A stretch of 64,000 nt of DNA. Origin: Aureliella helgolandensis (GTDB taxonomy: Bacteria; Planctomycetota; Planctomycetia; Pirellulales; Pirellulaceae). A model generated the notes under the pieces. The model was not told where the DNA came from and made no database searches. It saw only the letters and a list, made by a program, of their open reading frames with translations. The stretch covers positions 2,170,001-2,234,000 of the forward strand of contig NZ_CP036298.1 of the NCBI RefSeq assembly GCF_007752135.1. Reading direction: 5' to 3'. The position numbers and the translations under genes are program-made. Below, piece by piece: positions 1 to 64,000 of this stretch. Every line of letters begins with the position of its first letter. The stretch's first letter is position 1.

Positions 1-1293
1 TTCGGACAAGTGTTTTTCTTCCGACAGGGACAGGCTCGATGCCGGCCATGCTGCCAACCACTCTTCGGGTGATGTCGACTTAATCTCGCCAGCTAGACTG
101 CGGACGCGCTCCTGTGCCCAATTGATCACGTCCCGAGGTCGCAGTTCGAGTGCGTTGCCAATTCGCCCAGACAACCAGCGACGTCCCAACGGAAATAGTC
201 GATCCATTGCTGTCAACTCTTGGATCTGCGGCAGGTCGGCAAAGGGGGCCAGGAAGGAATCCAAACGAACGGCAATCAACTGTTCTGCCTGGATGGGCGA
301 AATCCGCCCAATTTCGATACGGATTTGGGCAATGCGATCCCAACTGGCGGTGTTTACCACGGTCGACTGCTGCAATTCTAGGATACGCCCACGCACTCCA
401 GAGGTCACAACCAGTAGATTGGAGATGTGATCGATCATCCCATGGGCGAACCGTGCCCAAGCTGAAACTTGCTCCTCATTGAGATTGTCGACTTGATCAA
501 AAAACATTACGAAAGTCATATTCGCTTGAGCAGCCAGATTGGCAATTGCAGCGATGACTGCTTCCACCCCTTGGTCGTCAGGAATAAGTGGGGCAACGCG
601 TTGGGCAACATCCTCAGGTAGACCAATAGCCCGAACTTCTTCTCTGTCGAGATTATCGCCAGTCAACCATCGCAAGGCGAGTTCCGCAGCCTGGGGACTA
701 GAATTATCGTTTTTTCGCCCACGGTAGATCGCTAGGAAGTAGGCGAACAGCATTTCATAGATGATCTCTTGATCTGAATTACCAGACTCGATTGCAGGTT
801 TAATGTAGACGTTTCTGTACGACTGATAGACGGTGGCTAAAGTAGACTTAGGGACAGTGCCCCTCGCACGCTCAACCGTAGCAGCCATCAGCATATTGAG
901 CTTTCCACCGTGCAGACCACCATTTCGCGATCGAGCGAGCTGACTCAAGATGGTTTTCAACACATATCTTGGTAAGCGTTCCGCACGAACCTGTACATTG
1001 TGAAGAAAAGTTACGCAGGCATCTTTTTGCAATTGGCTGGCAAGGCGAGCAATCAGATGACTCTTGCCGACTCCAGGTTCTCCCCACAGAATTGCTCCAA
1101 TTCCGTCCGCACGCTTGGCCCGCTTTACGAGGTGTAAGATCTCTTCGTATTCGTCCGCATGAATCGCTTCGACATGGTGTGAAGGTAGTTGGGATCCTGC
1201 TTCACTAACTCGATTCACTGCAAATGGGCTAGAGAATTGTAAGTGCCGAACGAAATTGGTCATCTCGGATTGCGGCGAAATAGTAGTACTCAT
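1..1293 (-). CDS. AAA/P-loop ATPase, partial at the window edge
   Basis: The minus-strand frame stays open from an ATG at 1293 to the window edge (at least 431 residues), so the C-terminus is not visible. A Walker A motif GEPGVGKS lies at residues 71-78 and a Walker B-like FVMFFDQVD near residue 260. This is the layout of a STAND/ORC-type AAA ATPase with a DUF2791-like flavour. The start overlaps the stop of the upstream gene by ATGA, so the two are translationally coupled. Such ATPases occur in phage-defence and regulatory systems, but the partner genes lie outside the window and I do not assign a system. The ATPase call is secure; the role is unknown. Confidence 0.75.
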   Translation of the reverse strand, partial: MSTTISPQSEMTNFVRHLQFSSPFAVNRVSEAGSQLPSHHVEAIHADEYEEILHLVKRAKRADGIGAILWGEPGVGKSHLIARLASQLQKDACVTFLHNVQVRAERLPRYVLKTILSQLARSRNGGLHGGKLNMLMAATVERARGTVPKSTLATVYQSYRNVYIKPAIESGNSDQEIIYEMLFAYFLAIYRGRKNDNSSPQAAELALRWLTGDNLDREEVRAIGLPEDVAQRVAPLIPDDQGVEAVIAAIANLAAQANMTFVMFFDQVDNLNEEQVSAWARFAHGMIDHISNLLVVTSGVRGRILELQQSTVVNTASWDRIAQIRIEIGRISPIQAEQLIAVRLDSFLAPFADLPQIQELTAMDRLFPLGRRWLSGRIGNALELRPRDVINWAQERVRSLAGEIKSTSPEEWLAAWPASSLSLSEEKHLSE

Positions 1294-2177
1294 GAGCTGA
1301 TCCTTTGGGCGTATAGTAGCAATGAACCGGCTTCAACAATGCCGGCTTCACGTTGTTGGCAAGAAACATCGCTGCGATTCTCTGCTCCCGACAATCGGTA
1401 GCGTCGAGCAAGGCGAAGTTTGCGCAGCTCCGCATCGAATTCTTCACGCGAATACGCTGATAACGCAGTTCGCAAGTTGTCGAGTGACACAAAGTTGTAT
1501 CCCCCCTGAGCTTGATCCAGCTGGGTGAATGCGGATTCGAACACTGAATGAAAATGGAGGCGGGCTAAGCCTGACTTAGGTTGTTCTTCTGGCTGCGCAG
1601 CCTCAATAACAACCGGACCATGCGTCTGTACATTCCAGGTCTTGCGAATAGCGTCGCGCCAAATTTTGGGCTCCAAGTCCTCAAGTCGAAACAGACGGAA
1701 TCGGCCACCCCTCATGGCAATAAATCCAATTTGCTTCGGAAGCGTGCCGCTTTTCATGCGTTCTTCGACCGAGGCGCGAAACTGTCGTTGCAGCTCTCCA
1801 TGAGCACGAGTCGTCACCGTTTTCACCAGTTCGGCCACGGTATGAGCTTTGGTCTTCTTACGAGAACAGACTTCCAGCACATAGGACAGCGTATGTTCGG
1901 ACTTCGCAAGCATTGCAAGGTCTTCAACCAATGCGATAGGGGAATCAGGCACGCTACTCTGCACGGAGATTGTCTTACTCATAAAGCTGCGGCTTCGTGC
2001 AGCCTTGAGGACTTCGCTGGGGCGCGCGGTCGCATCAACTTGGCTGGCCAATTGGGCCAGCGGCAATGGGTAGTGTGCCTCTTTACTATGACGAAGACTC
2101 TGCAAGCGTTGGAGCAAGCCTGTTGCCAAAGAATCGATCTTGGTCGTACTTGGCCGCCTGGCGTTACCGTCTTTCAT
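1290..2177 (-). CDS. Uncharacterised protein coupled to the AAA ATPase
   Basis: About 295 residues from the ATG at 2177, which has GGGG a few bases upstream; a TTG at 2207 is also in frame but less likely. There is no signal peptide or membrane segment. The basic N-terminal half is predicted mostly helical. The last 80 residues (around NFVSLDNLRTAL, then FDAELRKLRLARRYRLS) read like a winged-helix segment. I do not recognise the family. The stop overlaps the ATPase start by four bases (ATGA), so the two proteins are probably made in fixed proportion and may act together, for example as a DNA-binding adaptor and its motor. That role is inference. Confidence 0.6.
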   Translation of the reverse strand: MKDGNARRPSTTKIDSLATGLLQRLQSLRHSKEAHYPLPLAQLASQVDATARPSEVLKAARSRSFMSKTISVQSSVPDSPIALVEDLAMLAKSEHTLSYVLEVCSRKKTKAHTVAELVKTVTTRAHGELQRQFRASVEERMKSGTLPKQIGFIAMRGGRFRLFRLEDLEPKIWRDAIRKTWNVQTHGPVVIEAAQPEEQPKSGLARLHFHSVFESAFTQLDQAQGGYNFVSLDNLRTALSAYSREEFDAELRKLRLARRYRLSGAENRSDVSCQQREAGIVEAGSLLLYAQRISS

Positions 2178-3007
2178 GTCTTGCCCCGTAGCGATTGTTG
2201 GCGTCAATTATCCCTCTGGTGTAATCCCCTCAAACATAGGGCACTACTAAGCTAATGCGGGGAGATACGTGCTGTTCTATCAGTACAGTCGTTGATCAAG
2301 CATCGTTTTTCCAGCGCGACCGCTAGAAACGGTAGGATCGAAATATGTGGAATTGTTGAAAGGGTAGACAACATTCCATCCGCTGCATGACAGCAATTCT
2401 TCCCTAGGCCTAAAAGCATGGCTCGCAGAAAGGCACGTCCGCGTGCTAAATCTAGAGCTACAACGCCTCCAATGCCGACGTCTATCGACGAGCATGGCAC
2501 TGGCTGCCGTAGAGGACGCCCCGACGAACAGCATCGTTACATTCGCCGACATCGTCGACGCTTTATTCCTGTCAGTTCCTCGAGTCGAATCCATCGACTT
2601 TTTAGTTCTTGGTAAGCTTAACGACAAACGGGCTTGGTAGTGGAACGAACACCGTACTGGGAATTCACCAAACAAACTGAATCGCCACGCTCGGGGAGCG
2701 TGGCCGAGGTGTCCCTGCAGAGTATGTAAAACACGTAAAGCCGTTGATGGGAGGGCCAATTGCCTTTGAGATTTGTGCGCAACGCTGAGGCCGCGGATGA
2801 AACAGGTGCGCGTTCTAAGGCTGGGGGTGAGACGCACGACGCATCGGTTTCCCTGTTGACCAAGCACGGTGACGGGGGCTGTGTCTGGTGCTGGTTCAGC
2901 CTCTATTTCGCTCAACGCTACCGTCGAGACAACTCGGGGGGGACTCCCAGAGGATCCGGTTTCTAGCATTCCCAAGTATGAGTGGGAGATGCGCTGCCCG
3001 ACGCAAA
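2178..3007. other. Intergenic stretch, no gene recognised
   Basis: About 830 bases between the helper gene and the small membrane protein gene. Frames on both strands are open in places, including a long antisense frame that runs into the permease gene, but none has family-like sequence or a credible ribosome-binding site. It may be decayed coding sequence. I see no RNA gene or clear hairpin terminator. Confidence 0.4.
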
Positions 3008-3205
3008 CTAAATCTCGACTTCGGTCGCGTCCACCGGCAGTTTGCGGCTCATCCATAACGGGGTTGCGATGAACCATGCGATCGTGCCGCCCAACGCCAA
3101 CCACTTCACGATGTCCAACTCCATGGCGCCTGCGAAGAAGAGTAGACAAGGGACAATGACTGCGCCTAACGCGAGTAGAGAAACAACTTTTGTCGGAGCA
3201 TTCAT
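3008..3205 (-). CDS. Small two-helix membrane protein
   Basis: 65 residues with two hydrophobic stretches (about 7-27 and 34-51) separated by a short polar loop, and a charged C-terminal tail. Its ATG overlaps the stop of the permease gene by ATGA (3202-3205), so it is translated with the permease. Short two-helix proteins encoded next to a transporter are often accessory subunits. No family name can be given from sequence alone, and a role as a permease subunit is inference from the coupling. Confidence 0.65.
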   Translation of the reverse strand: MNAPTKVVSLLALGAVIVPCLLFFAGAMELDIVKWLALGGTIAWFIATPLWMSRKLPVDATEVEI

Positions 3206-4629
3206 GCGGTGGTTCCTTCATTAGTGGCGTGGTTTTGAGTGAACTTACTGAGCACGAGGTAGAGCACTCCGCAAGCAACCCAGCATGGAACCACGGCGTA
3301 GGCGGCAAACAACCCTTGCTGGAAAATCAGATAGAGGCCGATGGCGACGGGCAAAAGCCACGACACCATTACGGCGATATTCACTTTCGTACCGCTATGG
3401 ACCGCATACTCGTCGCGGAGGCCAAACTTTTTCATCAAGTAGAAGTCGACGAAGATCACCGCTCCCATGGGGCCCAGAATCGTTCCGTAGGTGCCAACGA
3501 AATCCAGCAACTGAGCGGACAGATTGGGAAAGGCTCCGGCGATGGTCGCTACCGCACCGGCTACCAACGTCATCGCTGTCCGCGAACTGCTGGGCAGCAC
3601 TCCCTGGAACGCCAGTCCCGCCCGATAAATTGTGGGGTTGGCCGTTGTCCAGCCTGCGATCACCACGCATAGGATGCCGGTCCAACCGAGCGATTGAAAG
3701 GCGAGTAGCCCTGGATTGGCTGCGACTTTTCCGTCGCTACCGAGCGCGAGTTCGGGCGTAAGTTTGATGAGGGCCGCCAGCAGCAAAGCCGCTGCGATCC
3801 AGGCCATGTAGTGCCCGAGGAACATTCCTATCGCAGGCGCCCAGCCAGAAGCCTTGCTGCGCGCAAACCGAAAGATCGAAAGATCCGCCATACCAAAATG
3901 CATCGCTCCATTGCACAACCAAGCGAAGACTACGATCTGCCAGAATCCAAACGACTGAGGTCCATTCTTGTCTTGGACAAAGGAAACTGCATCCATCCAG
4001 AATTTTCCTTCGGAGAATGCCGCCAGGCTGGTGGCCTCCATTTGTGCCAACGACACGATTCCGCAGGCAGCGAAGACGGCAATCATCCACGGTGCTGCAA
4101 TATTCGCGACGCGGGCAACACGCTCGTACCCTCCAGCAGCAACGACAGCAATCACAACTCCTACGATAGCCACCAGACCGGTAAAGGATGGATTGCTTAA
4201 GCCAAACATTGACTCTGGAACATCGAACGCAATGCCAAACGGTACCCCGACGGCCGAGGCCGACACCGTGACCATCGCTCCCGCAAGAAAGCAGAACAGC
4301 AGGCCATTGACTAAGTTATAGAACTTGACGAGATTCCCTCCAGCAATCCGTTCCAATTGGTAATACAGCGTCATTCGCTTGGCCATTGCGATGGGAGTGA
4401 CCAGAAAACGCCAAGTGAGGACTGCTAAGAAATTCCCTAGCAGCAAGCCTAAGACCAAGTCCTGCAGGCTTGCACCTGCCGCCAGAAACAACGGGCCGAT
4501 CATAAACTCCGTTCCTGCCGCATGCTCACCAGCGTACATTCCCCAGAATTTTCCCGATCCAAGTAACGCTGCATCCGGAACTGGCTCGCGCTCAAACTCA
4601 CCGCCCGAATTGGAATTGTCTTGATTCAT
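3202..4629 (-). CDS. NCS1-type (cytosine/purine permease-like) transporter
   Basis: About 475 residues with roughly twelve hydrophobic segments. The N-terminal part, containing FWGMYAGEHAAGTEF and a glycine-rich first helix, resembles nucleobase:cation symporter-1 permeases. A TTG at 4653 is also in frame, but the ATG at 4629 fits better. The gene lies directly downstream of L-rhamnose isomerase on the same strand, with an 84-base gap, and is coupled to the small membrane protein. NCS1 proteins usually carry nucleobases, hydantoins or vitamins. The position beside rhaA suggests that this branch may carry rhamnose or a related compound, which is inference. It is an inner-membrane protein. Confidence 0.8.
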   Translation of the reverse strand: MNQDNSNSGGEFEREPVPDAALLGSGKFWGMYAGEHAAGTEFMIGPLFLAAGASLQDLVLGLLLGNFLAVLTWRFLVTPIAMAKRMTLYYQLERIAGGNLVKFYNLVNGLLFCFLAGAMVTVSASAVGVPFGIAFDVPESMFGLSNPSFTGLVAIVGVVIAVVAAGGYERVARVANIAAPWMIAVFAACGIVSLAQMEATSLAAFSEGKFWMDAVSFVQDKNGPQSFGFWQIVVFAWLCNGAMHFGMADLSIFRFARSKASGWAPAIGMFLGHYMAWIAAALLLAALIKLTPELALGSDGKVAANPGLLAFQSLGWTGILCVVIAGWTTANPTIYRAGLAFQGVLPSSSRTAMTLVAGAVATIAGAFPNLSAQLLDFVGTYGTILGPMGAVIFVDFYLMKKFGLRDEYAVHSGTKVNIAVMVSWLLPVAIGLYLIFQQGLFAAYAVVPCWVACGVLYLVLSKFTQNHATNEGTTA

Positions 4630-4713
4630 TGAGATGTTGCCCTGTCGTTTCAAGTCATCTTGCCGGCGGTGTGGGAGGGCCGGACGCGCTTGCGGCCGTG
4701 ATGTATGGTTAAT

Positions 4714-5997
4714 TTAGATTGCGGCAGATTCACTTTCTCGGAGCTGCAATACGTCTATTTCATATTCTCGAACCTTTTCCAACCACTCCGCTCCCACGGG
4801 CACGCCCGATGTCTGACAATAGTGATTCCAAATGGCCCCCAGTGGCATTGTCTTTTGCTCTTCCAGCAAGGCGAGCCTAGCGGTGTAGTCGCCCTCACGC
4901 TCAAGTTGTTGCAGTTGTGCGGTCGGCTCCAACAATGCCGCCAGCATTGCCTTGAGTGCATTTCGAGTTCCGATCGCCCACGCCGCCACACGGTTAATGC
5001 TGGCGTCGAAAAAGTCTAGACCGATGTGTACGCGGTCCAAGTAGTCGCCACGTACGATCTCTTGCATGATTGCTTGCAGCTCATCGCTGTACGTGACCAC
5101 ATGATCGCTGTCCCAACGGACTCCGCGACTGACGTGCAATAGCAGCTCGGGGACGTACATCATGACGGATGAGATCTTGTCGGAAATCACTTCGGTGGGG
5201 TGAAAGTGTCCAGCGTCAAGGCAGAGGACTTTGTTCCGCGATATTGCATAGCCCAGGTAGAATTCGTGTGAGCCAACTACATAGCTCTCGCTACCGATTC
5301 CGAACAGTTTGCATTCCACGGCATCGAGCGTGTAATCTCGTGATAGTTGTTCTGCAAATATCTCGTCCAACGATTCCGCCAAGCGTTCGCGAGGAGCCTT
5401 TCGATTTGCTGGAGAATCCTTCAAGCCATCAGGCACCCAGAAATTGTTGACACAGGGATTCCCTTGCGCCTGCCCCATCGCTGAAGCAATTTTGCGGCAG
5501 GCGATACCATGCTCGATCCAGAACTGCCGTATTCCCTTCTCGGCGTGAGCAAGCGTGAATCCATTGGCTGCGTTTTTGTGCGAGAAGTAGCTGGGGTTGA
5601 AATCGAGGTTCACCCCCTGACTGCGTCCCCATTCGATCCAGCCCTGAAAGTGCTCGACACCGATTGCGTCCCGATCGACTGGACCATCAAACTCGCCATA
5701 CAGTGCGTGCAAGTTAAGTCGGTGCTTCCCTGGAATTAGCGAATAGGCAAGTTCCAAATCACTTCGCAGCTCGCATGCGGTTCTTGCCCGTCCCGGGTAG
5801 TCGCCCGTTACCGCAAGTCCATTGCCAAGTGTACCGACGTTGCCTTCAAAGCCGACGACGTCATCGCCCTGCCAGCAATGCACCGAGATAGCCACTTTGC
5901 GTAACCGCTCCAATGCACGCGGAACGTTCACGCCCAACGCCTCATATTGTTCAACAGCCAGCTCGAAGGACTTTTGAAGATTTTCCGAGTTTGTCAT
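4714..5997 (-). CDS. rhaA: L-rhamnose isomerase
   Basis: 427 residues, collinear with E. coli RhaA (about 419) over the full length. Conserved blocks include [14 protein letters not shown] near the N-terminus, [18 protein letters not shown] (metal and substrate residues) and [13 protein letters not shown]. The enzyme interconverts L-rhamnose and L-rhamnulose with a divalent metal, in the cytoplasm. The kinase and aldolase genes usually found with it are not in this window; the downstream partners are the NCS1-type permease and the small membrane protein. Rhamnose use is plausible in a marine planctomycete that degrades algal polysaccharides. The assignment is very secure. Confidence 0.97.
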
Positions 5998-6362
5998 GGA
6001 GCTTGCTGCCTATTGCCAAAGGAGTCGATTTCGTTGTTCAAATGTCACAACGCGGAGCCTATCACCGTGCACGACTGGGGCGGAATATTCGTTAGGTCGC
6101 GTAGTGATTTCAGACGCAGTTGCGAGTCGAAAAGGGGCCGTGAACTCGCCTGCCTCTGGCCTTCTTACCGCGAACTCCTTGCCCTTGCCGAAGCGCTCAA
6201 GGCACGCGTCCTATGCTGTTGGTGGAACCGGACATCGCCAAAGATCGCACTTCGCCCAAAAGAGCCAAGAGGCATCGCCGGATCTCGCCGTGATCACCGA
6301 GTTGCTAAAACTGCTCCGCGGCGAATGGGTTTAAACAAGATACCAGATTGGCCAGCCGGAAA
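5998..6362. other. Intergenic region upstream of rhaA
   Basis: 365 bases between the rhaA start and the end of the UvrA-like gene, both on the minus strand. It must hold the rhaA promoter, but I see no convincing -35/-10 pair or operator palindrome. Plus-strand open frames here look like shadows or decayed sequence. Confidence 0.35.
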
Positions 6363-9101
6363 TCACGGCCTAGCAACGCAGTCGGAACTTGAACTCGAAA
6401 TCGAACCTGAACGGCCGGCTGCCAAGAACGGGGCGGTACGGCTGGTGCGGGACTTGGCGACTTTGTCCGGTGGGCCTTGGACTACGACACGTCCTCCCTG
6501 CTCGCCAGCTCCCGGGCCGATGTCGATGACCCAGTCACTACTCCCAGCGACCTGCATATCGTGTTCGACCATGATGACCGTGTTGCCTGCCTCAACGAGC
6601 CCATTCAATTGGTTCATCAGCATCGACACGTCTGCTGGGTGCAGTCCAGTCGTCGGTTCGTCGAGGACGTAGAGCGTGTCGCCGCGTTGGGCACGTTGCA
6701 GCTCAGTGGCAAGTTTGATCCGTTGGGCTTCACCGCCCGACAGCTCCGTTGCGGGCTGACCGAGCCGCAGGTAGCCCAGGCCGACTTGCAGCAACGCTTC
6801 CAAAGCACGCTGTACTGGCGGCTCATCGGTAAAGAACTCGTGTGCTGATTCGACCGTCAAATCGAGAACTTCGGCAATGTTCTTATCTCGGTAGGTGATC
6901 TCCAGCGTCTTGTCGTTATAGCGCCGGCCCTGACACACTGGGCATGGGGTATAGATGCTGGGAAGAAACAGCAGCTCGACGCTAACGAAACCGGCTCCCT
7001 CGCAGTTCGGGCAACGTCCTTTGGCAACATTGAACGAAAAGCGACCGACGTCGTAGCGGCGTGCCTTCGCTTTGCGAGTCGCCGCAAAGGACTTGCGCAC
7101 GTGGTCGAACAGGCCGGTGTAAGTTGCCAAGTTGGATCGCGGAGTGCGACCGATCGGCTTCTGGTCAACGGTCACTAATCGTCGGACGCAATGCATGCCG
7201 TCAGCAATCCGTCCGCCAGTCGCTGTTTCCAGTTCGCGTTCTAACAGATCGACTTCTCCAGTGGGAGCCTCGACAGATTTCTTCTGTCCCAGCGACTCGC
7301 TCACCAGTTCGACCAATGACTGGCTGACAAGGCTTGATTTCCCCGATCCCGACACGCCTGTAACGGTGGTTAGCACGCCCAGCGGGAACTCAACATCCAA
7401 CCCCTGTAAGTTGTTACGCTCGATCTGCTCCAGCTTCAGCCAGCCTGTCGGCTGCCGAGGCACGCGTTCTGTCGCCCTATCGTCTGAAAAGAGGTACTGG
7501 CTGGTGTGCGACTCGGTGACGTTGCGCAGGCCTTCAATTGGACCATTGTAAATGACCTCACCGCCATGGGTTCCTGCGTTGGGGCCGATGTCTACGATCC
7601 ATTCAGCGTGGCGAATGACGCTGACGTCATGTTCGACGACGAACAACGAATTGCCGGCTCGTTTGAGTTCATCCAGTGCACCCAATAAAGCTTGAGTGTC
7701 GGCAGGATGCAACCCAGCTGACGGTTCGTCGAGGACGTAGACCACGCCAAACAATTGAGAACGAATCTGCGTGCCCAATCGCAATCTCTGCAATTCGCCC
7801 GGAGACAACGTTGGCGTACTGCGTTCAAGCGATAGGTATCCCAAGCCCAGAGACGTGAGCGCTTCGACTCGCGCAAGAATGTCACTGGCAATTCGCTGAG
7901 CAACGATCGATTTTTCTCGCTGCAGGTCGCTTGCCTGCGGTTTGGAACGGGCAGCATCGCGCAGCCGTCGGGCGAGTTCCGTCAATGTCAATTGCGATAA
8001 TTCACCGATGTCCAAACCAGCAAACTTGACGGACAACGACTCCCGTTTTAGCTTTTTGCCTTCGCAATCTGGGCATTCCGAAATCTGCATGAATTGGGAG
8101 ACGCGTTTCTTGGTCCGATGACTTTGCGTGGTCGCAAACGAATGCAGCACGTAGCGTCGGGCACTCGTAAACGTGCCCATGTAACTTGGCGGTTCGTCAC
8201 GTTCTTTCGCCTCGCTGACTTCGTCAAATTCGAACCTTGCATAAACTGGGACGACGGGTGTCTCGTCGGTAAACAAAATCCAGTCGCGTGTTGCTCGCGG
8301 CAGCTTCTTCCACGGTTTGTCGATGTCGTGTCCGAGGGAGACGAGAATGTCACGCAGATTTTGGCCTTGCCACGCAGGAGGCCATGCGGCGATGGCTCGC
8401 TCCCGAATCGTCTTCGTATCGTCGGGCACGAGCAATTTTTCAGTCACTTCAAACACGCGACCGATGCCGTGACACCGCGGGCAGGCTCCCTCCGGAGTGT
8501 TCGGAGAAAACGAATCCGCGTACAAAATGCTTTGGCCCCGCGGGTAATTTCCGGCACGCGAGTAGAGCATGCGCAGGCCATTGGAAATCGTGGTGACGCT
8601 TCCCACCGATGAACGGGCGGACGGCGTTCCCCGTTGTTGTTGAAGCGCAACGGCAGGAGGCAGCCCATCAATGGCATCGACGTCCGGTTCCCCAACTTGG
8701 TCGATTAAGCGACGCGCGTAGGGGGAAACGGAATCGAGAAAGCGGCGTTGCGATTCAGCAAACAGCGTCCCGAAAGCGAGCGACGATTTACCGGAACCCG
8801 AGATGCCGGTAAACACCACGAGTGCGTTGCGTGGCAGATCGACGTCGATGTTCTTTAAATTGTGAACGCGCGCACCCCGCACCTGAATGCAGTGGTCTGG
8901 GGCGCAAGGAACGTCTTGGGCTTTCTTCTTGGCGATTGTCGAATCTCTCTGCTGAGTGCCCTGCAAGGGGCTGAAGTGGATGCCTGTAAAATCGTTCAAC
9001 CATTTCGACCTAGGTGCGGTGATTGGCTCGATCAGTAGCGAACAAAGTGCTGGCCAGAATGGTTGTCTTTTTGCCATTACAACAACCCACTCTTGTCCCA
9101 T
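6363..9101 (-). CDS. uvrA: UvrA-like ABC ATPase (class II UvrA paralogue)
   Basis: About 912 residues with two ABC ATPase halves. Walker A motifs GISGSGKSS (about residue 100) and GVSGSGKSS (about 575) are present. The C-terminal signature is canonical (LSGGEAQR); the N-terminal one reads LSPGELQR. A zinc module with CPNC and CPVC lies in the second half, and two further CxxC pairs in the first. The segment between the first Walker A and the first CPRC is much shorter than in E. coli UvrA: the UvrB-binding domain and its zinc finger are missing, as in class II UvrA (UvrA2). It probably binds DNA damage or DNA-binding drugs without full UvrB coupling. The N-terminal 60 residues look unconserved, so the true start may lie further in. 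Confidence 0.88.
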
Positions 9102-9139
9102 TGTATGGCGAGCTTCCAAGTCGCGGTATGGCTTTGCGG

Positions 9140-9413
9140 CATTAACTGATGGCGACAGTCCACTTTACATCCCGCCATCTTCTCAATAGCATCGCCCGCC
9201 GATGCGAATTTCGCAGCCGCAGCAAAGAGAGGTGTCAAGACTCCTCCTCCCACCCCCTCCTCCTCCCGCTCCAGTGAGAGCGGCACCGGCAGTACCCAAT
9301 GATCTAGACACAGCCTTCAATTGTGACTGCACCTTCTTTACGCAGGCGCCTATTTCCGAGCGCAGACTGACCTCCACGAAGGCCTCCCTCGCTTGTACGT
9401 CCTTGCCTGCCAT
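9140..9413 (-). pseudogene. Relic of a phage tail tape-measure protein N-terminus
   Basis: Two minus-strand frames together resemble the start of a tail tape-measure protein. The first has AREAFVEVSLRSEIGACVKK and then an Ala/Gly-rich run. After a frameshift in a C/T-rich tract near 9240-9270, the second continues with LTPLFAAAAKFASAGD and AIEKMAG. This pattern (a helical N-terminus, a Gly/Ala stretch, then a repeat beginning with AAAKFA..GD) is typical of tape-measure proteins in planctomycete prophages. The rest of the gene is absent. Assignment is by motif recall only. Confidence 0.45.
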
Positions 9414-9464
9414 TGGGCTGCACCCGCAAGAAAACCAGTCTAGACGTCTGCGATAATTCCCGCC

Positions 9465-9700
9465 TCAACTTGGGTATCTAACGCAGGTCTCATGCACGCG
9501 CCGGTGGGGGTGAAGCCCCGAGCAATACAAGATACGATCGCCGACCAGAGAGCATTGCCAGTATTCCGCAATGATGCACAAGGATGTCTTGCCGCTCGCG
9601 CGGGGCATTCCCAAAGCGTTCAGTCCACCCAACCTCAGGACCTGATTCAGTGCGTCAATCACTTCCACATGTTGGCTCTACCAGCCGAGTACACCTGCCG
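9465..9700 (-). pseudogene. Relic of a phage P-loop (terminase-like) protein
   Basis: A minus-strand frame contains NALGMPRASGKTSLCIIAE, a P-loop in a context that resembles large-terminase-like ATPases of planctomycete prophages. The frame is short, with no sign of the nuclease or Walker B regions, so it can only be a fragment. It lies a few dozen bases from the tape-measure relic, which supports an old prophage remnant here. Confidence is limited by the short match. Confidence 0.35.
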
Positions 9701-10350
9701 GATTCCCACCGGCGTAACTAACCCCATCAAGAATTTGCTCATCCCCTCGACAGTAGCTGATCTGCATGGAAAACACCACTCTTCGAGGCGAGAGTCGTTC
9801 TGGAAGCGGAGCCTGTTGGCAGTTGCGCGACAGATAGTGGTTGAGGCGAAACTTGTTTGCTACCAGTGCATCTTTAAGAGGATGTACCCCAACTGCAAAC
9901 GGATATATCACTCCAAAACACCTTTAAACTGAGGTGTGCGGTACCGGTGACCTGTTGCTTGACAGCCCCTGCTGACTTTAGATCATTTGGCTCTAATTCC
10001 AGTGCGCGGAGTTCCAATCGTATTGTCATCAATAAAAACCAAATGTACGGCCACAGTGCCAAGCTCTCGTTCATGCCCCGGGTACTGTTTTATTCCCACG
10101 GCATCGGCTGGCAACCGATAAAATCCATCCTGCGTTCGGATATAAGCATACTCCTTGTCACCACCGACCCAGTCGAAAGAATCCTCGTCTTTCGTTACCT
10201 CTCTGAGTTGGGCTACGGACACTGGCGTTGCTTCCTTCACTGTAGTTCCTGCAGTAAGCTTGGGTTTGCATCCCGCAGATAAGAGAGCGAAGGTGAGGAT
10301 AGCGAAAACAAACATGAATCGAAGCATGATCTCTAGACCGATTCCCATAA
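9680..10350. repeat. Copy A of a duplicated ~670 bp unit with a lipoprotein gene
   Basis: The segment at about 9685-9760 (around CCCCATCAAGAATTTG) recurs with about 80% identity at about 11190-11262. In both copies it lies about 220 bases from the 3' end of a paralogous small lipoprotein gene on the minus strand. The shared spacing of gene and flank shows that a whole unit was duplicated. Confidence 0.7.
9983..10327 (-). CDS. Small lipoprotein, paralogue A
   Basis: 114 residues from the ATG at 10327 (MLRFMFVF); an upstream in-frame ATG at 10348 exists, but alignment with the paralogue supports the inner start. A signal peptide ends in the lipobox LLSAGC, followed by KPKLTAGTT. The mature part is about 95 residues with VAQLREVTK and FDWVGGDKEYAYI, ending in a likely beta-rich segment. 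It should be anchored to a membrane through the acylated Cys. The function is unknown. A paralogue with the same lipobox context lies 1.5 kb away at 11483-11833. Confidence 0.7.
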   Translation of the reverse strand: MLRFMFVFAILTFALLSAGCKPKLTAGTTVKEATPVSVAQLREVTKDEDSFDWVGGDKEYAYIRTQDGFYRLPADAVGIKQYPGHERELGTVAVHLVFIDDNTIGTPRTGIRAK

Positions 10351-11186
10351 GTGTTTAGTGCTTGGCAGCTCAGCAACGCACGATGCGGGCAGCGCGACAA
10401 ACCGACAAAAAAATAGCTTCAGAAGAGCCGGCTCTCCTGAAGTTTAGTTGTATACGATTAGGGCGCCGATTGGGGCACGCTTTTAAGCACTAATATTGAA
10501 AAACATCTGCACTGTAGCGTAAAAGTCGCGATTCAATTGTGTGTTGCTCATTTTGTAGTTGTGTCACGGAACGCGGCTGCGCGATGTTCGATTGCCTCCG
10601 GAATCAGGCCGTGCGTGCGATAGAGCTCACCACAATGCTTGCACGGACGTCGAGCGGATGGAGGTTGTGTTCCTCTCGGCCAGCGGTAGCGTGGTGGCAA
10701 CGGCGGCTTGTTCTTCCGATTGCGGGGCTTGGTCGATGGCTTAGGCGACTTCATTAGGCAGATCATCGGCATCTCGCAATTGGGCGTGTCCGGCGGTCAC
10801 CAGAGCCGTGGAGGGTTGTTGCCAACCCGCCACCATGCGCAAACTGTTCACTTATGTTGGGCGCCCATCACTCTCCAAATAGAAGTCCCCATCACAGATA
10901 GCACCTGGCACCATTGAATGCAGCCAATCACGGCGGCAGAGAATGGGAATGTGAGCAATCACAGCGGTCGTATCCCGTAGATACCGATCGGTCCATCTCC
11001 GAGAGATGGGGCACGGTCCCAGAGCCATCGACGTGTGTCCATCCGCGGCCTGGGGATCGAACAGGTGCAACGCAGACGGTGGAGGATCGCCGCGTCGAAG
11101 ATGCGTCCGCAATGCAACGGGCAGCCGAATCGTGAGATCATCCCCCGAGTCGCCACCACTGGCATCGAGCAGCCCGATTGAAATCA
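10349..11186. other. Spacer between the duplicated units, no gene recognised
   Basis: About 840 bases. A minus-strand frame near 10560-10660 contains CKHCGELYRTHG, which could be a zinc-binding fragment, and another frame near 10870-11200 is open for 128 codons. Neither matches a family I know and neither has a good start. I read this as decayed sequence between the two copies. Confidence 0.35.
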
Positions 11187-11850
11187 ATTCAGCCGAGTAC
11201 ACATGCCGAATACGTACCGGCGTAACCAACCCCATCAAGAATTTGTTCGTCCCCTGGACAGTAGCGAAGCAATTGACAAAACACTACCACCAGGAGGGCG
11301 AATGATAAGTGTTGAATTGGAACAAGCTTGCTTTCGTGCAGCCGAACTTTACTGCGTCAAAACTCGTGTAACACAAGTACATGCATCGTGCATGTACAAG
11401 CTACAATTCAAATTCCACACATCTCAAAAATGGGGTATTCAATTTCAGTAAGCTGTTAGCTGGCAGCTCCGCTGTTACGCGATCATTCCGACCTGAGCCC
11501 GGCGTGCAGGCGGCTAACTGTGCCGTCATCTAGAAAAACGACTTCCACGTTATGAGTACCAAGTTCGGGCATTGTATCCACACCCGGGCGAGGCTTTAGT
11601 GATGTAGCTGTAGCTGGCAGCCGATATATTCCAGACTGCGTTTGAAAATAAGAATAGTCTTTGTCACTACCAACCCAGTTGAAGGATTCCATGCCCTTCG
11701 TTACTTCTCTAAGCTGGGGAAGGGTCAAATGCGTAGCGTTCTCCAGTGTAGTACCGCCAGTGAGTTTGGGTTTACATCCTGCAACCAAAATAGCAGAACA
11801 TACGATCGAAAAAACAAGGATAACGCGCAGCATGATTTCTAAGTCCCTTA
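11187..11850. repeat. Copy B of the duplicated ~670 bp unit
   Basis: Second copy of the unit at 9680-10350. The non-coding flank (about 11190-11262) and the lipoprotein gene are in the same order and spacing as in copy A. The two copies have diverged by about 20% or more, so the duplication is not recent. Confidence 0.7.
11483..11833 (-). CDS. Small lipoprotein, paralogue B
   Basis: 116 residues from the ATG at 11833 (MLRVILVF), chosen by alignment with the paralogue at 9983-10327. The signal peptide ends in the lipobox ILVAGC followed by KPKLTGGTT. The conserved core (LPQLREVTK, FNWVGSDKDYSYF, GIYRLPA) matches the paralogue at roughly half of positions. It is a predicted membrane-anchored lipoprotein of unknown function. 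Retention of the reading frame in both diverged copies suggests that both were under selection. Confidence 0.72.
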   Translation of the reverse strand: MLRVILVFSIVCSAILVAGCKPKLTGGTTLENATHLTLPQLREVTKGMESFNWVGSDKDYSYFQTQSGIYRLPATATSLKPRPGVDTMPELGTHNVEVVFLDDGTVSRLHAGLRSE

Positions 11851-11884
11851 GCGATTGAGTTTCAGCGGCTGTTGGTAGGCGCAA

Positions 11885-12485
11885 CGCGCGCCAACCAGAA
11901 TGACTTCAGGAGCATTCTATCTCCTGAAGTCAAATTTTGTGTGAGCGACAGGTGATGGCCGCGCTCGCTCACCCTTGTTCACCGACTCGAAGCACTCACT
12001 CCCTGAGACTGACGAGCCACGGAGATGCTCTCCTACACTGAACCGGAAAAGAATGGTCGGCTACGCCATGGCGAGTCGGCCTGGGGCCGTGTGCACTGGA
12101 TGAACTTTCCCCGATCCTCAGTCCAATCGAGAAAAAGACGGTAGGAATCAGGCGGAAAGCAGGCCCTCGTGGGACTCCTGTTTCGACCAGAATTCCAGCA
12201 TGAATGCGGATCGAATGTTGCCGAGCGTTTCGCCACTGCTGTGGGCGAACTCCCACCTTGCGTCAAAACTTTGGTAAGTAGGGATACTGCCTGCTTGATT
12301 GCCAAGGTGCCTACTAGTCATCGTGGCCGCTCTGGCTGCGCGCATCGCCGAGCAATGCGGTCAACGCGTAATCCCACGCTGCGATCCCCTGCGGCAACAT
12401 CGGCAGAGAAACTTGCGATGTGCCACTTCGAATCAGCATACGCCCCAGAGGCCGGGCGGGAATAAACCAGCTTCAGTTTATCGCC
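11885..12485. other. Intergenic stretch, no gene recognised
   Basis: About 600 bases between lipoprotein B and the PEP-CTERM gene. Open frames exist on both strands but show no family-like sequence. I see no convincing RNA gene. Confidence 0.35.
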
Positions 12486-13223
12486 TCAGACGGCTACTGC
12501 GGCCGAACGGCGTCTACGAAACGCAGCTAATCCAGCGGCGAAGAGCAGCAAGGATGCTGAGCTGGGTTCAGGAACGGCTGTTAAGAAGCGGTTGCTCCCT
12601 ACAAACACAAGCGGATCTGCACCCGGGACTTGGTTCTCTCGATCGCCGGCCTGCAAAAGATAAATGTTGAATGGATCTGCGCCCGCCACTTGATCGTCAA
12701 GCGTCAGACTAGGTGTCGGTGTGTTGTGGTTGATGTTGAAAGTTCCACTAAACAGAAGTGGTGTCGTAGCTTGATCGCCGTAAAGTACGACCCCAGCATT
12801 GGCACCAGTGCCGATCATCTCCCACGGCATTGCAAGATCGGTGACGGTGCCGCTGGCAATCCGGCCATTGCCATCTCGCGTGATGTTGGTAAGCGTTCCA
12901 CCGTCGAAACGCACCGGCTCAATGTAGAAAGGCAGTAAATCGGGTGGAGTGGGGGAGATTCCCGTCAACTGCCCCGTTGCATTGGTGAAGGCTGCCGTGG
13001 AGCTAACACCGTCGTCGTCAATTGCAAAGGCCATGTTTCCTCGGGCTCGCAAAGCAAGCGGAACCCCTGCGGGTGCAGGGAATATCTGCGCTCCGGCATC
13101 TGTGGCGGTGAAAGTGAAATCCGCCTGAATCAAATTCTCAACGATCACAATGGCGCCAAATGCCTTGAGGGAAGGCATCAATCCACAAGAGGCAATCACA
13201 AATCCGCAGAGGAGGCTTCGCAT
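12486..13223 (-). CDS. PEP-CTERM sorted secreted protein
   Basis: 245 residues. AAGGGA lies six bases before the ATG at 13223, which decides the start among several upstream Met codons. The N-terminus is a signal peptide (CGFVIASCGLMPSLKAFGA). The C-terminus is a full PEP-CTERM tag: the motif VPEPSSAS, a hydrophobic stretch of about ten residues, and the basic end RRRR. In known systems the tag is recognised by exosortase, which cleaves and transfers the protein to the cell surface or matrix. The middle part is a Thr/Gly-rich, beta-rich domain of unknown function. No exosortase gene is in this window. Confidence 0.88.
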   Translation of the reverse strand: MRSLLCGFVIASCGLMPSLKAFGAIVIVENLIQADFTFTATDAGAQIFPAPAGVPLALRARGNMAFAIDDDGVSSTAAFTNATGQLTGISPTPPDLLPFYIEPVRFDGGTLTNITRDGNGRIASGTVTDLAMPWEMIGTGANAGVVLYGDQATTPLLFSGTFNINHNTPTPSLTLDDQVAGADPFNIYLLQAGDRENQVPGADPLVFVGSNRFLTAVPEPSSASLLLFAAGLAAFRRRRSAAVAV

Positions 13224-14495
13224 CATTTTCCCTTGGTAAACAGAATCACAAAACTGCAGTGAAAAAAGCACACTGGTACCCGATTCCTAGAGGGGTCCCT
13301 AAAACTAGGTGCCACCAATGTGTTATGGCGAGCCCCTCATGGTAGCTGTTTTTGGTTCTCAGTCAACATTCTTAGCTGGAAACATCAGAAAATCCTCGGC
13401 TGCGTTAAAAACGCCAGGTTCATTTCAGTTCTGAAGGCGACCGGTTCAAGCAGGTATGGTCCTTCGGAGCTGAATTGCGGTGCTGGTCCTATACGATGTT
13501 GGTTCTGTAAGGTGCGGCTCAGGCTGAAATACACTCCACAACTGCGGCAGGCATGAGGCATGCTTTTGCTCGTGGTGGGATTGCCTGGTTTGACAGGTAG
13601 ATGCATCTGAAGGACGCGTGAGCTTTCAATTCCAACAGGGAGTGAACTAGGCTTTGCTATCGTTCCACATTCACAACCAGTGTCCATGGACGCTTTATGC
13701 GGAATCCGTCGGTAAGACTTGCCCTAGTTTGATTCGGCTGGGATTCTTGGAATTGCCTGAGATTGGTCGTGAGATCGGTCGTGGGATCGGTCGTGGGATC
13801 GGTTGTGGGATCGGTTGGGGGGCGTACCCATGGAAGTTTTGGCGAATTCCCATCAGGCCGTTTCGCAGGGAGCCAAGTTTGTATTGCTGACTCTTTGCTC
13901 GTCGGCTACGGATCTAGGCAATGCTGGAAGTTCTCGACGACCATGACCAGTTCGTTAAGCCTGCCTAACTCGCATCGGAGTTGAAAGCTTAGCGTAGCAG
14001 GATCGCTCTTCCTTTGAGTGCGGCAAAGTTGAACTGAATCGCTTGCTCCAGCAGACTACCGGTGAGACTCAGCGGCGACACGGCTCTGTTGGTATCCTAG
14101 CTCTTGAGAACGCTATCATAGCTGATTGCGGTTTACTACTCACTGTCATCGGGTCCGTTGGACCTCGACCGCATGTCAGCAAAGACAGCGAAACAGCAAC
14201 AAAGACCCGCAGCTCTCGTGAGCCACCTAAGTAACCTGAAGGCTCGGATGTCGTTGTCTTCTGACATTCATCCCAAGCAGCTTGCCTCGCCCACTCCTCT
14301 TCGCCGAATTCTGCCACTCTATTGCTGCTGGGTGCTTAAGCAGCCAGCTCAATGAGCTTTGGGGGAATGCTACGAGCTGGCCTAGCAAGTGGAAAACGTC
14401 GCTTATGTCCGATATGATATCCCCGAGCTCCAGTCTCTTTTCTCGCTGAGTCGATTATCCGTCGATCGCGTCCAGCTAACAGGAAAACCTGTGAA
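13224..14495. other. Long intergenic region without a recognisable gene
   Basis: About 1.27 kb. Apart from the 12-base tandem repeat at 13757-13822 I see only short frames without family-like sequence. A minus-strand frame at 13385-13687 with a CxxC-like pair is open for 100 codons but has no good start. The promoter of the protease gene should lie near its right end. Confidence 0.35.
13757..13822. repeat. 12-base tandem repeat (GATCGGTCGTGG)
   Basis: About five imperfect copies of the unit GATCGGTCGTGG, drifting to GATCGGTTGTGG and GATCGGTTGGGG at the right end. In one frame the repeats would read Ile-Gly-Arg-Gly. No gene containing it is apparent. Confidence 0.75.
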
Positions 14496-16925
14496 ATGCG
14501 ATATATCTCCTCTCTTGTACCAGAAAATGCGTGTCAAACTAGGAGCTTCCCCGCTCCAGTCCTTGAAGGGCTGCGCTCACAACTGTCCTTCTGGCTGCTG
14601 GTTGTCCCAGTCTTGGTTCTAGTCGGCAAATCGGTTGCATGTGCAGCTGATGGGTTATCCGAGGATGTGCTAACTCGACTCAAGAACGCGACGGTAATGG
14701 TCGAGGTTGGCGATGCAACCGGAACAGGCTTCGTAGTGCAGCGTGAAGCTGATTCTGCGCTGATAGCAACCAACGCTCATGTCGTTGCATCAAACGTCAA
14801 CAACTTTTGGGAGCATACGTCCGTTGTATTTGGAGGAGGGTCGACTGAGGAACGCGTCTTGGTTGCCGATGTCCTTGCGGTCGATGTCACGTCGGATCTA
14901 GCGATCTTGAAGGTGTCTGCTCGTGATCTCCCCGAGCCTGTTGATATCGACTTCCCCGTAGAAATTAGAGAGACGCTATCCGTCTATATTTTGGGCTATC
15001 CCTACGGAGAATCCTTAGCGACGAAGGGGAATCATCCGGCAATTACCGTCGCCGAGGGCAATGTCGCAAGTTTTCGGAGGGATTCGGAAAACCGCGTCGA
15101 ACTGGTTCAGATCGACGGGAGCATCAATCCAGGATCCTCTGGAGGACCAGTGGTTGATGCTGCAGGGCATCTCATCGGAGTTGCAACCGCCAAGGTGAAA
15201 GGCACCCAAATTGGCTTCGCTATTCCCACCGAGACTCTAACGTCTGTCCTCCGTGGAAACGTTTCTGAAATAGACATTTCTGGTCGCAAGATCAATCGAG
15301 ACCAGTGTCAATTGAGCATTCAACTTCAAACCATCGATCCCAAAGATAACATCCAATCCGTAAAGTTAATGACTGTCGACAAACAAGGGGTCGAATCCGA
15401 ATTGGAAAACGCGATAGCCAATCGCTTGATAGAGTGGCCTCAATTGAGCCCCACTATGGCCGAGTCTCAGCTCAAGTTGGGCTCGAAGAACTCCCAGCGA
15501 GTGACAGTTGCAGCGCCCAATGCTGCATTGGTATATCAAATCAAGATGCTACGCAGAGATGGGGGAATTAGCTGGACCCGCCCAATGGTCCTTGAAATTT
15601 TGGAAACACCCCCGAAAAAGACACCGGTTGCCATGGCGATCGATGCACCTGAGATAAAGCCAGTAGAAATGAACAATACTGGCAAGACTATTGCATTGCC
15701 GGGGCCCGTTAAGGATATCGTGGTCGGCGGGGGCGGGCGATTTCTGGTGATGCACTTCGAAACGCTGCAAAAACTAGCGGTATTCGACGTTTCAGAGTTG
15801 AAGATTGTCACGTACTTTCCCGTCGATGATCAGCAAGTGTTCTTTGCCGCTGGTGCGGAACATGTTGTGGCTTTGATGGCGGAGAAAAACACCATCACTC
15901 GGTGGAGTCTAAAAACCTTCGAGCGAGAACTCACGAAGCTAGTTCCGATTCCATACGAAGCGACAACATTTAGTATGGGCGCGGCTTCCGGTGGGCCCAT
16001 CCTGATTGGGTCGGCACGCGGCAGTTCGGTTTCGTCTGTCGACTTCTTTGATTTGAGAACGCTGGAGCAAATCGAGTTGGATAAGGCGCCCGATAGAGCG
16101 GATATGCATCGTGGCACACAGGTTAGGGCATCTGCCGATGGGAGTGTATTCGGAGTCTGGCGTACAAGTGTTTCACCTTCAGGAATCAAGGCCCTCCATT
16201 TCAATGGCAACGAGGTAACTGAGTACTACGAGCACGATAGCGCGGGGTACGTTGTCCCCAATTCTAACGGCACTGTGCTTTTCACAGCCAACGGTTTATT
16301 CACCAATCAAGTTGAAGCAGTGGCGAGCTCAATTAGACGACAAGCGAATCTAGCGGTGCCAGCCGTACATGGCGACTATTACCTGTCGATTGGAATTCCC
16401 GAAGGCAGCCGTCAAGGTGAAGCAAAACAGCCGAGGGTCTTCCTGTGCCGCATAGATCAAAAAACTCCTCTCGTCATGTTACCTGCTATTCCGTTGCATC
16501 TCGTAGATGGTGATATCTGGTCCCGGGATCCAATGACAATTGACAAGCGTGTTTTTCTAATTCCGCGTGCAGAGGTAATTCTAACTCTGGTTGAAACTAG
16601 GGATAAACTAGAGGCTGTCCGTTTCGACTTGGACGCGACTCTGGACTCTTCTGGTTTGGACTACTTGTTCATACACTCTGTTCCGCCCAAGTTCATCTCC
16701 GCTGGCGAGGTCTTGGAATATCAGCTGGAGGTTAAGTCCAAGCGTGGTGGTGTGCGTTACAGTTTGGAATCCGGACCCGACGGAATGACTCTAACAAAAG
16801 ATGGATTCATTCGTTGGGAAACAGATTTAGAATCTGCGCCAGAGAAACAGACGATCATTGTGTCACTCAGCGACGATTCGGGGCAATCGATTTTCCATAC
16901 CTTTGTCTTGCAGGTCCGTAAATGA
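14496..16925 (+). CDS. Secreted trypsin-like serine protease with propeller-like and Ig-like regions
   Basis: 809 residues. AGGA lies about a dozen bases before the ATG. A hydrophobic segment at about 34-52 ends in VACAADG and looks like a late signal peptide. The protease domain carries a complete triad: His in TNAHVV, Asp in VTSDLAIL, Ser in PGSSGGPV, as in DegP/HtrA-type proteases, but no PDZ domain follows. The middle, about residues 390-700, has the repetitive short beta pattern of a propeller. The last 90 residues (VPPKFISAGEVLEYQLEV, then a GGVRYSLESGPDGM block) resemble a putative Ig domain of the He_PIG type. It probably acts outside the cytoplasm. It stands alone between two long intergenic regions. 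Confidence 0.85.
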   Translation: MRYISSLVPENACQTRSFPAPVLEGLRSQLSFWLLVVPVLVLVGKSVACAADGLSEDVLTRLKNATVMVEVGDATGTGFVVQREADSALIATNAHVVASNVNNFWEHTSVVFGGGSTEERVLVADVLAVDVTSDLAILKVSARDLPEPVDIDFPVEIRETLSVYILGYPYGESLATKGNHPAITVAEGNVASFRRDSENRVELVQIDGSINPGSSGGPVVDAAGHLIGVATAKVKGTQIGFAIPTETLTSVLRGNVSEIDISGRKINRDQCQLSIQLQTIDPKDNIQSVKLMTVDKQGVESELENAIANRLIEWPQLSPTMAESQLKLGSKNSQRVTVAAPNAALVYQIKMLRRDGGISWTRPMVLEILETPPKKTPVAMAIDAPEIKPVEMNNTGKTIALPGPVKDIVVGGGGRFLVMHFETLQKLAVFDVSELKIVTYFPVDDQQVFFAAGAEHVVALMAEKNTITRWSLKTFERELTKLVPIPYEATTFSMGAASGGPILIGSARGSSVSSVDFFDLRTLEQIELDKAPDRADMHRGTQVRASADGSVFGVWRTSVSPSGIKALHFNGNEVTEYYEHDSAGYVVPNSNGTVLFTANGLFTNQVEAVASSIRRQANLAVPAVHGDYYLSIGIPEGSRQGEAKQPRVFLCRIDQKTPLVMLPAIPLHLVDGDIWSRDPMTIDKRVFLIPRAEVILTLVETRDKLEAVRFDLDATLDSSGLDYLFIHSVPPKFISAGEVLEYQLEVKSKRGGVRYSLESGPDGMTLTKDGFIRWETDLESAPEKQTIIVSLSDDSGQSIFHTFVLQVRK

Positions 16926-17272
16926 AGAAGAGCTGGGGGAGGTCTCTGTCCACTCGGACCGAACGGCGATCTATTTTCCTGTCCACTTAGCCGGAAAAAA
17001 AGGAGCGCCGCGGCGCCTCTGCAGTTGTTGAAACTGCTGGGGATCTCGCTGTTGAGCAAGTTAAGGGAAGTTGTCGATTTCGCAAACGATTTGTGGAAAA
17101 GTCCGTGTCAACTGGGTTGGTGCGGGGGTACCGCAGTGCTCCTCCCTGAAGGCTGTGGCAAGGGGCGGGAAGATCTTGGTAACTGCGAATTCGATGGATG
17201 ATCTTTTCCAATTCGAGCAAAGCGTTGGCAAGTCAACGAGGGAAGCGTCCGAATCGTTGTTAAAAGTTGGAA

Positions 17273-17348
17273 GGTGGTCTCCCAGAAGGCAATATATTGC
17301 CTTCTGCACTTTTCAATTTACGTCGGTTGCCCCCGACGGGGAGACCAC
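17273..17348. other. Strong three-way-junction hairpin element
   Basis: The outer arms GGTGGTCTCCC (17273-17283) and GGGAGACCACC (17338-17348) pair perfectly over 11 bp. Inside are two hairpins: a perfect 22-base palindrome centred on TATA at 17284-17305, and GTCGG/CCGAC at 17322-17337. The layout resembles a folded RNA or a REP/MITE-like element. It lies just downstream of the Hint-gene relic. Function unknown. Confidence 0.7.
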
Positions 17349-17724
17349 CATGTCTGAATCTAGTTTGTTGCGCGAGCTTGGGCAAGTTTGTCGCGCGGTG
17401 AAGAATAGATGAGATCGCCGACAGAAAGATGCCCAATTGGTTTGAATCCTTCTGGAGGCAACAATTGAGTCTCTGCAGAAAAACACTCCCCACCGGGATT
17501 CGTTATCCAATACCAACTACAAAGTGCTCCATAACTGTTCCAATGATAATATCCGCCGCTGTAATTCCACTCTCCCTACTCAAACCACATGTAGACTCCT
17601 TGGAGAGGATGTAGACCAAGCCCCTTAGGCGGCACATTTACGGTTTCAGAACCAGATGTCGCATCTGGGTTTGAAGTAGGGTAACCTTCGCCTACTCCTG
17701 AACCGGGCGAGTAATATGTTGTGT

Positions 17725-17805
17725 AACCGTTCACGACCTTCCTTATCCACTTACAATTTCCACCATTGCTTCAGGTTGGAGTGTCGGTCGCTGACAACGG
17801 CGAAC
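17725..17805. repeat. Imperfect direct repeat, copy 1
   Basis: An ~80 bp segment, containing CGACCTTCCT and TTGCTTCAGGTTGGAG, recurs at about 17978-18057 with roughly 75% identity. Both copies lie inside the Hint-gene relic, so they probably represent a repeated protein segment. Confidence 0.65.
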
Positions 17806-17977
17806 AGTTTCGAAGCATTCAGGCGGACGTTTTGACAGGAAGATGGGGGCAGGAAGATGAATTGCTCTGGCTATTTTCCTGCCAACAACATTCTCTGCTG
17901 CACCCGACTCGCACCCAGCCAAACTCAACAGCGCGGAGCAATACTAAGCAAGCTCACCGCTGCGAAGCCTTTAGTCG

Positions 17978-18057
17978 GTCGTTCGCGACCTTCCTCATCC
18001 ACCAGGCAGCTTCAACCGTTGCTTCAGGTTGGAGCTTAAGTTGCAGACAACTGTGAA
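17978..18057. repeat. Imperfect direct repeat, copy 2
   Basis: Second copy of the ~80 bp repeat at 17725-17805, about 250 bases away, sharing the exact 16-base block TTGCTTCAGGTTGGAG. The gene reads it on the minus strand. Confidence 0.65.
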
Positions 18058-18268
18058 CGGTTACTATGTTGTTGGGCTCGTGCCATAGACGGACGCATAA
18101 CAACTGACAACTGTATAATCATCCACACCTGAAAAGGAACCACCAGACCAGCTCAACTCCTTTCCGTTTCCTGGATCGCATAGGATGCTGCCGGGTGCTT
18201 TGCACTTTTGGTGTCGAACACCTTTTCCAAACGCTCGCTAAACCTTAATTGTTCGTGTTGACGATGCA

Positions 18269-19660
18269 CTAAACCAGCATTTCAGGAAGCACTTGGCTGC
18301 AACCTGCAAATTCCTTGATTTCGACGCCTAACTGCTGCAGCATCGTCAGCAGCAGCCGTCCCGTCGGTTCTTCTTCATGTTTCATGTCCGCCTTCCAAAC
18401 AGAATCGGAGGCAAATCCGGAAATGGCCTCTTGATCTACTGTGCCATATCGCAAGTACTGCCCCTGGCGGATTCCCATCCGTTCGCCTCCCGCAAGGATG
18501 AGAGGGTAGTTTTGGGACATATGAAATGCACTGGAGGCCGAACCATAGAGGCACAAGGTGTTGTCCAGCATGCTGCCATGGCCTCCGGGTTCGGGAGTCG
18601 ATTTCAAGCGAGTCAGGAACCGCCCGAACTCGTCGCAGAGGAATCGGTGGTAGGTACCGAAGTTCTCCCATCCGCCCGGTTTCTTGACCCAGTGAGAGAG
18701 CATGTGGGTGAGATTGTGGCCCACCGCCCGCGCGAGTCCATCGCTGATTCCAACCCCATTTTCACGCCCGATTTGATAGGTCACCGTGCGCGTCATGTCG
18801 GCGTGAAAGGCGAGAAAAACGAGTTCGAACATCGTCCTTAAATAATTCCGAGGATCTTCGGGCGTGATCTCCAGATTGAGGTGGTCCGCATTGACTGTTG
18901 GGAGAGGTACGTTGAGCCATTCCTTAGCCTTCTCCAGCTTCTGCTCGGTTTCTCGAACCGACTGCAGATACTGCTCAAGGGTCTCCTGGTCGTTTTGGGA
19001 CAGCCTGCGTTTTAGGGAGCGGGCATCTTCCAGAAGGGGGTCGAGGGCGGACAGTTCTGCCGCCAGCTGGCGAGCCGCTTGCTGACTGCTCGTCACGAAG
19101 AGCTGGTCGAAAACCCGCTTCGGTCGGTTCTCGGCAGGGATGGGGCGTCCCTGACGATTGAACGACATGGTTTGAATGCCCCGGGGTGAGCCGGTTCCGC
19201 CATCGGTGCTCATGACGAGGGACTCATGCCGCGTCTGGCCCCCGATCTGAGCCGCGAATACTTGATCCATCGAGATACTGTTTTCGTAGTCTCCTCTGCC
19301 TCCCGTATCAGCACCGGTAAGAAACTGGTCGGCATTCGAATGCCCGTGCACATTCCGCACGGCTGGGTGTGAAAGTCCGCTGAAGACCGTGATTTCTTTG
19401 CGCAGAGTTTCGAGTGGCTCCAGACATTTGGTGAAGCGGTAGTCGTCGCCATCGGTGTGCGGGAACCAGCTCCAGTCCTCGAACGCTGGATCTTCCCGTC
19501 GCGGCATAGGGACGCCATCCGGAACGTAAAAGCAGGCTAGGCGTTTCCGTGGCGTCGAGACTGATGGCAGGTCGGCGGCAAAGGATTCGAACCAGGGCAG
19601 CGCTAGCGCGACTCCGGTTCCGTGGAGGAAGCTTCGGCGATCTAATATGGAAAAGTTCAT
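18269..19660 (-). CDS. DUF1552 family protein, exported
   Basis: 463 residues, the usual length of DUF1552 proteins. The N-terminus has a twin-arginine-like signal (DRRSFLHGTGVALALPWFE). Family blocks are visible along the protein: FYVPDGVPMP, HSNADQFLTGA, SISMDQVFA, and near the end GHGSMLDNTLCLYG. DUF1552 genes are expanded in planctomycetes and nearly always sit directly downstream of a DUF1592-type cytochrome gene, as here (34-base gap, same strand). The biochemical role is not established; the pair is thought to act on extracellular polymers or in electron transfer. The family assignment is secure. Confidence 0.93.
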   Translation of the reverse strand: MNFSILDRRSFLHGTGVALALPWFESFAADLPSVSTPRKRLACFYVPDGVPMPRREDPAFEDWSWFPHTDGDDYRFTKCLEPLETLRKEITVFSGLSHPAVRNVHGHSNADQFLTGADTGGRGDYENSISMDQVFAAQIGGQTRHESLVMSTDGGTGSPRGIQTMSFNRQGRPIPAENRPKRVFDQLFVTSSQQAARQLAAELSALDPLLEDARSLKRRLSQNDQETLEQYLQSVRETEQKLEKAKEWLNVPLPTVNADHLNLEITPEDPRNYLRTMFELVFLAFHADMTRTVTYQIGRENGVGISDGLARAVGHNLTHMLSHWVKKPGGWENFGTYHRFLCDEFGRFLTRLKSTPEPGGHGSMLDNTLCLYGSASSAFHMSQNYPLILAGGERMGIRQGQYLRYGTVDQEAISGFASDSVWKADMKHEEEPTGRLLLTMLQQLGVEIKEFAGCSQVLPEMLV

Positions 19661-19694
19661 TTTAGTACCCGTGCTGAATTAGATTTCATTGGGG

Positions 19695-22442
19695 TTAAGT
19701 TGTTCGAAACAGGTCGCTCTCTACTAATAACCTAATCAATGTTCGCAAGCCGTCGCCTTCCAGTCGGAGTCTTGCGGCAATGCGTTCCACTTCCGCGCGA
19801 TCAGCAAAACTGAGCGGTCTGCCGAGGGCGTAGCTGGCCAGTTTATGGACCATGGCGCGCGCAAATTGGTCCTGCCGATTTTCGAGGAGATAGCGTTTAA
19901 GCCCCTCCATTCCCGCCAGCTCACTGTGATTATAGAGAGAACTGGTAGAGTCAACCGGTTTCCCGTTTATATCATCGCGCCAGGCGCCGACGGCATCGAA
20001 GTTTTCAAAAGCAATGCCCCATGGATCGATCTTGGCGTGGCAGGAAGCGCAGGCTGGCTTGTTCCGATGATCTTCGATGCGCTCTTTCAAAGTCATCTTG
20101 AGAATCTCGGGGTCGGTGAGATCGATCTCCGGCACCGCCGGGGGCGGAGGCGGAGGCGGATCGTGAAGGAGGCGTTCGAGCACCCAAATACCACGTTTGA
20201 GCGGGTGCGAATCCTTGCCATCGGAATTCATTGCCAGTAAGCCCGCCTGAGCCAGTAAACCGCCGCGTTTTGTTTCAGGAGCTAGGCTGACTTTCTGAAA
20301 GTGATTTCCAAACACCTGCTCCACCCCGTAATGTTCCGCCAGATTCTGGTTTAACAGCGCATAGTCCGCGTGGAGAAAATCTATGATCGAGCGGTCCTCG
20401 TTTAATACATATCGAAAAAACTCGATCGGCTCCCGCTGCATCGATTGCTTGAGTTCCTCAGAAAAGTCGGGATAGGCTCTTCGGTCCACCTGAAGAAAAT
20501 CGAGCAACTCCATGCCCAACCACTGATGGGGGAATTGCCGGGTGAACCTTTCCGCACGCGGGTCGGCCAGCATGCGTTCCGCTTGATGAGCAAGAGTCCC
20601 TGGATCACCGATGCGGCCACTGGCGGCCAATTCCAGCAACTCTTCGTCCGGCTGACTGCTCCACAGAAAAAACGAGAGACGAGAGGCCAGTTCGCTATCC
20701 GTGATAGCTTCGCTGGATTGAGTCAGGTAGAGGAAATGGGGTGAGGAAAGCACGCTTGCCAACACCTCGATCATCGCCTCCTGAAAGTCACCGTAGGCTG
20801 GGCGAATCCTCTGAAACAGCTCCAGTCTTCCAGCCAATTCCTCCTCGCTCACTGGCCGCCGCCAAGCCTTCGGCATGAAGCTCGCGAGGACCTTACGCGC
20901 ATTGCTTTCCTCATCGCTAAACTGCGTTTGCTCTGGAAAGACACGCTGATGGGATCTCGGTGGCCACTCGTCCACAAAGGGGGCGGTGACTTCGATGTAG
21001 TCGATGTGAACCGTAGCCTGCTCCGTCTGTTCCGACCCCTGGTGGACGTTGCTGAGGGAAAAATATTCCGAAGGGTTCGGCCTCATGCCCAACCGACTTT
21101 TTCGTAGATACGGATTGCGTTCAATACCGTCCAAGGGGATCAACCACTCATAAAACTGTGGCGCATCCGGTGACGCTGTGATGGCGATATCCTCTTCGCT
21201 CAGGACATATTCACGGCTGGAATTGTTGCTCGGTCGATAACCAAAAGAGAGACGCAAGCTGGGAAAGCTGTCGCCCTCCGCGCTCGCTCGACTAGCCCGG
21301 AACCGGAGCTTCACCGTTCCGCGGTCCGGCAGGTGGTTTCCGAGATCGATTTGTTGCCCTCCACCATGCGGCAGCACCAGCACGAAGGGTAGCGTTTCGG
21401 GGGGAACGGGCTTTAGGTCGGTCGGCTTCCAGAGAGAAAATCCATACGGGAAACTCCGGCTCCACTCTTCTCCAGTCTCGCGATTCAGGAAGGTCGCACC
21501 GCGTCGCGAGCGGCCACTACCTCGGCCGCCACTTCTCGGACTGCTGGTCCTCCCCATCCGCTCGCGAGCGTTCTTGAAGTCACCGATGATATCTTGGTGG
21601 AGTTGGATATTGACGTCGGGATCCAGCCCAGTCTCCAACTCCCGTTCGAGCTCCCTGATATTTTCGTGAACCCAATCTTCGTAATACGGCCCTGCTTTAT
21701 CCATCGTGATCGAGAAGCAGACCGGCTCTGGCCGCTGCCCGCGGACGGTCGCGAACTCCAAGGCCTCACGCGCGGCATCCCGGTAGGTCGCAAATTGCAG
21801 GGAGGTCATCTGCAGCATCTCCGAACTGTTCCGGAAGCCATCTTCAGAAACCGTTTCCGGAAGCAGGTCACTGCCGAAGTCCTGGGACAGACCGAAAAGG
21901 TCCTGCAGCGCATAGTTGAACTCATATCGCGTCATGCGGCGGAACGATGAATGCGGGCCTTCACTGCGTTTGACCTGAGAGGCAACAAGGATCTGGCTGG
22001 AAAGCCAGTCAATGACTTTACCTCGATCCGCGTCTGCCATGGCGATGTCAGCGTCCGGTGGCGGCATTTCACCGTTGCTCAGCGCGTTCCTCACCTCAAC
22101 CCACCAATCGACATCTTCTCCGTGGAGAAGATCGGGGTCCAACGTGTCGACTCGAAACTCGCCTTCGGCAATCGCGGATCCGTGACACACATAACAGACC
22201 TTGCGTAGCGCCGGCTCGATCTCTGCACGAAACGTCTTCAGATTCGCCTGAGGTGCCGCATTCGTCTGCGATTGTGGAATTGGTTTGCGGTAGCTCGACC
22301 GCAGCGCTCCTGCGGTCTTCACTTCTTCGAGCGTTGGTGCGTCTGACGTTGTGGGCTGTTGGGCTATCGCAACGCTCGGCGTTTGCGCGCCAGCGATACA
22401 GCTAGCGAGCAAGATCATGACGGTTGTCAATTGGAAGTTCAT
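19695..22442 (-). CDS. DUF1587/1592/1588/1585 planctomycete cytochrome-type protein
   Basis: 915 residues. A signal peptide (about 1-28) is followed by a haem-type motif CYVCH near residue 83 in the PSCyt region. Next come DUF1587 (MTRYEFNYALQDLFGL), a central beta-rich carbohydrate-binding-like part (about 350-490), and DUF1595/DUF1592 (LASRLSFFLWSSQPDEELL). DUF1588 follows (KRGIWVLERLLHD, then a polyproline run) and DUF1585 closes the protein (ASYALGRPLSFADRAEVE). A second CASCH motif lies just before DUF1585. It is exported and forms an operon with the DUF1552 gene. The start is six bases after the end of the PSD1/DUF1501 scar, so that scar lies at the head of the operon. The function is still unproven. 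Confidence 0.93.
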   Translation of the reverse strand: MNFQLTTVMILLASCIAGAQTPSVAIAQQPTTSDAPTLEEVKTAGALRSSYRKPIPQSQTNAAPQANLKTFRAEIEPALRKVCYVCHGSAIAEGEFRVDTLDPDLLHGEDVDWWVEVRNALSNGEMPPPDADIAMADADRGKVIDWLSSQILVASQVKRSEGPHSSFRRMTRYEFNYALQDLFGLSQDFGSDLLPETVSEDGFRNSSEMLQMTSLQFATYRDAAREALEFATVRGQRPEPVCFSITMDKAGPYYEDWVHENIRELERELETGLDPDVNIQLHQDIIGDFKNARERMGRTSSPRSGGRGSGRSRRGATFLNRETGEEWSRSFPYGFSLWKPTDLKPVPPETLPFVLVLPHGGGQQIDLGNHLPDRGTVKLRFRASRASAEGDSFPSLRLSFGYRPSNNSSREYVLSEEDIAITASPDAPQFYEWLIPLDGIERNPYLRKSRLGMRPNPSEYFSLSNVHQGSEQTEQATVHIDYIEVTAPFVDEWPPRSHQRVFPEQTQFSDEESNARKVLASFMPKAWRRPVSEEELAGRLELFQRIRPAYGDFQEAMIEVLASVLSSPHFLYLTQSSEAITDSELASRLSFFLWSSQPDEELLELAASGRIGDPGTLAHQAERMLADPRAERFTRQFPHQWLGMELLDFLQVDRRAYPDFSEELKQSMQREPIEFFRYVLNEDRSIIDFLHADYALLNQNLAEHYGVEQVFGNHFQKVSLAPETKRGGLLAQAGLLAMNSDGKDSHPLKRGIWVLERLLHDPPPPPPPAVPEIDLTDPEILKMTLKERIEDHRNKPACASCHAKIDPWGIAFENFDAVGAWRDDINGKPVDSTSSLYNHSELAGMEGLKRYLLENRQDQFARAMVHKLASYALGRPLSFADRAEVERIAARLRLEGDGLRTLIRLLVESDLFRTT

Positions 22443-22447
22443 GGGAT

Positions 22448-22927
22448 TCAGGCAAAAATGGAGTCAAGGACACGACAGTCCACGTCCGTTAGCCGAAAAG
22501 CTCGGCCTTCGTCGTAGTACGTACTTGAGTCGTTCGTGGGCGATTCCCTGAAGGCGCAGAATCGTGGCGTTAAGGTCGTGGATTTGTCCGCCTGCATTTT
22601 CAATGGATCGTGCTCGAGCGACTCACTGAGCAGGCCGTATTTAGAATTGCCGGGTTCAAAGGGCGGGCCGCTGTCTCCAGCCCATCGAATCGCGTCAAGA
22701 TCATCAGCTTGCAATCCAGCACCATGGATTGTTGGAGCCGTCGAATGGCATTCATGGTAGTGCTGCACCACCGCCGGCCAGTTGCATGACGCGAAAGAGT
22801 CAACGTCCGCCTCGACTTGGCGATCAATCAATTCATCGGCACAGATCGGTATACTGAGTGGACTCTGCGCGCAGCATATGAGCAATGAGAGTGTAGCAAT
22901 CGTGCGAACGGTGAAATTGGCGGTCAC
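22448..22927 (-). pseudogene. Chimeric scar: start of a PSD1 cytochrome gene joined to the end of a DUF1501 gene
   Basis: A GTG at 22927 with a perfect AAGGAG eight bases upstream starts a signal peptide and then a cytochrome-like N-terminus (VVQHYHECHSTA, RWAGDSGPPFEPGNSK, LLSESLEHDPLKM), the usual beginning of PSD1 (DUF1583/1549/1553) proteins. Directly after it, in a shifted frame, follows GGQIHDLNATILRLQGIAH and, after another shift, EGRAFRLTDVDCRVLDSIFA and a stop. That is the typical C-terminus of DUF1501 proteins. PSD1 and DUF1501 genes normally stand in this order as an operon, so an internal deletion of several kilobases must have fused their ends. Confidence 0.75.
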
Positions 22928-23243
22928 CGAAAAACTCCTTGCTGGCGTCGACGATCTTGGAAACGTTTGGAAGCGTCCACCCAATCCGGGGGAACTTCTA
23001 TGATACTTTGTCGCGAGATCCCAAAGTATGACGTTTTCCATCCGCCATGAATCATCAAGGTCCAATAACGCGTTATAGTGTTCGTTGAGATCTTTCCTTC
23101 CCAAAGAATAACTAAAAGCCCATCAATTTTCGACCTGCCACTAAAATTTCCGAAGAACCATTTTGCTTTGCGATGTTTGTGGGCGTTATCGCAATGACAC
23201 AAAAAATGTGTGCGGTTGGCGATTTTCTAGTTGGATTCAGGCA
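22928..23243. other. Intergenic region upstream of the PSD1 scar
   Basis: 316 bases with a good Shine-Dalgarno sequence (AAGGAG) at the left end for the scar ORF. No further gene or clear promoter is visible. Confidence 0.35.
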
Positions 23244-24284
23244 TTACGGAATGCTCTGGCGTGTAACAACTTCCGTTTGCGGTCGAAACGCATACCAAGC
23301 AAACCAGAACGCATTGACCCACTGAAGTCCGTCGTCTGCCGATACAATTCGTAACGTTTGATCTGACTTGTCGAACGCAATGACGATCCTCTTGCCGTTG
23401 ATTTCTTTTTCCAGTTGCGTTGACTGGCGACCAAATACTGACACTGGAATCGCAAACGCCTTGGTTGCGTCCCAAATCCCCAGCACTCGCTCCTTCAGCG
23501 GCAGCGCGTTGCTCTGGGGCCTGGCTGGAAACATCAGGTTGGGTTGGCGGAAGTAGCCCGCGTAGGGATTGGCCTTGTAGTTGCGGTTGTATCCCGTTTC
23601 AGGCGAGAGCACATCGGTGTGCGGCTGGCGAGCTTGCCAGGCTTCCCACGACGTCAGTTCCATGGGAAGCACCGTCAGCTTTTGGGCAGCGCCTGGCCCT
23701 GAAACGCCCTCGCTTTTCATCTGCGACCAGAGACTCTCCGAGTCGGCGCGGTCGTACATCAGCACATTGCTGTTGTAAAGCAAGCCAGAGACGCCGAACT
23801 CACGTTCACCCAGTGGCGTCCGTCGATCGAAAACTACGGCGGAATCGCAGAGTGGGCAGTAGGTGACCGCAATGGGAATGTCGCCAAGTCGATCGTTTAC
23901 GATTTCGTGTTGGTTGAGGATCGAAATGGGATAGGCCCGAGCTCGTCCCTCGATGGCAACTCCGATAACTCGCTCATTCGCTTTCAGGAAATCCGCGTGT
24001 TCACGGGGCATCGTTGCCGGATTGCTGATAGCCGGTATTCCGTCTTTGGGGGGACCGCCGGAATGAATTTCGTTCAACGGAATGGTCGCGCGGGACAAGT
24101 CGAAGGTGAGTGCTTGTCGATTCTGTATCCGATGCAACTGTGACGTCGACAGTGCATGCCCCACGTTTCCCTTTTCTCGCTCTGTAGTGGAGCCAATCAG
24201 CAGAAATGCTAGGCACACCAGCGATGCGAGAATTACTAGGGCCGGTAAGCTCTTCTCACGGCCGGTGCTCCGTTTGATCTCCAT
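23244..24284 (-). CDS. DUF3179 domain protein
   Basis: 346 residues from the ATG at 24284, which has GGAG eight bases upstream; the TTG six bases earlier is less likely. One N-terminal membrane segment (ALVILASLVCLAFLLIG) suggests a signal anchor. The DUF3179 core is clear: RAYPISILNQHEIVND, then VTYCPLCDSAVVFDR, a Cys pair in a conserved context, and FGVSGLLYNSNVLMYDR. The family is widespread in bacteria and archaea but has no established activity. The protein is probably extracytoplasmic. It is a single-gene unit. Confidence 0.88.
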   Translation of the reverse strand: MEIKRSTGREKSLPALVILASLVCLAFLLIGSTTEREKGNVGHALSTSQLHRIQNRQALTFDLSRATIPLNEIHSGGPPKDGIPAISNPATMPREHADFLKANERVIGVAIEGRARAYPISILNQHEIVNDRLGDIPIAVTYCPLCDSAVVFDRRTPLGEREFGVSGLLYNSNVLMYDRADSESLWSQMKSEGVSGPGAAQKLTVLPMELTSWEAWQARQPHTDVLSPETGYNRNYKANPYAGYFRQPNLMFPARPQSNALPLKERVLGIWDATKAFAIPVSVFGRQSTQLEKEINGKRIVIAFDKSDQTLRIVSADDGLQWVNAFWFAWYAFRPQTEVVTRQSIP

Positions 24285-24457
24285 GCTCAACTCCTAATGC
24301 TTGGTCTGTTGATTCGAGTGGGTTCTCCCCAAAGGCTATCTGGTTGACGAGTAAAAATCTGTGAGCGTACACACAGAGTGACCGGGCGACAGTGGTGTAC
24401 AATCAATGCTGTGCTAATGCAATTACCTGACTCGAATTGAAAACAGGAGCTTTGAAA

Positions 24458-24655
24458 ATGCTAAAGAAATTGGGGATGACCGGACTAATGATTGCAGTTA
24501 CGTCCTTGACGGTCGGTTGTGATCAACCGGCAACCGAACCATCGACGACTACGCCTTCCTCCGAAACGGCTGTCGGAGATCAGGACGCTGCAGTCGATGC
24601 GGGCTCGTCGACCAGAGAGGATTCACTCCCACCGGCAGGCTCTGCAACCAAGTAA
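24458..24655 (+). CDS. Small lipoprotein
   Basis: 65 residues. GGAG about ten bases upstream favours the ATG at 24458 over the in-frame TTG at 24437. The signal peptide (LMIAVTSLTVGC) ends in a lipobox Cys, followed by an acidic, Ser/Thr-rich unstructured tail without predicted domains. Short Thr/Ser-rich lipoproteins of this type are common in planctomycetes and their roles are unknown. It is divergent from the DUF3179 gene. Confidence 0.7.
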   Translation: MLKKLGMTGLMIAVTSLTVGCDQPATEPSTTTPSSETAVGDQDAAVDAGSSTREDSLPPAGSATK

Positions 24656-25043
24656 GACCAGTATTGAAGGTGCGAGTGCACTGCGGGTACCTTAGTCATG
24701 AGTTTGCGTGCGATTTATTCGTGTGCCGCTTTGTGTAACGATTGCCTTGGGGGGGAGGGCACTGAGGTGTTGGCCAACCAAATGACGTCGTCGATCGATT
24801 GGGCAGGCAGGATTGATGCTCCATATGGCGTGGCCCGACGTCATTTGCCGTACACGCCGAATGCGTAAACAGGCCTTCCACGATCATAAGTGATCCGCAG
24901 GGCCGCGTGCGACTTGCCTCCAACGGGACTTTAGGAGGGCCATCGCCCAGCAATGCATGAGACACTGGAAATGATCAAGTCGGGAGATTTCAGCGATGCG
25001 CACCCGAGGCGTCTCAAGTACGCCAATTCCTCAAGCAAAAGAT
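24656..25043. other. Intergenic region, no gene recognised
   Basis: About 390 bases between the small lipoprotein and the terminator of the next, convergent gene. A minus-strand frame of 89 codons shows no family-like sequence. Confidence 0.35.
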
Positions 25044-25084
25044 ACGCTGCTTCCCTGCCTTTCGACACTTAGGGGAAGCAGCGT
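25044..25084 (-). terminator. Hairpin terminator of the secreted Ser/Tyr-rich protein gene
   Basis: A perfect 12-bp stem, ACGCTGCTTCCC at 25044-25055 and GGGAAGCAGCGT at 25073-25084, with a 17-base loop. It lies 17 bases beyond the stop of the minus-strand gene and is followed on that strand by ATCTTTT, which fits a rho-independent terminator. Confidence 0.8.
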
Positions 25085-25101
25085 TTGGGCCTCAAATTCG
25101 A

Positions 25102-25476
25102 TTAGTACGGTAGGCCAAAGAATCGTCTTACCAGCGGGAAGCTGTAGGTTGGACGAAAGGTAGTGTAAGCGGGCTTGGCTGCAATCGCAGATGAACCGCA
25201 GGGGGCCCCATAGGTTGGCGACGCAGCGATTCGTGGCACACCAACGCCGTAAGACGGCACGCCTTGAGCTTCATAGGGCTGACTAACAACTCCCTGTACT
25301 CCACTGTAGGCCTGGCCTGTCGGTGCAGTGTAACTGGGGGCATAGGACGGCGCAGCCACCGATGGAGCGGGCGCGGAATATCCGCCGCGTGTTCCTGATT
25401 GTGCAAATGCTTCGCTCGTGGACAACACACCGACAAGCACCGTAGCAAATGCAACGGCTCGAAAACGATTGAACAT
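25102..25476 (-). CDS. Secreted Ser/Ala/Pro/Tyr-rich small protein
   Basis: 124 residues: a cleavable signal peptide (ending STSEAFAQ) followed by a low-complexity region rich in Ser, Ala, Pro, Tyr and Gly, with repeated APSYAPSY-like units. The C-terminus is more ordered (FRPTYSFPLVRRFFGLPY). No enzyme motif is present. It is probably a wall-associated or secreted structural protein. It has its own strong terminator. The similar composition of the lipoprotein at 44543 suggests the same class of protein. Confidence 0.75.
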   Translation of the reverse strand: MFNRFRAVAFATVLVGVLSTSEAFAQSGTRGGYSAPAPSVAAPSYAPSYTAPTGQAYSGVQGVVSQPYEAQGVPSYGVGVPRIAASPTYGAPCGSSAIAAKPAYTTFRPTYSFPLVRRFFGLPY

Positions 25477-25782
25477 ACTTCACTCCATTGGGTAAGGGCT
25501 GCACGGCAACTGATACACCTGGTAATCGGTTGCGAAATGATTATTCCAATTATCGACAGGCGTCTTGTCTGATTCTGTGTGCACTCACACATTCAGCCGG
25601 TTCCCAACAGCTGGAATATTAATCCTGCAGGACAGAGGAACTGATTTTACTGCCGACGATGGCTTCCCCATTTTCGAAGCTACCATCGATTGCCAGCACG
25701 CCCGGCAGCCTGGCTTTATTGCCTGTCAGCATGCCGAAACGGCTACTGGCTGGCGGATAGCAGGCTTCGCTGCTCACTGTTC

Positions 25783-25850
25783 ACTGTCACTGTCACTGTC
25801 TCTGTCTCTGTCTCTGTCTCTGTCTCTGTCTCTGTCTCTGTCTCTGTCTC
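25783..25850. repeat. Hexanucleotide microsatellite (CTGTCT)n
   Basis: About nine tandem copies of CTGTCT, preceded by CTGTCA variants, in the 700-base gap between the secreted protein gene and arsR. An open frame through the repeat on either strand would be low complexity (Leu-Ser or Arg-Gln) and is not credible as a gene. The rest of 25477-26111 shows no gene. Confidence 0.85.
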
Positions 25851-26111
25851 GCAGTAATCGTTCCCCTCAGGCACAAGTGGTTCGGCAGACGCACACCAAG
25901 CAAAGAGGGGGGGGCTGCGCGGGCGAGCGTCCGCAAGCCAAAAGGGCAGCTACTCGGTCCATCAGCAATTGCTTGAGCCTCGCAAGCCGGGCAGACTGTG
26001 CATGCGACAGTTAGGTGGACCAAGCTATCTCATTGCCATTGAATAGCGAAACGAAGGCCATTTTTTCAGTAACCTCAAGGGGCACTCAAGCAAAATCGCG
26101 AGATGCGGGCA

Positions 26112-26152
26112 TTGACAAAAATTGTGGAGAAGCGTATCGTGAATCGACGATA
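26112..26152 (+). promoter_or_regulatory. Putative arsR promoter with overlapping operator palindrome
   Basis: TTGACA at 26112-26117 and TATCGT at 26135-26140, spaced by 17 bases, form a good sigma-70-type promoter. The -10 hexamer is one arm of an inverted repeat, TATCGT-N6-ACGATA (26135-26152), a good position for a repressor such as the ArsR encoded 48 bases downstream. The operator role is inference. Confidence 0.55.
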
Positions 26153-26199
26153 AACAATTTAGTGGCGATCAATAGTGCAATCCTGAAGGCGATCGATCG

Positions 26200-26535
26200 A
26201 TGGTTCGAACCAAGGCAGAAGCTCAGAAATGCTGCTCCCCCAGTGAGAAGCTGGCGCTTCCAGATGTCGCTTGGGCTGAGGACATGGCCAAGTTGACTTG
26301 GGCCTTGGCTCATCCGGCGCGAGTGCGGATCGTGCGTTTGCTGCTCAACCGCACCTCGTGCGTCTGCGGTGAGATCGTGGAAGAAATGCCACTGGCTCAA
26401 TCGACGGTTTCCCAACATTTGAAGATCCTCAAGGAGACGGGGTTGGTGCAAGGTGAAATCGACGGCCCCCGCGTTTGCTACTGCATCAACGAAGAGGCGA
26501 TGGCCAAATTGAAGCAGCTAATCGCGGACTTGTAA
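26200..26535 (+). CDS. arsR: ArsR-family arsenite-responsive repressor
   Basis: 111 residues. A winged-helix DNA-binding domain with recognition helix LAQSTVSQHLKILKE occupies about residues 30-100. Cysteines sit in RTSCVCGEIVEE, the position of the As(III)-binding CxC in helix alpha-3 of E. coli ArsR-type sensors; an extra CC pair occurs near residue 11. The family represses the ars operon and releases DNA when it binds arsenite or antimonite. The gene stands first in the arsenic operon and 48 bases downstream of a promoter with a palindrome over the -10 element, which fits autoregulation. The assignment is secure. Confidence 0.93.
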   Translation: MVRTKAEAQKCCSPSEKLALPDVAWAEDMAKLTWALAHPARVRIVRLLLNRTSCVCGEIVEEMPLAQSTVSQHLKILKETGLVQGEIDGPRVCYCINEEAMAKLKQLIADL

Positions 26536-26640
26536 GCCAATCAGTTAAGCACTCCCTGGTGCAATTTAGGTTCCAATAAAAAAATTTCCCTCAAGCTATC
26601 GTTCTTCGCCGATGAGCGATGGCGTGCAAAGGAGTACACA

Positions 26641-27903
26641 ATGAGCAAGCGAATGATGATCGATGATGTGCGAGACCAATACGCCGGCGTCGCCAAAGGC
26701 GCTCTTTCCAACGAGTCAACTGCGGTCAGGTCCATCGCGTCTGCCTTTGGCTATTCACAGGACGAACTGAATCAGTTGCCTGCTGAAGCCAACATGGGAT
26801 TGTCCTGCGGCAACCCGTTGGCGCTAGCCGGTATTCGTGAGGGCGAAGTGGTTGTGGATCTCGGGTGCGGCGGAGGCATGGATGTGTTTCTGGCCGCTCG
26901 AAGTGTGGGCTCAGCGGGGCGCGTTATCGGTATCGACATGACCACCGAGATGCTCGAGCGAGCTCGTGCCGGTCAACAGAAGCTTGGTCTGACGAATGTC
27001 GAGTTCCATCAAAGCACCATCGACAAATTGCCGCTACCTGACAACTCTGTTGACTGCGTGATCAGCAACTGCGTGATCAATCTAGTGTCCGACAAACTGG
27101 CTGTATTTCGCGAGATCTTGCGAGTGCTCAAGCCTGCGGGCCGTGTTGCCCTAAGCGATATCGCACTCAAGCAAGAGCTGCCAAGTGAAGTCAAGCAAAG
27201 TGTTGAGGCCTATGTGGGGTGCATCTCTGGTGCAGTTCTCATCGAAGAATACCGAAGCTTATTAGAGCAAGCTGGTTTTGGCTCTGTTGTCGTAACTGAC
27301 ACCGGAGCGGACTTAAACGCTTATGCAATGGCCAGTGATAGCGGATGTTGCGGTGGTGCGTGCGATTCGGAAGGAAAGTCCTTGCACGACGGTCTCGCGT
27401 CGGTCATGCAATCGTTTGACGCCAACGCTTATGCCGCGAGCGTACGAGTCCATGCGCTGAAGCAGGCATCGACCGGCTCCGTGAATACGATTCCCGTTTT
27501 AAATGTTCAACCGATTTCCAAGGAGAAAACCATGAAGACTGTCCAAGTCTATGACAAACCAATGTGCTGCTCGACCGGCGTTTGTGGCCCAGACGTTGAT
27601 CCCGTTTTGCCAAAGTTTGCAGCGGACCTCGACTGGCTTAAGAACCAAGGCCACAACGTCGAGCGATACAACCTAGCTCAACAGCCGCAAGCCTTCATCG
27701 AGAACAAGGAGATTCACCATCTGCTAAGCACCGCTGGCACCGATTGCTTGCCAGTCGTGGCTGTTGATGGAGAAATCGTCAGCCAAACCGTCTACCCCTC
27801 ACGTGAAGATCTCGCAGGCTGGGTCGCCGGTGTACCCGCGAAACAACTCCTGCCCGTTGCCAAGCCAAGCGGCGGATGCTGTGGCACTAGCGGCTGTTGC
27901 TAG
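26641..27903 (+). CDS. arsM: Arsenite methyltransferase fused to ArsD metallochaperone (ArsM-ArsD)
   Basis: 420 residues with AAAGGAG seven bases before the ATG. Residues 1-260 are ArsM: a SAM-binding motif [11 protein letters not shown] and three conserved arsenic-binding cysteines in LSCGNP, ISNCVIN and VGCISGA. A Cys-rich bridge (GCCGGACD) follows. Residues 298-400 are a complete ArsD with [31 protein letters not shown] and a C-terminal [10 protein letters not shown], the metallochaperone cysteines. ArsM methylates As(III) with SAM; ArsD passes As(III) to ArsA, whose gene is next. The fusion would put both acceptors of arsenite in one chain. An internal AAGGAG and ATG at 27532 may also give free ArsD. 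Confidence 0.93.
27520..27534 (+). promoter_or_regulatory. arsD: Internal ribosome-binding site and start for a free ArsD
   Basis: AAGGAG at 27520-27525 lies seven bases before the in-frame ATG at 27532, exactly where the ArsD domain begins ([13 protein letters not shown]). It is probably the original arsD start, kept after arsM lost its stop codon. It could still give a separate 123-residue ArsD besides the fusion. Confidence 0.7.
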
Positions 27904-27962
27904 GAGCAAAACAACGCTGACATTTCGCTGACGTTTGACGCCCAATTCAAGGAACATGAATC

Positions 27963-29744
27963 ATGAAGTTTTTAGACCATCCAACACGTAATCTGTTCTT
28001 CACAGGTAAAGGCGGCGTTGGCAAAACGTCGGTGGCATGTGCGACCGCTGTGAAACTTGCCGATGCTGGTAAGAAGGTCTTGCTTGTCTCGACTGACCCC
28101 GCGTCTAACCTTGATGAAGTGCTGGGCGTCACGCTCGGAAACCATCCGACGGCGATTCCAGCGATGCAGACTCTGTTCGCCATGAATCTCGATCCTGAGA
28201 AGTCGGCGGCCGAGTATCGTGAACGCATGGTTGGCCCCTATCGCGGCTTGTTGCCTGAAGCAGCCGTCAAGAGCATGGAGGAACAGTTCTCGGGATCTTG
28301 CACGCTGGAGATCGCGGCCTTTGACGAATTCTCACGGTTGCTTGGTGATCCAACCGCGACCGCTGAGTTCGATCATGTGATCTTCGATACAGCGCCCACG
28401 GGGCACACGTTGCGATTGCTCACACTGCCATCGGCCTGGGATGGCTTTATGGAACAGAATACGACAGGTACGAGTTGTCTGGGGCCATTAGCTGGTTTGC
28501 AAGCTCAACAGAAACTTTATCAAGAGTCCGTAAAGGCATTGGGCGATGCCTCAGTAACAACGCTCGTACTCGTGGCCCGCGCCGAAGCAAGTGCTCTGCG
28601 CGAAGCAGCGCGGACCAGCGGGGAACTGGCAGAGCTTGGTGTGCGCAATCAACACCTCGTGGTCAACGGTGTGTTCCAAGCAATGGATACCAGTGATCCC
28701 TACGCCGTTGCTTTGCAAGAGCGAGGCACTGTGGCGCTGAGCGGCACTCCGGACAGCCTGAAAGCATTTCCTCAGACGATCGTGCCGCTCAGTCCCGGTG
28801 GGATTCTCGGAATCGAGTCGCTCCGTCGCCTCGGCAACGTCGACTCGACTGCTATTGCAGAACTGGAGGCTGGAGAAGTCGAACCGGTTGAAGGCCTGCC
28901 GATGCTCTCGGAGCTGATCGACGACTTAGTTGCGCCGGGGCACGGCGTCATTCTCGCCATGGGTAAAGGTGGTGTTGGCAAGACCACCGTCGCGGCAGCC
29001 ATCGCGGTTGCAATCGCTCAGCGTGGTTACGAAGTGCACCTATCCACCACCGACCCAGCAGCACATATCGCTGCTGCGATGAACGACGAAAGCTTGCCGA
29101 CCCTGTCGGTCAGTCGCATCGATCCTGAAGCGGAGACCGCCAAGTATTCTGCGCAAGTTCTCGGGAAAGCCGGCGCAAACCTTGACGCTCAAGGCAAAGC
29201 ACTGTTGGAAGAGGATCTCCGATCGCCTTGCACCGAAGAGATTGCCGTCTTTCGTGCTTTTGCTGATGCGGTCGCCGCTGGAACGAACAAGTTTGTGGTG
29301 CTTGACACAGCGCCCACTGGGCACACGGTCCTGTTGCTCGATTCGGCACTTGCCTACCATCGCGAGGTGACACGTCAGTCGAGCGAAATGCCAGAAGCCG
29401 TAGAAAACCTGCTTCCGCGGTTGCGCGATCCCGACTTTACACGCGTGTTGATCGTGACGCTTCCCGAAGCGACTCCCGTGCATGAAGCGGCCGCTTTACA
29501 GCGGGATCTACGACGAGCCGAGATCGAGCCCTATGCATGGGTTATCAATCAAGTCCTCAGTCCCTTACCCATTACTGATCCGCTGATGAAACAGCGTCAA
29601 TCGCATGAACAGAAGTACTTACGCGAAGTCAAAGAAGTACTGGCCAGCCGTGTGGCGATCATCCCTTGGCAGCTTGAACCTCCCACCGGTCTTCAATCCC
29701 TGAGCCGGCTGACTCACTCCGGACTAACAGCTTCGGGATCCTAA
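27963..29744 (+). CDS. arsA: Arsenical pump-driving ATPase
   Basis: 593 residues, the size of the two-domain ArsA. Walker A motifs GKGGVGKTS (residues 14-22) and GKGGVGKTT (about 335) start the two halves. Each half has a DTAPTGHT signature. All three metalloid-binding cysteines of E. coli ArsA have counterparts: GSCTLEIAAF, TSCLGPLAG and SPCTEEIAVF. The enzyme hydrolyses ATP when loaded with As(III) by ArsD and energises an ArsB or Acr3 pump. No pump gene is in this window. AAGGA precedes the ATG, and the gene lies 59 bases after the ArsM-ArsD fusion. Confidence 0.97.
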   Translation: MKFLDHPTRNLFFTGKGGVGKTSVACATAVKLADAGKKVLLVSTDPASNLDEVLGVTLGNHPTAIPAMQTLFAMNLDPEKSAAEYRERMVGPYRGLLPEAAVKSMEEQFSGSCTLEIAAFDEFSRLLGDPTATAEFDHVIFDTAPTGHTLRLLTLPSAWDGFMEQNTTGTSCLGPLAGLQAQQKLYQESVKALGDASVTTLVLVARAEASALREAARTSGELAELGVRNQHLVVNGVFQAMDTSDPYAVALQERGTVALSGTPDSLKAFPQTIVPLSPGGILGIESLRRLGNVDSTAIAELEAGEVEPVEGLPMLSELIDDLVAPGHGVILAMGKGGVGKTTVAAAIAVAIAQRGYEVHLSTTDPAAHIAAAMNDESLPTLSVSRIDPEAETAKYSAQVLGKAGANLDAQGKALLEEDLRSPCTEEIAVFRAFADAVAAGTNKFVVLDTAPTGHTVLLLDSALAYHREVTRQSSEMPEAVENLLPRLRDPDFTRVLIVTLPEATPVHEAAALQRDLRRAEIEPYAWVINQVLSPLPITDPLMKQRQSHEQKYLREVKEVLASRVAIIPWQLEPPTGLQSLSRLTHSGLTASGS

Positions 29745-29756
29745 GGAGAGACGAGC

Positions 29757-30011
29757 ATGGCCAAAGTTCAAGTGCTCGGTACGGGCTGCGCGAAATGCGG
29801 CTACCTACTCAAGAATGCACAGGTGGCTGCAAACGAGCGACAGGCTGGCGATGTGGTCGAGAAGCTCGACGACATGCTGCAAGTCCACGAGTTCAACCCG
29901 TCAGCGCTACCCGCTCTGGCGATCGACGGCAAAGTCGTTACTGTGGGAACGCTACCATCACCGTCTGAAATTAGACAGCTTATTGAACAGTCGCAAGAAG
30001 TGGAGGAGTGA
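29757..30011 (+). CDS. Thioredoxin-like small redox protein
   Basis: 84 residues with the compact fold of TM0996/MTH895-type redox-active disulphide proteins. The active site is CAKC (GTGCAKCGYL), and the cis-proline region is SALPALAIDG. AAGGAGAG precedes the ATG, and the gene starts 12 bases after arsA. Similar genes occur in arsenic and permease operons of many bacteria. A role in delivering electrons or handling bound arsenic is plausible but unproven. It is cytoplasmic, with no signal peptide. Confidence 0.85.
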   Translation: MAKVQVLGTGCAKCGYLLKNAQVAANERQAGDVVEKLDDMLQVHEFNPSALPALAIDGKVVTVGTLPSPSEIRQLIEQSQEVEE

Positions 30012-30293
30012 TCCTGAAAACCCGCAAGATTGAACGCGTTTTGCATGAAGCTTTAACCAATCGAGATCGAAGCTGGCCAACTTGCCTGGAAAATCGCAGA
30101 CTACACCGCTGATGATAACGCAGCGTTTGTCGATCCGTTTAAGGTGTTCACATCGACTTTCGTCTTAGTCGAAGTGCAAGATGGCAAGGCTGTCCGATGG
30201 AAGAAGCCTAAAGAAGTCTGGAACCACACCAGCGATCAAGCAGATTGCATGGCCTTCATCAATCAAGCCTGGTCTGAATTTAAAGTAGCGTAA
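30009..30293 (+). pseudogene. Frameshifted relic of an arsF-like (nitroreductase subunit ArsF family) gene
   Basis: The first 50 bases encode KTRKIERVLHEAL, and after a frameshift near 30062 the frame continues IEAGQLAWKIADYTADD, VDPFKVFTSTFVLVEVQDGK and ends QAWSEFKVA with a stop at 30291-30293. The pattern (KIE..AL, GQL.WK, F..FTS..VLVE..DGK, RWK) matches the small thioredoxin-fold ArsF family of ars operons. The N-terminal CxxC half and start codon are lost. Beyond it, 30294-30506 has no recognisable gene. Confidence 0.6.
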
Positions 30294-30506
30294 TGGGGGA
30301 CCGTTGGTGCGAACTTACCCATGAGCATTCCGATCACCATGCAGAGGGCGGCGACCGCCAGGAGCTACTGCACAAGAAAGTGAAGAAATATGGCACCGTG
30401 TTTAGCACCGTTAACCCTGGTACCAAGCTGAATGGCATTCTTCGAAGAAGATGAGAAGCCGCTGCCTTTGTGGCTTCCAATAACCCTATATTAAGGAATA
30501 CGTTTA

Positions 30507-31157
30507 ATGACATCGAAGCAAACTGAAGGTAATTCGACTACCTTTTACCCCGAGTTAAAGCGTTACTTGACGGAAGCAATAACTCGTTTCGAGGTGATCC
30601 CTAACGATCGCAAGGGGGAGCTCGCCAAAGTTGCAGACTACGTGCGAGAACGCCTTTCGAAGTCCGAACCAGCTAAGCTGACCTTTATCTGCACACACAA
30701 TTCACGACGTAGCCATCTGTCCCAGATCTGGGCGCAGGTAGCTGCCGAATACTATGGATTGGAGGGTGTTGAGACGTTCTCTGGCGGCACTGAAGCAACG
30801 GCCTTCAACCCGCGGGCTGTCGCCGCCATGCAGCGCTGTGGACTCAAGATCGTGGCGGATGATCCGACCGCGACCAATCCGCGCTACAGCGTCACCACCT
30901 CGGATTCATCCACACCGCAAGTTTGTTTCTCGAAGGCGTATAGCGACCCGCCGAATCCAAGTAAAGGATATTGCGCGGTGATGACTTGTTCGCAGGCCGA
31001 TGACGCTTGTCCGGTTGTAATGGGCTGCGATCTTCGCATGCCGATCCGATATGAAGACCCGAAAGTAGCCGACGATACTGAGTTGGAAGCCCAGCGATAC
31101 GACGAGCGCTCCGCTCAAATCTGTAGCGAAATGCTTTACATGATGTCCCTCGCATAG
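30507..31157 (+). CDS. arsC: Arsenate reductase / low-molecular-weight protein tyrosine phosphatase family
   Basis: 216 residues with AAGGA before the ATG. An N-terminal helical extension (about 50 residues) precedes the phosphatase-type P-loop CTHNSRR (CX5R). More cysteines in the C-terminal half (CSQADDACPVVMGC) could form the shuttle of the thioredoxin-coupled arsenate reductase. Such ArsC enzymes reduce As(V) to As(III), which ArsM and ArsA then use. The family also includes true phosphatases, but the position in the ars operon and the extra cysteines favour arsenate reduction. The gene is last in the operon. Confidence 0.85.
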   Translation: MTSKQTEGNSTTFYPELKRYLTEAITRFEVIPNDRKGELAKVADYVRERLSKSEPAKLTFICTHNSRRSHLSQIWAQVAAEYYGLEGVETFSGGTEATAFNPRAVAAMQRCGLKIVADDPTATNPRYSVTTSDSSTPQVCFSKAYSDPPNPSKGYCAVMTCSQADDACPVVMGCDLRMPIRYEDPKVADDTELEAQRYDERSAQICSEMLYMMSLA

Positions 31158-31159
31158 AC

Positions 31160-31862
31160 GACCGACGATGGGACCCAATGTCTGTTTCTCTATCGTCCAC
31201 AGCAAGTGCTGCAGGCTGATGTCAGCGGCACTGGCGACACTTCGCTCGACAAGTTGGTTGTATTCGAGGGCCGTTCTGAAGGTCTGGCGTCAAGCATTCG
31301 TTGAATTTACTTCGCAGAGCCGATTGCGCTCTACCCGCCGGTCAGCCAGCTTGTGCTTGCGCTCATGCCGAATCGATTGCGGGAGGCGATTGTCGGACAA
31401 ATCTCGGTCTGGACGACGCTTCCGCCAAGTCAGCTCTCAAGGTGGTCAGCGAACGGGCTTACCTCAATTTGCTGGGGGGGCAGCCACCCTGGTCGTTTGG
31501 GCTCGTTTGTCAGGTAGCAAGACGCGAGTCCCACAGAATTCTAACGAGCCAAGTTCAGGAAAAGCGGGTGGGTTGCATGTCGAGGCAAGCCTTTTAGTAT
31601 CGCCTGGTTCTGAATGTTAAGCCTCACACTGAACGCTTGGTACCGGATCTAGATGCTGCCCATGTTGGCTGTGGTGCGTAATCGCGTCTGGATTTTGGTG
31701 AGCGGATCTGCATTGGTCTATTACTTGCAATCTTGGTCCGCGTGGGTGGATTCCCGGGGGCCGCTGCTGGGGACTCCATACGCTGGGTCCGCGTTTTTCG
31801 ACAAGATTTTCGTACGGTTTGAATTCCTGCCGGTGCTGAATGGCCTGCTTCTTGGCGGCTGA
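31160..31862 (+). pseudogene. Decayed integral-membrane glycosyltransferase gene
   Basis: Plus-strand frames broken by stops contain typical motifs of DUF2029/GT87-like membrane glycosyltransferases. At about 31310-31390 is LYPPVSQLVLALMP (the YPP..Q motif). At about 31616-31650 is LTLNAWYRI followed by TAG where a Trp is expected, then MLPMLAVVRNRVWILVSGSA and LVYYLQSW, and a last piece FFDKIFVRFEFLPVLNG. The frame breaks make it inactive. Assignment rests on motifs only. Confidence 0.4.
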
Positions 31863-32006
31863 GTGGATTGGAATCGGTGAAATCTTACTCCTGGCTTGTA
31901 AGGACTTTGGGCTCAAAGCGACATTCTGTTGTCGGCTGCTGATTGCCACGGCTAAACCTGCTAGAGATTTCGATTCCCCACAGTTTTCACGAAGAAAGTA
32001 TGCGCC

Positions 32007-32663
32007 ATGTCTACGTTCAAGTTGTTGATATTAGGGGGCGTGTTGGCCGGCCTGTTTTCTGCCGGGGCAGTCCTAAAACAGTCGAAGGGTGTTGCTCATA
32101 GCCAAGCGTGTGAGGGATGCGAATCTGAGTCTTGCTCGAGTTGTGCGGACCACTTGGCTTGCTCGGTAGACTCCGGCACTGGAGGAGACTGTTTGACGTG
32201 CGCTACAGCCTGCTCGAAAACAGGGCAGGGATTCGAGTTCAACGGTGAGGCACCGGCCTGCTCGGCTTGTGCCTCTGAACCGAGCGATCTGTTACACCCG
32301 ACGGGAGCGGTTGTTCCAGGGGAAATCACGGTTACGGGACGCGAAAGCGGTCTAATCAAGCTCGCGGACGACGATACCTTTGAGGAACACATTCATGCAG
32401 AGGCCGGTACAGTGCTGGTTGACTTCTATGCTGATTGGTGCGGGCCATGCAAGATTCAAGGCGCAATCCTCGAAGAGCTCGTCCCGTCGCTTGAGCATTC
32501 GACAGTTGTCAAGGTAAATGTGGACGAGAGTCCGAGACTTGCCAGACAGTTTGAGATTACTGGAATTCCAGCACTCCTAGTATTCCGAGACGGAAAGCTG
32601 CAGGCAACGCATTTAGGCGTGGCCGATTCAGATGAAATCGCTGCTCTAATCGCCTCAGAGTAA
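32007..32663 (+). CDS. Cys-rich extracytoplasmic thioredoxin
   Basis: 218 residues: a signal peptide or anchor (KLLILGGVLAGLFSAGAVL), a linker of about 70 residues with thirteen cysteines in CxxC-like clusters (CEGCESESCSSCADH and others), then a canonical thioredoxin domain. The active site is WCGPCK (about residue 145), and the cis-Pro segment is TGIPALLVF. The Cys-rich linker could bind metal, metalloid or a cluster. The gene lies in the interval between the two arsenic modules and upstream of the first DUF547 gene. Link to arsenic is inference. Confidence 0.8.
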   Translation: MSTFKLLILGGVLAGLFSAGAVLKQSKGVAHSQACEGCESESCSSCADHLACSVDSGTGGDCLTCATACSKTGQGFEFNGEAPACSACASEPSDLLHPTGAVVPGEITVTGRESGLIKLADDDTFEEHIHAEAGTVLVDFYADWCGPCKIQGAILEELVPSLEHSTVVKVNVDESPRLARQFEITGIPALLVFRDGKLQATHLGVADSDEIAALIASE

Positions 32664-32701
32664 CAAACTTCTGAGCGGATTTTTCCAACGGGGTGGCGAC
32701 G

Positions 32702-33544
32702 ATGTCGACGAAAATTTTGATAACTGCCGGATTGCTTGTGGCTGGACTTCTTTGGGCCGTCGTATCCAATCGGCGCACAATCGCCATCAAACTATATGGT
32801 CCGCCGACGGTAGATTCTGTCGAGGCCTATGGCCCATTGGAAAGCGACTTGACATTCGATCATTCTGTCCTTGATCGGTTGTTGAGCGAATTCGTAGACG
32901 ACGCTGGCTGGGTAGATTACGAGAGTCTAAAGGACCGCCAAGGGGAACTACAGACATATATCGAAACACTGGCCGATGCACCGTTCGATGATCTGGGACG
33001 CAATGAAAAACTGGCTTTGCTGATCAACGGTTACAACGCCTTCACCTTGGAATTGATTCTCGAACACTATCCAGTGGATAGCATTCAAGATATTCCAACT
33101 GCCCAACGTTGGGACGATGCAAGATGGAAGCTGGGCGGTAAGTTGTTGAGTCTCTCGCAAATCGAACATGAACAGATCCGCCCCAAGTTCAAGGAGCCTC
33201 GGGTGCATTTCGCGCTGGTCTGTGCTGCAATCGGTTGTCCACCACTTAGGAGGGAAGCCTATGTCGGATCGCAACTCGAAGAGCAATTGCAGTCTCAGAC
33301 TCAGTATATGCACCAGCACCAAACCTGGTTTCAGTTGGAACCCAGTGCTTCAGCGGTGAAGCTTACGCAGCTCTACAGCTGGTACGGAAACGATTTTGAA
33401 CAAAGTGCGGGTTCGGTGCTTAAGTTCGTCGCCACATGCTCGGTGCCTCTCAAGAGAGAAATGGATAGTGGGAAAAACCTAGGGATAGATTGGCTGGAAT
33501 ACGATTGGACTCTGAACTCATTGAGTAATCGCGGGGCTAGATGA
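32702..33544 (+). CDS. DUF547 protein, membrane-anchored (copy 1)
   Basis: 280 residues; GGGGTGG before the ATG at 32702 favours it over the in-frame GTG at 32693. One N-terminal hydrophobic anchor (ILITAGLLVAGLLWAVV) precedes the DUF547 core: LLSEFVDDAGWVDYESL, KLALLINGYNAFTLELIL, RVHFALVCAAIGCPPLR and a C-terminal FLEYDW-like end (WLEYDWTLN). DUF547 has a Cys in the conserved C..IGCP context and is suspected to have a protease- or transglutaminase-like fold; its role is unknown. A second copy lies at 43514. The stop overlaps the next relic by ATGA. Confidence 0.88.
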   Translation: MSTKILITAGLLVAGLLWAVVSNRRTIAIKLYGPPTVDSVEAYGPLESDLTFDHSVLDRLLSEFVDDAGWVDYESLKDRQGELQTYIETLADAPFDDLGRNEKLALLINGYNAFTLELILEHYPVDSIQDIPTAQRWDDARWKLGGKLLSLSQIEHEQIRPKFKEPRVHFALVCAAIGCPPLRREAYVGSQLEEQLQSQTQYMHQHQTWFQLEPSASAVKLTQLYSWYGNDFEQSAGSVLKFVATCSVPLKREMDSGKNLGIDWLEYDWTLNSLSNRGAR

Positions 33545-34130
33545 TGGCGATGCGGTCCGGCGAGTCTTATGCTCAAGCGCGAAGGCAGATGCTCAATGAT
33601 AGCTGGAATGGTTTACCGGCGAACTTGAGAACTGAAAATCAGTTGATTGGTAGGCAAGAGTTAGGATGCGGAGCGATGGTCGGGATTTTGCCTCGCTGGG
33701 ATTTTTCCTGTACCGCCTGCTATTTGGGGACAGGTCCGAATCGTACCAAACCGGCTTCGATGGGCGAAGCTAAACGGCAGCTATTCGCCCTGCGTGACTA
33801 TCTTGGACCCGGCGGGATTTTGCAGCTAACCGACGGCGAGGTTACCTAGCGTCCGGTCCATGAATGGATCGAATTGCTGAGTACCCGAACGTGGGCGACT
33901 TGGGGCGAGCGTGAGGCTCTGCTGGAGGTCGATCAGGGGCGAAACAGGGGGAAAGCGGTTGACAATAGTGGCTAATCATTTCATGGGGCAGGCAGAACAT
34001 GTACACCACTCGGGCAGGAACAGTTGAAAAACTGTGTCTTCTGTATTGCAGCAGCAAACGGTCGACTATTGAGCATGTGCGAGTTCCACAACAACAACTT
34101 CCGCGATCAATACTATGACAGTCTAGGGAC
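33541..34130 (+). pseudogene. Interrupted radical SAM gene
   Basis: The start overlaps the DUF547 stop (ATGA), so it was once coupled. The first 102 codons contain GCGAMVGILPRWDFSCTACY, where the usual CxxxCxxC iron-sulphur motif survives only as its last two cysteines, and LGPGGILQLTDGEVT. A TAG replaces Leu, after which RPVHEWIELL continues in frame. A later frame near 34050-34120 has LLSMCEFHNNNFRDQYYDSL, probably the C-terminus. The middle is missing, so the gene is inactive. It is a different radical SAM family from ArsS. Confidence 0.55.
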
Positions 34131-34318
34131 TGCAGAGGTTTGGGGGTGGAGTTGTGGACGCCCAATACGGCTGCTACTGCCAACCCGCTGCGCCGGATTA
34201 CACGTAGGGATTTTTGTCCAGGAATGGACCCTCGGCGAAGGGGCGCAGAGATGCCTCTGCGTGCTACATCGCGAATGCAACCGAAAATAGTTCGACAGAG
34301 TTACTCAACGTGATATCT

Positions 34319-35251
34319 ATGCTGCCCCAAACCCTCACGGTCCTTTTCCTCGCATTGATTTCAGCATTGGCGACCGTCACAGGGGTACCCTTGATCTTCT
34401 TTCCAGAACTCGCGGCGCTAGCGTATGAGATTTTCACAAATCCAGGGGGTAAGTGGGCTCGATCTCCATGGTATCTAGCCATCACACCAGCCATCGCCGG
34501 CCTAGCTGGCGTAGCTTGTGCTATTGCGTTGCCATACGGGTACGTTTCAATGCTGTTGGCAATCGGATGTTCGCTGGGCATTGTAATCGTTCTTCGCTCA
34601 CCAGTGGCTCCAGCCATCTCTGCCGGTGTCCTGCCGGTGGTGATGGCAGTGGACAGTTGGATGTACCCGTTCGCGATTCTATTAGGGACATCGATACTAG
34701 CGCTCTTAAGTGTGCAGTGGCGGTCCTGGAGTCGACTTGGCGTGCCGATCGAGCGGGTGGAGGCGACGGATAGCAATCGAAACCTGCCACTACTCGGTTA
34801 TGAGTGGGCATTCAAATTGCTCTTGCTTATCGTGATTTTGCTCGTCGCGGTTAACGGCGCAGGTCAAAGGATGATTCTATTTCCGCCACTCGTCGTTATC
34901 GCCTTCGAAATGTTTGCTTATACATCTAGATGTCCGTGGGCGAAGACACCTTGGAGACTGCCGATTGTTTGTACGGCAACTGCATTGATCGGCGTATTGG
35001 CAGTTGAAGTGTTTGGCGTAGGTATGGTCTCCACGATATTGACCGTTTCGATAGGCATCGCAATTCTAAGGCTCATCGATCAACACGTTCCTCCTGCTTT
35101 GGCAGTAGGCTTGATCCCGCAAGTCATGAACGCGCCCGGCTGGAACTACCCAGTTGCTGTTGGCCTAGGATGCTCCGTACTGGTTGCGTTCTTCTTCGCT
35201 ACAGAGGCGTTGAAGCCAACTTTCGCTCGGTTCCGTCATTTGCGTAATTGA
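34319..35251 (+). CDS. HPP-like membrane protein with an internal duplication
   Basis: About 310 residues from the ATG at 34319 (MLPQTLTVLF); upstream codons overlap the relic and look unconserved. It has about eight membrane segments in two homologous halves: FFPELAALAYEIF..SPW and FPPLVVIAFEMFA..TPW each start a repeat, and each ends near AGVLPVVM or VGLIPQVM before a W/YP motif. This resembles a doubled HPP-family domain. HPP proteins have been linked to nitrite or other small-ion transport; here the substrate is unknown. No signal peptide is needed. Confidence 0.65.
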   Translation: MLPQTLTVLFLALISALATVTGVPLIFFPELAALAYEIFTNPGGKWARSPWYLAITPAIAGLAGVACAIALPYGYVSMLLAIGCSLGIVIVLRSPVAPAISAGVLPVVMAVDSWMYPFAILLGTSILALLSVQWRSWSRLGVPIERVEATDSNRNLPLLGYEWAFKLLLLIVILLVAVNGAGQRMILFPPLVVIAFEMFAYTSRCPWAKTPWRLPIVCTATALIGVLAVEVFGVGMVSTILTVSIGIAILRLIDQHVPPALAVGLIPQVMNAPGWNYPVAVGLGCSVLVAFFFATEALKPTFARFRHLRN

Positions 35252-35525
35252 ACCAGCAACTTAGCTCTCGCCCCTTGTCGATCGTCGCTGGGATGCGCTC
35301 GATGGACGAGGAGCCATTGCCGAGAACCCCAATGCCGAGAACTCAGACGGTGGTGCGCAAAATCGCCTATCGACCGTCTGCTTGTGGATTTTCAAGTAGC
35401 CCGCCAATAAGCTACTCAGACACAAGCAAATGCTTGGATCCTTTACGCACCATCCGTGTGTGCTCATGCACACAGAAAGATGCGCGTGTGTTCGCCACAA
35501 TAGACGCAGTAAAGGAGGCCAACCT

Positions 35526-36602
35526 ATGCGAGCTATGGCAACGGAGACCAAGCGGGGCATCAAGCCGTTTCCAACCCGCTCCTACAACGCCTTGGGATTT
35601 AGTTTCATACTGCACTTCTGTCTGTTGGCGTTCCTTGGTTTGTGGCAGATTGGCGGCGGTCAACCGGAACTGCATTCGATAGCGCTGCGTGCGGTCGTCA
35701 TCCAAGAACTTCAGCCAGTAAAACTACTCCCTCGAGCTCCTGTTGAGTTGGAACTTCAACGAGAGATCATTGAAATTGCCGACCCGCAATTTAGCCTGGC
35801 GAAAATGCTGGACAGTTTGGGGGGAGCGACGGGGAGCTATTCCTATGAGAACTCGAGCGTTGTGAGCCACCAATTGAGGATGCCTGGTTTGTTCACTTAT
35901 GGCACGGGGCAGGGAAGCGGACAAGCGGAACGCGACTCCGGAAACGCTGGCGGAGGCATGGGGCTGTACCAGACTCCGTTTGGGGCGTTGGTGAAGGAAC
36001 TCCGCCAAGGCCTGGACCTAGTGATTGTGTTTGATAGTACAAGCAGCATGGGGGCCGAGATCACCTCGCTGAAGCTTCAGATCTTGCAACTGGGACGCGT
36101 CATGTTGCAAGCTCTACCGGAAACACGTGTAGCCTTTGTGACTTACAAAGACATAGGAGACTCGCCTTCTGTGGCATTCTCCGAATTGACGAACGACCTT
36201 ACGTCCCTTCTTCGATTCTTGTCGTTTGTCGAACCAGTGGGTGGTGGTTTCGACGTTGAGGAAGCGGTGGGACTGGGGCTACAACAAGCTATCTCCGGCT
36301 ACCAGTTTCGCGATGATGCGCACAAAGTTGTAATCATCCTCGGCGATGCGCCGCCACGTCGGGCAGATCTGCCCCACTCCCTATTCATGGCTCACCAGTT
36401 CCATTTACTAACCAAGGCTCGCGTTAGCACGCTGTCAGTACGTGCTGCATCAACATTCCCCGAGTTTGGGAGCATTGCCCACGTCGGTGGAGGAGAATCC
36501 GTCGTGTTGATCGACCCACGAAATGCTCTGCAAGAATTGCTGCTCTTGGTATTTGGTGCGGCCAATCGAGCCGAAGCAATGCGACTGCTACGACTCCAGT
36601 GA
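35526..36602 (+). CDS. von Willebrand factor A domain protein, membrane-anchored
   Basis: 358 residues. A near-perfect AAAGGAGG eight bases upstream decides the ATG at 35526. One membrane segment (FSFILHFCLLAFLGLW, about 22-40) is followed by a Pro/Gly-rich linker and the vWA domain with MIDAS motif FDSTSSMG (about residue 175) and the downstream Thr and Asp (VVIILGDAPP). The architecture resembles TonB/PilZ-associated or Mg-chelatase-like vWA proteins with an extracytoplasmic domain. A truncated copy of its C-terminus lies at 38335-38445, beyond the HD-GYP gene. The partner is unknown. Confidence 0.82.
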   Translation: MRAMATETKRGIKPFPTRSYNALGFSFILHFCLLAFLGLWQIGGGQPELHSIALRAVVIQELQPVKLLPRAPVELELQREIIEIADPQFSLAKMLDSLGGATGSYSYENSSVVSHQLRMPGLFTYGTGQGSGQAERDSGNAGGGMGLYQTPFGALVKELRQGLDLVIVFDSTSSMGAEITSLKLQILQLGRVMLQALPETRVAFVTYKDIGDSPSVAFSELTNDLTSLLRFLSFVEPVGGGFDVEEAVGLGLQQAISGYQFRDDAHKVVIILGDAPPRRADLPHSLFMAHQFHLLTKARVSTLSVRAASTFPEFGSIAHVGGGESVVLIDPRNALQELLLLVFGAANRAEAMRLLRLQ

Positions 36603-36678
36603 TTCGTACAGCAATTCGCCCACAACGGCATTTTTCAGAAAGAGATTCTATCGGATCCTGTTCACGCTTGGCTTGCAT

Positions 36679-38064
36679 CTAGACGCATGCGCAATCTCTA
36701 GTCGTGGAGGAGTCCTTTGTGGGCGGCGGAAGCTTGACATTAAGAGAGGTATGAAACGCTTGCGTGATCTGCATGAACGTTTTTTCGACAGATCGAAAAG
36801 CCGCAACGATCTCTGGATCAAAGTGCTGGCCCGAGCCCTTGTGGATAATGGAGGCTGCTTGCTCATGCGACATTGGCCGCTTGTACACTCGTGGGCTGAT
36901 CAGGGCGTCATAGACATCTGCGACAGCTACTATTCGAGCACTCAGCGGTATCAATTCTCCAGCAATTTGCATCGGATAGCCAGTTCCGTCAAACTTCTCA
37001 TGATGCCAAAGTGCAATCTCGTGTGCCATTGAGAGAAAATCGTCTTCACCAAGTTGTGTTTCGATGGCGTGTAAACATTCTGCGCCGAGTTGGGCGTGCG
37101 TCTCCATGATTGCGCGTTCTTCAGCATCGAACTTGCCCGGTTTCAAGAGCACCTTGTCCGGTATACCTACTTTGCCGATGTCATGCAGCGAAGACGCCAG
37201 TCCAAGCGTTTCAATGTAGTCCTTTGTAATGTCGCGATGAGTCTTTTGCAATTCTCGGGCTAGCAGCATCGAGAATACGCGAATCCGTTCCAAGTGCTCC
37301 CCGGTGTCCGTGTCTCTTGACTCTGCAAGTTTTGCCAGCCCAAAAATTACTGCGTTGCGGGTAGTCATGAGAGACTTTGTACGAGCCTTAACGAGATTGG
37401 CGAGATCCGCGTTTATAAGTGCCAGGCGATTTTCGTATCCTGAGACAATCCAGATACCACCAACCAAGACCACCAAACTTAGTAAACCGGCAACGACTGA
37501 TCCGCCCACTTGGATTGGCCATATAATACTGCTCGCCGCATGGAGTAGCCCCGCCTCGCGTTGATGCGCCAGTACTCGAATCCCCATGCTAGGTATGTCA
37601 TGTACTGCGATTAAGTGGTTGCCATCCGGCATCGTGGCCCACCCCATACCCTCCGCTTTCATGATGGGGGAAACTTGGCCCTTCGATTGATTTAAAGGAA
37701 TCATCGCGGGCGACATCATGTCAGGTACTGTTCGCAAGTCTGGGTGACAGAGAAGTCGTCCAGAATCACTTTCAATAATGCAGAGAAAGCCGTCGTTAGG
37801 GAGCGAGATACTCTCAACTAACGTTTGCACCCTTTCCCAGTTTTGGTGCCCTTTACTGGGAGCTTTAGGCTGTAACTGCAGAATTAAGCGTGCCATCTGG
37901 GCAGCGATTTGCTCGTTGTCCTTCATGACTTGAACGCGGACAATTCTCGTCACTTGGAGAAGTCCCCAATTCGCAAACAGGCTGACCCCTACAAGCGATA
38001 CTGCTAGCTGGAAGCCGACTAGCAGGATGATGAGCCAAGATTTTCGGCGAATGACTAGATTCAT
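36679..38064 (-). CDS. Membrane-bound HD-GYP phosphodiesterase
   Basis: 461 residues from the ATG at 38064, preceded by GGAG and GGGAA; a longer in-frame start at 38124 is possible. Two membrane segments (SWLIILLVGFQLAVSLV and VVAGLLSLVVLVGGIWIVS) flank a periplasmic sensor region of about 170 residues, probably Cache-like. The cytoplasmic half is an HD-GYP domain with intact metal ligands (SSLHDIGKVGIPD) and HHEKFDGTGYP. Such enzymes hydrolyse cyclic di-GMP. It probably couples an external signal to c-di-GMP turnover. No response-regulator receiver domain is present. Confidence 0.9.
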   Translation of the reverse strand: MNLVIRRKSWLIILLVGFQLAVSLVGVSLFANWGLLQVTRIVRVQVMKDNEQIAAQMARLILQLQPKAPSKGHQNWERVQTLVESISLPNDGFLCIIESDSGRLLCHPDLRTVPDMMSPAMIPLNQSKGQVSPIMKAEGMGWATMPDGNHLIAVHDIPSMGIRVLAHQREAGLLHAASSIIWPIQVGGSVVAGLLSLVVLVGGIWIVSGYENRLALINADLANLVKARTKSLMTTRNAVIFGLAKLAESRDTDTGEHLERIRVFSMLLARELQKTHRDITKDYIETLGLASSLHDIGKVGIPDKVLLKPGKFDAEERAIMETHAQLGAECLHAIETQLGEDDFLSMAHEIALWHHEKFDGTGYPMQIAGELIPLSARIVAVADVYDALISPRVYKRPMSHEQAASIIHKGSGQHFDPEIVAAFRSVEKTFMQITQAFHTSLNVKLPPPTKDSSTTRDCACV

Positions 38065-38334
38065 TACGGTTCCCGCTCCGGTTGGTCCACTCCACTTTGC
38101 AAGTCTGGGAAGCATAAGCCGCACGCGATGCTCAGGTCCGAATAGCCTGCGCCTTTAACCGCGATGGTAAAACGTGTGCAATCGACTGTAACGATTCATT
38201 GGATTGCATCGTGTAGGCAGGTCAATGAGTTGAAGGTTTGGCCAACTGATAACTGGAATTCACGAGAGTTGGGGCTCAGCGGTTCACTATTCCCATTCGC
38301 CCACGGCAACGACCTCGAAACGCCTCTTGGCCCT

Positions 38335-38445
38335 GGAGCTGAGGGCGAGCCAGTCGTTGAAGAGATGCTCTGCGAGAATTGCTGCGTTTGATCTTTGGTG
38401 CGGCTAACCGAGTGGAAACACTACGTTTACTACCGCTGTGGGGCC
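38335..38445 (+). pseudogene. Relic of the vWA protein C-terminus
   Basis: In a shifted frame the segment encodes ALRELLRLIFGAANRVETLR, which matches the last 30 codons of the vWA gene (ALQELLLLVFGAANRAEAMR, 36527-36602). A preceding GEPVV in another frame matches GESVV just upstream in the gene. It is a decayed tail of a duplicated vWA gene; the rest is gone, and the HD-GYP gene now lies between. Confidence 0.7.
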
Positions 38446-38467
38446 AGAGCTCTGTGGCTTCTGCGTT

Positions 38468-39916
38468 TCATTCTCTGGCGATATTCGAATTTGGAGCTAC
38501 TCTTAAGATTCTTATCAGGGCCGAGATGAACTGGGGAGCAAGCGGCAATTCCCGATGGGATGCGTTGACTCGGGTCACCGTCGTCCAGGGAATAGCGCAT
38601 CTAGCCGACGATATGTGTTGCTGGTCAGCAGGAAGGCTGCGGGCGGCCAATGCGCTGCGAAGTGTCGTGGTGTCGTCTCCAGCTTCATACGCGATAACTT
38701 TTAGCGTACATTTCCTGGGAACCATCTGCACAATCGAGGGTGTTTTCTCCTGGTCTCCGACGAAGAGATGCAATTCTGTTGTCGCCGGTAGTTGCCCTGG
38801 AATCTCCAGTGAGTGGCGAAACTGCGCCGCGCGGTAAAGACACTTGGCCAAGTGGTCTCTGGCTAGGGCACGGCGTTCTGCCGCATCGGCAACTTGTGGC
38901 AACAATTGCTGTAGCGAACGCTCGGCTTCATCCGCGACGATCCCCCATTGGTAAGCTTCCCAAGTGGCCGGGTCAAAAAGGTTGCGATTAACGTGCTGTC
39001 CAGCTGCATCCACCAGCGTACTCTGACTGTCACCAGGCAACAGTTGGTATACGCTAGGCATGGTTCCAAGAACTACGGGTGATTGGAACGGTACGAGTAT
39101 TGAAGGTTGATAGCCGTTAACCAGATCTCGTAGCGCTAAAACGGAGCCGGTATTCGGAGTGCCAACGAAAACCGCTTTCTCCACCTTTCTGCAGCCATTC
39201 CAGTCCAGGACGGGGAGCGATCCGTCGTTGGGAAGTTGTTGTCGACCGTAGCGCAAATAGTAGTGAGCCAACAGGCCGCCCATGGAATGAGCGACAATAT
39301 CGAATTTGATAGAGGGCTGCGCGATTCCGAAACGAACGGCATATTCGCGAGCGACGTAGTCGTCCTTCTCGGAAATGAAATCGTCGAGTAGCGCCGCATT
39401 TTCGCTGATGTCTCGCCGCCAATCGTAATCAAATTGGAAGCATGTGAAGTGTTCGGACTGCTCCGTATCCAAAACGCTGGGCTGTTTCGAATCTCGATAA
39501 CCGGCAATCCCAAGAGCTTGCATCAGCCCACCATAGGCTTCAACTTCAATCGGCAGCCCCGCAACCTTGAGGTCCAGGTGCGCAAGAGTGCCCGCGCTCC
39601 GCACGTTGTCCCGCAGGAGATTCAGTGGTACGCCGAACTCCATGGGATGAGCCATGCTGGTTGACGGAGACCTGCGTGTCCAAAACTGAAATCGTCGCAG
39701 AGTACCCCAGACAACTTGTTCGGAGTCTTCATCGACGAGCTTCGACCCCAGTATCCCGTGGATCACAATGACCGGGTTCTGTTCGACCTCTGGAGATCGA
39801 GCTAACCTGCCGCTGGGGGAACTCTGGGCAAGACAATGCTCAGATGCAAGGATAATTGATAAAACAGTCAGCCCAATACGCATTTGCATCGCGTCATGGT
39901 TGGGTAGAGAAAACAT
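38468..39916 (-). CDS. LCAT/PDAT-like alpha/beta hydrolase (lipase-like), secreted
   Basis: 482 residues with GGAAG five bases before the ATG. The signal peptide (IGLTVLSIILASEHCLA) is followed by an alpha/beta-hydrolase of the lecithin:cholesterol acyltransferase family: NPVIVIHGILGSKL (oxyanion region), FDYDWRRD, and the nucleophile elbow AHSMGG. A short FVGTPNTGS motif and FVGDQEKTPS may hold the Asp. Members act as phospholipases or acyltransferases on lipids. It is probably secreted into the periplasm or paryphoplasm. It is not in an obvious operon with neighbours. Confidence 0.8.
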   Translation of the reverse strand: MFSLPNHDAMQMRIGLTVLSIILASEHCLAQSSPSGRLARSPEVEQNPVIVIHGILGSKLVDEDSEQVVWGTLRRFQFWTRRSPSTSMAHPMEFGVPLNLLRDNVRSAGTLAHLDLKVAGLPIEVEAYGGLMQALGIAGYRDSKQPSVLDTEQSEHFTCFQFDYDWRRDISENAALLDDFISEKDDYVAREYAVRFGIAQPSIKFDIVAHSMGGLLAHYYLRYGRQQLPNDGSLPVLDWNGCRKVEKAVFVGTPNTGSVLALRDLVNGYQPSILVPFQSPVVLGTMPSVYQLLPGDSQSTLVDAAGQHVNRNLFDPATWEAYQWGIVADEAERSLQQLLPQVADAAERRALARDHLAKCLYRAAQFRHSLEIPGQLPATTELHLFVGDQEKTPSIVQMVPRKCTLKVIAYEAGDDTTTLRSALAARSLPADQQHISSARCAIPWTTVTRVNASHRELPLAPQFISALIRILRVAPNSNIARE

Positions 39917-39955
39917 CGAATCTTCCTTGATTTGACTCGCCGCAACTAAGGCGAT

Positions 39956-40516
39956 CTATACTGCTGAATGCTTTGGCTCTGCACTTTCCGGCGCGAGTCG
40001 ATCCAATTGCTGCGGAAGTTCTCTCTGAGGGACAACTGCCGAATCACTGGCAACTCGTCGCTGCCAAACTCTACTGCTTATGGGCAGCGTTATTCCAAGA
40101 AGCGTCAACTGAACCAGTGGCCAATCAATCGCGATTGCGACAGCAAACCCACACCGTTGCCAGATATACGAGCGCGACCAATCGCCTGAATTGGGCAACC
40201 AAACGAGCCATTGCCAAGCGACAATAGAGGTAACTCCGAGCACGCCGACGGTCACAAGAGTGCCACCCAACCTACGAACTGCTTGGGGACTGAGGCCGAT
40301 TCGCCCAGGAAGATAGAGCAGCGGCGGTCCCAACACCGCAAGCCAGCCGATATGCATGGCCAAAAGAGCGCCGGTTGCTGGGCCGCAGCCCCAGGGGCCG
40401 CATATGGTGTGCTCATCAGCCACCGCCAGATTCTGTAGCGAAATCGCACCATACACGGCCACTCCCCAAAGCAGAGGCAGTCCAAGCAGTTCAAAATTCC
40501 GTAGCATTCCTCGCAT
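39956..40516 (-). CDS. Membrane protein of unknown function
   Basis: 186 residues from the ATG at 40516, preceded by GAGGGGAG; the upstream extension of the open frame is not credible. Four to five hydrophobic segments are seen, with an extracellular-type loop CGPWGCGPA near residue 45. The paired cysteines in that loop could form a disulphide or hold a metal. The C-terminus is polar. No family match comes to mind. The gene lies 200 bases from the MerA-like gene on the same strand. Confidence 0.65.
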   Translation of the reverse strand: MRGMLRNFELLGLPLLWGVAVYGAISLQNLAVADEHTICGPWGCGPATGALLAMHIGWLAVLGPPLLYLPGRIGLSPQAVRRLGGTLVTVGVLGVTSIVAWQWLVWLPNSGDWSRSYIWQRCGFAVAIAIDWPLVQLTLLGITLPISSRVWQRRVASDSAVVPQRELPQQLDRLAPESAEPKHSAV

Positions 40517-40726
40517 GGTCTCCCCTCTCAATTGGATTATGTCGCAATCGGCTAAGCCTCCTGCCGCACCAAGTCTTGCTTGAGTGCGCATTCGGATTGC
40601 GGGTTGTCGGTCGACCGGCTTGGTAGCAATTCGCTTCGCAAGATTTTTACGCAACTCGGAGCGGTAGGACCACTGAGTCTGGCGGCTTAGAGATGTTGCT
40701 CTTCCGTCCAAGCATCGATTCCTTGT

Positions 40727-42241
40727 CTACCTGGTCCAGGTAAGCCACTTGCTAAATAGTGACTTCACAAAGGGCGTTAGCTTAGTTCGATTGAATTGAT
40801 CGCCGAGTTTTCGGATGGCTTCAGCTTGCGTCGGATACGGGTGGATCGTAGACGCGATTGTCCCGAGCCCAATTCGGTTAGTCATCGCCAGAGTCACCTC
40901 CGATATCAAGTCGCCCGCTGAGCGCGCAACGATCGTTGCGCCGACGATCTGATCCGTTCCTTTCTTCACGTGAATTTTGACAAAGCCGTTTTCTTCACTC
41001 TCCAAGATGGCTCGGTCCACCTCCTGAAAGTTTTGGACGTAGGTGTCAATTTCGACGCCCTTCTCCTTTGCCTGATGTTCGTAAAGACCGACGTGTGCGA
41101 TTTCAGGCGAGGTGTAAGTCGACCAGGGGATCACCAACGAACTGGCCTTCTTCCGACCTTTAAAAAGAGCATTCTGGATGACGATGCGCGCCATGAAGTC
41201 AGCTGCGTGCGTGAATTGATACGGCGAACAAACGTCTCCCGCTGCGTAGATCATCGGATTGGTGGTTTGCAAGCGATCGTTGACGGTGATGCCCTTTTTA
41301 TGAAACTCGACCCCGACGGTCTCTAGATTGAGATTGTCGACGTTGGGAGCTCGTCCCACGGAAACGAGTAGTTGATCTACCGGCTCGTCGTAAACGGTTC
41401 CGTGAGACTCGACAGACAATCGTATCCCCTTGTCGTTTCTGATAGCTAACTGCTTGCCGCAACAGAGGAGTTTGACACCATCGCGAAGCATCGACGTTTG
41501 TACGATCTCGGCAGCATCGCGGTCTTCGCGAGGTAGAATGCCGTGTTCCGATTCGACCACAAATACCTCAGCCCCAAGCTGCGCGAACGTCTGCGCCATC
41601 TCACAGCCGATGGGGCCGGCGCCAATGACTCCCAGGCGTTTGGGAAGTTCTGTCAACGAAAACAGATTTTCGTTCGTTAGGTAATCGACAGTGTCTAGGC
41701 CAGGAATAGGGGGGGCGGCGGCGCGCGCGCCTGACGCGATTACCGCCCGCTTGAACTTGAGCGTTGTCCCGTTCACATCCACTGTGCTGGAGTCGACAAA
41801 GCTGGCCTGACCGAAAAAGACGTCGATGCCAAGCTTTCTGAACCGTTCTGCCGAGTCGTTGGGACTAATTTGGGCTCGCAAGCGACGCAGCCGCTCCATG
41901 ACAGCCGAAAAATCGACGTCGGCAGCGTCTGTTCCACGCACCCCAAATCCCGCTGCATGCCGCGCCGACGCAGCAACTCGGCCGGCGCTTATTAGGGCTT
42001 TGGATGGCACGCAGCCAACATTGAGACAATCGCCACCCATGAGACCACGTTCGATGAGGGCGACCTTAGCGCCCAGTCCTGCTGCTCCGGCGGCGGTCAC
42101 TAGTCCAGCTGTTCCCGCGCCGATCACCACGAGATTATAACGTCCTGTTGGAGTGGGATTGGTCCATTCCAGCGGATGGACATTTGCTTGAAGTGCTTGG
42201 TTCAATTCATCAAGTGGTTCAAGCTGCTGTAGATAGCTCAT
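40727..42241 (-). CDS. MerA-like FAD-dependent disulphide oxidoreductase
   Basis: 504 residues of the class-I pyridine nucleotide-disulphide oxidoreductase family. It has an FAD-binding motif VIGAGTAGLVTA, a redox-active disulphide in GGDCLNVGCVPSK, an NAD(P) motif GVIGAGPIGCEMA and an interface domain with HPYPTQAE. It resembles mercuric reductase but lacks the N-terminal mercury-binding domain and the C-terminal vicinal cysteines that bind Hg(II), so mercury reduction is unlikely. This branch is commonly adjacent to a TVP38/TMEM64 protein, as here (80-base gap). A redox role in metalloid or thiol metabolism is plausible, but the substrate is not known. Confidence 0.9.
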   Translation of the reverse strand: MSYLQQLEPLDELNQALQANVHPLEWTNPTPTGRYNLVVIGAGTAGLVTAAGAAGLGAKVALIERGLMGGDCLNVGCVPSKALISAGRVAASARHAAGFGVRGTDAADVDFSAVMERLRRLRAQISPNDSAERFRKLGIDVFFGQASFVDSSTVDVNGTTLKFKRAVIASGARAAAPPIPGLDTVDYLTNENLFSLTELPKRLGVIGAGPIGCEMAQTFAQLGAEVFVVESEHGILPREDRDAAEIVQTSMLRDGVKLLCCGKQLAIRNDKGIRLSVESHGTVYDEPVDQLLVSVGRAPNVDNLNLETVGVEFHKKGITVNDRLQTTNPMIYAAGDVCSPYQFTHAADFMARIVIQNALFKGRKKASSLVIPWSTYTSPEIAHVGLYEHQAKEKGVEIDTYVQNFQEVDRAILESEENGFVKIHVKKGTDQIVGATIVARSAGDLISEVTLAMTNRIGLGTIASTIHPYPTQAEAIRKLGDQFNRTKLTPFVKSLFSKWLTWTR

Positions 42242-42320
42242 GGTTTCTCACTAGTGGTGTTGGTCGATCACGAAAATGTTTTTTAGATCTGAGCTGAAGA
42301 GTGCCAGCTCAATACGCGTT

Positions 42321-43145
42321 CTATAGGCTTGGCGTGCCGGGGCTGCCGGCTTCGGACAGAAGTTGTGCGTCGGCAGCGCGCTCGGCATCTAAATCTTCGG
42401 CGCAGCAGGTACACGGATAGGCCTGAAGCAGAGTGACAGCTTTCTTGATGGCGAGGGGCAGAATACCCAAGATGGCGAATGCCAGCAGCATTTGCCAGCT
42501 GAGAATACCACCTACCCCATTGTCGGCGAGGCTTTGTAGGCTGGGGACCGTCGAACCGGCATACACATAGGCTGCGGTGCCCGGCAACATGCCAAGCTGG
42601 CTAACCCACCAAAACGTTGCTGCGCGAACTTTGGTCAGCCCCATAACGGCGTTGATGACAAAGAATGGTACGGCTGGTACGAGTCTGAGCGTGAACAAGT
42701 AGAACGCGCCTTCGCGTTCAAACACTTCGTCGATGCGACTAAGTCGCTCTTGCATTCTGTGTTGAATCCAATCCCGCAGAAGGTATCGACTGATCAAAAA
42801 GGCAACCATTGCCCCGCCTGTGGAACCAATGCTGACGACCAGCAAGCCTTCCCAAAAACCGAAATACCATCCGCAGACTAACGTTAACACCGATGCCCCC
42901 GGCAGAGACAAACCTGCCACGGCAACGTATACCGCCAGTGCCACGATCGCCGTAATCACTGGGAAATCAACTTGCCAAACGCGCATTTGCGTTTCCTGGC
43001 TGGCTAAATACTCCAACGAAAGAACGTCGCGTAGAAGCCAGTAAAGGGAACCGCCAACCCCCGCCACAGCTGCTAGCAAAAGGGGTTTCTTCAACCAGCC
43101 ACTGCTTTGCTGAAGGCCATGGGAATGCTGTGTTTCGTCGACCAT
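42321..43145 (-). CDS. TVP38/TMEM64 (VTT domain) membrane protein
   Basis: 274 residues from the ATG at 43145; the TTG upstream at 43157 is less likely. Six or seven membrane segments carry the VTT/SNARE-associated core: LSLPGASVLTLVCGWYFGF, GSTGGAMVAFLISRYL and the FxLRLxPxxPFFxxN motif (FTLRLVPAVPFFVIN). Vicinal cysteines (TCCAEDLDAE) follow the last helix. Members are DedA-like transporters or scramblases of unclear substrate. The gene is operonic with the MerA-like oxidoreductase, a frequent pair in bacteria. Confidence 0.9.
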   Translation of the reverse strand: MVDETQHSHGLQQSSGWLKKPLLLAAVAGVGGSLYWLLRDVLSLEYLASQETQMRVWQVDFPVITAIVALAVYVAVAGLSLPGASVLTLVCGWYFGFWEGLLVVSIGSTGGAMVAFLISRYLLRDWIQHRMQERLSRIDEVFEREGAFYLFTLRLVPAVPFFVINAVMGLTKVRAATFWWVSQLGMLPGTAAYVYAGSTVPSLQSLADNGVGGILSWQMLLAFAILGILPLAIKKAVTLLQAYPCTCCAEDLDAERAADAQLLSEAGSPGTPSL

Positions 43146-43513
43146 AGTGCTGTCCAATCAATTCGCAGGAAATTTCTGGTCCCAAATCGTTTGTGTATTC
43201 AAACGTCGGACCTAGCCCTGTTTCCTTACAACTGAGTGGCAATTTGATATGTGCTTTATGCCAAAATGGCTGAGCATTCCCCGACGCACTGGGAATTTCG
43301 TGTACGTAGAGGTTGTTGGACGCAACGCCAAGAATTTTCTGAAGTTATCCGTAAGGTCATTCCCTCCAATCCGACAGATTCTCTGGTGACTGCTTCGGAT
43401 GTGAGCGATCACACTGAGCCAGAAGCAAGCGATCCGTACTATTCCGGTCGAATCGTGACTGGAAAGTTCTGGGGTTCCCTTGTGTTCCCCAATAATGCGA
43501 TGGATGAGGCAAG

Positions 43514-44365
43514 ATGGAGAATCAAATGGTTAGAACGGATTTTTTTCGGCGAATGACAGTCGGCTGTTTAGTTGGAATCTGCGGCTTGGGGATGATGTCG
43601 TTGCAAGCCGATGCAAAAGATATCCAAATAGGTGTAAACGTGGCTGCTGCACAGCAGTTGCCCTTGAATCGTATTGACCACTCCGCCTGGAACGGATTGC
43701 TGAACAAGTACGTTGACGAGAGCGGGATGGTCCATTATGCAGCCTGGAAGCAGTCCGCCGAGGATCTGCAAACCTTGGACGGGTATCTGCAGTTGCTGTC
43801 GTATTCCAATAGTCAGGGGAGCCGCGAAGAAAAGCTTGCGTTTTGGATCAACGCTTACAATGCGGTAACGATCAAAGGCATTTTGAACGAGTATCCAACA
43901 TCAAGCATTCGAAACCATACCGCAAAGTTGTTTGGATACAACATTTGGAAGAATCTGAAGCTGATCGTGGGCGGCAAGCCAATCTCGCTTGACGACATGG
44001 AGCATCAGGTGCTTCGGAAAATGGGCGAGCCTAGGATTCACTTTGCCATAGTCTGTGCGTCCATCGGTTGTCCGCGCCTGCTCAATGAAGCCTACATTGC
44101 TGAGCGTCTTGATGCGCAGTTGACGCTGAATGCAAAAGCCTTTTTCGCCGACCCGAGTAAGTTTCGTTTCGACGCAACGCGCAGTACGTTTTTTATCTCT
44201 CCCATCCTCGATTGGTTCGGCGAAGACTTCGGCAGCTCTCCTGGAACGCAGCTCCAGAAAATCTCCGGCTGGTTACCAGATATTACATCTCAGCAAGCTG
44301 CGTCTACCGGTAGAGGTAAGATGGCGTTCATGGACTATGACTGGGGGTTAAACGATCGCAAATAG
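43514..44365 (+). CDS. DUF547 protein, exported (copy 2)
   Basis: 283 residues with GAGG five bases before the ATG. A signal peptide (CLVGICGLGMMSLQADA) is followed by the DUF547 core: LLNKYVDESGMVHYAAW, EEKLAFWINAYNAVTIK, RIHFAIVCASIGCPRLLN, and a C-terminal MDYDWGLND. It is about 35-40% similar to copy 1 at 32702 but has a cleavable signal in place of an anchor. DUF547 genes often accompany TVP38/MerA-like pairs and arsenosugar genes, and the gene is divergent from that pair here. Function unproven. Confidence 0.9.
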   Translation: MENQMVRTDFFRRMTVGCLVGICGLGMMSLQADAKDIQIGVNVAAAQQLPLNRIDHSAWNGLLNKYVDESGMVHYAAWKQSAEDLQTLDGYLQLLSYSNSQGSREEKLAFWINAYNAVTIKGILNEYPTSSIRNHTAKLFGYNIWKNLKLIVGGKPISLDDMEHQVLRKMGEPRIHFAIVCASIGCPRLLNEAYIAERLDAQLTLNAKAFFADPSKFRFDATRSTFFISPILDWFGEDFGSSPGTQLQKISGWLPDITSQQAASTGRGKMAFMDYDWGLNDRK

Positions 44366-44542
44366 TTTGCTGGAAAACCCAGGTGAATGTGAGTTCCGGC
44401 ACAATCGGAGTGAATCGGTTGTGCCGATGAGAAGGATGGAACCAACTCAAACGATGACGTTGTATCAATTGCAAACGTGCAATCTGCGAGTAAAGGCAGT
44501 TGCATTTGCTACTGAGACGCGTCGCCATCGAAAAGGGATTTT

Positions 44543-44809
44543 ATGACTAATAAGCAAGTGCTCGCAGCAAGTCTTCTGGTAATCGGCACAAGCGTTATGT
44601 TTGTGGGATGTCAGCATCAACGTGGTTGTGTCGGTGGAAGTTGCGCTGCTCCTTCCTATGGCACTCCTGCCTATGGCGCAATGTCTGCCCCTGCATCTAC
44701 GAGCTACGGATCGCCCGATACGTACTCGGACAGTGCGCAGGCTCACGCGGCGCCGAGTGGTTCTGGGACTCGCTCAGCTCCCATCATGCAAGGTTCTGGC
44801 TCGAGGTAG
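44543..44809 (+). CDS. Small lipoprotein, Ser/Ala/Pro/Tyr-rich
   Basis: 88 residues: a signal peptide ending in lipobox MFVGC followed by a Cys/Gly motif (RGCVGGSC) and a low-complexity tail rich in Ser, Ala, Pro, Tyr. It has no enzyme motif. Composition resembles the secreted protein at 25102-25476. A possible small gene follows after five bases. Confidence 0.65.
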   Translation: MTNKQVLAASLLVIGTSVMFVGCQHQRGCVGGSCAAPSYGTPAYGAMSAPASTSYGSPDTYSDSAQAHAAPSGSGTRSAPIMQGSGSR

Positions 44810-44814
44810 ATTAC

Positions 44815-45069
44815 GTGGTAAATCGAAGACAATTCTGGAGCGTTATGTGGTTGCTGGCGATCGGTACTGGGCTGGTTTGCAATTGGAAATTGAACGTTCC
44901 ATCGCAGATTCGTGAGCCGACTCGTCAAGCAGTAGACCTCCCTAAGCCTGCTGCCGTAGTTCCTCCCCATGAGCAGCAGTCGGCTGGTTGGGTGTTTGGC
45001 AGGCTGATTGGCTTTCCCGGTGCGGATCGCCCCGCACTGGGGAGGCCGCAGTTTGGATTGCCCCAGTGA
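44815..45069 (+). CDS. Possible small exported protein
   Basis: 84 codons from the GTG at 44815, five bases after the lipoprotein stop. A hydrophobic N-terminus (FWSVMWLLAIGTGLVC) is followed by a Pro-rich, Gln-containing tail. No family is recognised; support is the position, the signal-like start and the absence of another gene in this gap. Confidence 0.4.
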   Translation: MVNRRQFWSVMWLLAIGTGLVCNWKLNVPSQIREPTRQAVDLPKPAAVVPPHEQQSAGWVFGRLIGFPGADRPALGRPQFGLPQ

Positions 45070-45115
45070 AGCGTTCTTTGATTGAGTCGACCGATGGCAA
45101 GCACCGAGGGCCCGT

Positions 45116-45955
45116 ATGATCATGAATTTAGAAGCAAATTCTTCTTCCCAGTGTAGATTGCCTAACTCCGAAAACGATGCGATGCTGCGCCAAACCGTCG
45201 TGATCATACCGGCTCGTAACGAGGAGTCGTCGATTGGCTTGGTGCTCGCAGACTTACCCCCTGTTGCAATAGTAATTGTCGTAAACAATGGCTCTACCGA
45301 CTCGACACGGTCCATTGCGCAACAGGCAGGTGCCTTTGTGGTCGATGAGGACATGGCCGGCTATGGTCGTGCCTGTCGTCGCGGCTTGTACGCGCTTAAA
45401 ACTTTTATCAACCGAAGTAGTCGAGAGAACCGCGGTGCTGGCGAGCCTGTCGATTCTCCACGACTCAGCGAGCCGATTCGATATGTCGTATTCTTGGACG
45501 CCGATTACAGTGATCACCCCGAATTGTTGCCCGAACTCGTAAAGCCGATTCATCAGGGGCGAGCTGATTTCGTGCTTGGCTCTCGGCTATTGGGCCGCAG
45601 GGAACCGGGAGCAATGCCGGTGCAAAGTGTCCTGGGAAACAAGTTGGCATGCTTCCTAATACGGATTGTCTGGGGAGGGCGTTATACGGATCTCGGCCCT
45701 TTTCGAGCGATTGCCCTGGAACGCCTCAACATTCTGCAGATGAAGGACACGAACTTCGGTTGGACCGTAGAAATGCAAATCAAGGCGGTTCAACACCGTC
45801 TGCGAACGCTCGAAATCCCTGTGCCGTATCGCCGTCGTATCGGTACAAGTAAGATCAGCGGGACAATCTCTGGAACATTCCGAGCCGGTTACAAAATCCT
45901 GTACACAATTGGCAAGTACGCACTGCTGCGTTCTCCAGGCCGTTTGCCGTCGTAA
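45116..45955 (+). CDS. Family 2 glycosyltransferase
   Basis: 279 residues. GT-A fold motifs: VVIIPARNEESSIG near residue 28, NNGSTDST, and the metal-binding DADYSDHP (DxD) near 130. The following RADFVLGSRLLGRR and the late GWTVEMQIKA are typical of dolichol-phosphate mannosyltransferase-like bacterial GT2 enzymes. There is no membrane domain. Such genes occur with TIGR04282/TIGR04283-like enzymes in arsenosugar and other sugar clusters; this one lies one kilobase upstream of the arsenosugar module on the same strand, so a role there is possible but unproven. Confidence 0.88.
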   Translation: MIMNLEANSSSQCRLPNSENDAMLRQTVVIIPARNEESSIGLVLADLPPVAIVIVVNNGSTDSTRSIAQQAGAFVVDEDMAGYGRACRRGLYALKTFINRSSRENRGAGEPVDSPRLSEPIRYVVFLDADYSDHPELLPELVKPIHQGRADFVLGSRLLGRREPGAMPVQSVLGNKLACFLIRIVWGGRYTDLGPFRAIALERLNILQMKDTNFGWTVEMQIKAVQHRLRTLEIPVPYRRRIGTSKISGTISGTFRAGYKILYTIGKYALLRSPGRLPS

Positions 45956-46971
45956 GTGTCTTCGGTTGCCGGGACGCTTGCCTGATTGAATTGACAAGTT
46001 GCGTCGCTAGATTTTCTGGAATTCGTAAAACCCCACGTCGTGTCCAGTTGCCTGAAATGCCAACAGTGTACTCGCCGACCAGCCAAATTGTTTTTCAGAT
46101 CGTTCGGTGGCTTCCAGCCGCCAATGCATCGGCTGAATCGCGACTTTGAGTCATGAAGTTCGCGATCATCTAGGGAGCCCGACTCGCCACAAGGGGCATC
46201 CGTCGACTCGAGTGCAAGCCAACCGAGTGGATTGAGTGCTTTCCTCACGCGATGGGAAATGAATGACCTGCTGTTCCGGATCTTGGTAGAGAATCTTCGT
46301 CCAGAAAAAGCGGTTGCAAACTAGCCACCGCTATGGTTCGTCATCGTTCCCAGCGCGTGCTGAGGAAGCCTAATGGGGGCGTTGCCACGAATACTGGACG
46401 CTGAGGTGAACGTATTGCATCTGTTGGGGATGGTCATTCACTCTCTGCGCACATACTCGCTGACCGGGATTGAGCACTGTCGTAGAATTTGGCGCGAGCC
46501 AGCAAGACCGCTGCAACGATGATTCTTGTGCCTAGCTGGGGCCTGGTTACTCGCGCCAACGCCAAATCCTTGGAACTGGATCTGGGCTCTCTGCTTGCTC
46601 CCGTTTGCTCGGAATCCAGCGTGGCTGTCGGTCGGTGGACTGTCATTGCTGTACTGGGGGCGAATGGGTTTTTGTACGGGGATTCCAGCACTCCGATTTT
46701 AGGTACCACTTAGCTTGGAGTGGCGTTCTTTGATTTCGTTGGAACTTGGATCGATTCCGGTCCTGCTTCTGCTATTCTAATAAAGTCTTGGTTTTACTCT
46801 GCGAATCGGTGGGGGAATTCTTAGCCTCAGCTCCTGCGATCTAGAGAAAACTCCAAAAACTTAGAGTCGTGTTTGTAAGGTCTGCGTTTGCACTACGATA
46901 GTCACTGTGACGGGTGGCAAATGGCCTGCTTCGCCGCATGAATTTGAACTCACAACGGAGAGCGCTCAGCG
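45956..46971. other. Intergenic region upstream of the arsenosugar genes
   Basis: About one kilobase. Open frames on both strands around 46434-46713 are mirror images of each other and have no family-like sequence. The promoter of the arsenosugar operon should lie here, but I see no clear palindrome. No RNA gene seen. Confidence 0.35.
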
Positions 46972-48150
46972 ATGACGGTAAACAACGGAAAACCGAACAA
47001 AGCGGTGGAATCTAGCGTCTATGACCGCTACGCTGCTGCTGCGCAGCAAGTTGAACCAGCCCTCTGCTGCCCCGTCGAATACGCCGCAGATTTCCTGTCA
47101 GTCATTCCCGATGAAGTCATCGAGCGCGACTATGGGTGCGGGGATCCAACGCCTTACGTTGAGCCTGGGGATACGGTTTTGGATCTCGGATCGGGAGGTG
47201 GGAAGCTATGCTTCATTGCAGCCCAAGTCGTCGGTGAATCTGGTCGCGTCATTGGTGTGGATTGCAACCGCGAAATGTTGACCTTGGCCCGTAGTGCGGC
47301 TCCTAAGGTGGCCGAGCGAGTAGGGTTTAGCAACGTTGAGTTTCGCTACGGGATGATCCAAGACCTCGAGTTGGACCTGGCCAGGCTTGAATCCGAGCTG
47401 ACGAAACACCCAGTCAAAGATTCTGACGACTTTCTTCGCCTACGGCACCTGCAAGAGCACTTGCGTAGCGAACATCCATTGGTCGCAAGCGACTCGATCG
47501 ACTGTGTTGTTTCCAACTGTGTCCTCAATTTGGTTCGTCAACAAGACCGCACGCAATTGTTCGCAGAGCTCTTTCGTGTACTACGACGCGGAGGACGGGC
47601 TGCCATCAGCGATATTGTTTCCGACGAGACGGTGCCGGAGGAAATGAAGCATGATCCCCAACTCTGGTCAGGCTGTTTGTCGGGAGCCTTTCGCGAAGAC
47701 GAGTTCCTGCAGGCTTTCGAAGAAGCTGGGTTTCACGGCATCGAAGTGGCCAAGCGGGCAAAGGCTCCTTGGCAGACCATCAACGGAATTGAGTTTCGTT
47801 CGGTGACCGTGGTAGCCTACAAGGGCAAGCAAGGCCCCTGCTTGGAGCGAAACCAAGCTGTCGTTTACCGCGGTCCGTTCAAGAAGGTTGAAGACGACGA
47901 TGGACATCTCTATCGCCGTGGGGAGCGAATGGCCGTTTGCGACAAGACGTTTCAATTGCTCGGACAAAAGCCCTACCAAGGCATGTTTGATGCAATCGAA
48001 CCGCTTAGCCAAGTTCCGTTGGCCGACGCCGAGCCTTTTGATTGCCGAAGATCCAAGCTTCGCCACCCCCACGAATCCAAGGGAATCGACTATCGCGCTA
48101 CGACCGAGTCTCAAGGGCCGTGCTGTGGAAGCGACTCGGATTGCTGTTAG
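46972..48150 (+). CDS. arsM: Arsenosugar-type arsenite methyltransferase
   Basis: 392 residues. The N-terminal methyltransferase has the SAM motif VLDLGSGGGKL and cysteines in ALCCPVEY, CVVSNCVLNL and LWSGCLSGAF, matching the arsenic-binding positions of ArsM. Unlike the ArsM at 26641 it has the extra C-terminal domain of about 110 residues (RSVTVVAYKGKQGPCLERNQ, then a YRGPF/YRRGER block, then CDKTF) found in the arsenosugar-associated form. It ends GPCCGSDSDCC. It should methylate As(III) with SAM before sugar attachment. The next gene is arsS. The two ArsM proteins are clearly different subtypes. Confidence 0.9.
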   Translation: MTVNNGKPNKAVESSVYDRYAAAAQQVEPALCCPVEYAADFLSVIPDEVIERDYGCGDPTPYVEPGDTVLDLGSGGGKLCFIAAQVVGESGRVIGVDCNREMLTLARSAAPKVAERVGFSNVEFRYGMIQDLELDLARLESELTKHPVKDSDDFLRLRHLQEHLRSEHPLVASDSIDCVVSNCVLNLVRQQDRTQLFAELFRVLRRGGRAAISDIVSDETVPEEMKHDPQLWSGCLSGAFREDEFLQAFEEAGFHGIEVAKRAKAPWQTINGIEFRSVTVVAYKGKQGPCLERNQAVVYRGPFKKVEDDDGHLYRRGERMAVCDKTFQLLGQKPYQGMFDAIEPLSQVPLADAEPFDCRRSKLRHPHESKGIDYRATTESQGPCCGSDSDCC

Positions 48151-48279
48151 TGGTAGAGCTGTTGTGAACGGGCGAATGACGCCGGTTCAGTGGCACGTCG
48201 GACAAGCATGTTCAGCGTGAAGCCCGCTCGGCGCCCTTCATTTCTACTTTTAAGCCTCGACCTTTTGGATGTAGCTAAG

Positions 48280-49329
48280 ATGATACTTAAAACACTCCAA
48301 CGCGCCGGAAACGCGTTGGCTTCGCCCGCCCAGCAATTGGAAGTTCTCGGAGACCCAGCTCGCATTGTGGCCGGCCGCTTTCAAGAAAGCCTCGATAGGC
48401 TGGGCTGGAGTGACATAACACGTACCAGCCTTAAGACGCTGCAGATTAATCTGGGGAAAGTTTGCAATCAAACTTGCACCCACTGTCACGTCGACGCAGG
48501 TCCGGACCGTCGCGAAAGCATGTCTCAAGAAACCGCTGCGCAGGTGATCGACTTTTTGTCGCGTTCGCAGGCGGAAACGCTGGATATCACCGGCGGTGCA
48601 CCCGAGATGAATGCCAACTTTCGCTCCTTGGTCGAGCAAGCGACAGCGCTGGGGAAAAATGTCATCGATCGCTGTAATCTCACGATTCTAATGGCCAACG
48701 GGTTTACGTATTTACCAGAATTCCTGGCGAAACATCGCGTCAATGTTGTCGCTTCGCTTCCCTGCTATTTGGAAGAAAACTGTGATGCTCAACGCGGAGA
48801 CGGCGTATTCGTGAAGTCGATTGAAGCGATTCGTGCTCTCAACGAACTTGGGTATGGTCGGCCCGATTCCGGTCTAAAACTCGATTTGGTTTATAACCCA
48901 GTTGGTATCGGCCTACCTCCAGAACAGTCGCAACTAGAGCGTGACTACCGCGAGCAGCTGAACGAACGCTACTCGATCTGTTTCAATCGGTTGTTCACGA
49001 TCACCAATATGCCAGTCAGCCGATTCTTGCACGACCTGCTTAGACAAGAGAAATACGAGGTCTATATGCAGAAGCTGATCGAGGCCTTCAATCCACAGAC
49101 TATCGACGATCTGATGTGCCGTTCTCTGGTTTCAGTGGATTGGAACGGGTTCCTATACGATTGCGATTTCAATCAGATGCTTGACTTGCCGCTGGACCAA
49201 CATGAGCGTCGCTTGCATATCTCGGAACTGCAGGATTCTGATCTTGTCGACCGCAAGGTTAAGACGGCAAATCATTGCTTTGGCTGCACCGCCGGATGTG
49301 GCTCCAGCTGTACCGGCAGCTTAGCCTAA
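48280..49329 (+). CDS. arsS: Arsenosugar biosynthesis radical SAM protein ArsS
   Basis: About 349 residues from the ATG at 48280; earlier in-frame ATGs overlap poorly conserved sequence. The radical SAM motif CNQTCTHCHV (CX3CX2C) and the ArsS block GGAPEMNANF are present. The C-terminus is HCFGCTAGCGSSCTGS; in selenoprotein forms of this family the third position of CTAGUGSSC is selenocysteine, and here it is Cys. ArsS is proposed to transfer the 5'-deoxyadenosyl group to dimethylarsenite, forming the precursor of arsenosugars. Its gene follows arsM by about 130 bases. The assignment is secure. Confidence 0.94.
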   Translation: MILKTLQRAGNALASPAQQLEVLGDPARIVAGRFQESLDRLGWSDITRTSLKTLQINLGKVCNQTCTHCHVDAGPDRRESMSQETAAQVIDFLSRSQAETLDITGGAPEMNANFRSLVEQATALGKNVIDRCNLTILMANGFTYLPEFLAKHRVNVVASLPCYLEENCDAQRGDGVFVKSIEAIRALNELGYGRPDSGLKLDLVYNPVGIGLPPEQSQLERDYREQLNERYSICFNRLFTITNMPVSRFLHDLLRQEKYEVYMQKLIEAFNPQTIDDLMCRSLVSVDWNGFLYDCDFNQMLDLPLDQHERRLHISELQDSDLVDRKVKTANHCFGCTAGCGSSCTGSLA

Positions 49330-49414
49330 ATTGCAAAATTTGAACTGTCCTCCGAATCCCTCAGCTACCCAGGGCAGAGCAACAGCAATGGAACTGCATT
49401 CTAGGAAAGCGTAG

Positions 49415-50312
49415 ATGGGATGGCGGGCGTTTGCTCTAGTGGAATCACTGCTAGTAATAGCGATTCTTGGTGTCCTGGTCGAACTGCTATTGCCAGCCGT
49501 ATACGCAGCATCCCAAAGATGCGCGCGGCATGTCCTGCAGCAATAACTCGCGGCAGTTGGGAATCGCTTCGCACAACTAGCAAATCGCTCATCGACGAAT
49601 GCCCCCTGCAGGCCCAAGCACCCGTTTTTCGAGGTCTTCACCTTCTACGGCATCCGACACGCATTTATCGTTTACGGCAATCCTTCCGATTCTCGAGCAG
49701 GAAAAGCTCTACAAGCAAATAGACCTGAGGGGGCATGCAACGCAACTCCTACCAATAACGCTGATGCCAAACAGGTCGTCACTACGTTCATTTGACCGTC
49801 TGATGCTTGGCGTCCGACCCCCAGCGACGCGGCAGGCACAGGCTGTACCGGCTATGGCCCCATTTACAACGGTGATCGGGCTCCGGTCTCCCGCCTCCGA
49901 AATAAGGCCTCGCAAGCCGAGGGGGCATTGGTCAAAACTGGTCACCGTCTCGCTGATATGACCGATGGCACCACAATTACGATATTGATCGCTGAGGATA
50001 TTGGCCGCGATGAGCGGATGCGAGCGAATTCCTTGTGTCTCGACCGTTGGCTGGACTAAAACGGCGATTTTGGCGCTGGGCAGAAGCGGACAACACTTTC
50101 GGTGTTGCAGAACTTTCGGTGTTTCGGAGGAATTTGCAACCACCTCTCGCCGTAAGGAGGTTCCGTTGCTTGCGGTTGGATCCTCAGTAATTGCGGCCCT
50201 TTTGAAGAGCTATTTAGTCAGTACCCGGGTGGTGCCCATGGTTTCCTCGCGGTTGGTTCGGTGCCGTTCCTCTTGGAATGGCTCGAAGCAAAATGCTTCG
50301 GGCACTCGTCAC
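49415..50312 (+). pseudogene. Decayed DUF1559 pseudopilin-like gene
   Basis: The ATG at 49415 starts a type IV pilin-like N-terminus (FALVESLLVIAILGVLVE, LLLPAVYAAS) and stops after 43 codons. Further frames continue the family: AILPILEQEKLYKQIDLRG near 49690, TGCTGYGPIYNG near 49840, MTDGTTITILIAEDIGR near 49960 and PGGAHGFLAVGS near 50230. This is the order of DUF1559 (SBP_bac_10) proteins, expanded in planctomycetes. Several frameshifts make it inactive. Confidence 0.75.
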
Positions 50313-50357
50313 TAGGAATGGCAGCGAAGTTACATCAACCTCCCTACAACAGCATGC

Positions 50358-51485
50358 ATGAGTCTCTTCCAGATGTTAACCGTGTTGATCTTAGTCGTAG
50401 CCTGCCTAGCATATGCCAATGGAGCTAACGATAACTTTAAGGGAGTTGCCACGCTCCTGGGCAGCGGTACTGCGAATTTTAACAAAGCGATCCTATGGGC
50501 GACGGGATGTACGTTAGCCGGTTCGATCGTCGCCATAGCTCTAGCCGGGGCTTTATTGAAAACCTTCAGTGGTAAAGGGCTCGTAGACGAAGCCCTGGTC
50601 GACCAGGCGGGCTTCGCTGCAGCTGTTGCTTTGGGGGCTGCATTGACTGTCTTGATTGCAACACGCCTGGGCTTGCCCGTCTCAACGACGCACGGACTCC
50701 TGGGCGCTTTGTTGGGTGCCGGCTTGGCAGCAGGCTCGTCGATCGCGATTCCTACGCTACTTTCTGCCTTCGTGGTTCCGCTGCTCGTCAGTCCTGTCCT
50801 GGCTATCGCAGCAACAATCGCAATCTATCCACTGCTGCGGCTTCTTCGAAGGAGGCTGAAGATCAATGCGCATACCTGTTTGTGTGTCGGTAAACAAGTC
50901 GTTGAAACGGTTGCAGTTGGTGATGCAGCGCAACTAGCACTGCGTCACGAGGCACTAACGGTTACACACGGCGATTCGCTGCACTGTCGCAGTCAGTATT
51001 CCGGAAGCGTTTTGGGCATTGAAGCGGACTCGACTCTGAATGCGATGCACTATCTGTCTTCTGGCGTTGTGAGCTTTGCGCGGGGGCTCAATGATACTCC
51101 CAAGATGGCCGCATTACTTCTTGTTACACCCGCGATTGACTCCATCTCTGCCCTTGCACTCGTAGGCACAGCAATCGCCATCGGCGGCTTTCTGAACGGA
51201 CGCAGAGTGGCGGAGACGATGAGCCATAAAATTACAGCGATGAATCACGGCCAAGGGTTTACGGCAAATCTTTTGACTGGGATAATCGTGATCGGCGCGA
51301 GCCGATTCGGAATGCCTGTTTCAACCACGCACGTAAGTTGTGGAACCCTTTTTGGCATCGGTTCCGTAACCGGCAGTGCAAACCGCAAGGTAATACTATC
51401 GATTTTTGGCGCGTGGATCATCACTCTTCCCCTGGGTGCCATCCTCGGAAGTTTGACGTGGATACTCTTAGGTTTGGCAAGTTAG
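50358..51485 (+). CDS. pit: PiT-family inorganic phosphate transporter
   Basis: 375 residues with about ten membrane segments and both PiT signature repeats: GANDNFKG near residue 23 and GLNDTPKM near 242, as well as two GLPVSTTH/GMPVSTTH motifs. It moves phosphate with cations across the inner membrane and cannot fully exclude arsenate. The gene lies between arsS and the arsenosugar glycosyltransferase gene on the same strand, eight bases before the latter. A PiT gene in arsenosugar clusters is known from other bacteria; it may import phosphate or arsenate, or export a product. The family call is secure. Confidence 0.93.
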   Translation: MSLFQMLTVLILVVACLAYANGANDNFKGVATLLGSGTANFNKAILWATGCTLAGSIVAIALAGALLKTFSGKGLVDEALVDQAGFAAAVALGAALTVLIATRLGLPVSTTHGLLGALLGAGLAAGSSIAIPTLLSAFVVPLLVSPVLAIAATIAIYPLLRLLRRRLKINAHTCLCVGKQVVETVAVGDAAQLALRHEALTVTHGDSLHCRSQYSGSVLGIEADSTLNAMHYLSSGVVSFARGLNDTPKMAALLLVTPAIDSISALALVGTAIAIGGFLNGRRVAETMSHKITAMNHGQGFTANLLTGIIVIGASRFGMPVSTTHVSCGTLFGIGSVTGSANRKVILSIFGAWIITLPLGAILGSLTWILLGLAS

Positions 51486-51492
51486 GTGCATT

Positions 51493-52875
51493 GTGCAAGA
51501 AGTCTCATTATTTTCAGCAGCAAAGTCCCACGGCGACTCCGTGTCGCTGGCTGCCAAGGAGCACTTGCTCGTCTTCGCTCGGATGCCAGAGCCAGGGAAC
51601 ACGAAAACGCGGCTTATTCCAGCCTGTGGTGCAGATGCTGCTGCTGCCATTTCAATGTTTCTTACTCAAAAGACGATCCGGACGGCTAATCGTTTCGCAG
51701 CTTCGCGCGGCTGTAAAGTAACAATTCACTTTTCTGGTGGAGATACTCGCTCCATGAGGGAAGCCTTTGGCGCAGAATCCGATTACGTCGTGCAGCTGGG
51801 AAGTAGTTTGGGAAGTCGGTTGGAGCATGCGACAGAACGCTCCTTTTCGACAGGCGCGAGCCGCGTCGTCGTAATTGGCACCGACTGCCTGGAACTCGAA
51901 GAGGAAGACCTTGAGGTCGCATTTGATGCGTTACATACGAACGAGGTCGTTCTTGGCCCTGCCACCGACGGTGGCTACTACCTTATCGGCTTGAAACACT
52001 TCCAGCCACTCATCTTTCAGCATATTGATTGGGGGAGTGAGTTCGTATTCGCACAGACGAAAGCAATCGCCCAGCAATGCTCCAGTTCCATTGTGGAACT
52101 CAGGCCTTTGGCTGATGTTGATCACCCCGAAGATCTGCTTCCCTTGCGGCGCAAGGACCATCGAGACTCCAGTGGATTGTTCAACACCGTTCCAGGTCGT
52201 CTGTCGGTTATCATTCCAACACTCAATGAAGCTAGTTGTTTACGTGAATGCATGGCGGCACTAGGGCCCCTCGACGATACGCTAGAAATAATTGTGGTAG
52301 ATGCTGGAAGCCTCGACGAGACCGTTGCAATCGCTAAAGAGTGCGCGACTAAAACCTTTATTGGAAATGCAGGCCGCGCGGTTCAATTGAATGCGGGGGC
52401 CGCTATCGCATCAGGCGAGCACTTGCTCTTCTTGCATGCAGATTCAATTCTGCCGGCAGGCTACCGAGAATCGATTCGCCAATGCATGTCGGGCAATAGC
52501 ATCGCAGGCGCATTTCGACTGGGAATTGCAAGTAGTTCTCCTGGCTTAAGAATTGTCGAGTGGGGAACAAATGTTCGCTCACGGGTGTTGCAGCTTCCCT
52601 ACGGCGATCAAGGAGTATTCATGCGAACAAGTACATTTTTCGATATGGGCGGATATCGAAAAATGCCCATTATGGAGGACTATGAGCTAGTCGAGCGATT
52701 GCGCCGACGTGGCAGGATTCAACTGCTCAATCAGACTATTTCGACATCTGGCCGTCGATGGAAAAAAAATGGAATCGTTCGAACCACTTTTCTAAATCAG
52801 TTGTGCATCGCCGCCTACAAACTCGGCGTCTCCAAAAATACGATATCCAAGCTATATAACGGAAAGCGGGCTTGA
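51493..52875 (+). CDS. Fused arsenosugar glycosyltransferases (TIGR04282 + TIGR04283 types)
   Basis: 460 residues from a GTG, seven bases after the pit stop. Residues 22-220 are the TIGR04282/DUF2064 type: LLVFARMPEPGNTKTRL at the start, VVIGTDCLEL and LGPATDGGYYLIGL. Residues 232-460 are the TIGR04283 GT2 type: LSVIIPTLNEAS, GRAVQLNAGAAIASGEHLLF, and LPYGDQGVFMR. Both families are known from arsenosugar clusters, usually as separate neighbouring genes. One is thought to make, the other to attach or modify, the sugar moiety. The fusion fits sequential steps on one intermediate. The start could also be a few codons further in. Confidence 0.9.
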   Translation: MQEVSLFSAAKSHGDSVSLAAKEHLLVFARMPEPGNTKTRLIPACGADAAAAISMFLTQKTIRTANRFAASRGCKVTIHFSGGDTRSMREAFGAESDYVVQLGSSLGSRLEHATERSFSTGASRVVVIGTDCLELEEEDLEVAFDALHTNEVVLGPATDGGYYLIGLKHFQPLIFQHIDWGSEFVFAQTKAIAQQCSSSIVELRPLADVDHPEDLLPLRRKDHRDSSGLFNTVPGRLSVIIPTLNEASCLRECMAALGPLDDTLEIIVVDAGSLDETVAIAKECATKTFIGNAGRAVQLNAGAAIASGEHLLFLHADSILPAGYRESIRQCMSGNSIAGAFRLGIASSSPGLRIVEWGTNVRSRVLQLPYGDQGVFMRTSTFFDMGGYRKMPIMEDYELVERLRRRGRIQLLNQTISTSGRRWKKNGIVRTTFLNQLCIAAYKLGVSKNTISKLYNGKRA

Positions 52876-53097
52876 GTACTCCTGCCTGAGCATTTTTTGC
52901 ACGGCACGTAACGTTCCAAGGTAAGCGTACACCATAGCCAGTCGGCATGCGTGGTTGTTTGGTTGTAGAGTTCACTGTAGGGCACAGCAAGTTGCTCGTC
53001 GTCATGATCTTGATTCACGACTTTACATTGAAGACATTCTGATACAGCCAGCTGGCTGGCAGCACCGACTAGCGCACCTGCGAATCCAAGTGCTTGG

Positions 53098-54159
53098 TTG
53101 ATTTCGACGGGACGATTTAAGGCAATCGACATCATTCGCCGTCGTGATAATGCTCGCGAGATTGCTCCCGAAGTCACGACACGCATTCAAGAAGTTTGTG
53201 GAGCCAATGTTCAGCGAGCCGAGACTGAAATCGAAGACGATCAGTTACGGTTGATTTTTACCTGCTGTCACCCGGCGATTGATCCGAAAGTGCAGGTACC
53301 GCTGACTCTGAGAGAAGTATGCGGGCTGATAACCAAAGAGATTGCGAAGGCGTTTCCGACGTCACCAGCGACTATGGCTCAGCGAATCGTCCGAGGCAAA
53401 GCGAAGATTTGAGACGCGGGAATTCCGTTTGTTATTCCCGGACTGAGTGATTTGCCGGGGCGACTCGATGGTGTGCTTTCGGTGATATATCTTATCTTCG
53501 ATGAAGGGTATTCGGCGTCCAGCTGTGATTCACTGGTTCGTAGTGGCTTGTCGGATGAAGCGATTCGGTTGTGTCGACTTCTATTGGAGTTGCACAGTGA
53601 TGCCGAAGTGATGGGGCTACTGGCATTGATGCTGTTGCGCGAGTCGCGACGCACAGCACGAACTTCAAGCGATGGTCAGATCGTTTTACTGGAGAATCAA
53701 GATCGCAGTTTGTGGAACCGCGACTTGATCGACGAAGGTAAATGGCTCATTGAGCAATCACTCGAATTGCGGCGGTTCGGATTCTACACATTGCAAGCGG
53801 CGATTTCGGCAGTGCACGCTGACGCGCGGGCGTCAACCGAAACCGACTGGAATCAAGTCGTTGCCCTGTATTCGGTTTTGATTCAGGTCGATCCGACTCC
53901 CGTGTTTGAGTTGAACCAGGCTGTTGCAGTGGCGATGCGAGACGTTCCCGACACTGGAATCGCAATTATCGACGCAATTCTGGAGCAAGGCGAACTCGTT
54001 GGCTACCATCTCGCTCAATCGGCGCGCGGCGAGCTATTGCGTCGAGCCGGTCGAACCGCCGAAGCGGCCACGGCTTTCGAGCAAGCGTTGGAACTTACGC
54101 AACAGGAACCGGAACGTCGTTTCCTCGCCAAGCGATTGGGAATTCTGCGTGGATATTGA
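53098..54159 (+). pseudogene. Inactivated ECF42-like sigma factor with C-terminal TPR-like domain
   Basis: The frame begins at RFKAIDIIRRRD, in the sigma-2 region, so the first 60-70 residues are missing. It continues with EDDQLRLIFTCCHPAIDP and VRGKAKI. A TGA then replaces the usual Arg codon at 53410-53412, after which DAGIPFVIPGLSDLPGRLD, VLSVIYLIFDEGYS and a helical C-terminal domain follow to 54159. This is the layout of ECF sigma factors with a DUF6596/TPR-like extension (group ECF42), which are coupled to DGPF/YCII genes like those downstream. The long intact second half suggests recent loss of function. Confidence 0.8.
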
Positions 54160-54188
54160 TGTTTCTTGGCTCCAAGGGGACGGTGAGG

Positions 54189-54647
54189 CTAATTCCAATT
54201 GTCAATCTTGATGTCAGTCGGCGAAGGCTTTCCGATGCCGGTTTCAACAAGGTCTTTCAGGCTCAGCATGAACGTGGCCCACTTCATGCTGCAGTGCGCC
54301 GTAAATTCAATCGCCTCACGCCAGTTTTTGTGACTGAAAAGGACGATGGTATAATCGCCGTCCTCGGCTAAGTCGAAAACAACATCCGTATCTATCCATT
54401 CATCCGGTCCCGAAGTGAATCGCCAGTGAACCGTCTTATCCGGAATAAGCTCCACTATTTCCATGTTCATACTTCCAATCTCCTGCCCGCTCTCGGCGAG
54501 GAAGCGAACATTGAGGGTGCCGCCTATGCGAGTATCTCCCGTCGTTTCCTTCGTCCACCAACCTGCGATACCATCGGTGGTCGATAAAGCTGTGTACACG
54601 CTGGACGCCGACGCTCTAACTCCGACTCTGTGAATGATGTCTACCAT
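54189..54647 (-). CDS. SRPBCC (AHSA1-like) protein
   Basis: 152 residues of the START/SRPBCC fold, Activator-of-Hsp90 ATPase-1-like branch: VGVRASASSVYTALSTTDGIAGWW at the start, with a hydrophobic ligand pocket and a C-terminal long helix (FMLSLKDLVETG). Members bind small lipophilic compounds. The gene is on the opposite strand to the sigma relic and near an ArsR-type regulator and a second SRPBCC gene, an arrangement common in ECF/DGPF neighbourhoods. The ligand is unknown. Confidence 0.85.
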   Translation of the reverse strand: MVDIIHRVGVRASASSVYTALSTTDGIAGWWTKETTGDTRIGGTLNVRFLAESGQEIGSMNMEIVELIPDKTVHWRFTSGPDEWIDTDVVFDLAEDGDYTIVLFSHKNWREAIEFTAHCSMKWATFMLSLKDLVETGIGKPSPTDIKIDNWN

Positions 54648-54743
54648 TTTGGGTTGTTCCCTAATTCTGGCTATGCGCGATGGTGCTCACAGCTTGATTC
54701 GTAAAATGCCACCGTTGCGGGAACTTGCCCATGTCGTTGGTGT

Positions 54744-55079
54744 TTACTCCTCGGCAAACCGCTTCAGTCGCGTCAATGCGTCGTCCCAATGGCGTGAAAT
54801 GTCTTCGAGGGACAATTTGAGTTCTCGTATGGGCTTGGGGTTGAATTGAAACAAATTCTCGCGACCACATTTAACACCCTTCACCATCCCGACTTCTTCC
54901 AGAACGTGTAGGTGTTTGCGGATTGCTTGCCGCGTCAATGACGACTTCTCGGCCAACGTCGTAACGGAGTACGGTTCGCCCCCTCCGAGTTTTACTAGTA
55001 GCAACAATCGGGTTTTGTCTCCGAGAGCGGCAAATAGCGGCGCTTGGTTGCTCAATTGACGTGCGAGAGTTTTATTCAT
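54744..55079 (-). CDS. ArsR-type winged-helix regulator
   Basis: 111 residues from the ATG at 55079 (MNKTLARQL), overlapping the stop of the SRPBCC gene by eight bases. Winged-helix core LFAALGDKTRLLLLVKL and recognition region SSLTRQAIRKHLHVLEE. It lacks the CxC metal site of ArsR metal sensors, so it probably senses another signal; regulators of this branch usually pair with SRPBCC genes as here. It probably controls the divergent or co-transcribed SRPBCC genes. Confidence 0.88.
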   Translation of the reverse strand: MNKTLARQLSNQAPLFAALGDKTRLLLLVKLGGGEPYSVTTLAEKSSLTRQAIRKHLHVLEEVGMVKGVKCGRENLFQFNPKPIRELKLSLEDISRHWDDALTRLKRFAEE

Positions 55080-55536
55080 GGGTAGCAACATGGCGAGCAA
55101 TATTCTTGATTTGCCCCTCCCAACCTTTTTCGTTCATTCGGAATGCTTCATCGCGACGTCCCGGCGGCAAAGCGTCGAAGCCAGATTCGATGATTTGCAG
55201 CGATGTGCCGTTGCCGTTTGAACGGAATCGAAACTCCACGAGAGTGAGTGGTTCGTGTGTGTAGTCGACATCCGTGTTGACGGCGTGTGGGTGCCACTGA
55301 AAAGCGAAGTAAGTCATCGGTTCAATCGCTGTGGTGATCACCTCCATCCGCACATGCTCAAATCCAGGATGCGAGACTTGTCCCGCTGTTCTTTCCCCAA
55401 CGGCAAACTCGCTTTCCAAGTTCACGTGGAACCATTGGCCGAATTCGCGATAGTCTGTGACCGCTTTCCAAACGCGTTCGAGCGGTGCCGCAATCTCGAT
55501 TGCCTTCTCAATATTGTCAGTTTCTGATTTCTTCAT
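55072..55536 (-). CDS. SRPBCC family protein coupled to the ArsR-type regulator
   Basis: 154 residues from the ATG at 55536 (MKKSETDNIE), which has GGAAG six bases upstream. SRPBCC/AHSA1-like motifs: AIEIAAPLERVWKAVTDY, FGQWF, and TLVEFRFRSNGNGTSLQI. A C-terminal helix (GWEGQIKNIARHV) ends the fold. The overlap with the regulator ATG means that both are translated together; such pairs are widespread, and the regulator may respond to a compound bound by the SRPBCC protein (inference). Confidence 0.88.
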   Translation of the reverse strand: MKKSETDNIEKAIEIAAPLERVWKAVTDYREFGQWFHVNLESEFAVGERTAGQVSHPGFEHVRMEVITTAIEPMTYFAFQWHPHAVNTDVDYTHEPLTLVEFRFRSNGNGTSLQIIESGFDALPPGRRDEAFRMNEKGWEGQIKNIARHVATHE

Positions 55537-55842
55537 GTTGATCTTCCGTCCCCATTCTTTTATGCAACCCATGGGTTGCATATTAGCTGAGCGCTTATTG
55601 CCTGTCAACTTCCTTTGTTCGGAAAGATGATCGGCAGGGTTTCCCTCCGAGTTCTGGTTGGGTTGAACCGAAATATTTTGTGCGACAGACGTATTCGACC
55701 TTCACCTGTCTACTTTGGTGAAGCGCAGAAATTCGAAAGAAAATGCTTCGCGGCTGTAGATTTGAGATCTTCCCATTCGACTAGGACGTGAATCCGCAGT
55801 GCCAAACCTGCTTTTCTACAACGAAAACTAAGGAGAAAACAT

Positions 55843-56241
55843 ATGAAATATGTCTGTTTGGGCTATATCGAGGAAGCAGCTTTGGGTTCGTTGTCGGAAG
55901 CCGAGACGCAGCGGATGTTGGAGGAGTGTTTTCAGTATGACGACGAATTACGCAGAGGCGGGCATGTTGTGGGCGGCGAGGCTCTAGATTCGTCTCGCAA
56001 TGCCATCACCCTGCGGATGAAGAACGGCCAAGTCGACGTGATGGAAGGGCCCTACGCAGAAACGAAGGAAGTGCTCGGTGGTATTCTTTTGCTGGAAGCC
56101 CGAGATTTGAACCACGCCATTGCCCTGATGTCGAAGCATCCGGGAGTGAAGATGGGGCCGTTTGAAATTCGTCCCGCTGACGAAGAGATCAACAAGTTAA
56201 TTGCGGAACGGGATGCAGTATTCAGTAACAAGGATAATTGA
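55843..56241 (+). CDS. DGPF/YCII-related protein
   Basis: 132 residues with AAGGAG eight bases before the ATG. The YCII (DGPF) core is clear: [20 protein letters not shown], then the [14 protein letters not shown] block (in place of DGPF) and [12 protein letters not shown] proteins have a dimeric ferredoxin-like fold and no proven enzymatic role; they are the standard partner genes of ECF42 sigma factors. It is the first of three DGPF genes on the plus strand downstream of the sigma relic. Confidence 0.9.
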
Positions 56242-56243
56242 AA

Positions 56244-56729
56244 ATGACGAAACCAGCTAAGAGCACGATTTGCCTTTGGTACGACGGTGACGCCGAGGAG
56301 GCGGCGAGATTTTACGCCGAGACCTTTCCTGATTCGTCTGTCGGCGCGGTGCATCAAGCGCCAGGCGATTTTACTTCCGGGAAGAAGGGAGACGTCCTGA
56401 CCGTCGAGTTCACGGTGATGGGAATTCGCTGCCTCGGCATCAACGGCGGGCCGATGTTCAAGCACTGCGAAGCCTTCTCGTTTCAAGTCGCCACCGAAGA
56501 CCAAGCGGAAACCGATCGCTACTGGGACGCCATCATCATGGGTGGCGGTGAGGAGAGCCAGTGCGGGTGGTGCAAAGATAGGTGGGGTGTCTCGTGGCAG
56601 ATAACGCCAATCGCTCTCACAGAAGGCTGGACCCATCCCGATCCAAACGTTGCCAAGCGAGTCTTCGACGCGTTGGAGACCATGAAAAAGATCGACATCG
56701 CAGCTATAGAAGCAGCGGTTCGCGGTTGA
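56244..56729 (+). CDS. VOC-family protein (PhnB-like)
   Basis: 161 residues. The ATG at 56244 follows the DGPF stop by two bases; the TTG upstream is less likely. PhnB-like motifs: TICLWYDGDAEEAARFYAET, VLTVEFTVMGIRCLGINGGP and a late GVSWQITP. It belongs to the vicinal-oxygen-chelate fold family with 3-demethylubiquinone methyltransferase-like sequence. The substrate and catalytic activity are unknown. It shares the transcription unit with the DGPF gene. Confidence 0.88.
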   Translation: MTKPAKSTICLWYDGDAEEAARFYAETFPDSSVGAVHQAPGDFTSGKKGDVLTVEFTVMGIRCLGINGGPMFKHCEAFSFQVATEDQAETDRYWDAIIMGGGEESQCGWCKDRWGVSWQITPIALTEGWTHPDPNVAKRVFDALETMKKIDIAAIEAAVRG

Positions 56730-57071
56730 GGTAGGGCATAGCAAATTTGGTAGTGGACGAGGTTACGAGTCCTCGGCTTCTATCGACAACGCAAGGACTC
56801 GTACCTTCGGAGCGGTGACGAAGTGTTCTAGACATGCGAGACAAAGTGGCGAGGAGTCGAGGCGATGTTGCCCACTCTCCAGTTGCTTGACTTAACCGCG
56901 TTCGGCAGGCAGGAGACGTGGGAGGATTCGCCGGACGGCTGGCCGCAAGACGCGTCAGCATCGTAGTGGAATCGCGATGGTCGACCTGTCGCTCAGTGGA
57001 CTCGTACGGATGAAAAAGTTCAATAGAAATAGAGACCATTCAAACAAGCCATCAAACGAAAGGGAAAACAA

Positions 57072-57917
57072 ATGAAAGTAGTCGTCTTTGTCAAAGCAAC
57101 CAAGAGTTCCGAAGCCGGAGAAATGCCAGACCAAAAACTTCTGACGGACATGGGCACGTTCAACGAAGAACTGGTCAAAGCTGGGATCATGAAAGCAGGC
57201 GAAGGATTGAAGCCGAGTTCCGAAGGTGTTCGAGTTCACTTCAGTGGTGCGAATCGAAGCGTGACTGATGGCCCGTTCGCCGAAACCAAAGAACTTGTAG
57301 CGGGATATTGGTTGTGGGAAGTCGCTTCGATGCAGGAAGCAATCGATTGGGTGAAGCGATGTCCCAATCCGATGATGGAAGATTCGGACATTGAGATTCG
57401 TCCGCTGTACACAATGGAAGACTTCTCTGAAACGGATCTCACGCTGGACTTGAGCCATCAAGAAGGCAGTCTTCGTGAGAAGATTACGATGCAGCAAACT
57501 GTGGTTCAGCCGTACCTCTTTTTCGGCGGTCGCTGCGACGAAGCGTTGGCTTTCTACGAGCAGGCACTGGGGGCAAACGTCTTGATGAAGATGAAATTCA
57601 GTGAAAGTCCCGATCCTGTGCCGGAAGGAATGCTACAGCCGGGATTTGAGGACAAGGTGATGCACGCCTCCTTCCAAGTTGGCAAGATGACACTGATGGC
57701 GTCCGATGGCTGTGGAGACGCGACAAGCCATGAAGGATTTCGGTTGGCTTTGTCGGTGGAGAACGAGTCAGTTTGCGATCGCCTGTTCGCGGCCCTTGCC
57801 GAAGGTGGCAAAATCGACATGCCGCTGGGCAAGACGTTCTGGTCACCACGATACGGCATGGTCACCGACAATTTTGGAATTGGCTGGATGGTGATGGTTC
57901 CCGGGGAACAGCCGTAG
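57072..57917 (+). CDS. DGPF/YCII - VOC fusion protein
   Basis: 281 residues. Residues 1-130 are a DGPF domain (VVFVKATKSSEAGE, VTDGPFAETKELVAGYW, IEIRPLY). Residues 140-281 are a PhnB-like VOC domain (QPYLFFGGRCDEALAFYEQAL, MHASFQVGKMTLMASDG, MVTDNFGIGWMVM). The two domains correspond to the two separate genes just upstream (55843 and 56244), so this gene unites a functional pair in one chain. GGGAAAACAA precedes the ATG. It is on the same strand as the cluster, 340 bases after the VOC gene. Confidence 0.9.
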   Translation: MKVVVFVKATKSSEAGEMPDQKLLTDMGTFNEELVKAGIMKAGEGLKPSSEGVRVHFSGANRSVTDGPFAETKELVAGYWLWEVASMQEAIDWVKRCPNPMMEDSDIEIRPLYTMEDFSETDLTLDLSHQEGSLREKITMQQTVVQPYLFFGGRCDEALAFYEQALGANVLMKMKFSESPDPVPEGMLQPGFEDKVMHASFQVGKMTLMASDGCGDATSHEGFRLALSVENESVCDRLFAALAEGGKIDMPLGKTFWSPRYGMVTDNFGIGWMVMVPGEQP

Positions 57918-57947
57918 GCAATGAACAGCAACGAGTGAGGATTTGAA

Positions 57948-58301
57948 ATGACTAGAGTGAAGGAGAGTGGTGATTGTAAGCACTCGCCCAAGAACCGGTT
58001 CGTGCAAAATATCGCAATCGTGATCGAGACCGGAAAAGTCTCGGTTACCGGAGTTGGCGAGAACACAGTTTGGCGGCAAGCAGGAGGTCAGGAAATTGTC
58101 GGCGAGGACGCTATTCATGCCGCGATGAAACACGTGGCCGCACCGAAAACAGTCACCGTGGATCACGCTATTACGCACGGCAAGGTCGGCGCTACCAACG
58201 GGGTTACGGTCATGGCTAACGGGCGCAAGCGGCGCTTCTGTTATGTAGTGGAATTCACGAGTACCAAGGGCGACAAAGTCGCCAGCATTCAGAGCTATTG
58301 A
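57948..58301 (+). CDS. SnoaL/NTF2-like protein
   Basis: 117 residues: a curved-sheet fold of the NTF2/SnoaL superfamily, with KNRFVQNIAIVIETGKVSV, VWRQAGGQEIVGEDAIHAAM and a typical VDHAITHGKVGA. Members are small ligand-binding or isomerase-like proteins. The gene begins 30 bases after the fusion gene and belongs to the same cluster. No catalytic residues can be named with confidence. Confidence 0.8.
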   Translation: MTRVKESGDCKHSPKNRFVQNIAIVIETGKVSVTGVGENTVWRQAGGQEIVGEDAIHAAMKHVAAPKTVTVDHAITHGKVGATNGVTVMANGRKRRFCYVVEFTSTKGDKVASIQSY

Positions 58302-58322
58302 ATAATCGCATGGGAGTTTTTG

Positions 58323-59105
58323 ATGAAGTACATGTTATTGATTTACGGTGCTGAGGATTGTTGGACCGAGGACGATCGCAATACGTGCATGATCGAGTCC
58401 ATGGCGATCTGCGACGAGCTCGAAAAGGAAGGCAAGTGGATTGCGTCCTCGCCGCTGCGCTCCGTGACGACGGCCACCAGCGTTCGAGTCCGCGACGGCA
58501 AACGTCAAATCACCGACGGCCCCTTCGCTGAAACAACGGAACAGCTTGGCGGCTACTACATCATTGATGTCAACGACCGCGATGAAGCGATCGAGATCGC
58601 CAGCAGATTAGCGCCAGCCAAGAAAGGGACGGTCGAGATTAGACCGCTTCTTCCGTTGCCCGATTCGTTGTCGTTGCCCGAGACAGAGGCAATTAGTCAG
58701 GCACCAAGCGATACGGAAACACCGAGAAATTACATCTTGCTGATGTATGCCGAGGAAGGTGCTTGGCCGCCCGAGGAACATGCTCCCGCGTTGGCGGAAT
58801 CGGTCGAACTCTGCCATCAACTGCATGCGAAAGGTCAATTCGTTTCGGCAGCGCCTCTTCAGCCGCCGGCAGAAGCAACCTGTGTGCGTGTTCGCAACGG
58901 TAGTCGTGCGGTCGTAGATGGCCCCTTTCCGGAAACCAAAGAACAGCTCGGCGGCTATTTTCTGATCCGTGTTGCAAATCTCGACGAAGCAATTGCCATC
59001 GCCGCCAAGATAGCCGGCTCACGACGAGGAACCGCCGAGATTCGCCCGATTGAAACTCTATCGGAACGGAATCAGACCTCGCGCATTCAAACGGAGGCCA
59101 AATGA
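58323..59105 (+). CDS. Tandem double DGPF/YCII protein
   Basis: 260 residues containing two complete YCII domains, each with the YMLLIYG or YILLMYA start and a DGPF motif: ITDGPFAETTEQLGGYYII near residue 60 and VVDGPFPETKEQLGGYFLI near 200. Each ends in a TVEIRPL- or TAEIRPI-like segment. The two are about 50% identical, so this is an internal duplication. The family normally forms dimers, so the tandem may replace a dimer. Its stop overlaps the next start. Confidence 0.92.
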   Translation: MKYMLLIYGAEDCWTEDDRNTCMIESMAICDELEKEGKWIASSPLRSVTTATSVRVRDGKRQITDGPFAETTEQLGGYYIIDVNDRDEAIEIASRLAPAKKGTVEIRPLLPLPDSLSLPETEAISQAPSDTETPRNYILLMYAEEGAWPPEEHAPALAESVELCHQLHAKGQFVSAAPLQPPAEATCVRVRNGSRAVVDGPFPETKEQLGGYFLIRVANLDEAIAIAAKIAGSRRGTAEIRPIETLSERNQTSRIQTEAK

Positions 59106-59427
59106 TAAACGTAATGGTTTCGTACAAGGTCAAGCCTGAGTTTGTCCACGACAACAACGCTAATATTCAGCGATTTCTGAAGGACTTTGCAGAATTGAAT
59201 ACGACGCCGTTTCGATTCGAAGTGTTCACAAAAACTGATGGCGTAACATTCGTTCATTGTTCAAGTACGCTGACAAATCCATCCAAGATGAAGTCCTTAA
59301 CGCCGCATCTTTCAAGGAATTTCAGAGACTTGGGGATGAAAGCGGGTTGGACAGAACGCACAGCACCGAATTGTTGAACTTGGTAGGTGCCGCTGCGGGC
59401 GGATTTTGCGAAAAGCGGAGCAAGTAA
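59102..59427 (+). pseudogene. Frameshifted ABM-like monooxygenase-fold gene
   Basis: The ATG overlaps the double-YCII stop (ATGA at 59102-59105). The first 53 codons (VMVSYKVKPEFVHDNNANI, DGVTFVH) are family-like. After a frameshift near 59262 the alternative frame continues KYADKSIQDEVLNAASFKEF and LGDESGLDRTHSTELL to a TAA at 59425. The original product resembles small antibiotic-biosynthesis-monooxygenase-fold proteins. It is broken here, though programmed shifting cannot be excluded from sequence. Confidence 0.7.
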
Positions 59428-59840
59428 CCAGGCCAAAATCAAAAATCACAGGCTGGGCACTCAGTGCGCTATTGGCAGCATTCCTCGTATTTGCAACCGC
59501 GAGCGGTAAGTTCACTGACTGGGACGCCAAAGCAGAGATGTTCGGCCATCTTGGATGGAACGACAGCCTGATTTTCAAAATCGGCATCGTTGAAGTCGCG
59601 TTGGCAGTATTGTACCTGATCCCTCGAGCTGGATTTATTGGCGCAACTCTGTTGACGGCCTACTTGGGGGAAGCAACAGCAACCCACGTACGAGTTGGTG
59701 ATCCGTTTTTCTTTGCCATCATCATCGCTAGGGTGGTGTGGATCGCGCTGGGCCTGCGTGACCCGCGCGTGTTTCAACTGGCCTATCACGCCCAACCGAT
59801 TCCTGCCCCCAATGAGGAGAAGTCACAAATGGGCACATGA
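59406..59840 (+). CDS. DoxX-family membrane protein
   Basis: 144 residues, four membrane segments (WALSALLAAFLVFATASGKF, IGIVEVALAVLYLIPRAGF, GATLLTAYLGEA, FAIIIARVVWIALGL). It resembles DoxX/DUF417-like proteins. The start is a TTG at 59406 inside the end of the preceding relic frame; no ATG occurs before the first helix, so the start is uncertain. It belongs to the cluster and may have a role in redox or quinone chemistry. Confidence 0.8.
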   Translation: MRKAEQVTRPKSKITGWALSALLAAFLVFATASGKFTDWDAKAEMFGHLGWNDSLIFKIGIVEVALAVLYLIPRAGFIGATLLTAYLGEATATHVRVGDPFFFAIIIARVVWIALGLRDPRVFQLAYHAQPIPAPNEEKSQMGT

Positions 59841-59914
59841 CCTATCACTTGCAGTTTGAGAACGGCGTTTCGCAACGTCATCGAATCTAGTGTTAACACA
59901 AAGGAGCCAAAGAA

Positions 59915-60292
59915 ATGAAAACGAATCCAATATGCTGGTTTGAAATTTACGTCCAAGACCTTGACCGCGCACAGAAGTTCTACGAGACAGTGCTTTGCAC
60001 AGAACTCACGAAACTGGACGCACCTGTGCCTGAACTCGAAATGCTGGCTTTCCCGATGGAAATGGATGGTGCTGGAGCGGCGGGCGCGTTGGTCAAAATG
60101 GATGGTGTTCCATCAGGTGGTGGCGGCACGCTGGTATATTTCGCTTGCGACGACTGTGCAACCGAGGCGTCACGCATCGAATCCGCTGGAGGCAAGATCC
60201 ACAAAGCGAAACTGTCAATCGGCGAGTACGGCTTCATGGTGTTGGCGGTCGATACCGAGGGCAATATGTTTGGGTTACACTCACAAAAGTAA
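59915..60292 (+). CDS. VOC-family (glyoxalase/bleomycin-resistance-like) protein
   Basis: 125 residues with AAGGAG in front of the ATG. VOC motifs: ICWFEIYVQDLDRAQKFYET at the start, MEMDGAGAAGALVKMDG, TLVYFACDD, and the last-strand ligand region DTEGNMFGLHS. Members bind metal and act on small substrates or sequester compounds. It is the last intact gene of the cluster before the integrase relic. Confidence 0.92.
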   Translation: MKTNPICWFEIYVQDLDRAQKFYETVLCTELTKLDAPVPELEMLAFPMEMDGAGAAGALVKMDGVPSGGGGTLVYFACDDCATEASRIESAGGKIHKAKLSIGEYGFMVLAVDTEGNMFGLHSQK

Positions 60293-60299
60293 ACTCGTT

Positions 60300-60676
60300 T
60301 GAGTGTTAGCCGGAAGAGATACGAGGCACGACCACAGCACGTACGATTGCGGCTATGGAGCATCTTCCAAGTCGAGGTTTCAATCGCTGACTCTGGAATG
60401 CTCTTCATGTAGAGGTCGAGAAGCTCTCCTAGTAGGGGAGCCTTCTCAAGCTTTGGCTTCTGCCTGAGCACTCCAGAGGTGAGCAAAGCGGTAGCGATAT
60501 CGACGCCAGTCGAGGACAAGTGTGCCAAGCTCTACCCGCCGTAGATTATCCTCAAGCCTCGCCAGAGCCAGCTTGGCTGCACTGGGCTGATTTGTCTTCA
60601 GGGAGCGGGCAAACTTTTGCCCGCCGTAGCGAAAGACAACGCGGTAAGTACCGTTTCTGAGTTCGAGAGATGCCAT
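60300..60676 (-). pseudogene. Truncated and frameshifted tyrosine-recombinase N-terminus
   Basis: The ATG at 60676 starts MASLELRNGTYRVVFRYGG and QKFARSLKT, the arm-binding N-terminus of phage integrases. After a frameshift near 60500, another frame continues GVDIATALLTSGVLRQKPKL and APLLGELLDLYMKSIPES, the family's SAM-like domain. The frame ends near 60300, where the catalytic domain would begin. It faces away from the tRNA fragment. Confidence 0.7.
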
Positions 60677-60833
60677 GATTCTCATTTTCCGTAAAGGCTA
60701 CGGAAAGGACCAGCGATTCAAACCCAACGTGAACTAAGGGCTGTCCCCGTTTTGTCCCCAAAATCCCAATATGGCCGATTTTGAAGGGGGCGGGGCGAGA
60801 AGCAAAAGCGCATTTGACCCAAGAAAAAACTAG

Positions 60834-60894
60834 TACGGATGAGAGGATTTGAACCTCCACGTCCTTATCGGACACTAGGACCTGAACCTAGCGC
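60834..60894 (-). tRNA. 3' fragment of tRNA-Leu(CAG), probable attachment site
   Basis: On the minus strand the fragment contains an anticodon stem-loop (CTAGG TTCAGGT CCTAG, anticodon CAG), a long variable arm (GTCC GATA GGAC) and a T-arm GGAGGTTCAAATCCTC, ending TCATCCGTA. The 5' acceptor strand and D-arm are absent. It therefore is not functional but a remnant, as left at one end of an element that integrated into a tRNA-Leu gene. Confidence 0.85.
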
Positions 60895-61026
60895 GGTTCG
60901 ATCTCGGCGTCATCAATGGAAGCGATCGGGAGAGGAATTAGCACGCGAATTCACGCGATGAAGGGCTAACGCTTATGGGTGAGCAATACTTGTGGCTTAC
61001 AAGACTTCATCACTGAGGGTGTACCA

Positions 61027-61920
61027 ATGCTTTTAACTGAACTAATCGATCTAATACTCAAAGAGAAAGAACTCCCCGTAACAGTAGGAACTCGCAACAA
61101 CTGGTATCTTCCAGCGATTGCGGATTTCAAAGCATTCCTGGGTAGGAATCCCTGTATTACTGATCTGTCCCGAGAGTGTATTAACGATTGGATCGATCGC
61201 AGGGTGGCAGAATCAACACTGAGCCGTTCGACAATAAAAACTCGAAGGGGAGCGTTGCTCGCGATTTGGCGCGGAGCGCACGAATTGGAGAAAATCGATC
61301 ACAGTCCGATTCGGATTCGGAAGATTGCGGTGCGCAGACAGAACCCGGTCGCGTGGAATCGAGCCGAGATTCAACAGCTATTCACCTATGCGCTCACAGA
61401 GTTGCCACCTAGAAATTTGCCTAAGACGGAATTGCCTCCACGTCTATTCTTCGCATCGCTAATAGCAGCAGGCTACGACACGGCGTTGCGGTTGGGTGAC
61501 CTCTTGAGCTTAGAGCGTGAGTGGATTCGCGTCGATACCGACGGTGCTGGGTGGATCAATGTTGAGCAATCCAAAACGGGAACGTTCGTTCCATGCCGGT
61601 TCAACCCGTCGACTATGCTATTGATTGATCGCCTGATGTCGACCAGCGAACGAAGGAGGATTTGGCCGCTGTGGTGTCGCCGGGAAAACTTCTATCGACA
61701 GTTTCGGGCAATCGTGGCAGATTCGGGAGTTCGCAAAGGGACTTTTCGTTTTCTTCGCAGGGCAAGCACTACGCACGTCGAATTAGAATTTCCTGGGAAA
61801 GGCTACTTGCATGCCGGTCATGCCAGCCCAGACGTGACAGTTCGTCACTACCTAGATGGCGAACAGATGTTAAATCACGCTTGCTCTCCGCTCCCCTTGG
61901 AATTACACACCATCGTATAA
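61027..61920 (+). CDS. Tyrosine recombinase (integrase)
   Basis: About 297 residues from the ATG at 61027, preceded by GAGGG; a GTG at 60979 is also in frame. An N-terminal SAM-like domain (about 1-95) is followed by the catalytic domain: first Arg in YDTALRLGDLL, Lys in QSKTG, second Arg in FRFLRRAST (the usual HxLRR His is replaced by Arg), His in HAGHASPD and the nucleophile Tyr in VRHYLDGE. It lies next to the tRNA-Leu fragment and directs away from it, as integrases of tRNA-targeting elements do. It probably excises or integrates the element to its right. Confidence 0.88.
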   Translation: MLLTELIDLILKEKELPVTVGTRNNWYLPAIADFKAFLGRNPCITDLSRECINDWIDRRVAESTLSRSTIKTRRGALLAIWRGAHELEKIDHSPIRIRKIAVRRQNPVAWNRAEIQQLFTYALTELPPRNLPKTELPPRLFFASLIAAGYDTALRLGDLLSLEREWIRVDTDGAGWINVEQSKTGTFVPCRFNPSTMLLIDRLMSTSERRRIWPLWCRRENFYRQFRAIVADSGVRKGTFRFLRRASTTHVELEFPGKGYLHAGHASPDVTVRHYLDGEQMLNHACSPLPLELHTIV

Positions 61921-61923
61921 TCT

Positions 61924-62316
61924 TCAACGGTAAGGGTAGCGGGTATTCAGCCGCAGTCTGCGGGATTTACAGCCACACTGATGCCCTGCAACCTTCGCCA
62001 CCAGCCTCTTGTAGATACCACCGCCCGCGAACCAAAGCAGGCGGTCAATGGTGTCGCCAGGACCTCTGTCGGTGGGCGTGCGGAATGCTGATAAGATTAG
62101 AACCCATCGCGGGGGTGTGAGGCTGGATTGCACAGAGCTAGTGTGGTCCCAGTCCCGAGGTGACGCTATTAGCCTGTCACCCATTGAGCCTGCAACGCAG
62201 TCTAGTTCCATGCCGCATGATGGGCATTTGACTCGACGTCTTTCAATGCCATGCAACCTAAACGGGTGCCCACATTCACAGCGGCAATCAGCATGCCTAT
62301 CTAGCACGGTGTCCAC
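61924..62316 (-). CDS. Phage-like small zinc-ribbon protein
   Basis: 130 residues. An N-terminal zinc ribbon has CRCECGHPFR and CPSCGMELDC. The C-terminus DTIDRLLWFAGGG, then GHQCGCKSRRLRLNTRYPYR, matches a pattern seen in small phage proteins (GCxxRxxxLNxxxPY). It lies on the opposite strand to the integrase, whose stop it nearly touches, and overlaps the upstream gene by 16 bases. The function is unknown. Confidence 0.6.
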   Translation of the reverse strand: MDTVLDRHADCRCECGHPFRLHGIERRRVKCPSCGMELDCVAGSMGDRLIASPRDWDHTSSVQSSLTPPRWVLILSAFRTPTDRGPGDTIDRLLWFAGGGIYKRLVAKVAGHQCGCKSRRLRLNTRYPYR

Positions 62317-62819
62317 TCGAAATCAAACACTCCCCCACCACCACCGCCGGTTCCAAACTCTTGATAGAAACCGGGTGCTAGTGCTACCGTGCACTGCGGA
62401 TAGGTACACCCGCCAGGGGCCAAATCGTTAATAGGCGCGTCTCCCGTGGCTGAGATTTCGAGAAGCGTATATTTAATTCGACAAACCATAACGCCGCCGC
62501 CGCTGTCATAGGCGAAGATCTCAACCTTCCACTTCTCGTAATAGCTGCAATCCTTATCAGGCTCCCCTATTTTGCTATAGGACGTTTCTCGGGCTCGTTC
62601 AACTATCGCCACCTGCTCTGGTGTGGTGCCCACGCACACTTCGACCACTCCAGGACTTGTATAGGTGTTGGATCCTCCACCAGTCCAGTCACCACACCCG
62701 CCAAAGTAGTCTGTTCCACTAGGGAACTCGATCGACCCGCAACAAATGCAACCGCACTTGGCTAGATGCCCGCCGCTGTTCCTCAGCAAGTGGCCGCCCG
62801 TCGTGAACAGATGGCTCAT
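62301..62819 (-). CDS. Phage-like protein of unknown function, Cys/Gly-rich
   Basis: 172 residues. It begins MSHLFTTGGHLLRNSGGHL with several cysteines (CGCICCGS), has a Gly-rich beta-type body and ends GGGGGGVFDFEWTPC. No domain is recognised. It starts within the stop codon of the upstream gene (TAATG), so the two are translationally coupled. It is probably a virion-associated or structural protein of the integrated element; that role is inference from order and coupling. Confidence 0.6.
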   Translation of the reverse strand: MSHLFTTGGHLLRNSGGHLAKCGCICCGSIEFPSGTDYFGGCGDWTGGGSNTYTSPGVVEVCVGTTPEQVAIVERARETSYSKIGEPDKDCSYYEKWKVEIFAYDSGGGVMVCRIKYTLLEISATGDAPINDLAPGGCTYPQCTVALAPGFYQEFGTGGGGGGVFDFEWTPC

Positions 62820-63235
62820 TAGCTGCAGTCCTCAGCGGTATCAATGTTCGTCCAGTTTGTGCCATCCTTCGTGTACTCCAGATCCGGATCGGCCCAACGT
62901 ACTCGAGTAACATAGGGACCAATCGAATAGTAGGCTTCCCCGGATTTGATACAGATCCCTCGTTGCCCGATTGCCAGACCATCGAACATGCCCAGAGTGT
63001 CGACTACGATTGCCCCCGTTTCGATCTCTTCGTCGTCGGCCATGTTGCGAATCGTTGCTGTGCCCGATCCGCTACTCATCGCTGCCGTGAGAGTGTAGAG
63101 GTAGTGGTTGTCGCCGCTCCCTTCGTCCGGAATTGGCGGAGGCCTGCGCGAGGCCCGTGTCTTCACCTCCGCCTCGTAGGCTCGGACAACTCGCCCGACT
63201 CTTGCCGCATCTTTGTTCGAAAGTAAAGTGCTCAT
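62819..63235 (-). CDS. Phage-like protein of unknown function
   Basis: 138 residues: a charged helical N-terminus (KDAARVGRVVRAYEAEVKTR) followed by a beta-rich domain (YLYTLTAAMSSGSGTATIR, IVVDTLGMFDGLAIGQRG). This resembles the tail or head accessory proteins of planctomycete prophages but I cannot name a family. Start and stop overlap the neighbours by one base each (TGATG and TAATG). Confidence 0.6.
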   Translation of the reverse strand: MSTLLSNKDAARVGRVVRAYEAEVKTRASRRPPPIPDEGSGDNHYLYTLTAAMSSGSGTATIRNMADDEEIETGAIVVDTLGMFDGLAIGQRGICIKSGEAYYSIGPYVTRVRWADPDLEYTKDGTNWTNIDTAEDCS

Positions 63236-64000
63236 CAGTCGAGTGCCACGGATCCTAGATTTAGCAAATCAAAGTCTGCAGTGTAGAGCAGCTCCCACAG
63301 GCGATAGACTGGCGTTCCACCTGCAGGTAAGTGCTCCCCATTTGCCTTCAGGGGAACCGGCCAAGCTGCCGGCTTGCCGTCAACGATGATACGTTTCTTC
63401 GCGCTACTGACGAGCTCATAGATTCCAGCTTCCAGTATTGGACGTTTCCAATCGCTGGCGATCGGAGCGAACGTGAACTCGTAAGTCACTACCCAGTACT
63501 GCCCGATGAACGCGTTATAGGCATCGCGAGCGATAATTGGCTTGAGCTTGACAGTCTTAGCGGCGTATCCTCGCCAGGCTGCAACGTTGAGTCGATTACC
63601 TAGTGCATCTGCAGTGGTCCGGTCAAAGCTGGCTTCGTTGCGGGTGATCGTCAGCTTGCGACGGAAGTCATCGGCATACACAATCTCGTCATAGCGATCG
63701 CCGGCCGCGTTGAGAATTGGATCACCGTTCACGTCGTAAACCGTTTCGAATTGCCGATCCTCATAGCCCCATTCGACTGTTGGTGGTTCAGCGAGCGGAT
63801 TGTCTGGACGCTGCAATCCCGGATCACCAAACTCTACCGTGACCTGCCAATCCAACTTACTTGAACCGACAGGCTGCTCTTGGATCCGGATTGCTACCGC
63901 CCTGGAGTCGGATTCGTTTCCCCATGTATACGAGTCGCCATAGGACCAACCACTGTAGTCCCGTGCTTTTCCGGGCCCATCCGCGGCGTCATCCGTGGTA
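63235..64000 (-). CDS. Phage-like structural protein, partial at the window edge
   Basis: At least 255 residues in an open frame that continues past the right end of the window; the first internal start codon candidate is a TTG at 63855, so the true start lies outside. Beta-rich, with DRQFETVYDVNGDPILNAAG and RKLTITRNEASFDRTTAD, and a late WVVTYEFTFAP. The repeat-rich strands and the context suggest a virion structural protein. No family is recognised. The stop overlaps the next start (TGATG). Confidence 0.6.
   Translation of the reverse strand, partial: TTDDAADGPGKARDYSGWSYGDSYTWGNESDSRAVAIRIQEQPVGSSKLDWQVTVEFGDPGLQRPDNPLAEPPTVEWGYEDRQFETVYDVNGDPILNAAGDRYDEIVYADDFRRKLTITRNEASFDRTTADALGNRLNVAAWRGYAAKTVKLKPIIARDAYNAFIGQYWVVTYEFTFAPIASDWKRPILEAGIYELVSSAKKRIIVDGKPAAWPVPLKANGEHLPAGGTPVYRLWELLYTADFDLLNLGSVALD

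Follow-up and report, generated by a model that had tools for sequence, protein, structure and literature searches.

ArsD is a chaperone for the ArsA ATPase. In the ArsD encoded by arsRDABC operons, residues Cys12, Cys13 and Cys18 are reported to serve transfer to ArsA (PMC12607644), and in an algal ArsM, the arsenic methyltransferase, the reported arsenite-binding cysteines are Cys72, Cys174 and Cys224 (PMC5552862). Fusions between ars proteins are already known. They include ArsN-ArsD and ArsN-ArsC (PMC6205960), ArsR-ArsC and ACR3-ArsC (PMC6205960, PMC6514093), an ArsM-SelD fusion in a protist (PMC5552862), and ArsRM of Brevundimonas sp. M20, an ArsR-methyltransferase fusion reported to be bifunctional (PMC10190100). 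NCBIfam also lists ArsM-AhpD and ArsM-DUF2284 selenoproteins (NF041537 and NF041536), whose names indicate ArsM with an extra C-terminal domain other than ArsD. The gene described here, found in a 64,000-nucleotide stretch of Aureliella helgolandensis DNA (hereafter the window), joins ArsM to ArsD. It is like ArsRM in attaching an arsenic methyltransferase to an ars protein, but the partner is a chaperone rather than a repressor; it is like ArsN-ArsD in attaching ArsD to an ars protein, but the partner is ArsM rather than ArsN. For the ArsN-ArsD and ArsN-ArsC fusions we found no mention of an internal start being retained (PMC6205960). Within the openly accessible literature, where no description of an ArsM-ArsD fusion was found (subscription papers lie mostly beyond that coverage), the pairing appears to be new.

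The fusion gene occupies 26641..27903 on the forward strand, which also carries the arsR, arsA, thioredoxin-like and arsenate-reductase-like genes described below. Its frame runs from an ATG at 26641 to a stop ending at 27903 and encodes 420 residues with no internal stop; no stop separates the ArsM part from the ArsD part, which rules out two overlapping separate genes. The preliminary description had proposed a single 420-residue frame made of ArsM and ArsD, and the open reading frame and its matches to NF008823 and PF06953 bear this out. The ArsM domain (about residues 1-244, 26641..27372) matches NCBIfam NF008823 over residues 9-222 with 277.6 bits against a cut-off of 263. It is followed by a strongly conserved ArsM C-terminal tail (residues 245-274, 27373..27462), likewise kept in unfused relatives (e.g. 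at locus L013), then by a linker (residues 275-297, 27463..27531), and last by an ArsD domain with its own ATG (27532..27903). Pfam PF06953 spans residues 298-420, covering profile positions 1-123 of 123 (E 1.1e-46), and NF033727 gives 130 bits on the ArsD part, where the cut-off is 90.

Both halves have the cysteines known to bind arsenic in their families. In alignment to the solved arsenic methyltransferase (4kw7/4fr0), Cys56, Cys144 and Cys194 fall on the three arsenite-binding cysteines Cys72, Cys174 and Cys224, while Cys44 of the algal enzyme corresponds to Arg30. The protein thus shares with the ArsM family a score above the family cut-off and the three cysteines, and differs from it by Arg30, the conserved tail and a whole added ArsD. 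The ArsD part matches ArsD 3mwh without gaps from Met1 through the cysteines, with Cys309, Cys310 and Cys315 in the places of Cys12, Cys13 and Cys18. Its full-length profile match, this cysteine triad, its C-terminal Cys pairs and the adjoining arsA are all shared with ArsD of arsRDABC operons, from which it differs in extending N-terminally into ArsM. All six cysteines are invariant in the 19 of 21 Pirellulaceae fusions that make up alignment A1 (G241 and G263 are left out). As far as sequence can tell, the fusion is an ArsM plus a complete ArsD, each with its predicted arsenic-binding cysteines.

The gene sits between arsR and arsA. Upstream, arsR (26200..26535) encodes an ArsR/SmtB-type repressor of 111 aa (Pfam HTH_5 PF01022, E 7.1e-14; NCBIfam NF033788, 75.2 bits, cut-off 55). 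Downstream, arsA (27963..29744) encodes a two-domain arsenical pump ATPase of 593 aa (TIGR04291, 787.7 bits, cut-off 650), followed by a small thioredoxin-like protein of the MTH895/ArsE family (29757..30011, 84 aa; TIGR00412, 81 bits, cut-off 62) and a divergent arsenate-reductase-like protein (30507..31157, 216 aa) whose match is weak (NF010053, 41 bits, far under the cut-off of 215).

In-frame ArsM-ArsD fusions occur in 21 of 241 Pirellulaceae genomes and in 9 of 170 Planctomycetaceae genomes; these counts are lower bounds, as scoring in each genome was confined to a few top candidates. (By comparison, 126 of the 241 Pirellulaceae genomes match the window protein at E 1e-30 or better.) The preliminary description had called for a search for other such fusions, and had named a sequencing error hiding a stop, or the lack of any fused homologue, as grounds for dropping the idea. 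A frame common to 30 planctomycete genomes excludes both, and an assembly error with them; at least six of the fusion genomes (G000, the window genome, and G334, G337, G506, G764 and G921) are single-contig assemblies. An even sample of the class has ArsD above the cut-off in 65 of 297 genomes, and in 13 of these the frame reaches at least 413 codons; all 13 are ArsM-ArsD fusions. Two fusions are damaged in the ArsD part, which is frameshifted in G263 and stops early in G241, without the cysteine tail. Three other long ArsD frames (G562, G600 and G132) are not ArsM-ArsD fusions. No fusion was seen on plasmids: among 3019 that match the window protein, none covers at least 80% of its length.

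Outside the planctomycetes, a Verrucomicrobia MAG (genome G969, locus L152) encodes a 490-residue ArsM-ArsD-CMD protein, followed by arsA. The third domain, after ArsD, is of the CMD/AhpD type (L152, 2369-3838). The ATG at the ArsD border is absent, and this ArsD is the only one found in the genome. ArsD lies above the cut-off in 32 of 387 Verrucomicrobiota genomes; 30 ArsD loci were examined, and 29 of them are without the fusion, the other being that of G969. None of the 2276 plasmid records matching the Verrucomicrobia fusion covers at least 80% of it. This fusion looks separate from those of the planctomycetes. Long ArsD frames in four further Verrucomicrobiota genomes (G1055, G1216, G1128 and G1007) are not ArsM-ArsD fusions. 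At two other Verrucomicrobiota loci (L257 and L259), ArsD runs in frame into a segment that starts like a membrane-anchored protein and ends Cys-rich, with a start-like codon internal at the ArsD border, a possible different ArsD fusion.

The linker varies in length and never leaves the frame. Counts for the linker and for the internal start refer to 29 of the 30 planctomycete fusions (G1383, found later, is left out). Across 28 measured rows (the length in G283 being unmeasurable) the linker takes 11 lengths, always a whole number of codons, and all 29 rows keep the frame; read in the other two frames, 26 and 23 of the 29 rows contain stops. Pooled pN/pS, from 11 non-independent pairs drawn from 15 of the 29 genomes, is 0.45 in the linker as against 0.10 in ArsM, 0.08 in the ArsM tail and 0.10 in ArsD, which indicates strong purifying selection on both domains. 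A moderate-quality AlphaFold2 prediction (mean pLDDT 64.4, pTM 0.56) leaves the linker unstructured, with pLDDT under 50 for residues 278-296, and its arrangement of the domains relative to each other is untrustworthy. Unfused ArsM relatives (L013, for example) end near residue 281, and the linker therefore corresponds roughly to the former arsD leader.

The preliminary description had also placed a preserved, independent ArsD start, AAGGAG plus ATG, within 27520-27534. The positions are confirmed: the Shine-Dalgarno-like AAGGAG lies at 27520..27525, followed by an ATG at 27532-27534 in the frame of the fusion; initiation there would yield a product of 123 residues. The motif is predicted to pair with the 16S tail at -8.3 kcal/mol; pairing this strong is predicted at 2.9% of 242 other in-frame ATGs. 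Among the 29 planctomycete fusions 25 keep the internal ATG, 15 of these with GGAG ahead of it, and predicted pairing in the ATG-bearing fusions averages -6.6 kcal/mol vs -2.6 at the 242 comparison ATGs, which lie elsewhere in the same genes (Mann-Whitney p 2.6e-9, a nominal value since the rows are related). Among the 17 Pirellulaceae rows that have the ATG, the motif's first codon ends in G every time, against 45% G in comparable codons. That codon varies among AAG, GAG and CAG, changing the residue, and AGGAG stays constant. Because the third base is always G and the first base varies while AGGAG stays, what is conserved is, by the pattern of codon changes, the DNA motif and not the amino acid.

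The claim of a preserved start holds for only part of the group. The ATG is replaced in four of the 29 fusions, all from Pirellulaceae (G283 AGG, G334 CGC, G326 CAC and G204 CGG), with predicted pairing of -3.0, 1.9, -2.9 and -0.5 kcal/mol, and each of these genomes has a single ArsD. With the ATG gone and no other ArsD found, there and in the Verrucomicrobia fusion, ArsD must come from the fusion. In several other fusions the ATG persists but the Shine-Dalgarno motif is weak or absent: GGAG is missing in 10 of the 25, and G316 and G909 show almost no predicted pairing. A ribosome-binding motif better than those at other in-frame ATGs is thus present in the window gene and wanting in about 10 of 25 relatives, and for this reason some members of the group may carry the start only as a relic in decay. 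Retained together with its Shine-Dalgarno motif in many relatives and lost in four, the independent start is probably optional, giving an ArsD-only product in the window organism and many relatives and gone from some lineages.

In the ArsM tree, 29 planctomycete fusions (those then in hand; matches with stops or short segments are left out of the rows) and six unfused ArsM form one group with support of 98/98. No arsD was seen at any of the loci read for these six, and so no intact neighbouring unfused pair was seen in the clade. The ArsD tree, which has few columns and includes 57 separate-ArsD rows, intermixes fused and separate ArsD. Supported branches force at least 6 changes of the fused label on the ArsM tree and at least 7 on the ArsD tree. 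With several label changes inside the ArsM group and a mixed ArsD tree, the trees fail to show a single origin of the fusion. Since the ArsD of G334 and of G326 belong to another group in the ArsD tree, a separate fusion or an exchange of ArsD is possible in these two genomes. At one locus (L287, G488) an unfused ArsM ends in an ArsD-like GGCCGGxxCC tail, perhaps the remnant of a deleted ArsD, perhaps chance.

Separate arsD genes in turn carry traces of ArsM. ArsM or linker remains lie upstream in 9 of 25 separate arsD loci, hand-picked, mostly for their closeness to the fusions on the ArsD tree, and not drawn at random; a reversed query finds such remains in 1 of 25, and ten shuffles find them in 0 or 1 of 25. 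Six of the nine are clear ArsM coding (G273, G279, G295, G386, the second copy in G387, and G873). The other three (G208, G277 and G380) hold nothing beyond linker or the final ArsM residues and could be an old arsD leader. Two later cases of ArsM or linker remains come from G1396 and G1356. At L073 (G273), ArsM residues 6-59 continue directly into ArsD in one frame, which would fit a deletion of the fusion's middle part. ArsM remains before separate arsD genes, together with the ATG-less fusions, suggest two opposite paths: loss of the internal start in some lineages, and in others loss of ArsM with ArsD surviving.

We read the gene as encoding a fused arsenite-handling protein with an optional ArsD-only product whose start was lost in some lineages, a reading that seems to us probable by a modest measure. 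From the frame, domains and conservation described above, we infer that the fusion is translated and folds. The arsR-arsMD-arsA operon would yield a 420-residue protein in which a short flexible linker joins ArsM to ArsD, and this full-length product is most strongly to be expected where the internal ATG is gone. The ribosome-binding site within the linker, by its conservation, probably gives ArsD alone as well in the window organism and many relatives. The preliminary description had suggested that the fusion could direct arsenite either to methylation or to ArsA. In the hand-off that we propose, arsenite captured by the fused ArsD domain would be kept close to the methyltransferase, and ArsA would be supplied by free ArsD or by the fused domain itself. 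Lineages would then diverge, becoming dependent on the fusion where the internal start is lost and keeping ArsD from that start where the ArsM part is lost. The ATG-bearing fusions that lack GGAG, the label changes on the trees, the three linker-only remains and the poor structure model count against this reading, and if the fusions were recent and repeated, selection would not be needed to explain a kept start.

The fused protein might instead be all that matters, with the internal AAGGAG and ATG as slowly eroding leftovers of a separate arsD. This is an alternative to be taken seriously, if on the unlikely side. It would account for the ATG-less fusions that have no second ArsD and for a graded series of decay, from those four to ATG-bearing rows of weak pairing (G316, G909, G913, G935 and G852). 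Against it, the best-kept rows hold the motif though synonymous sites have nearly saturated (ArsM dS of about 0.5-2.3 in the compared pairs), and the motif stays while its first base alters the residue. The separate arsD genes with arsM remains also speak against leftovers, as they show that ArsD can outlast ArsM by using its own start.

That last point, the repeated loss of the ArsM part, can be turned the other way, together with the strong internal start in 15 of 25 and the loose constraint on the linker. The fusion would then be a tolerated accident, in which the arsM stop was lost, ArsD is made mainly from the internal start, and the joined form lacks any separate function. We consider this quite unlikely: the frame is held through all 11 linker lengths, four lineages depend on the fusion alone, no intact adjoining unfused arsM/arsD pair was seen in the clade (its six unfused ArsM loci being without arsD), and a separate-looking fusion exists in Verrucomicrobia. 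Production of the 420-residue chain followed by cutting in the linker, giving two separate proteins, would suit the variable and predicted unstructured residues 278-296, but the linkers show no conserved cleavage motif, and an internal start would render cutting needless; we regard it as highly improbable.

A more specific and doubtful reading is that ArsD chaperones methylation, its fused domain capturing arsenite for ArsM, so that methylation would outweigh pumping in hosts such as the window organism, and that the internal start meters free ArsD for ArsA. The gene would then switch arsenite between methylation and the ArsA-dependent route. The complete window genome has no match to the TIGR00832 (ACR3) or PF02040 (ArsB) profiles, despite its arsA; with neither acr3 nor arsB detected in the genome, the locus falls outside the arsRDA(B/acr3) efflux operon type. 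One PF03773-type permease is encoded far from the operon. Of 20 fusion genomes examined, 11 have acr3 above the cut-off, and in G063 and G316 it lies close to the operon. Since ACR3 and ArsB are missing from the window genome and ACR3 is nonetheless present in these 11, methylation may be the main arsenic exit in some hosts, though not in all. The conserved covalent link of ArsD to a methylating enzyme suggests a second ArsD client and raises the testable question of a chaperone that feeds arsenic methylation. The natural series, with both starts present, the internal start lost, or ArsM lost, is suited to the study of how fused genes arise, remain adaptable and break up.

Homologs of the arsenate-reductase-like protein are encoded downstream of the fusion in G140, G212, G063, G334 and G316. 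Upstream of arsR in the window, 25565-26014 is an open frame with a long Ser-Leu repeat that amounts to a simple CT-type repeat. Farther downstream, 32693-33544 and 43514-44365 are open frames of similar size, the first encoding a DUF547 protein and the second alike by eye.
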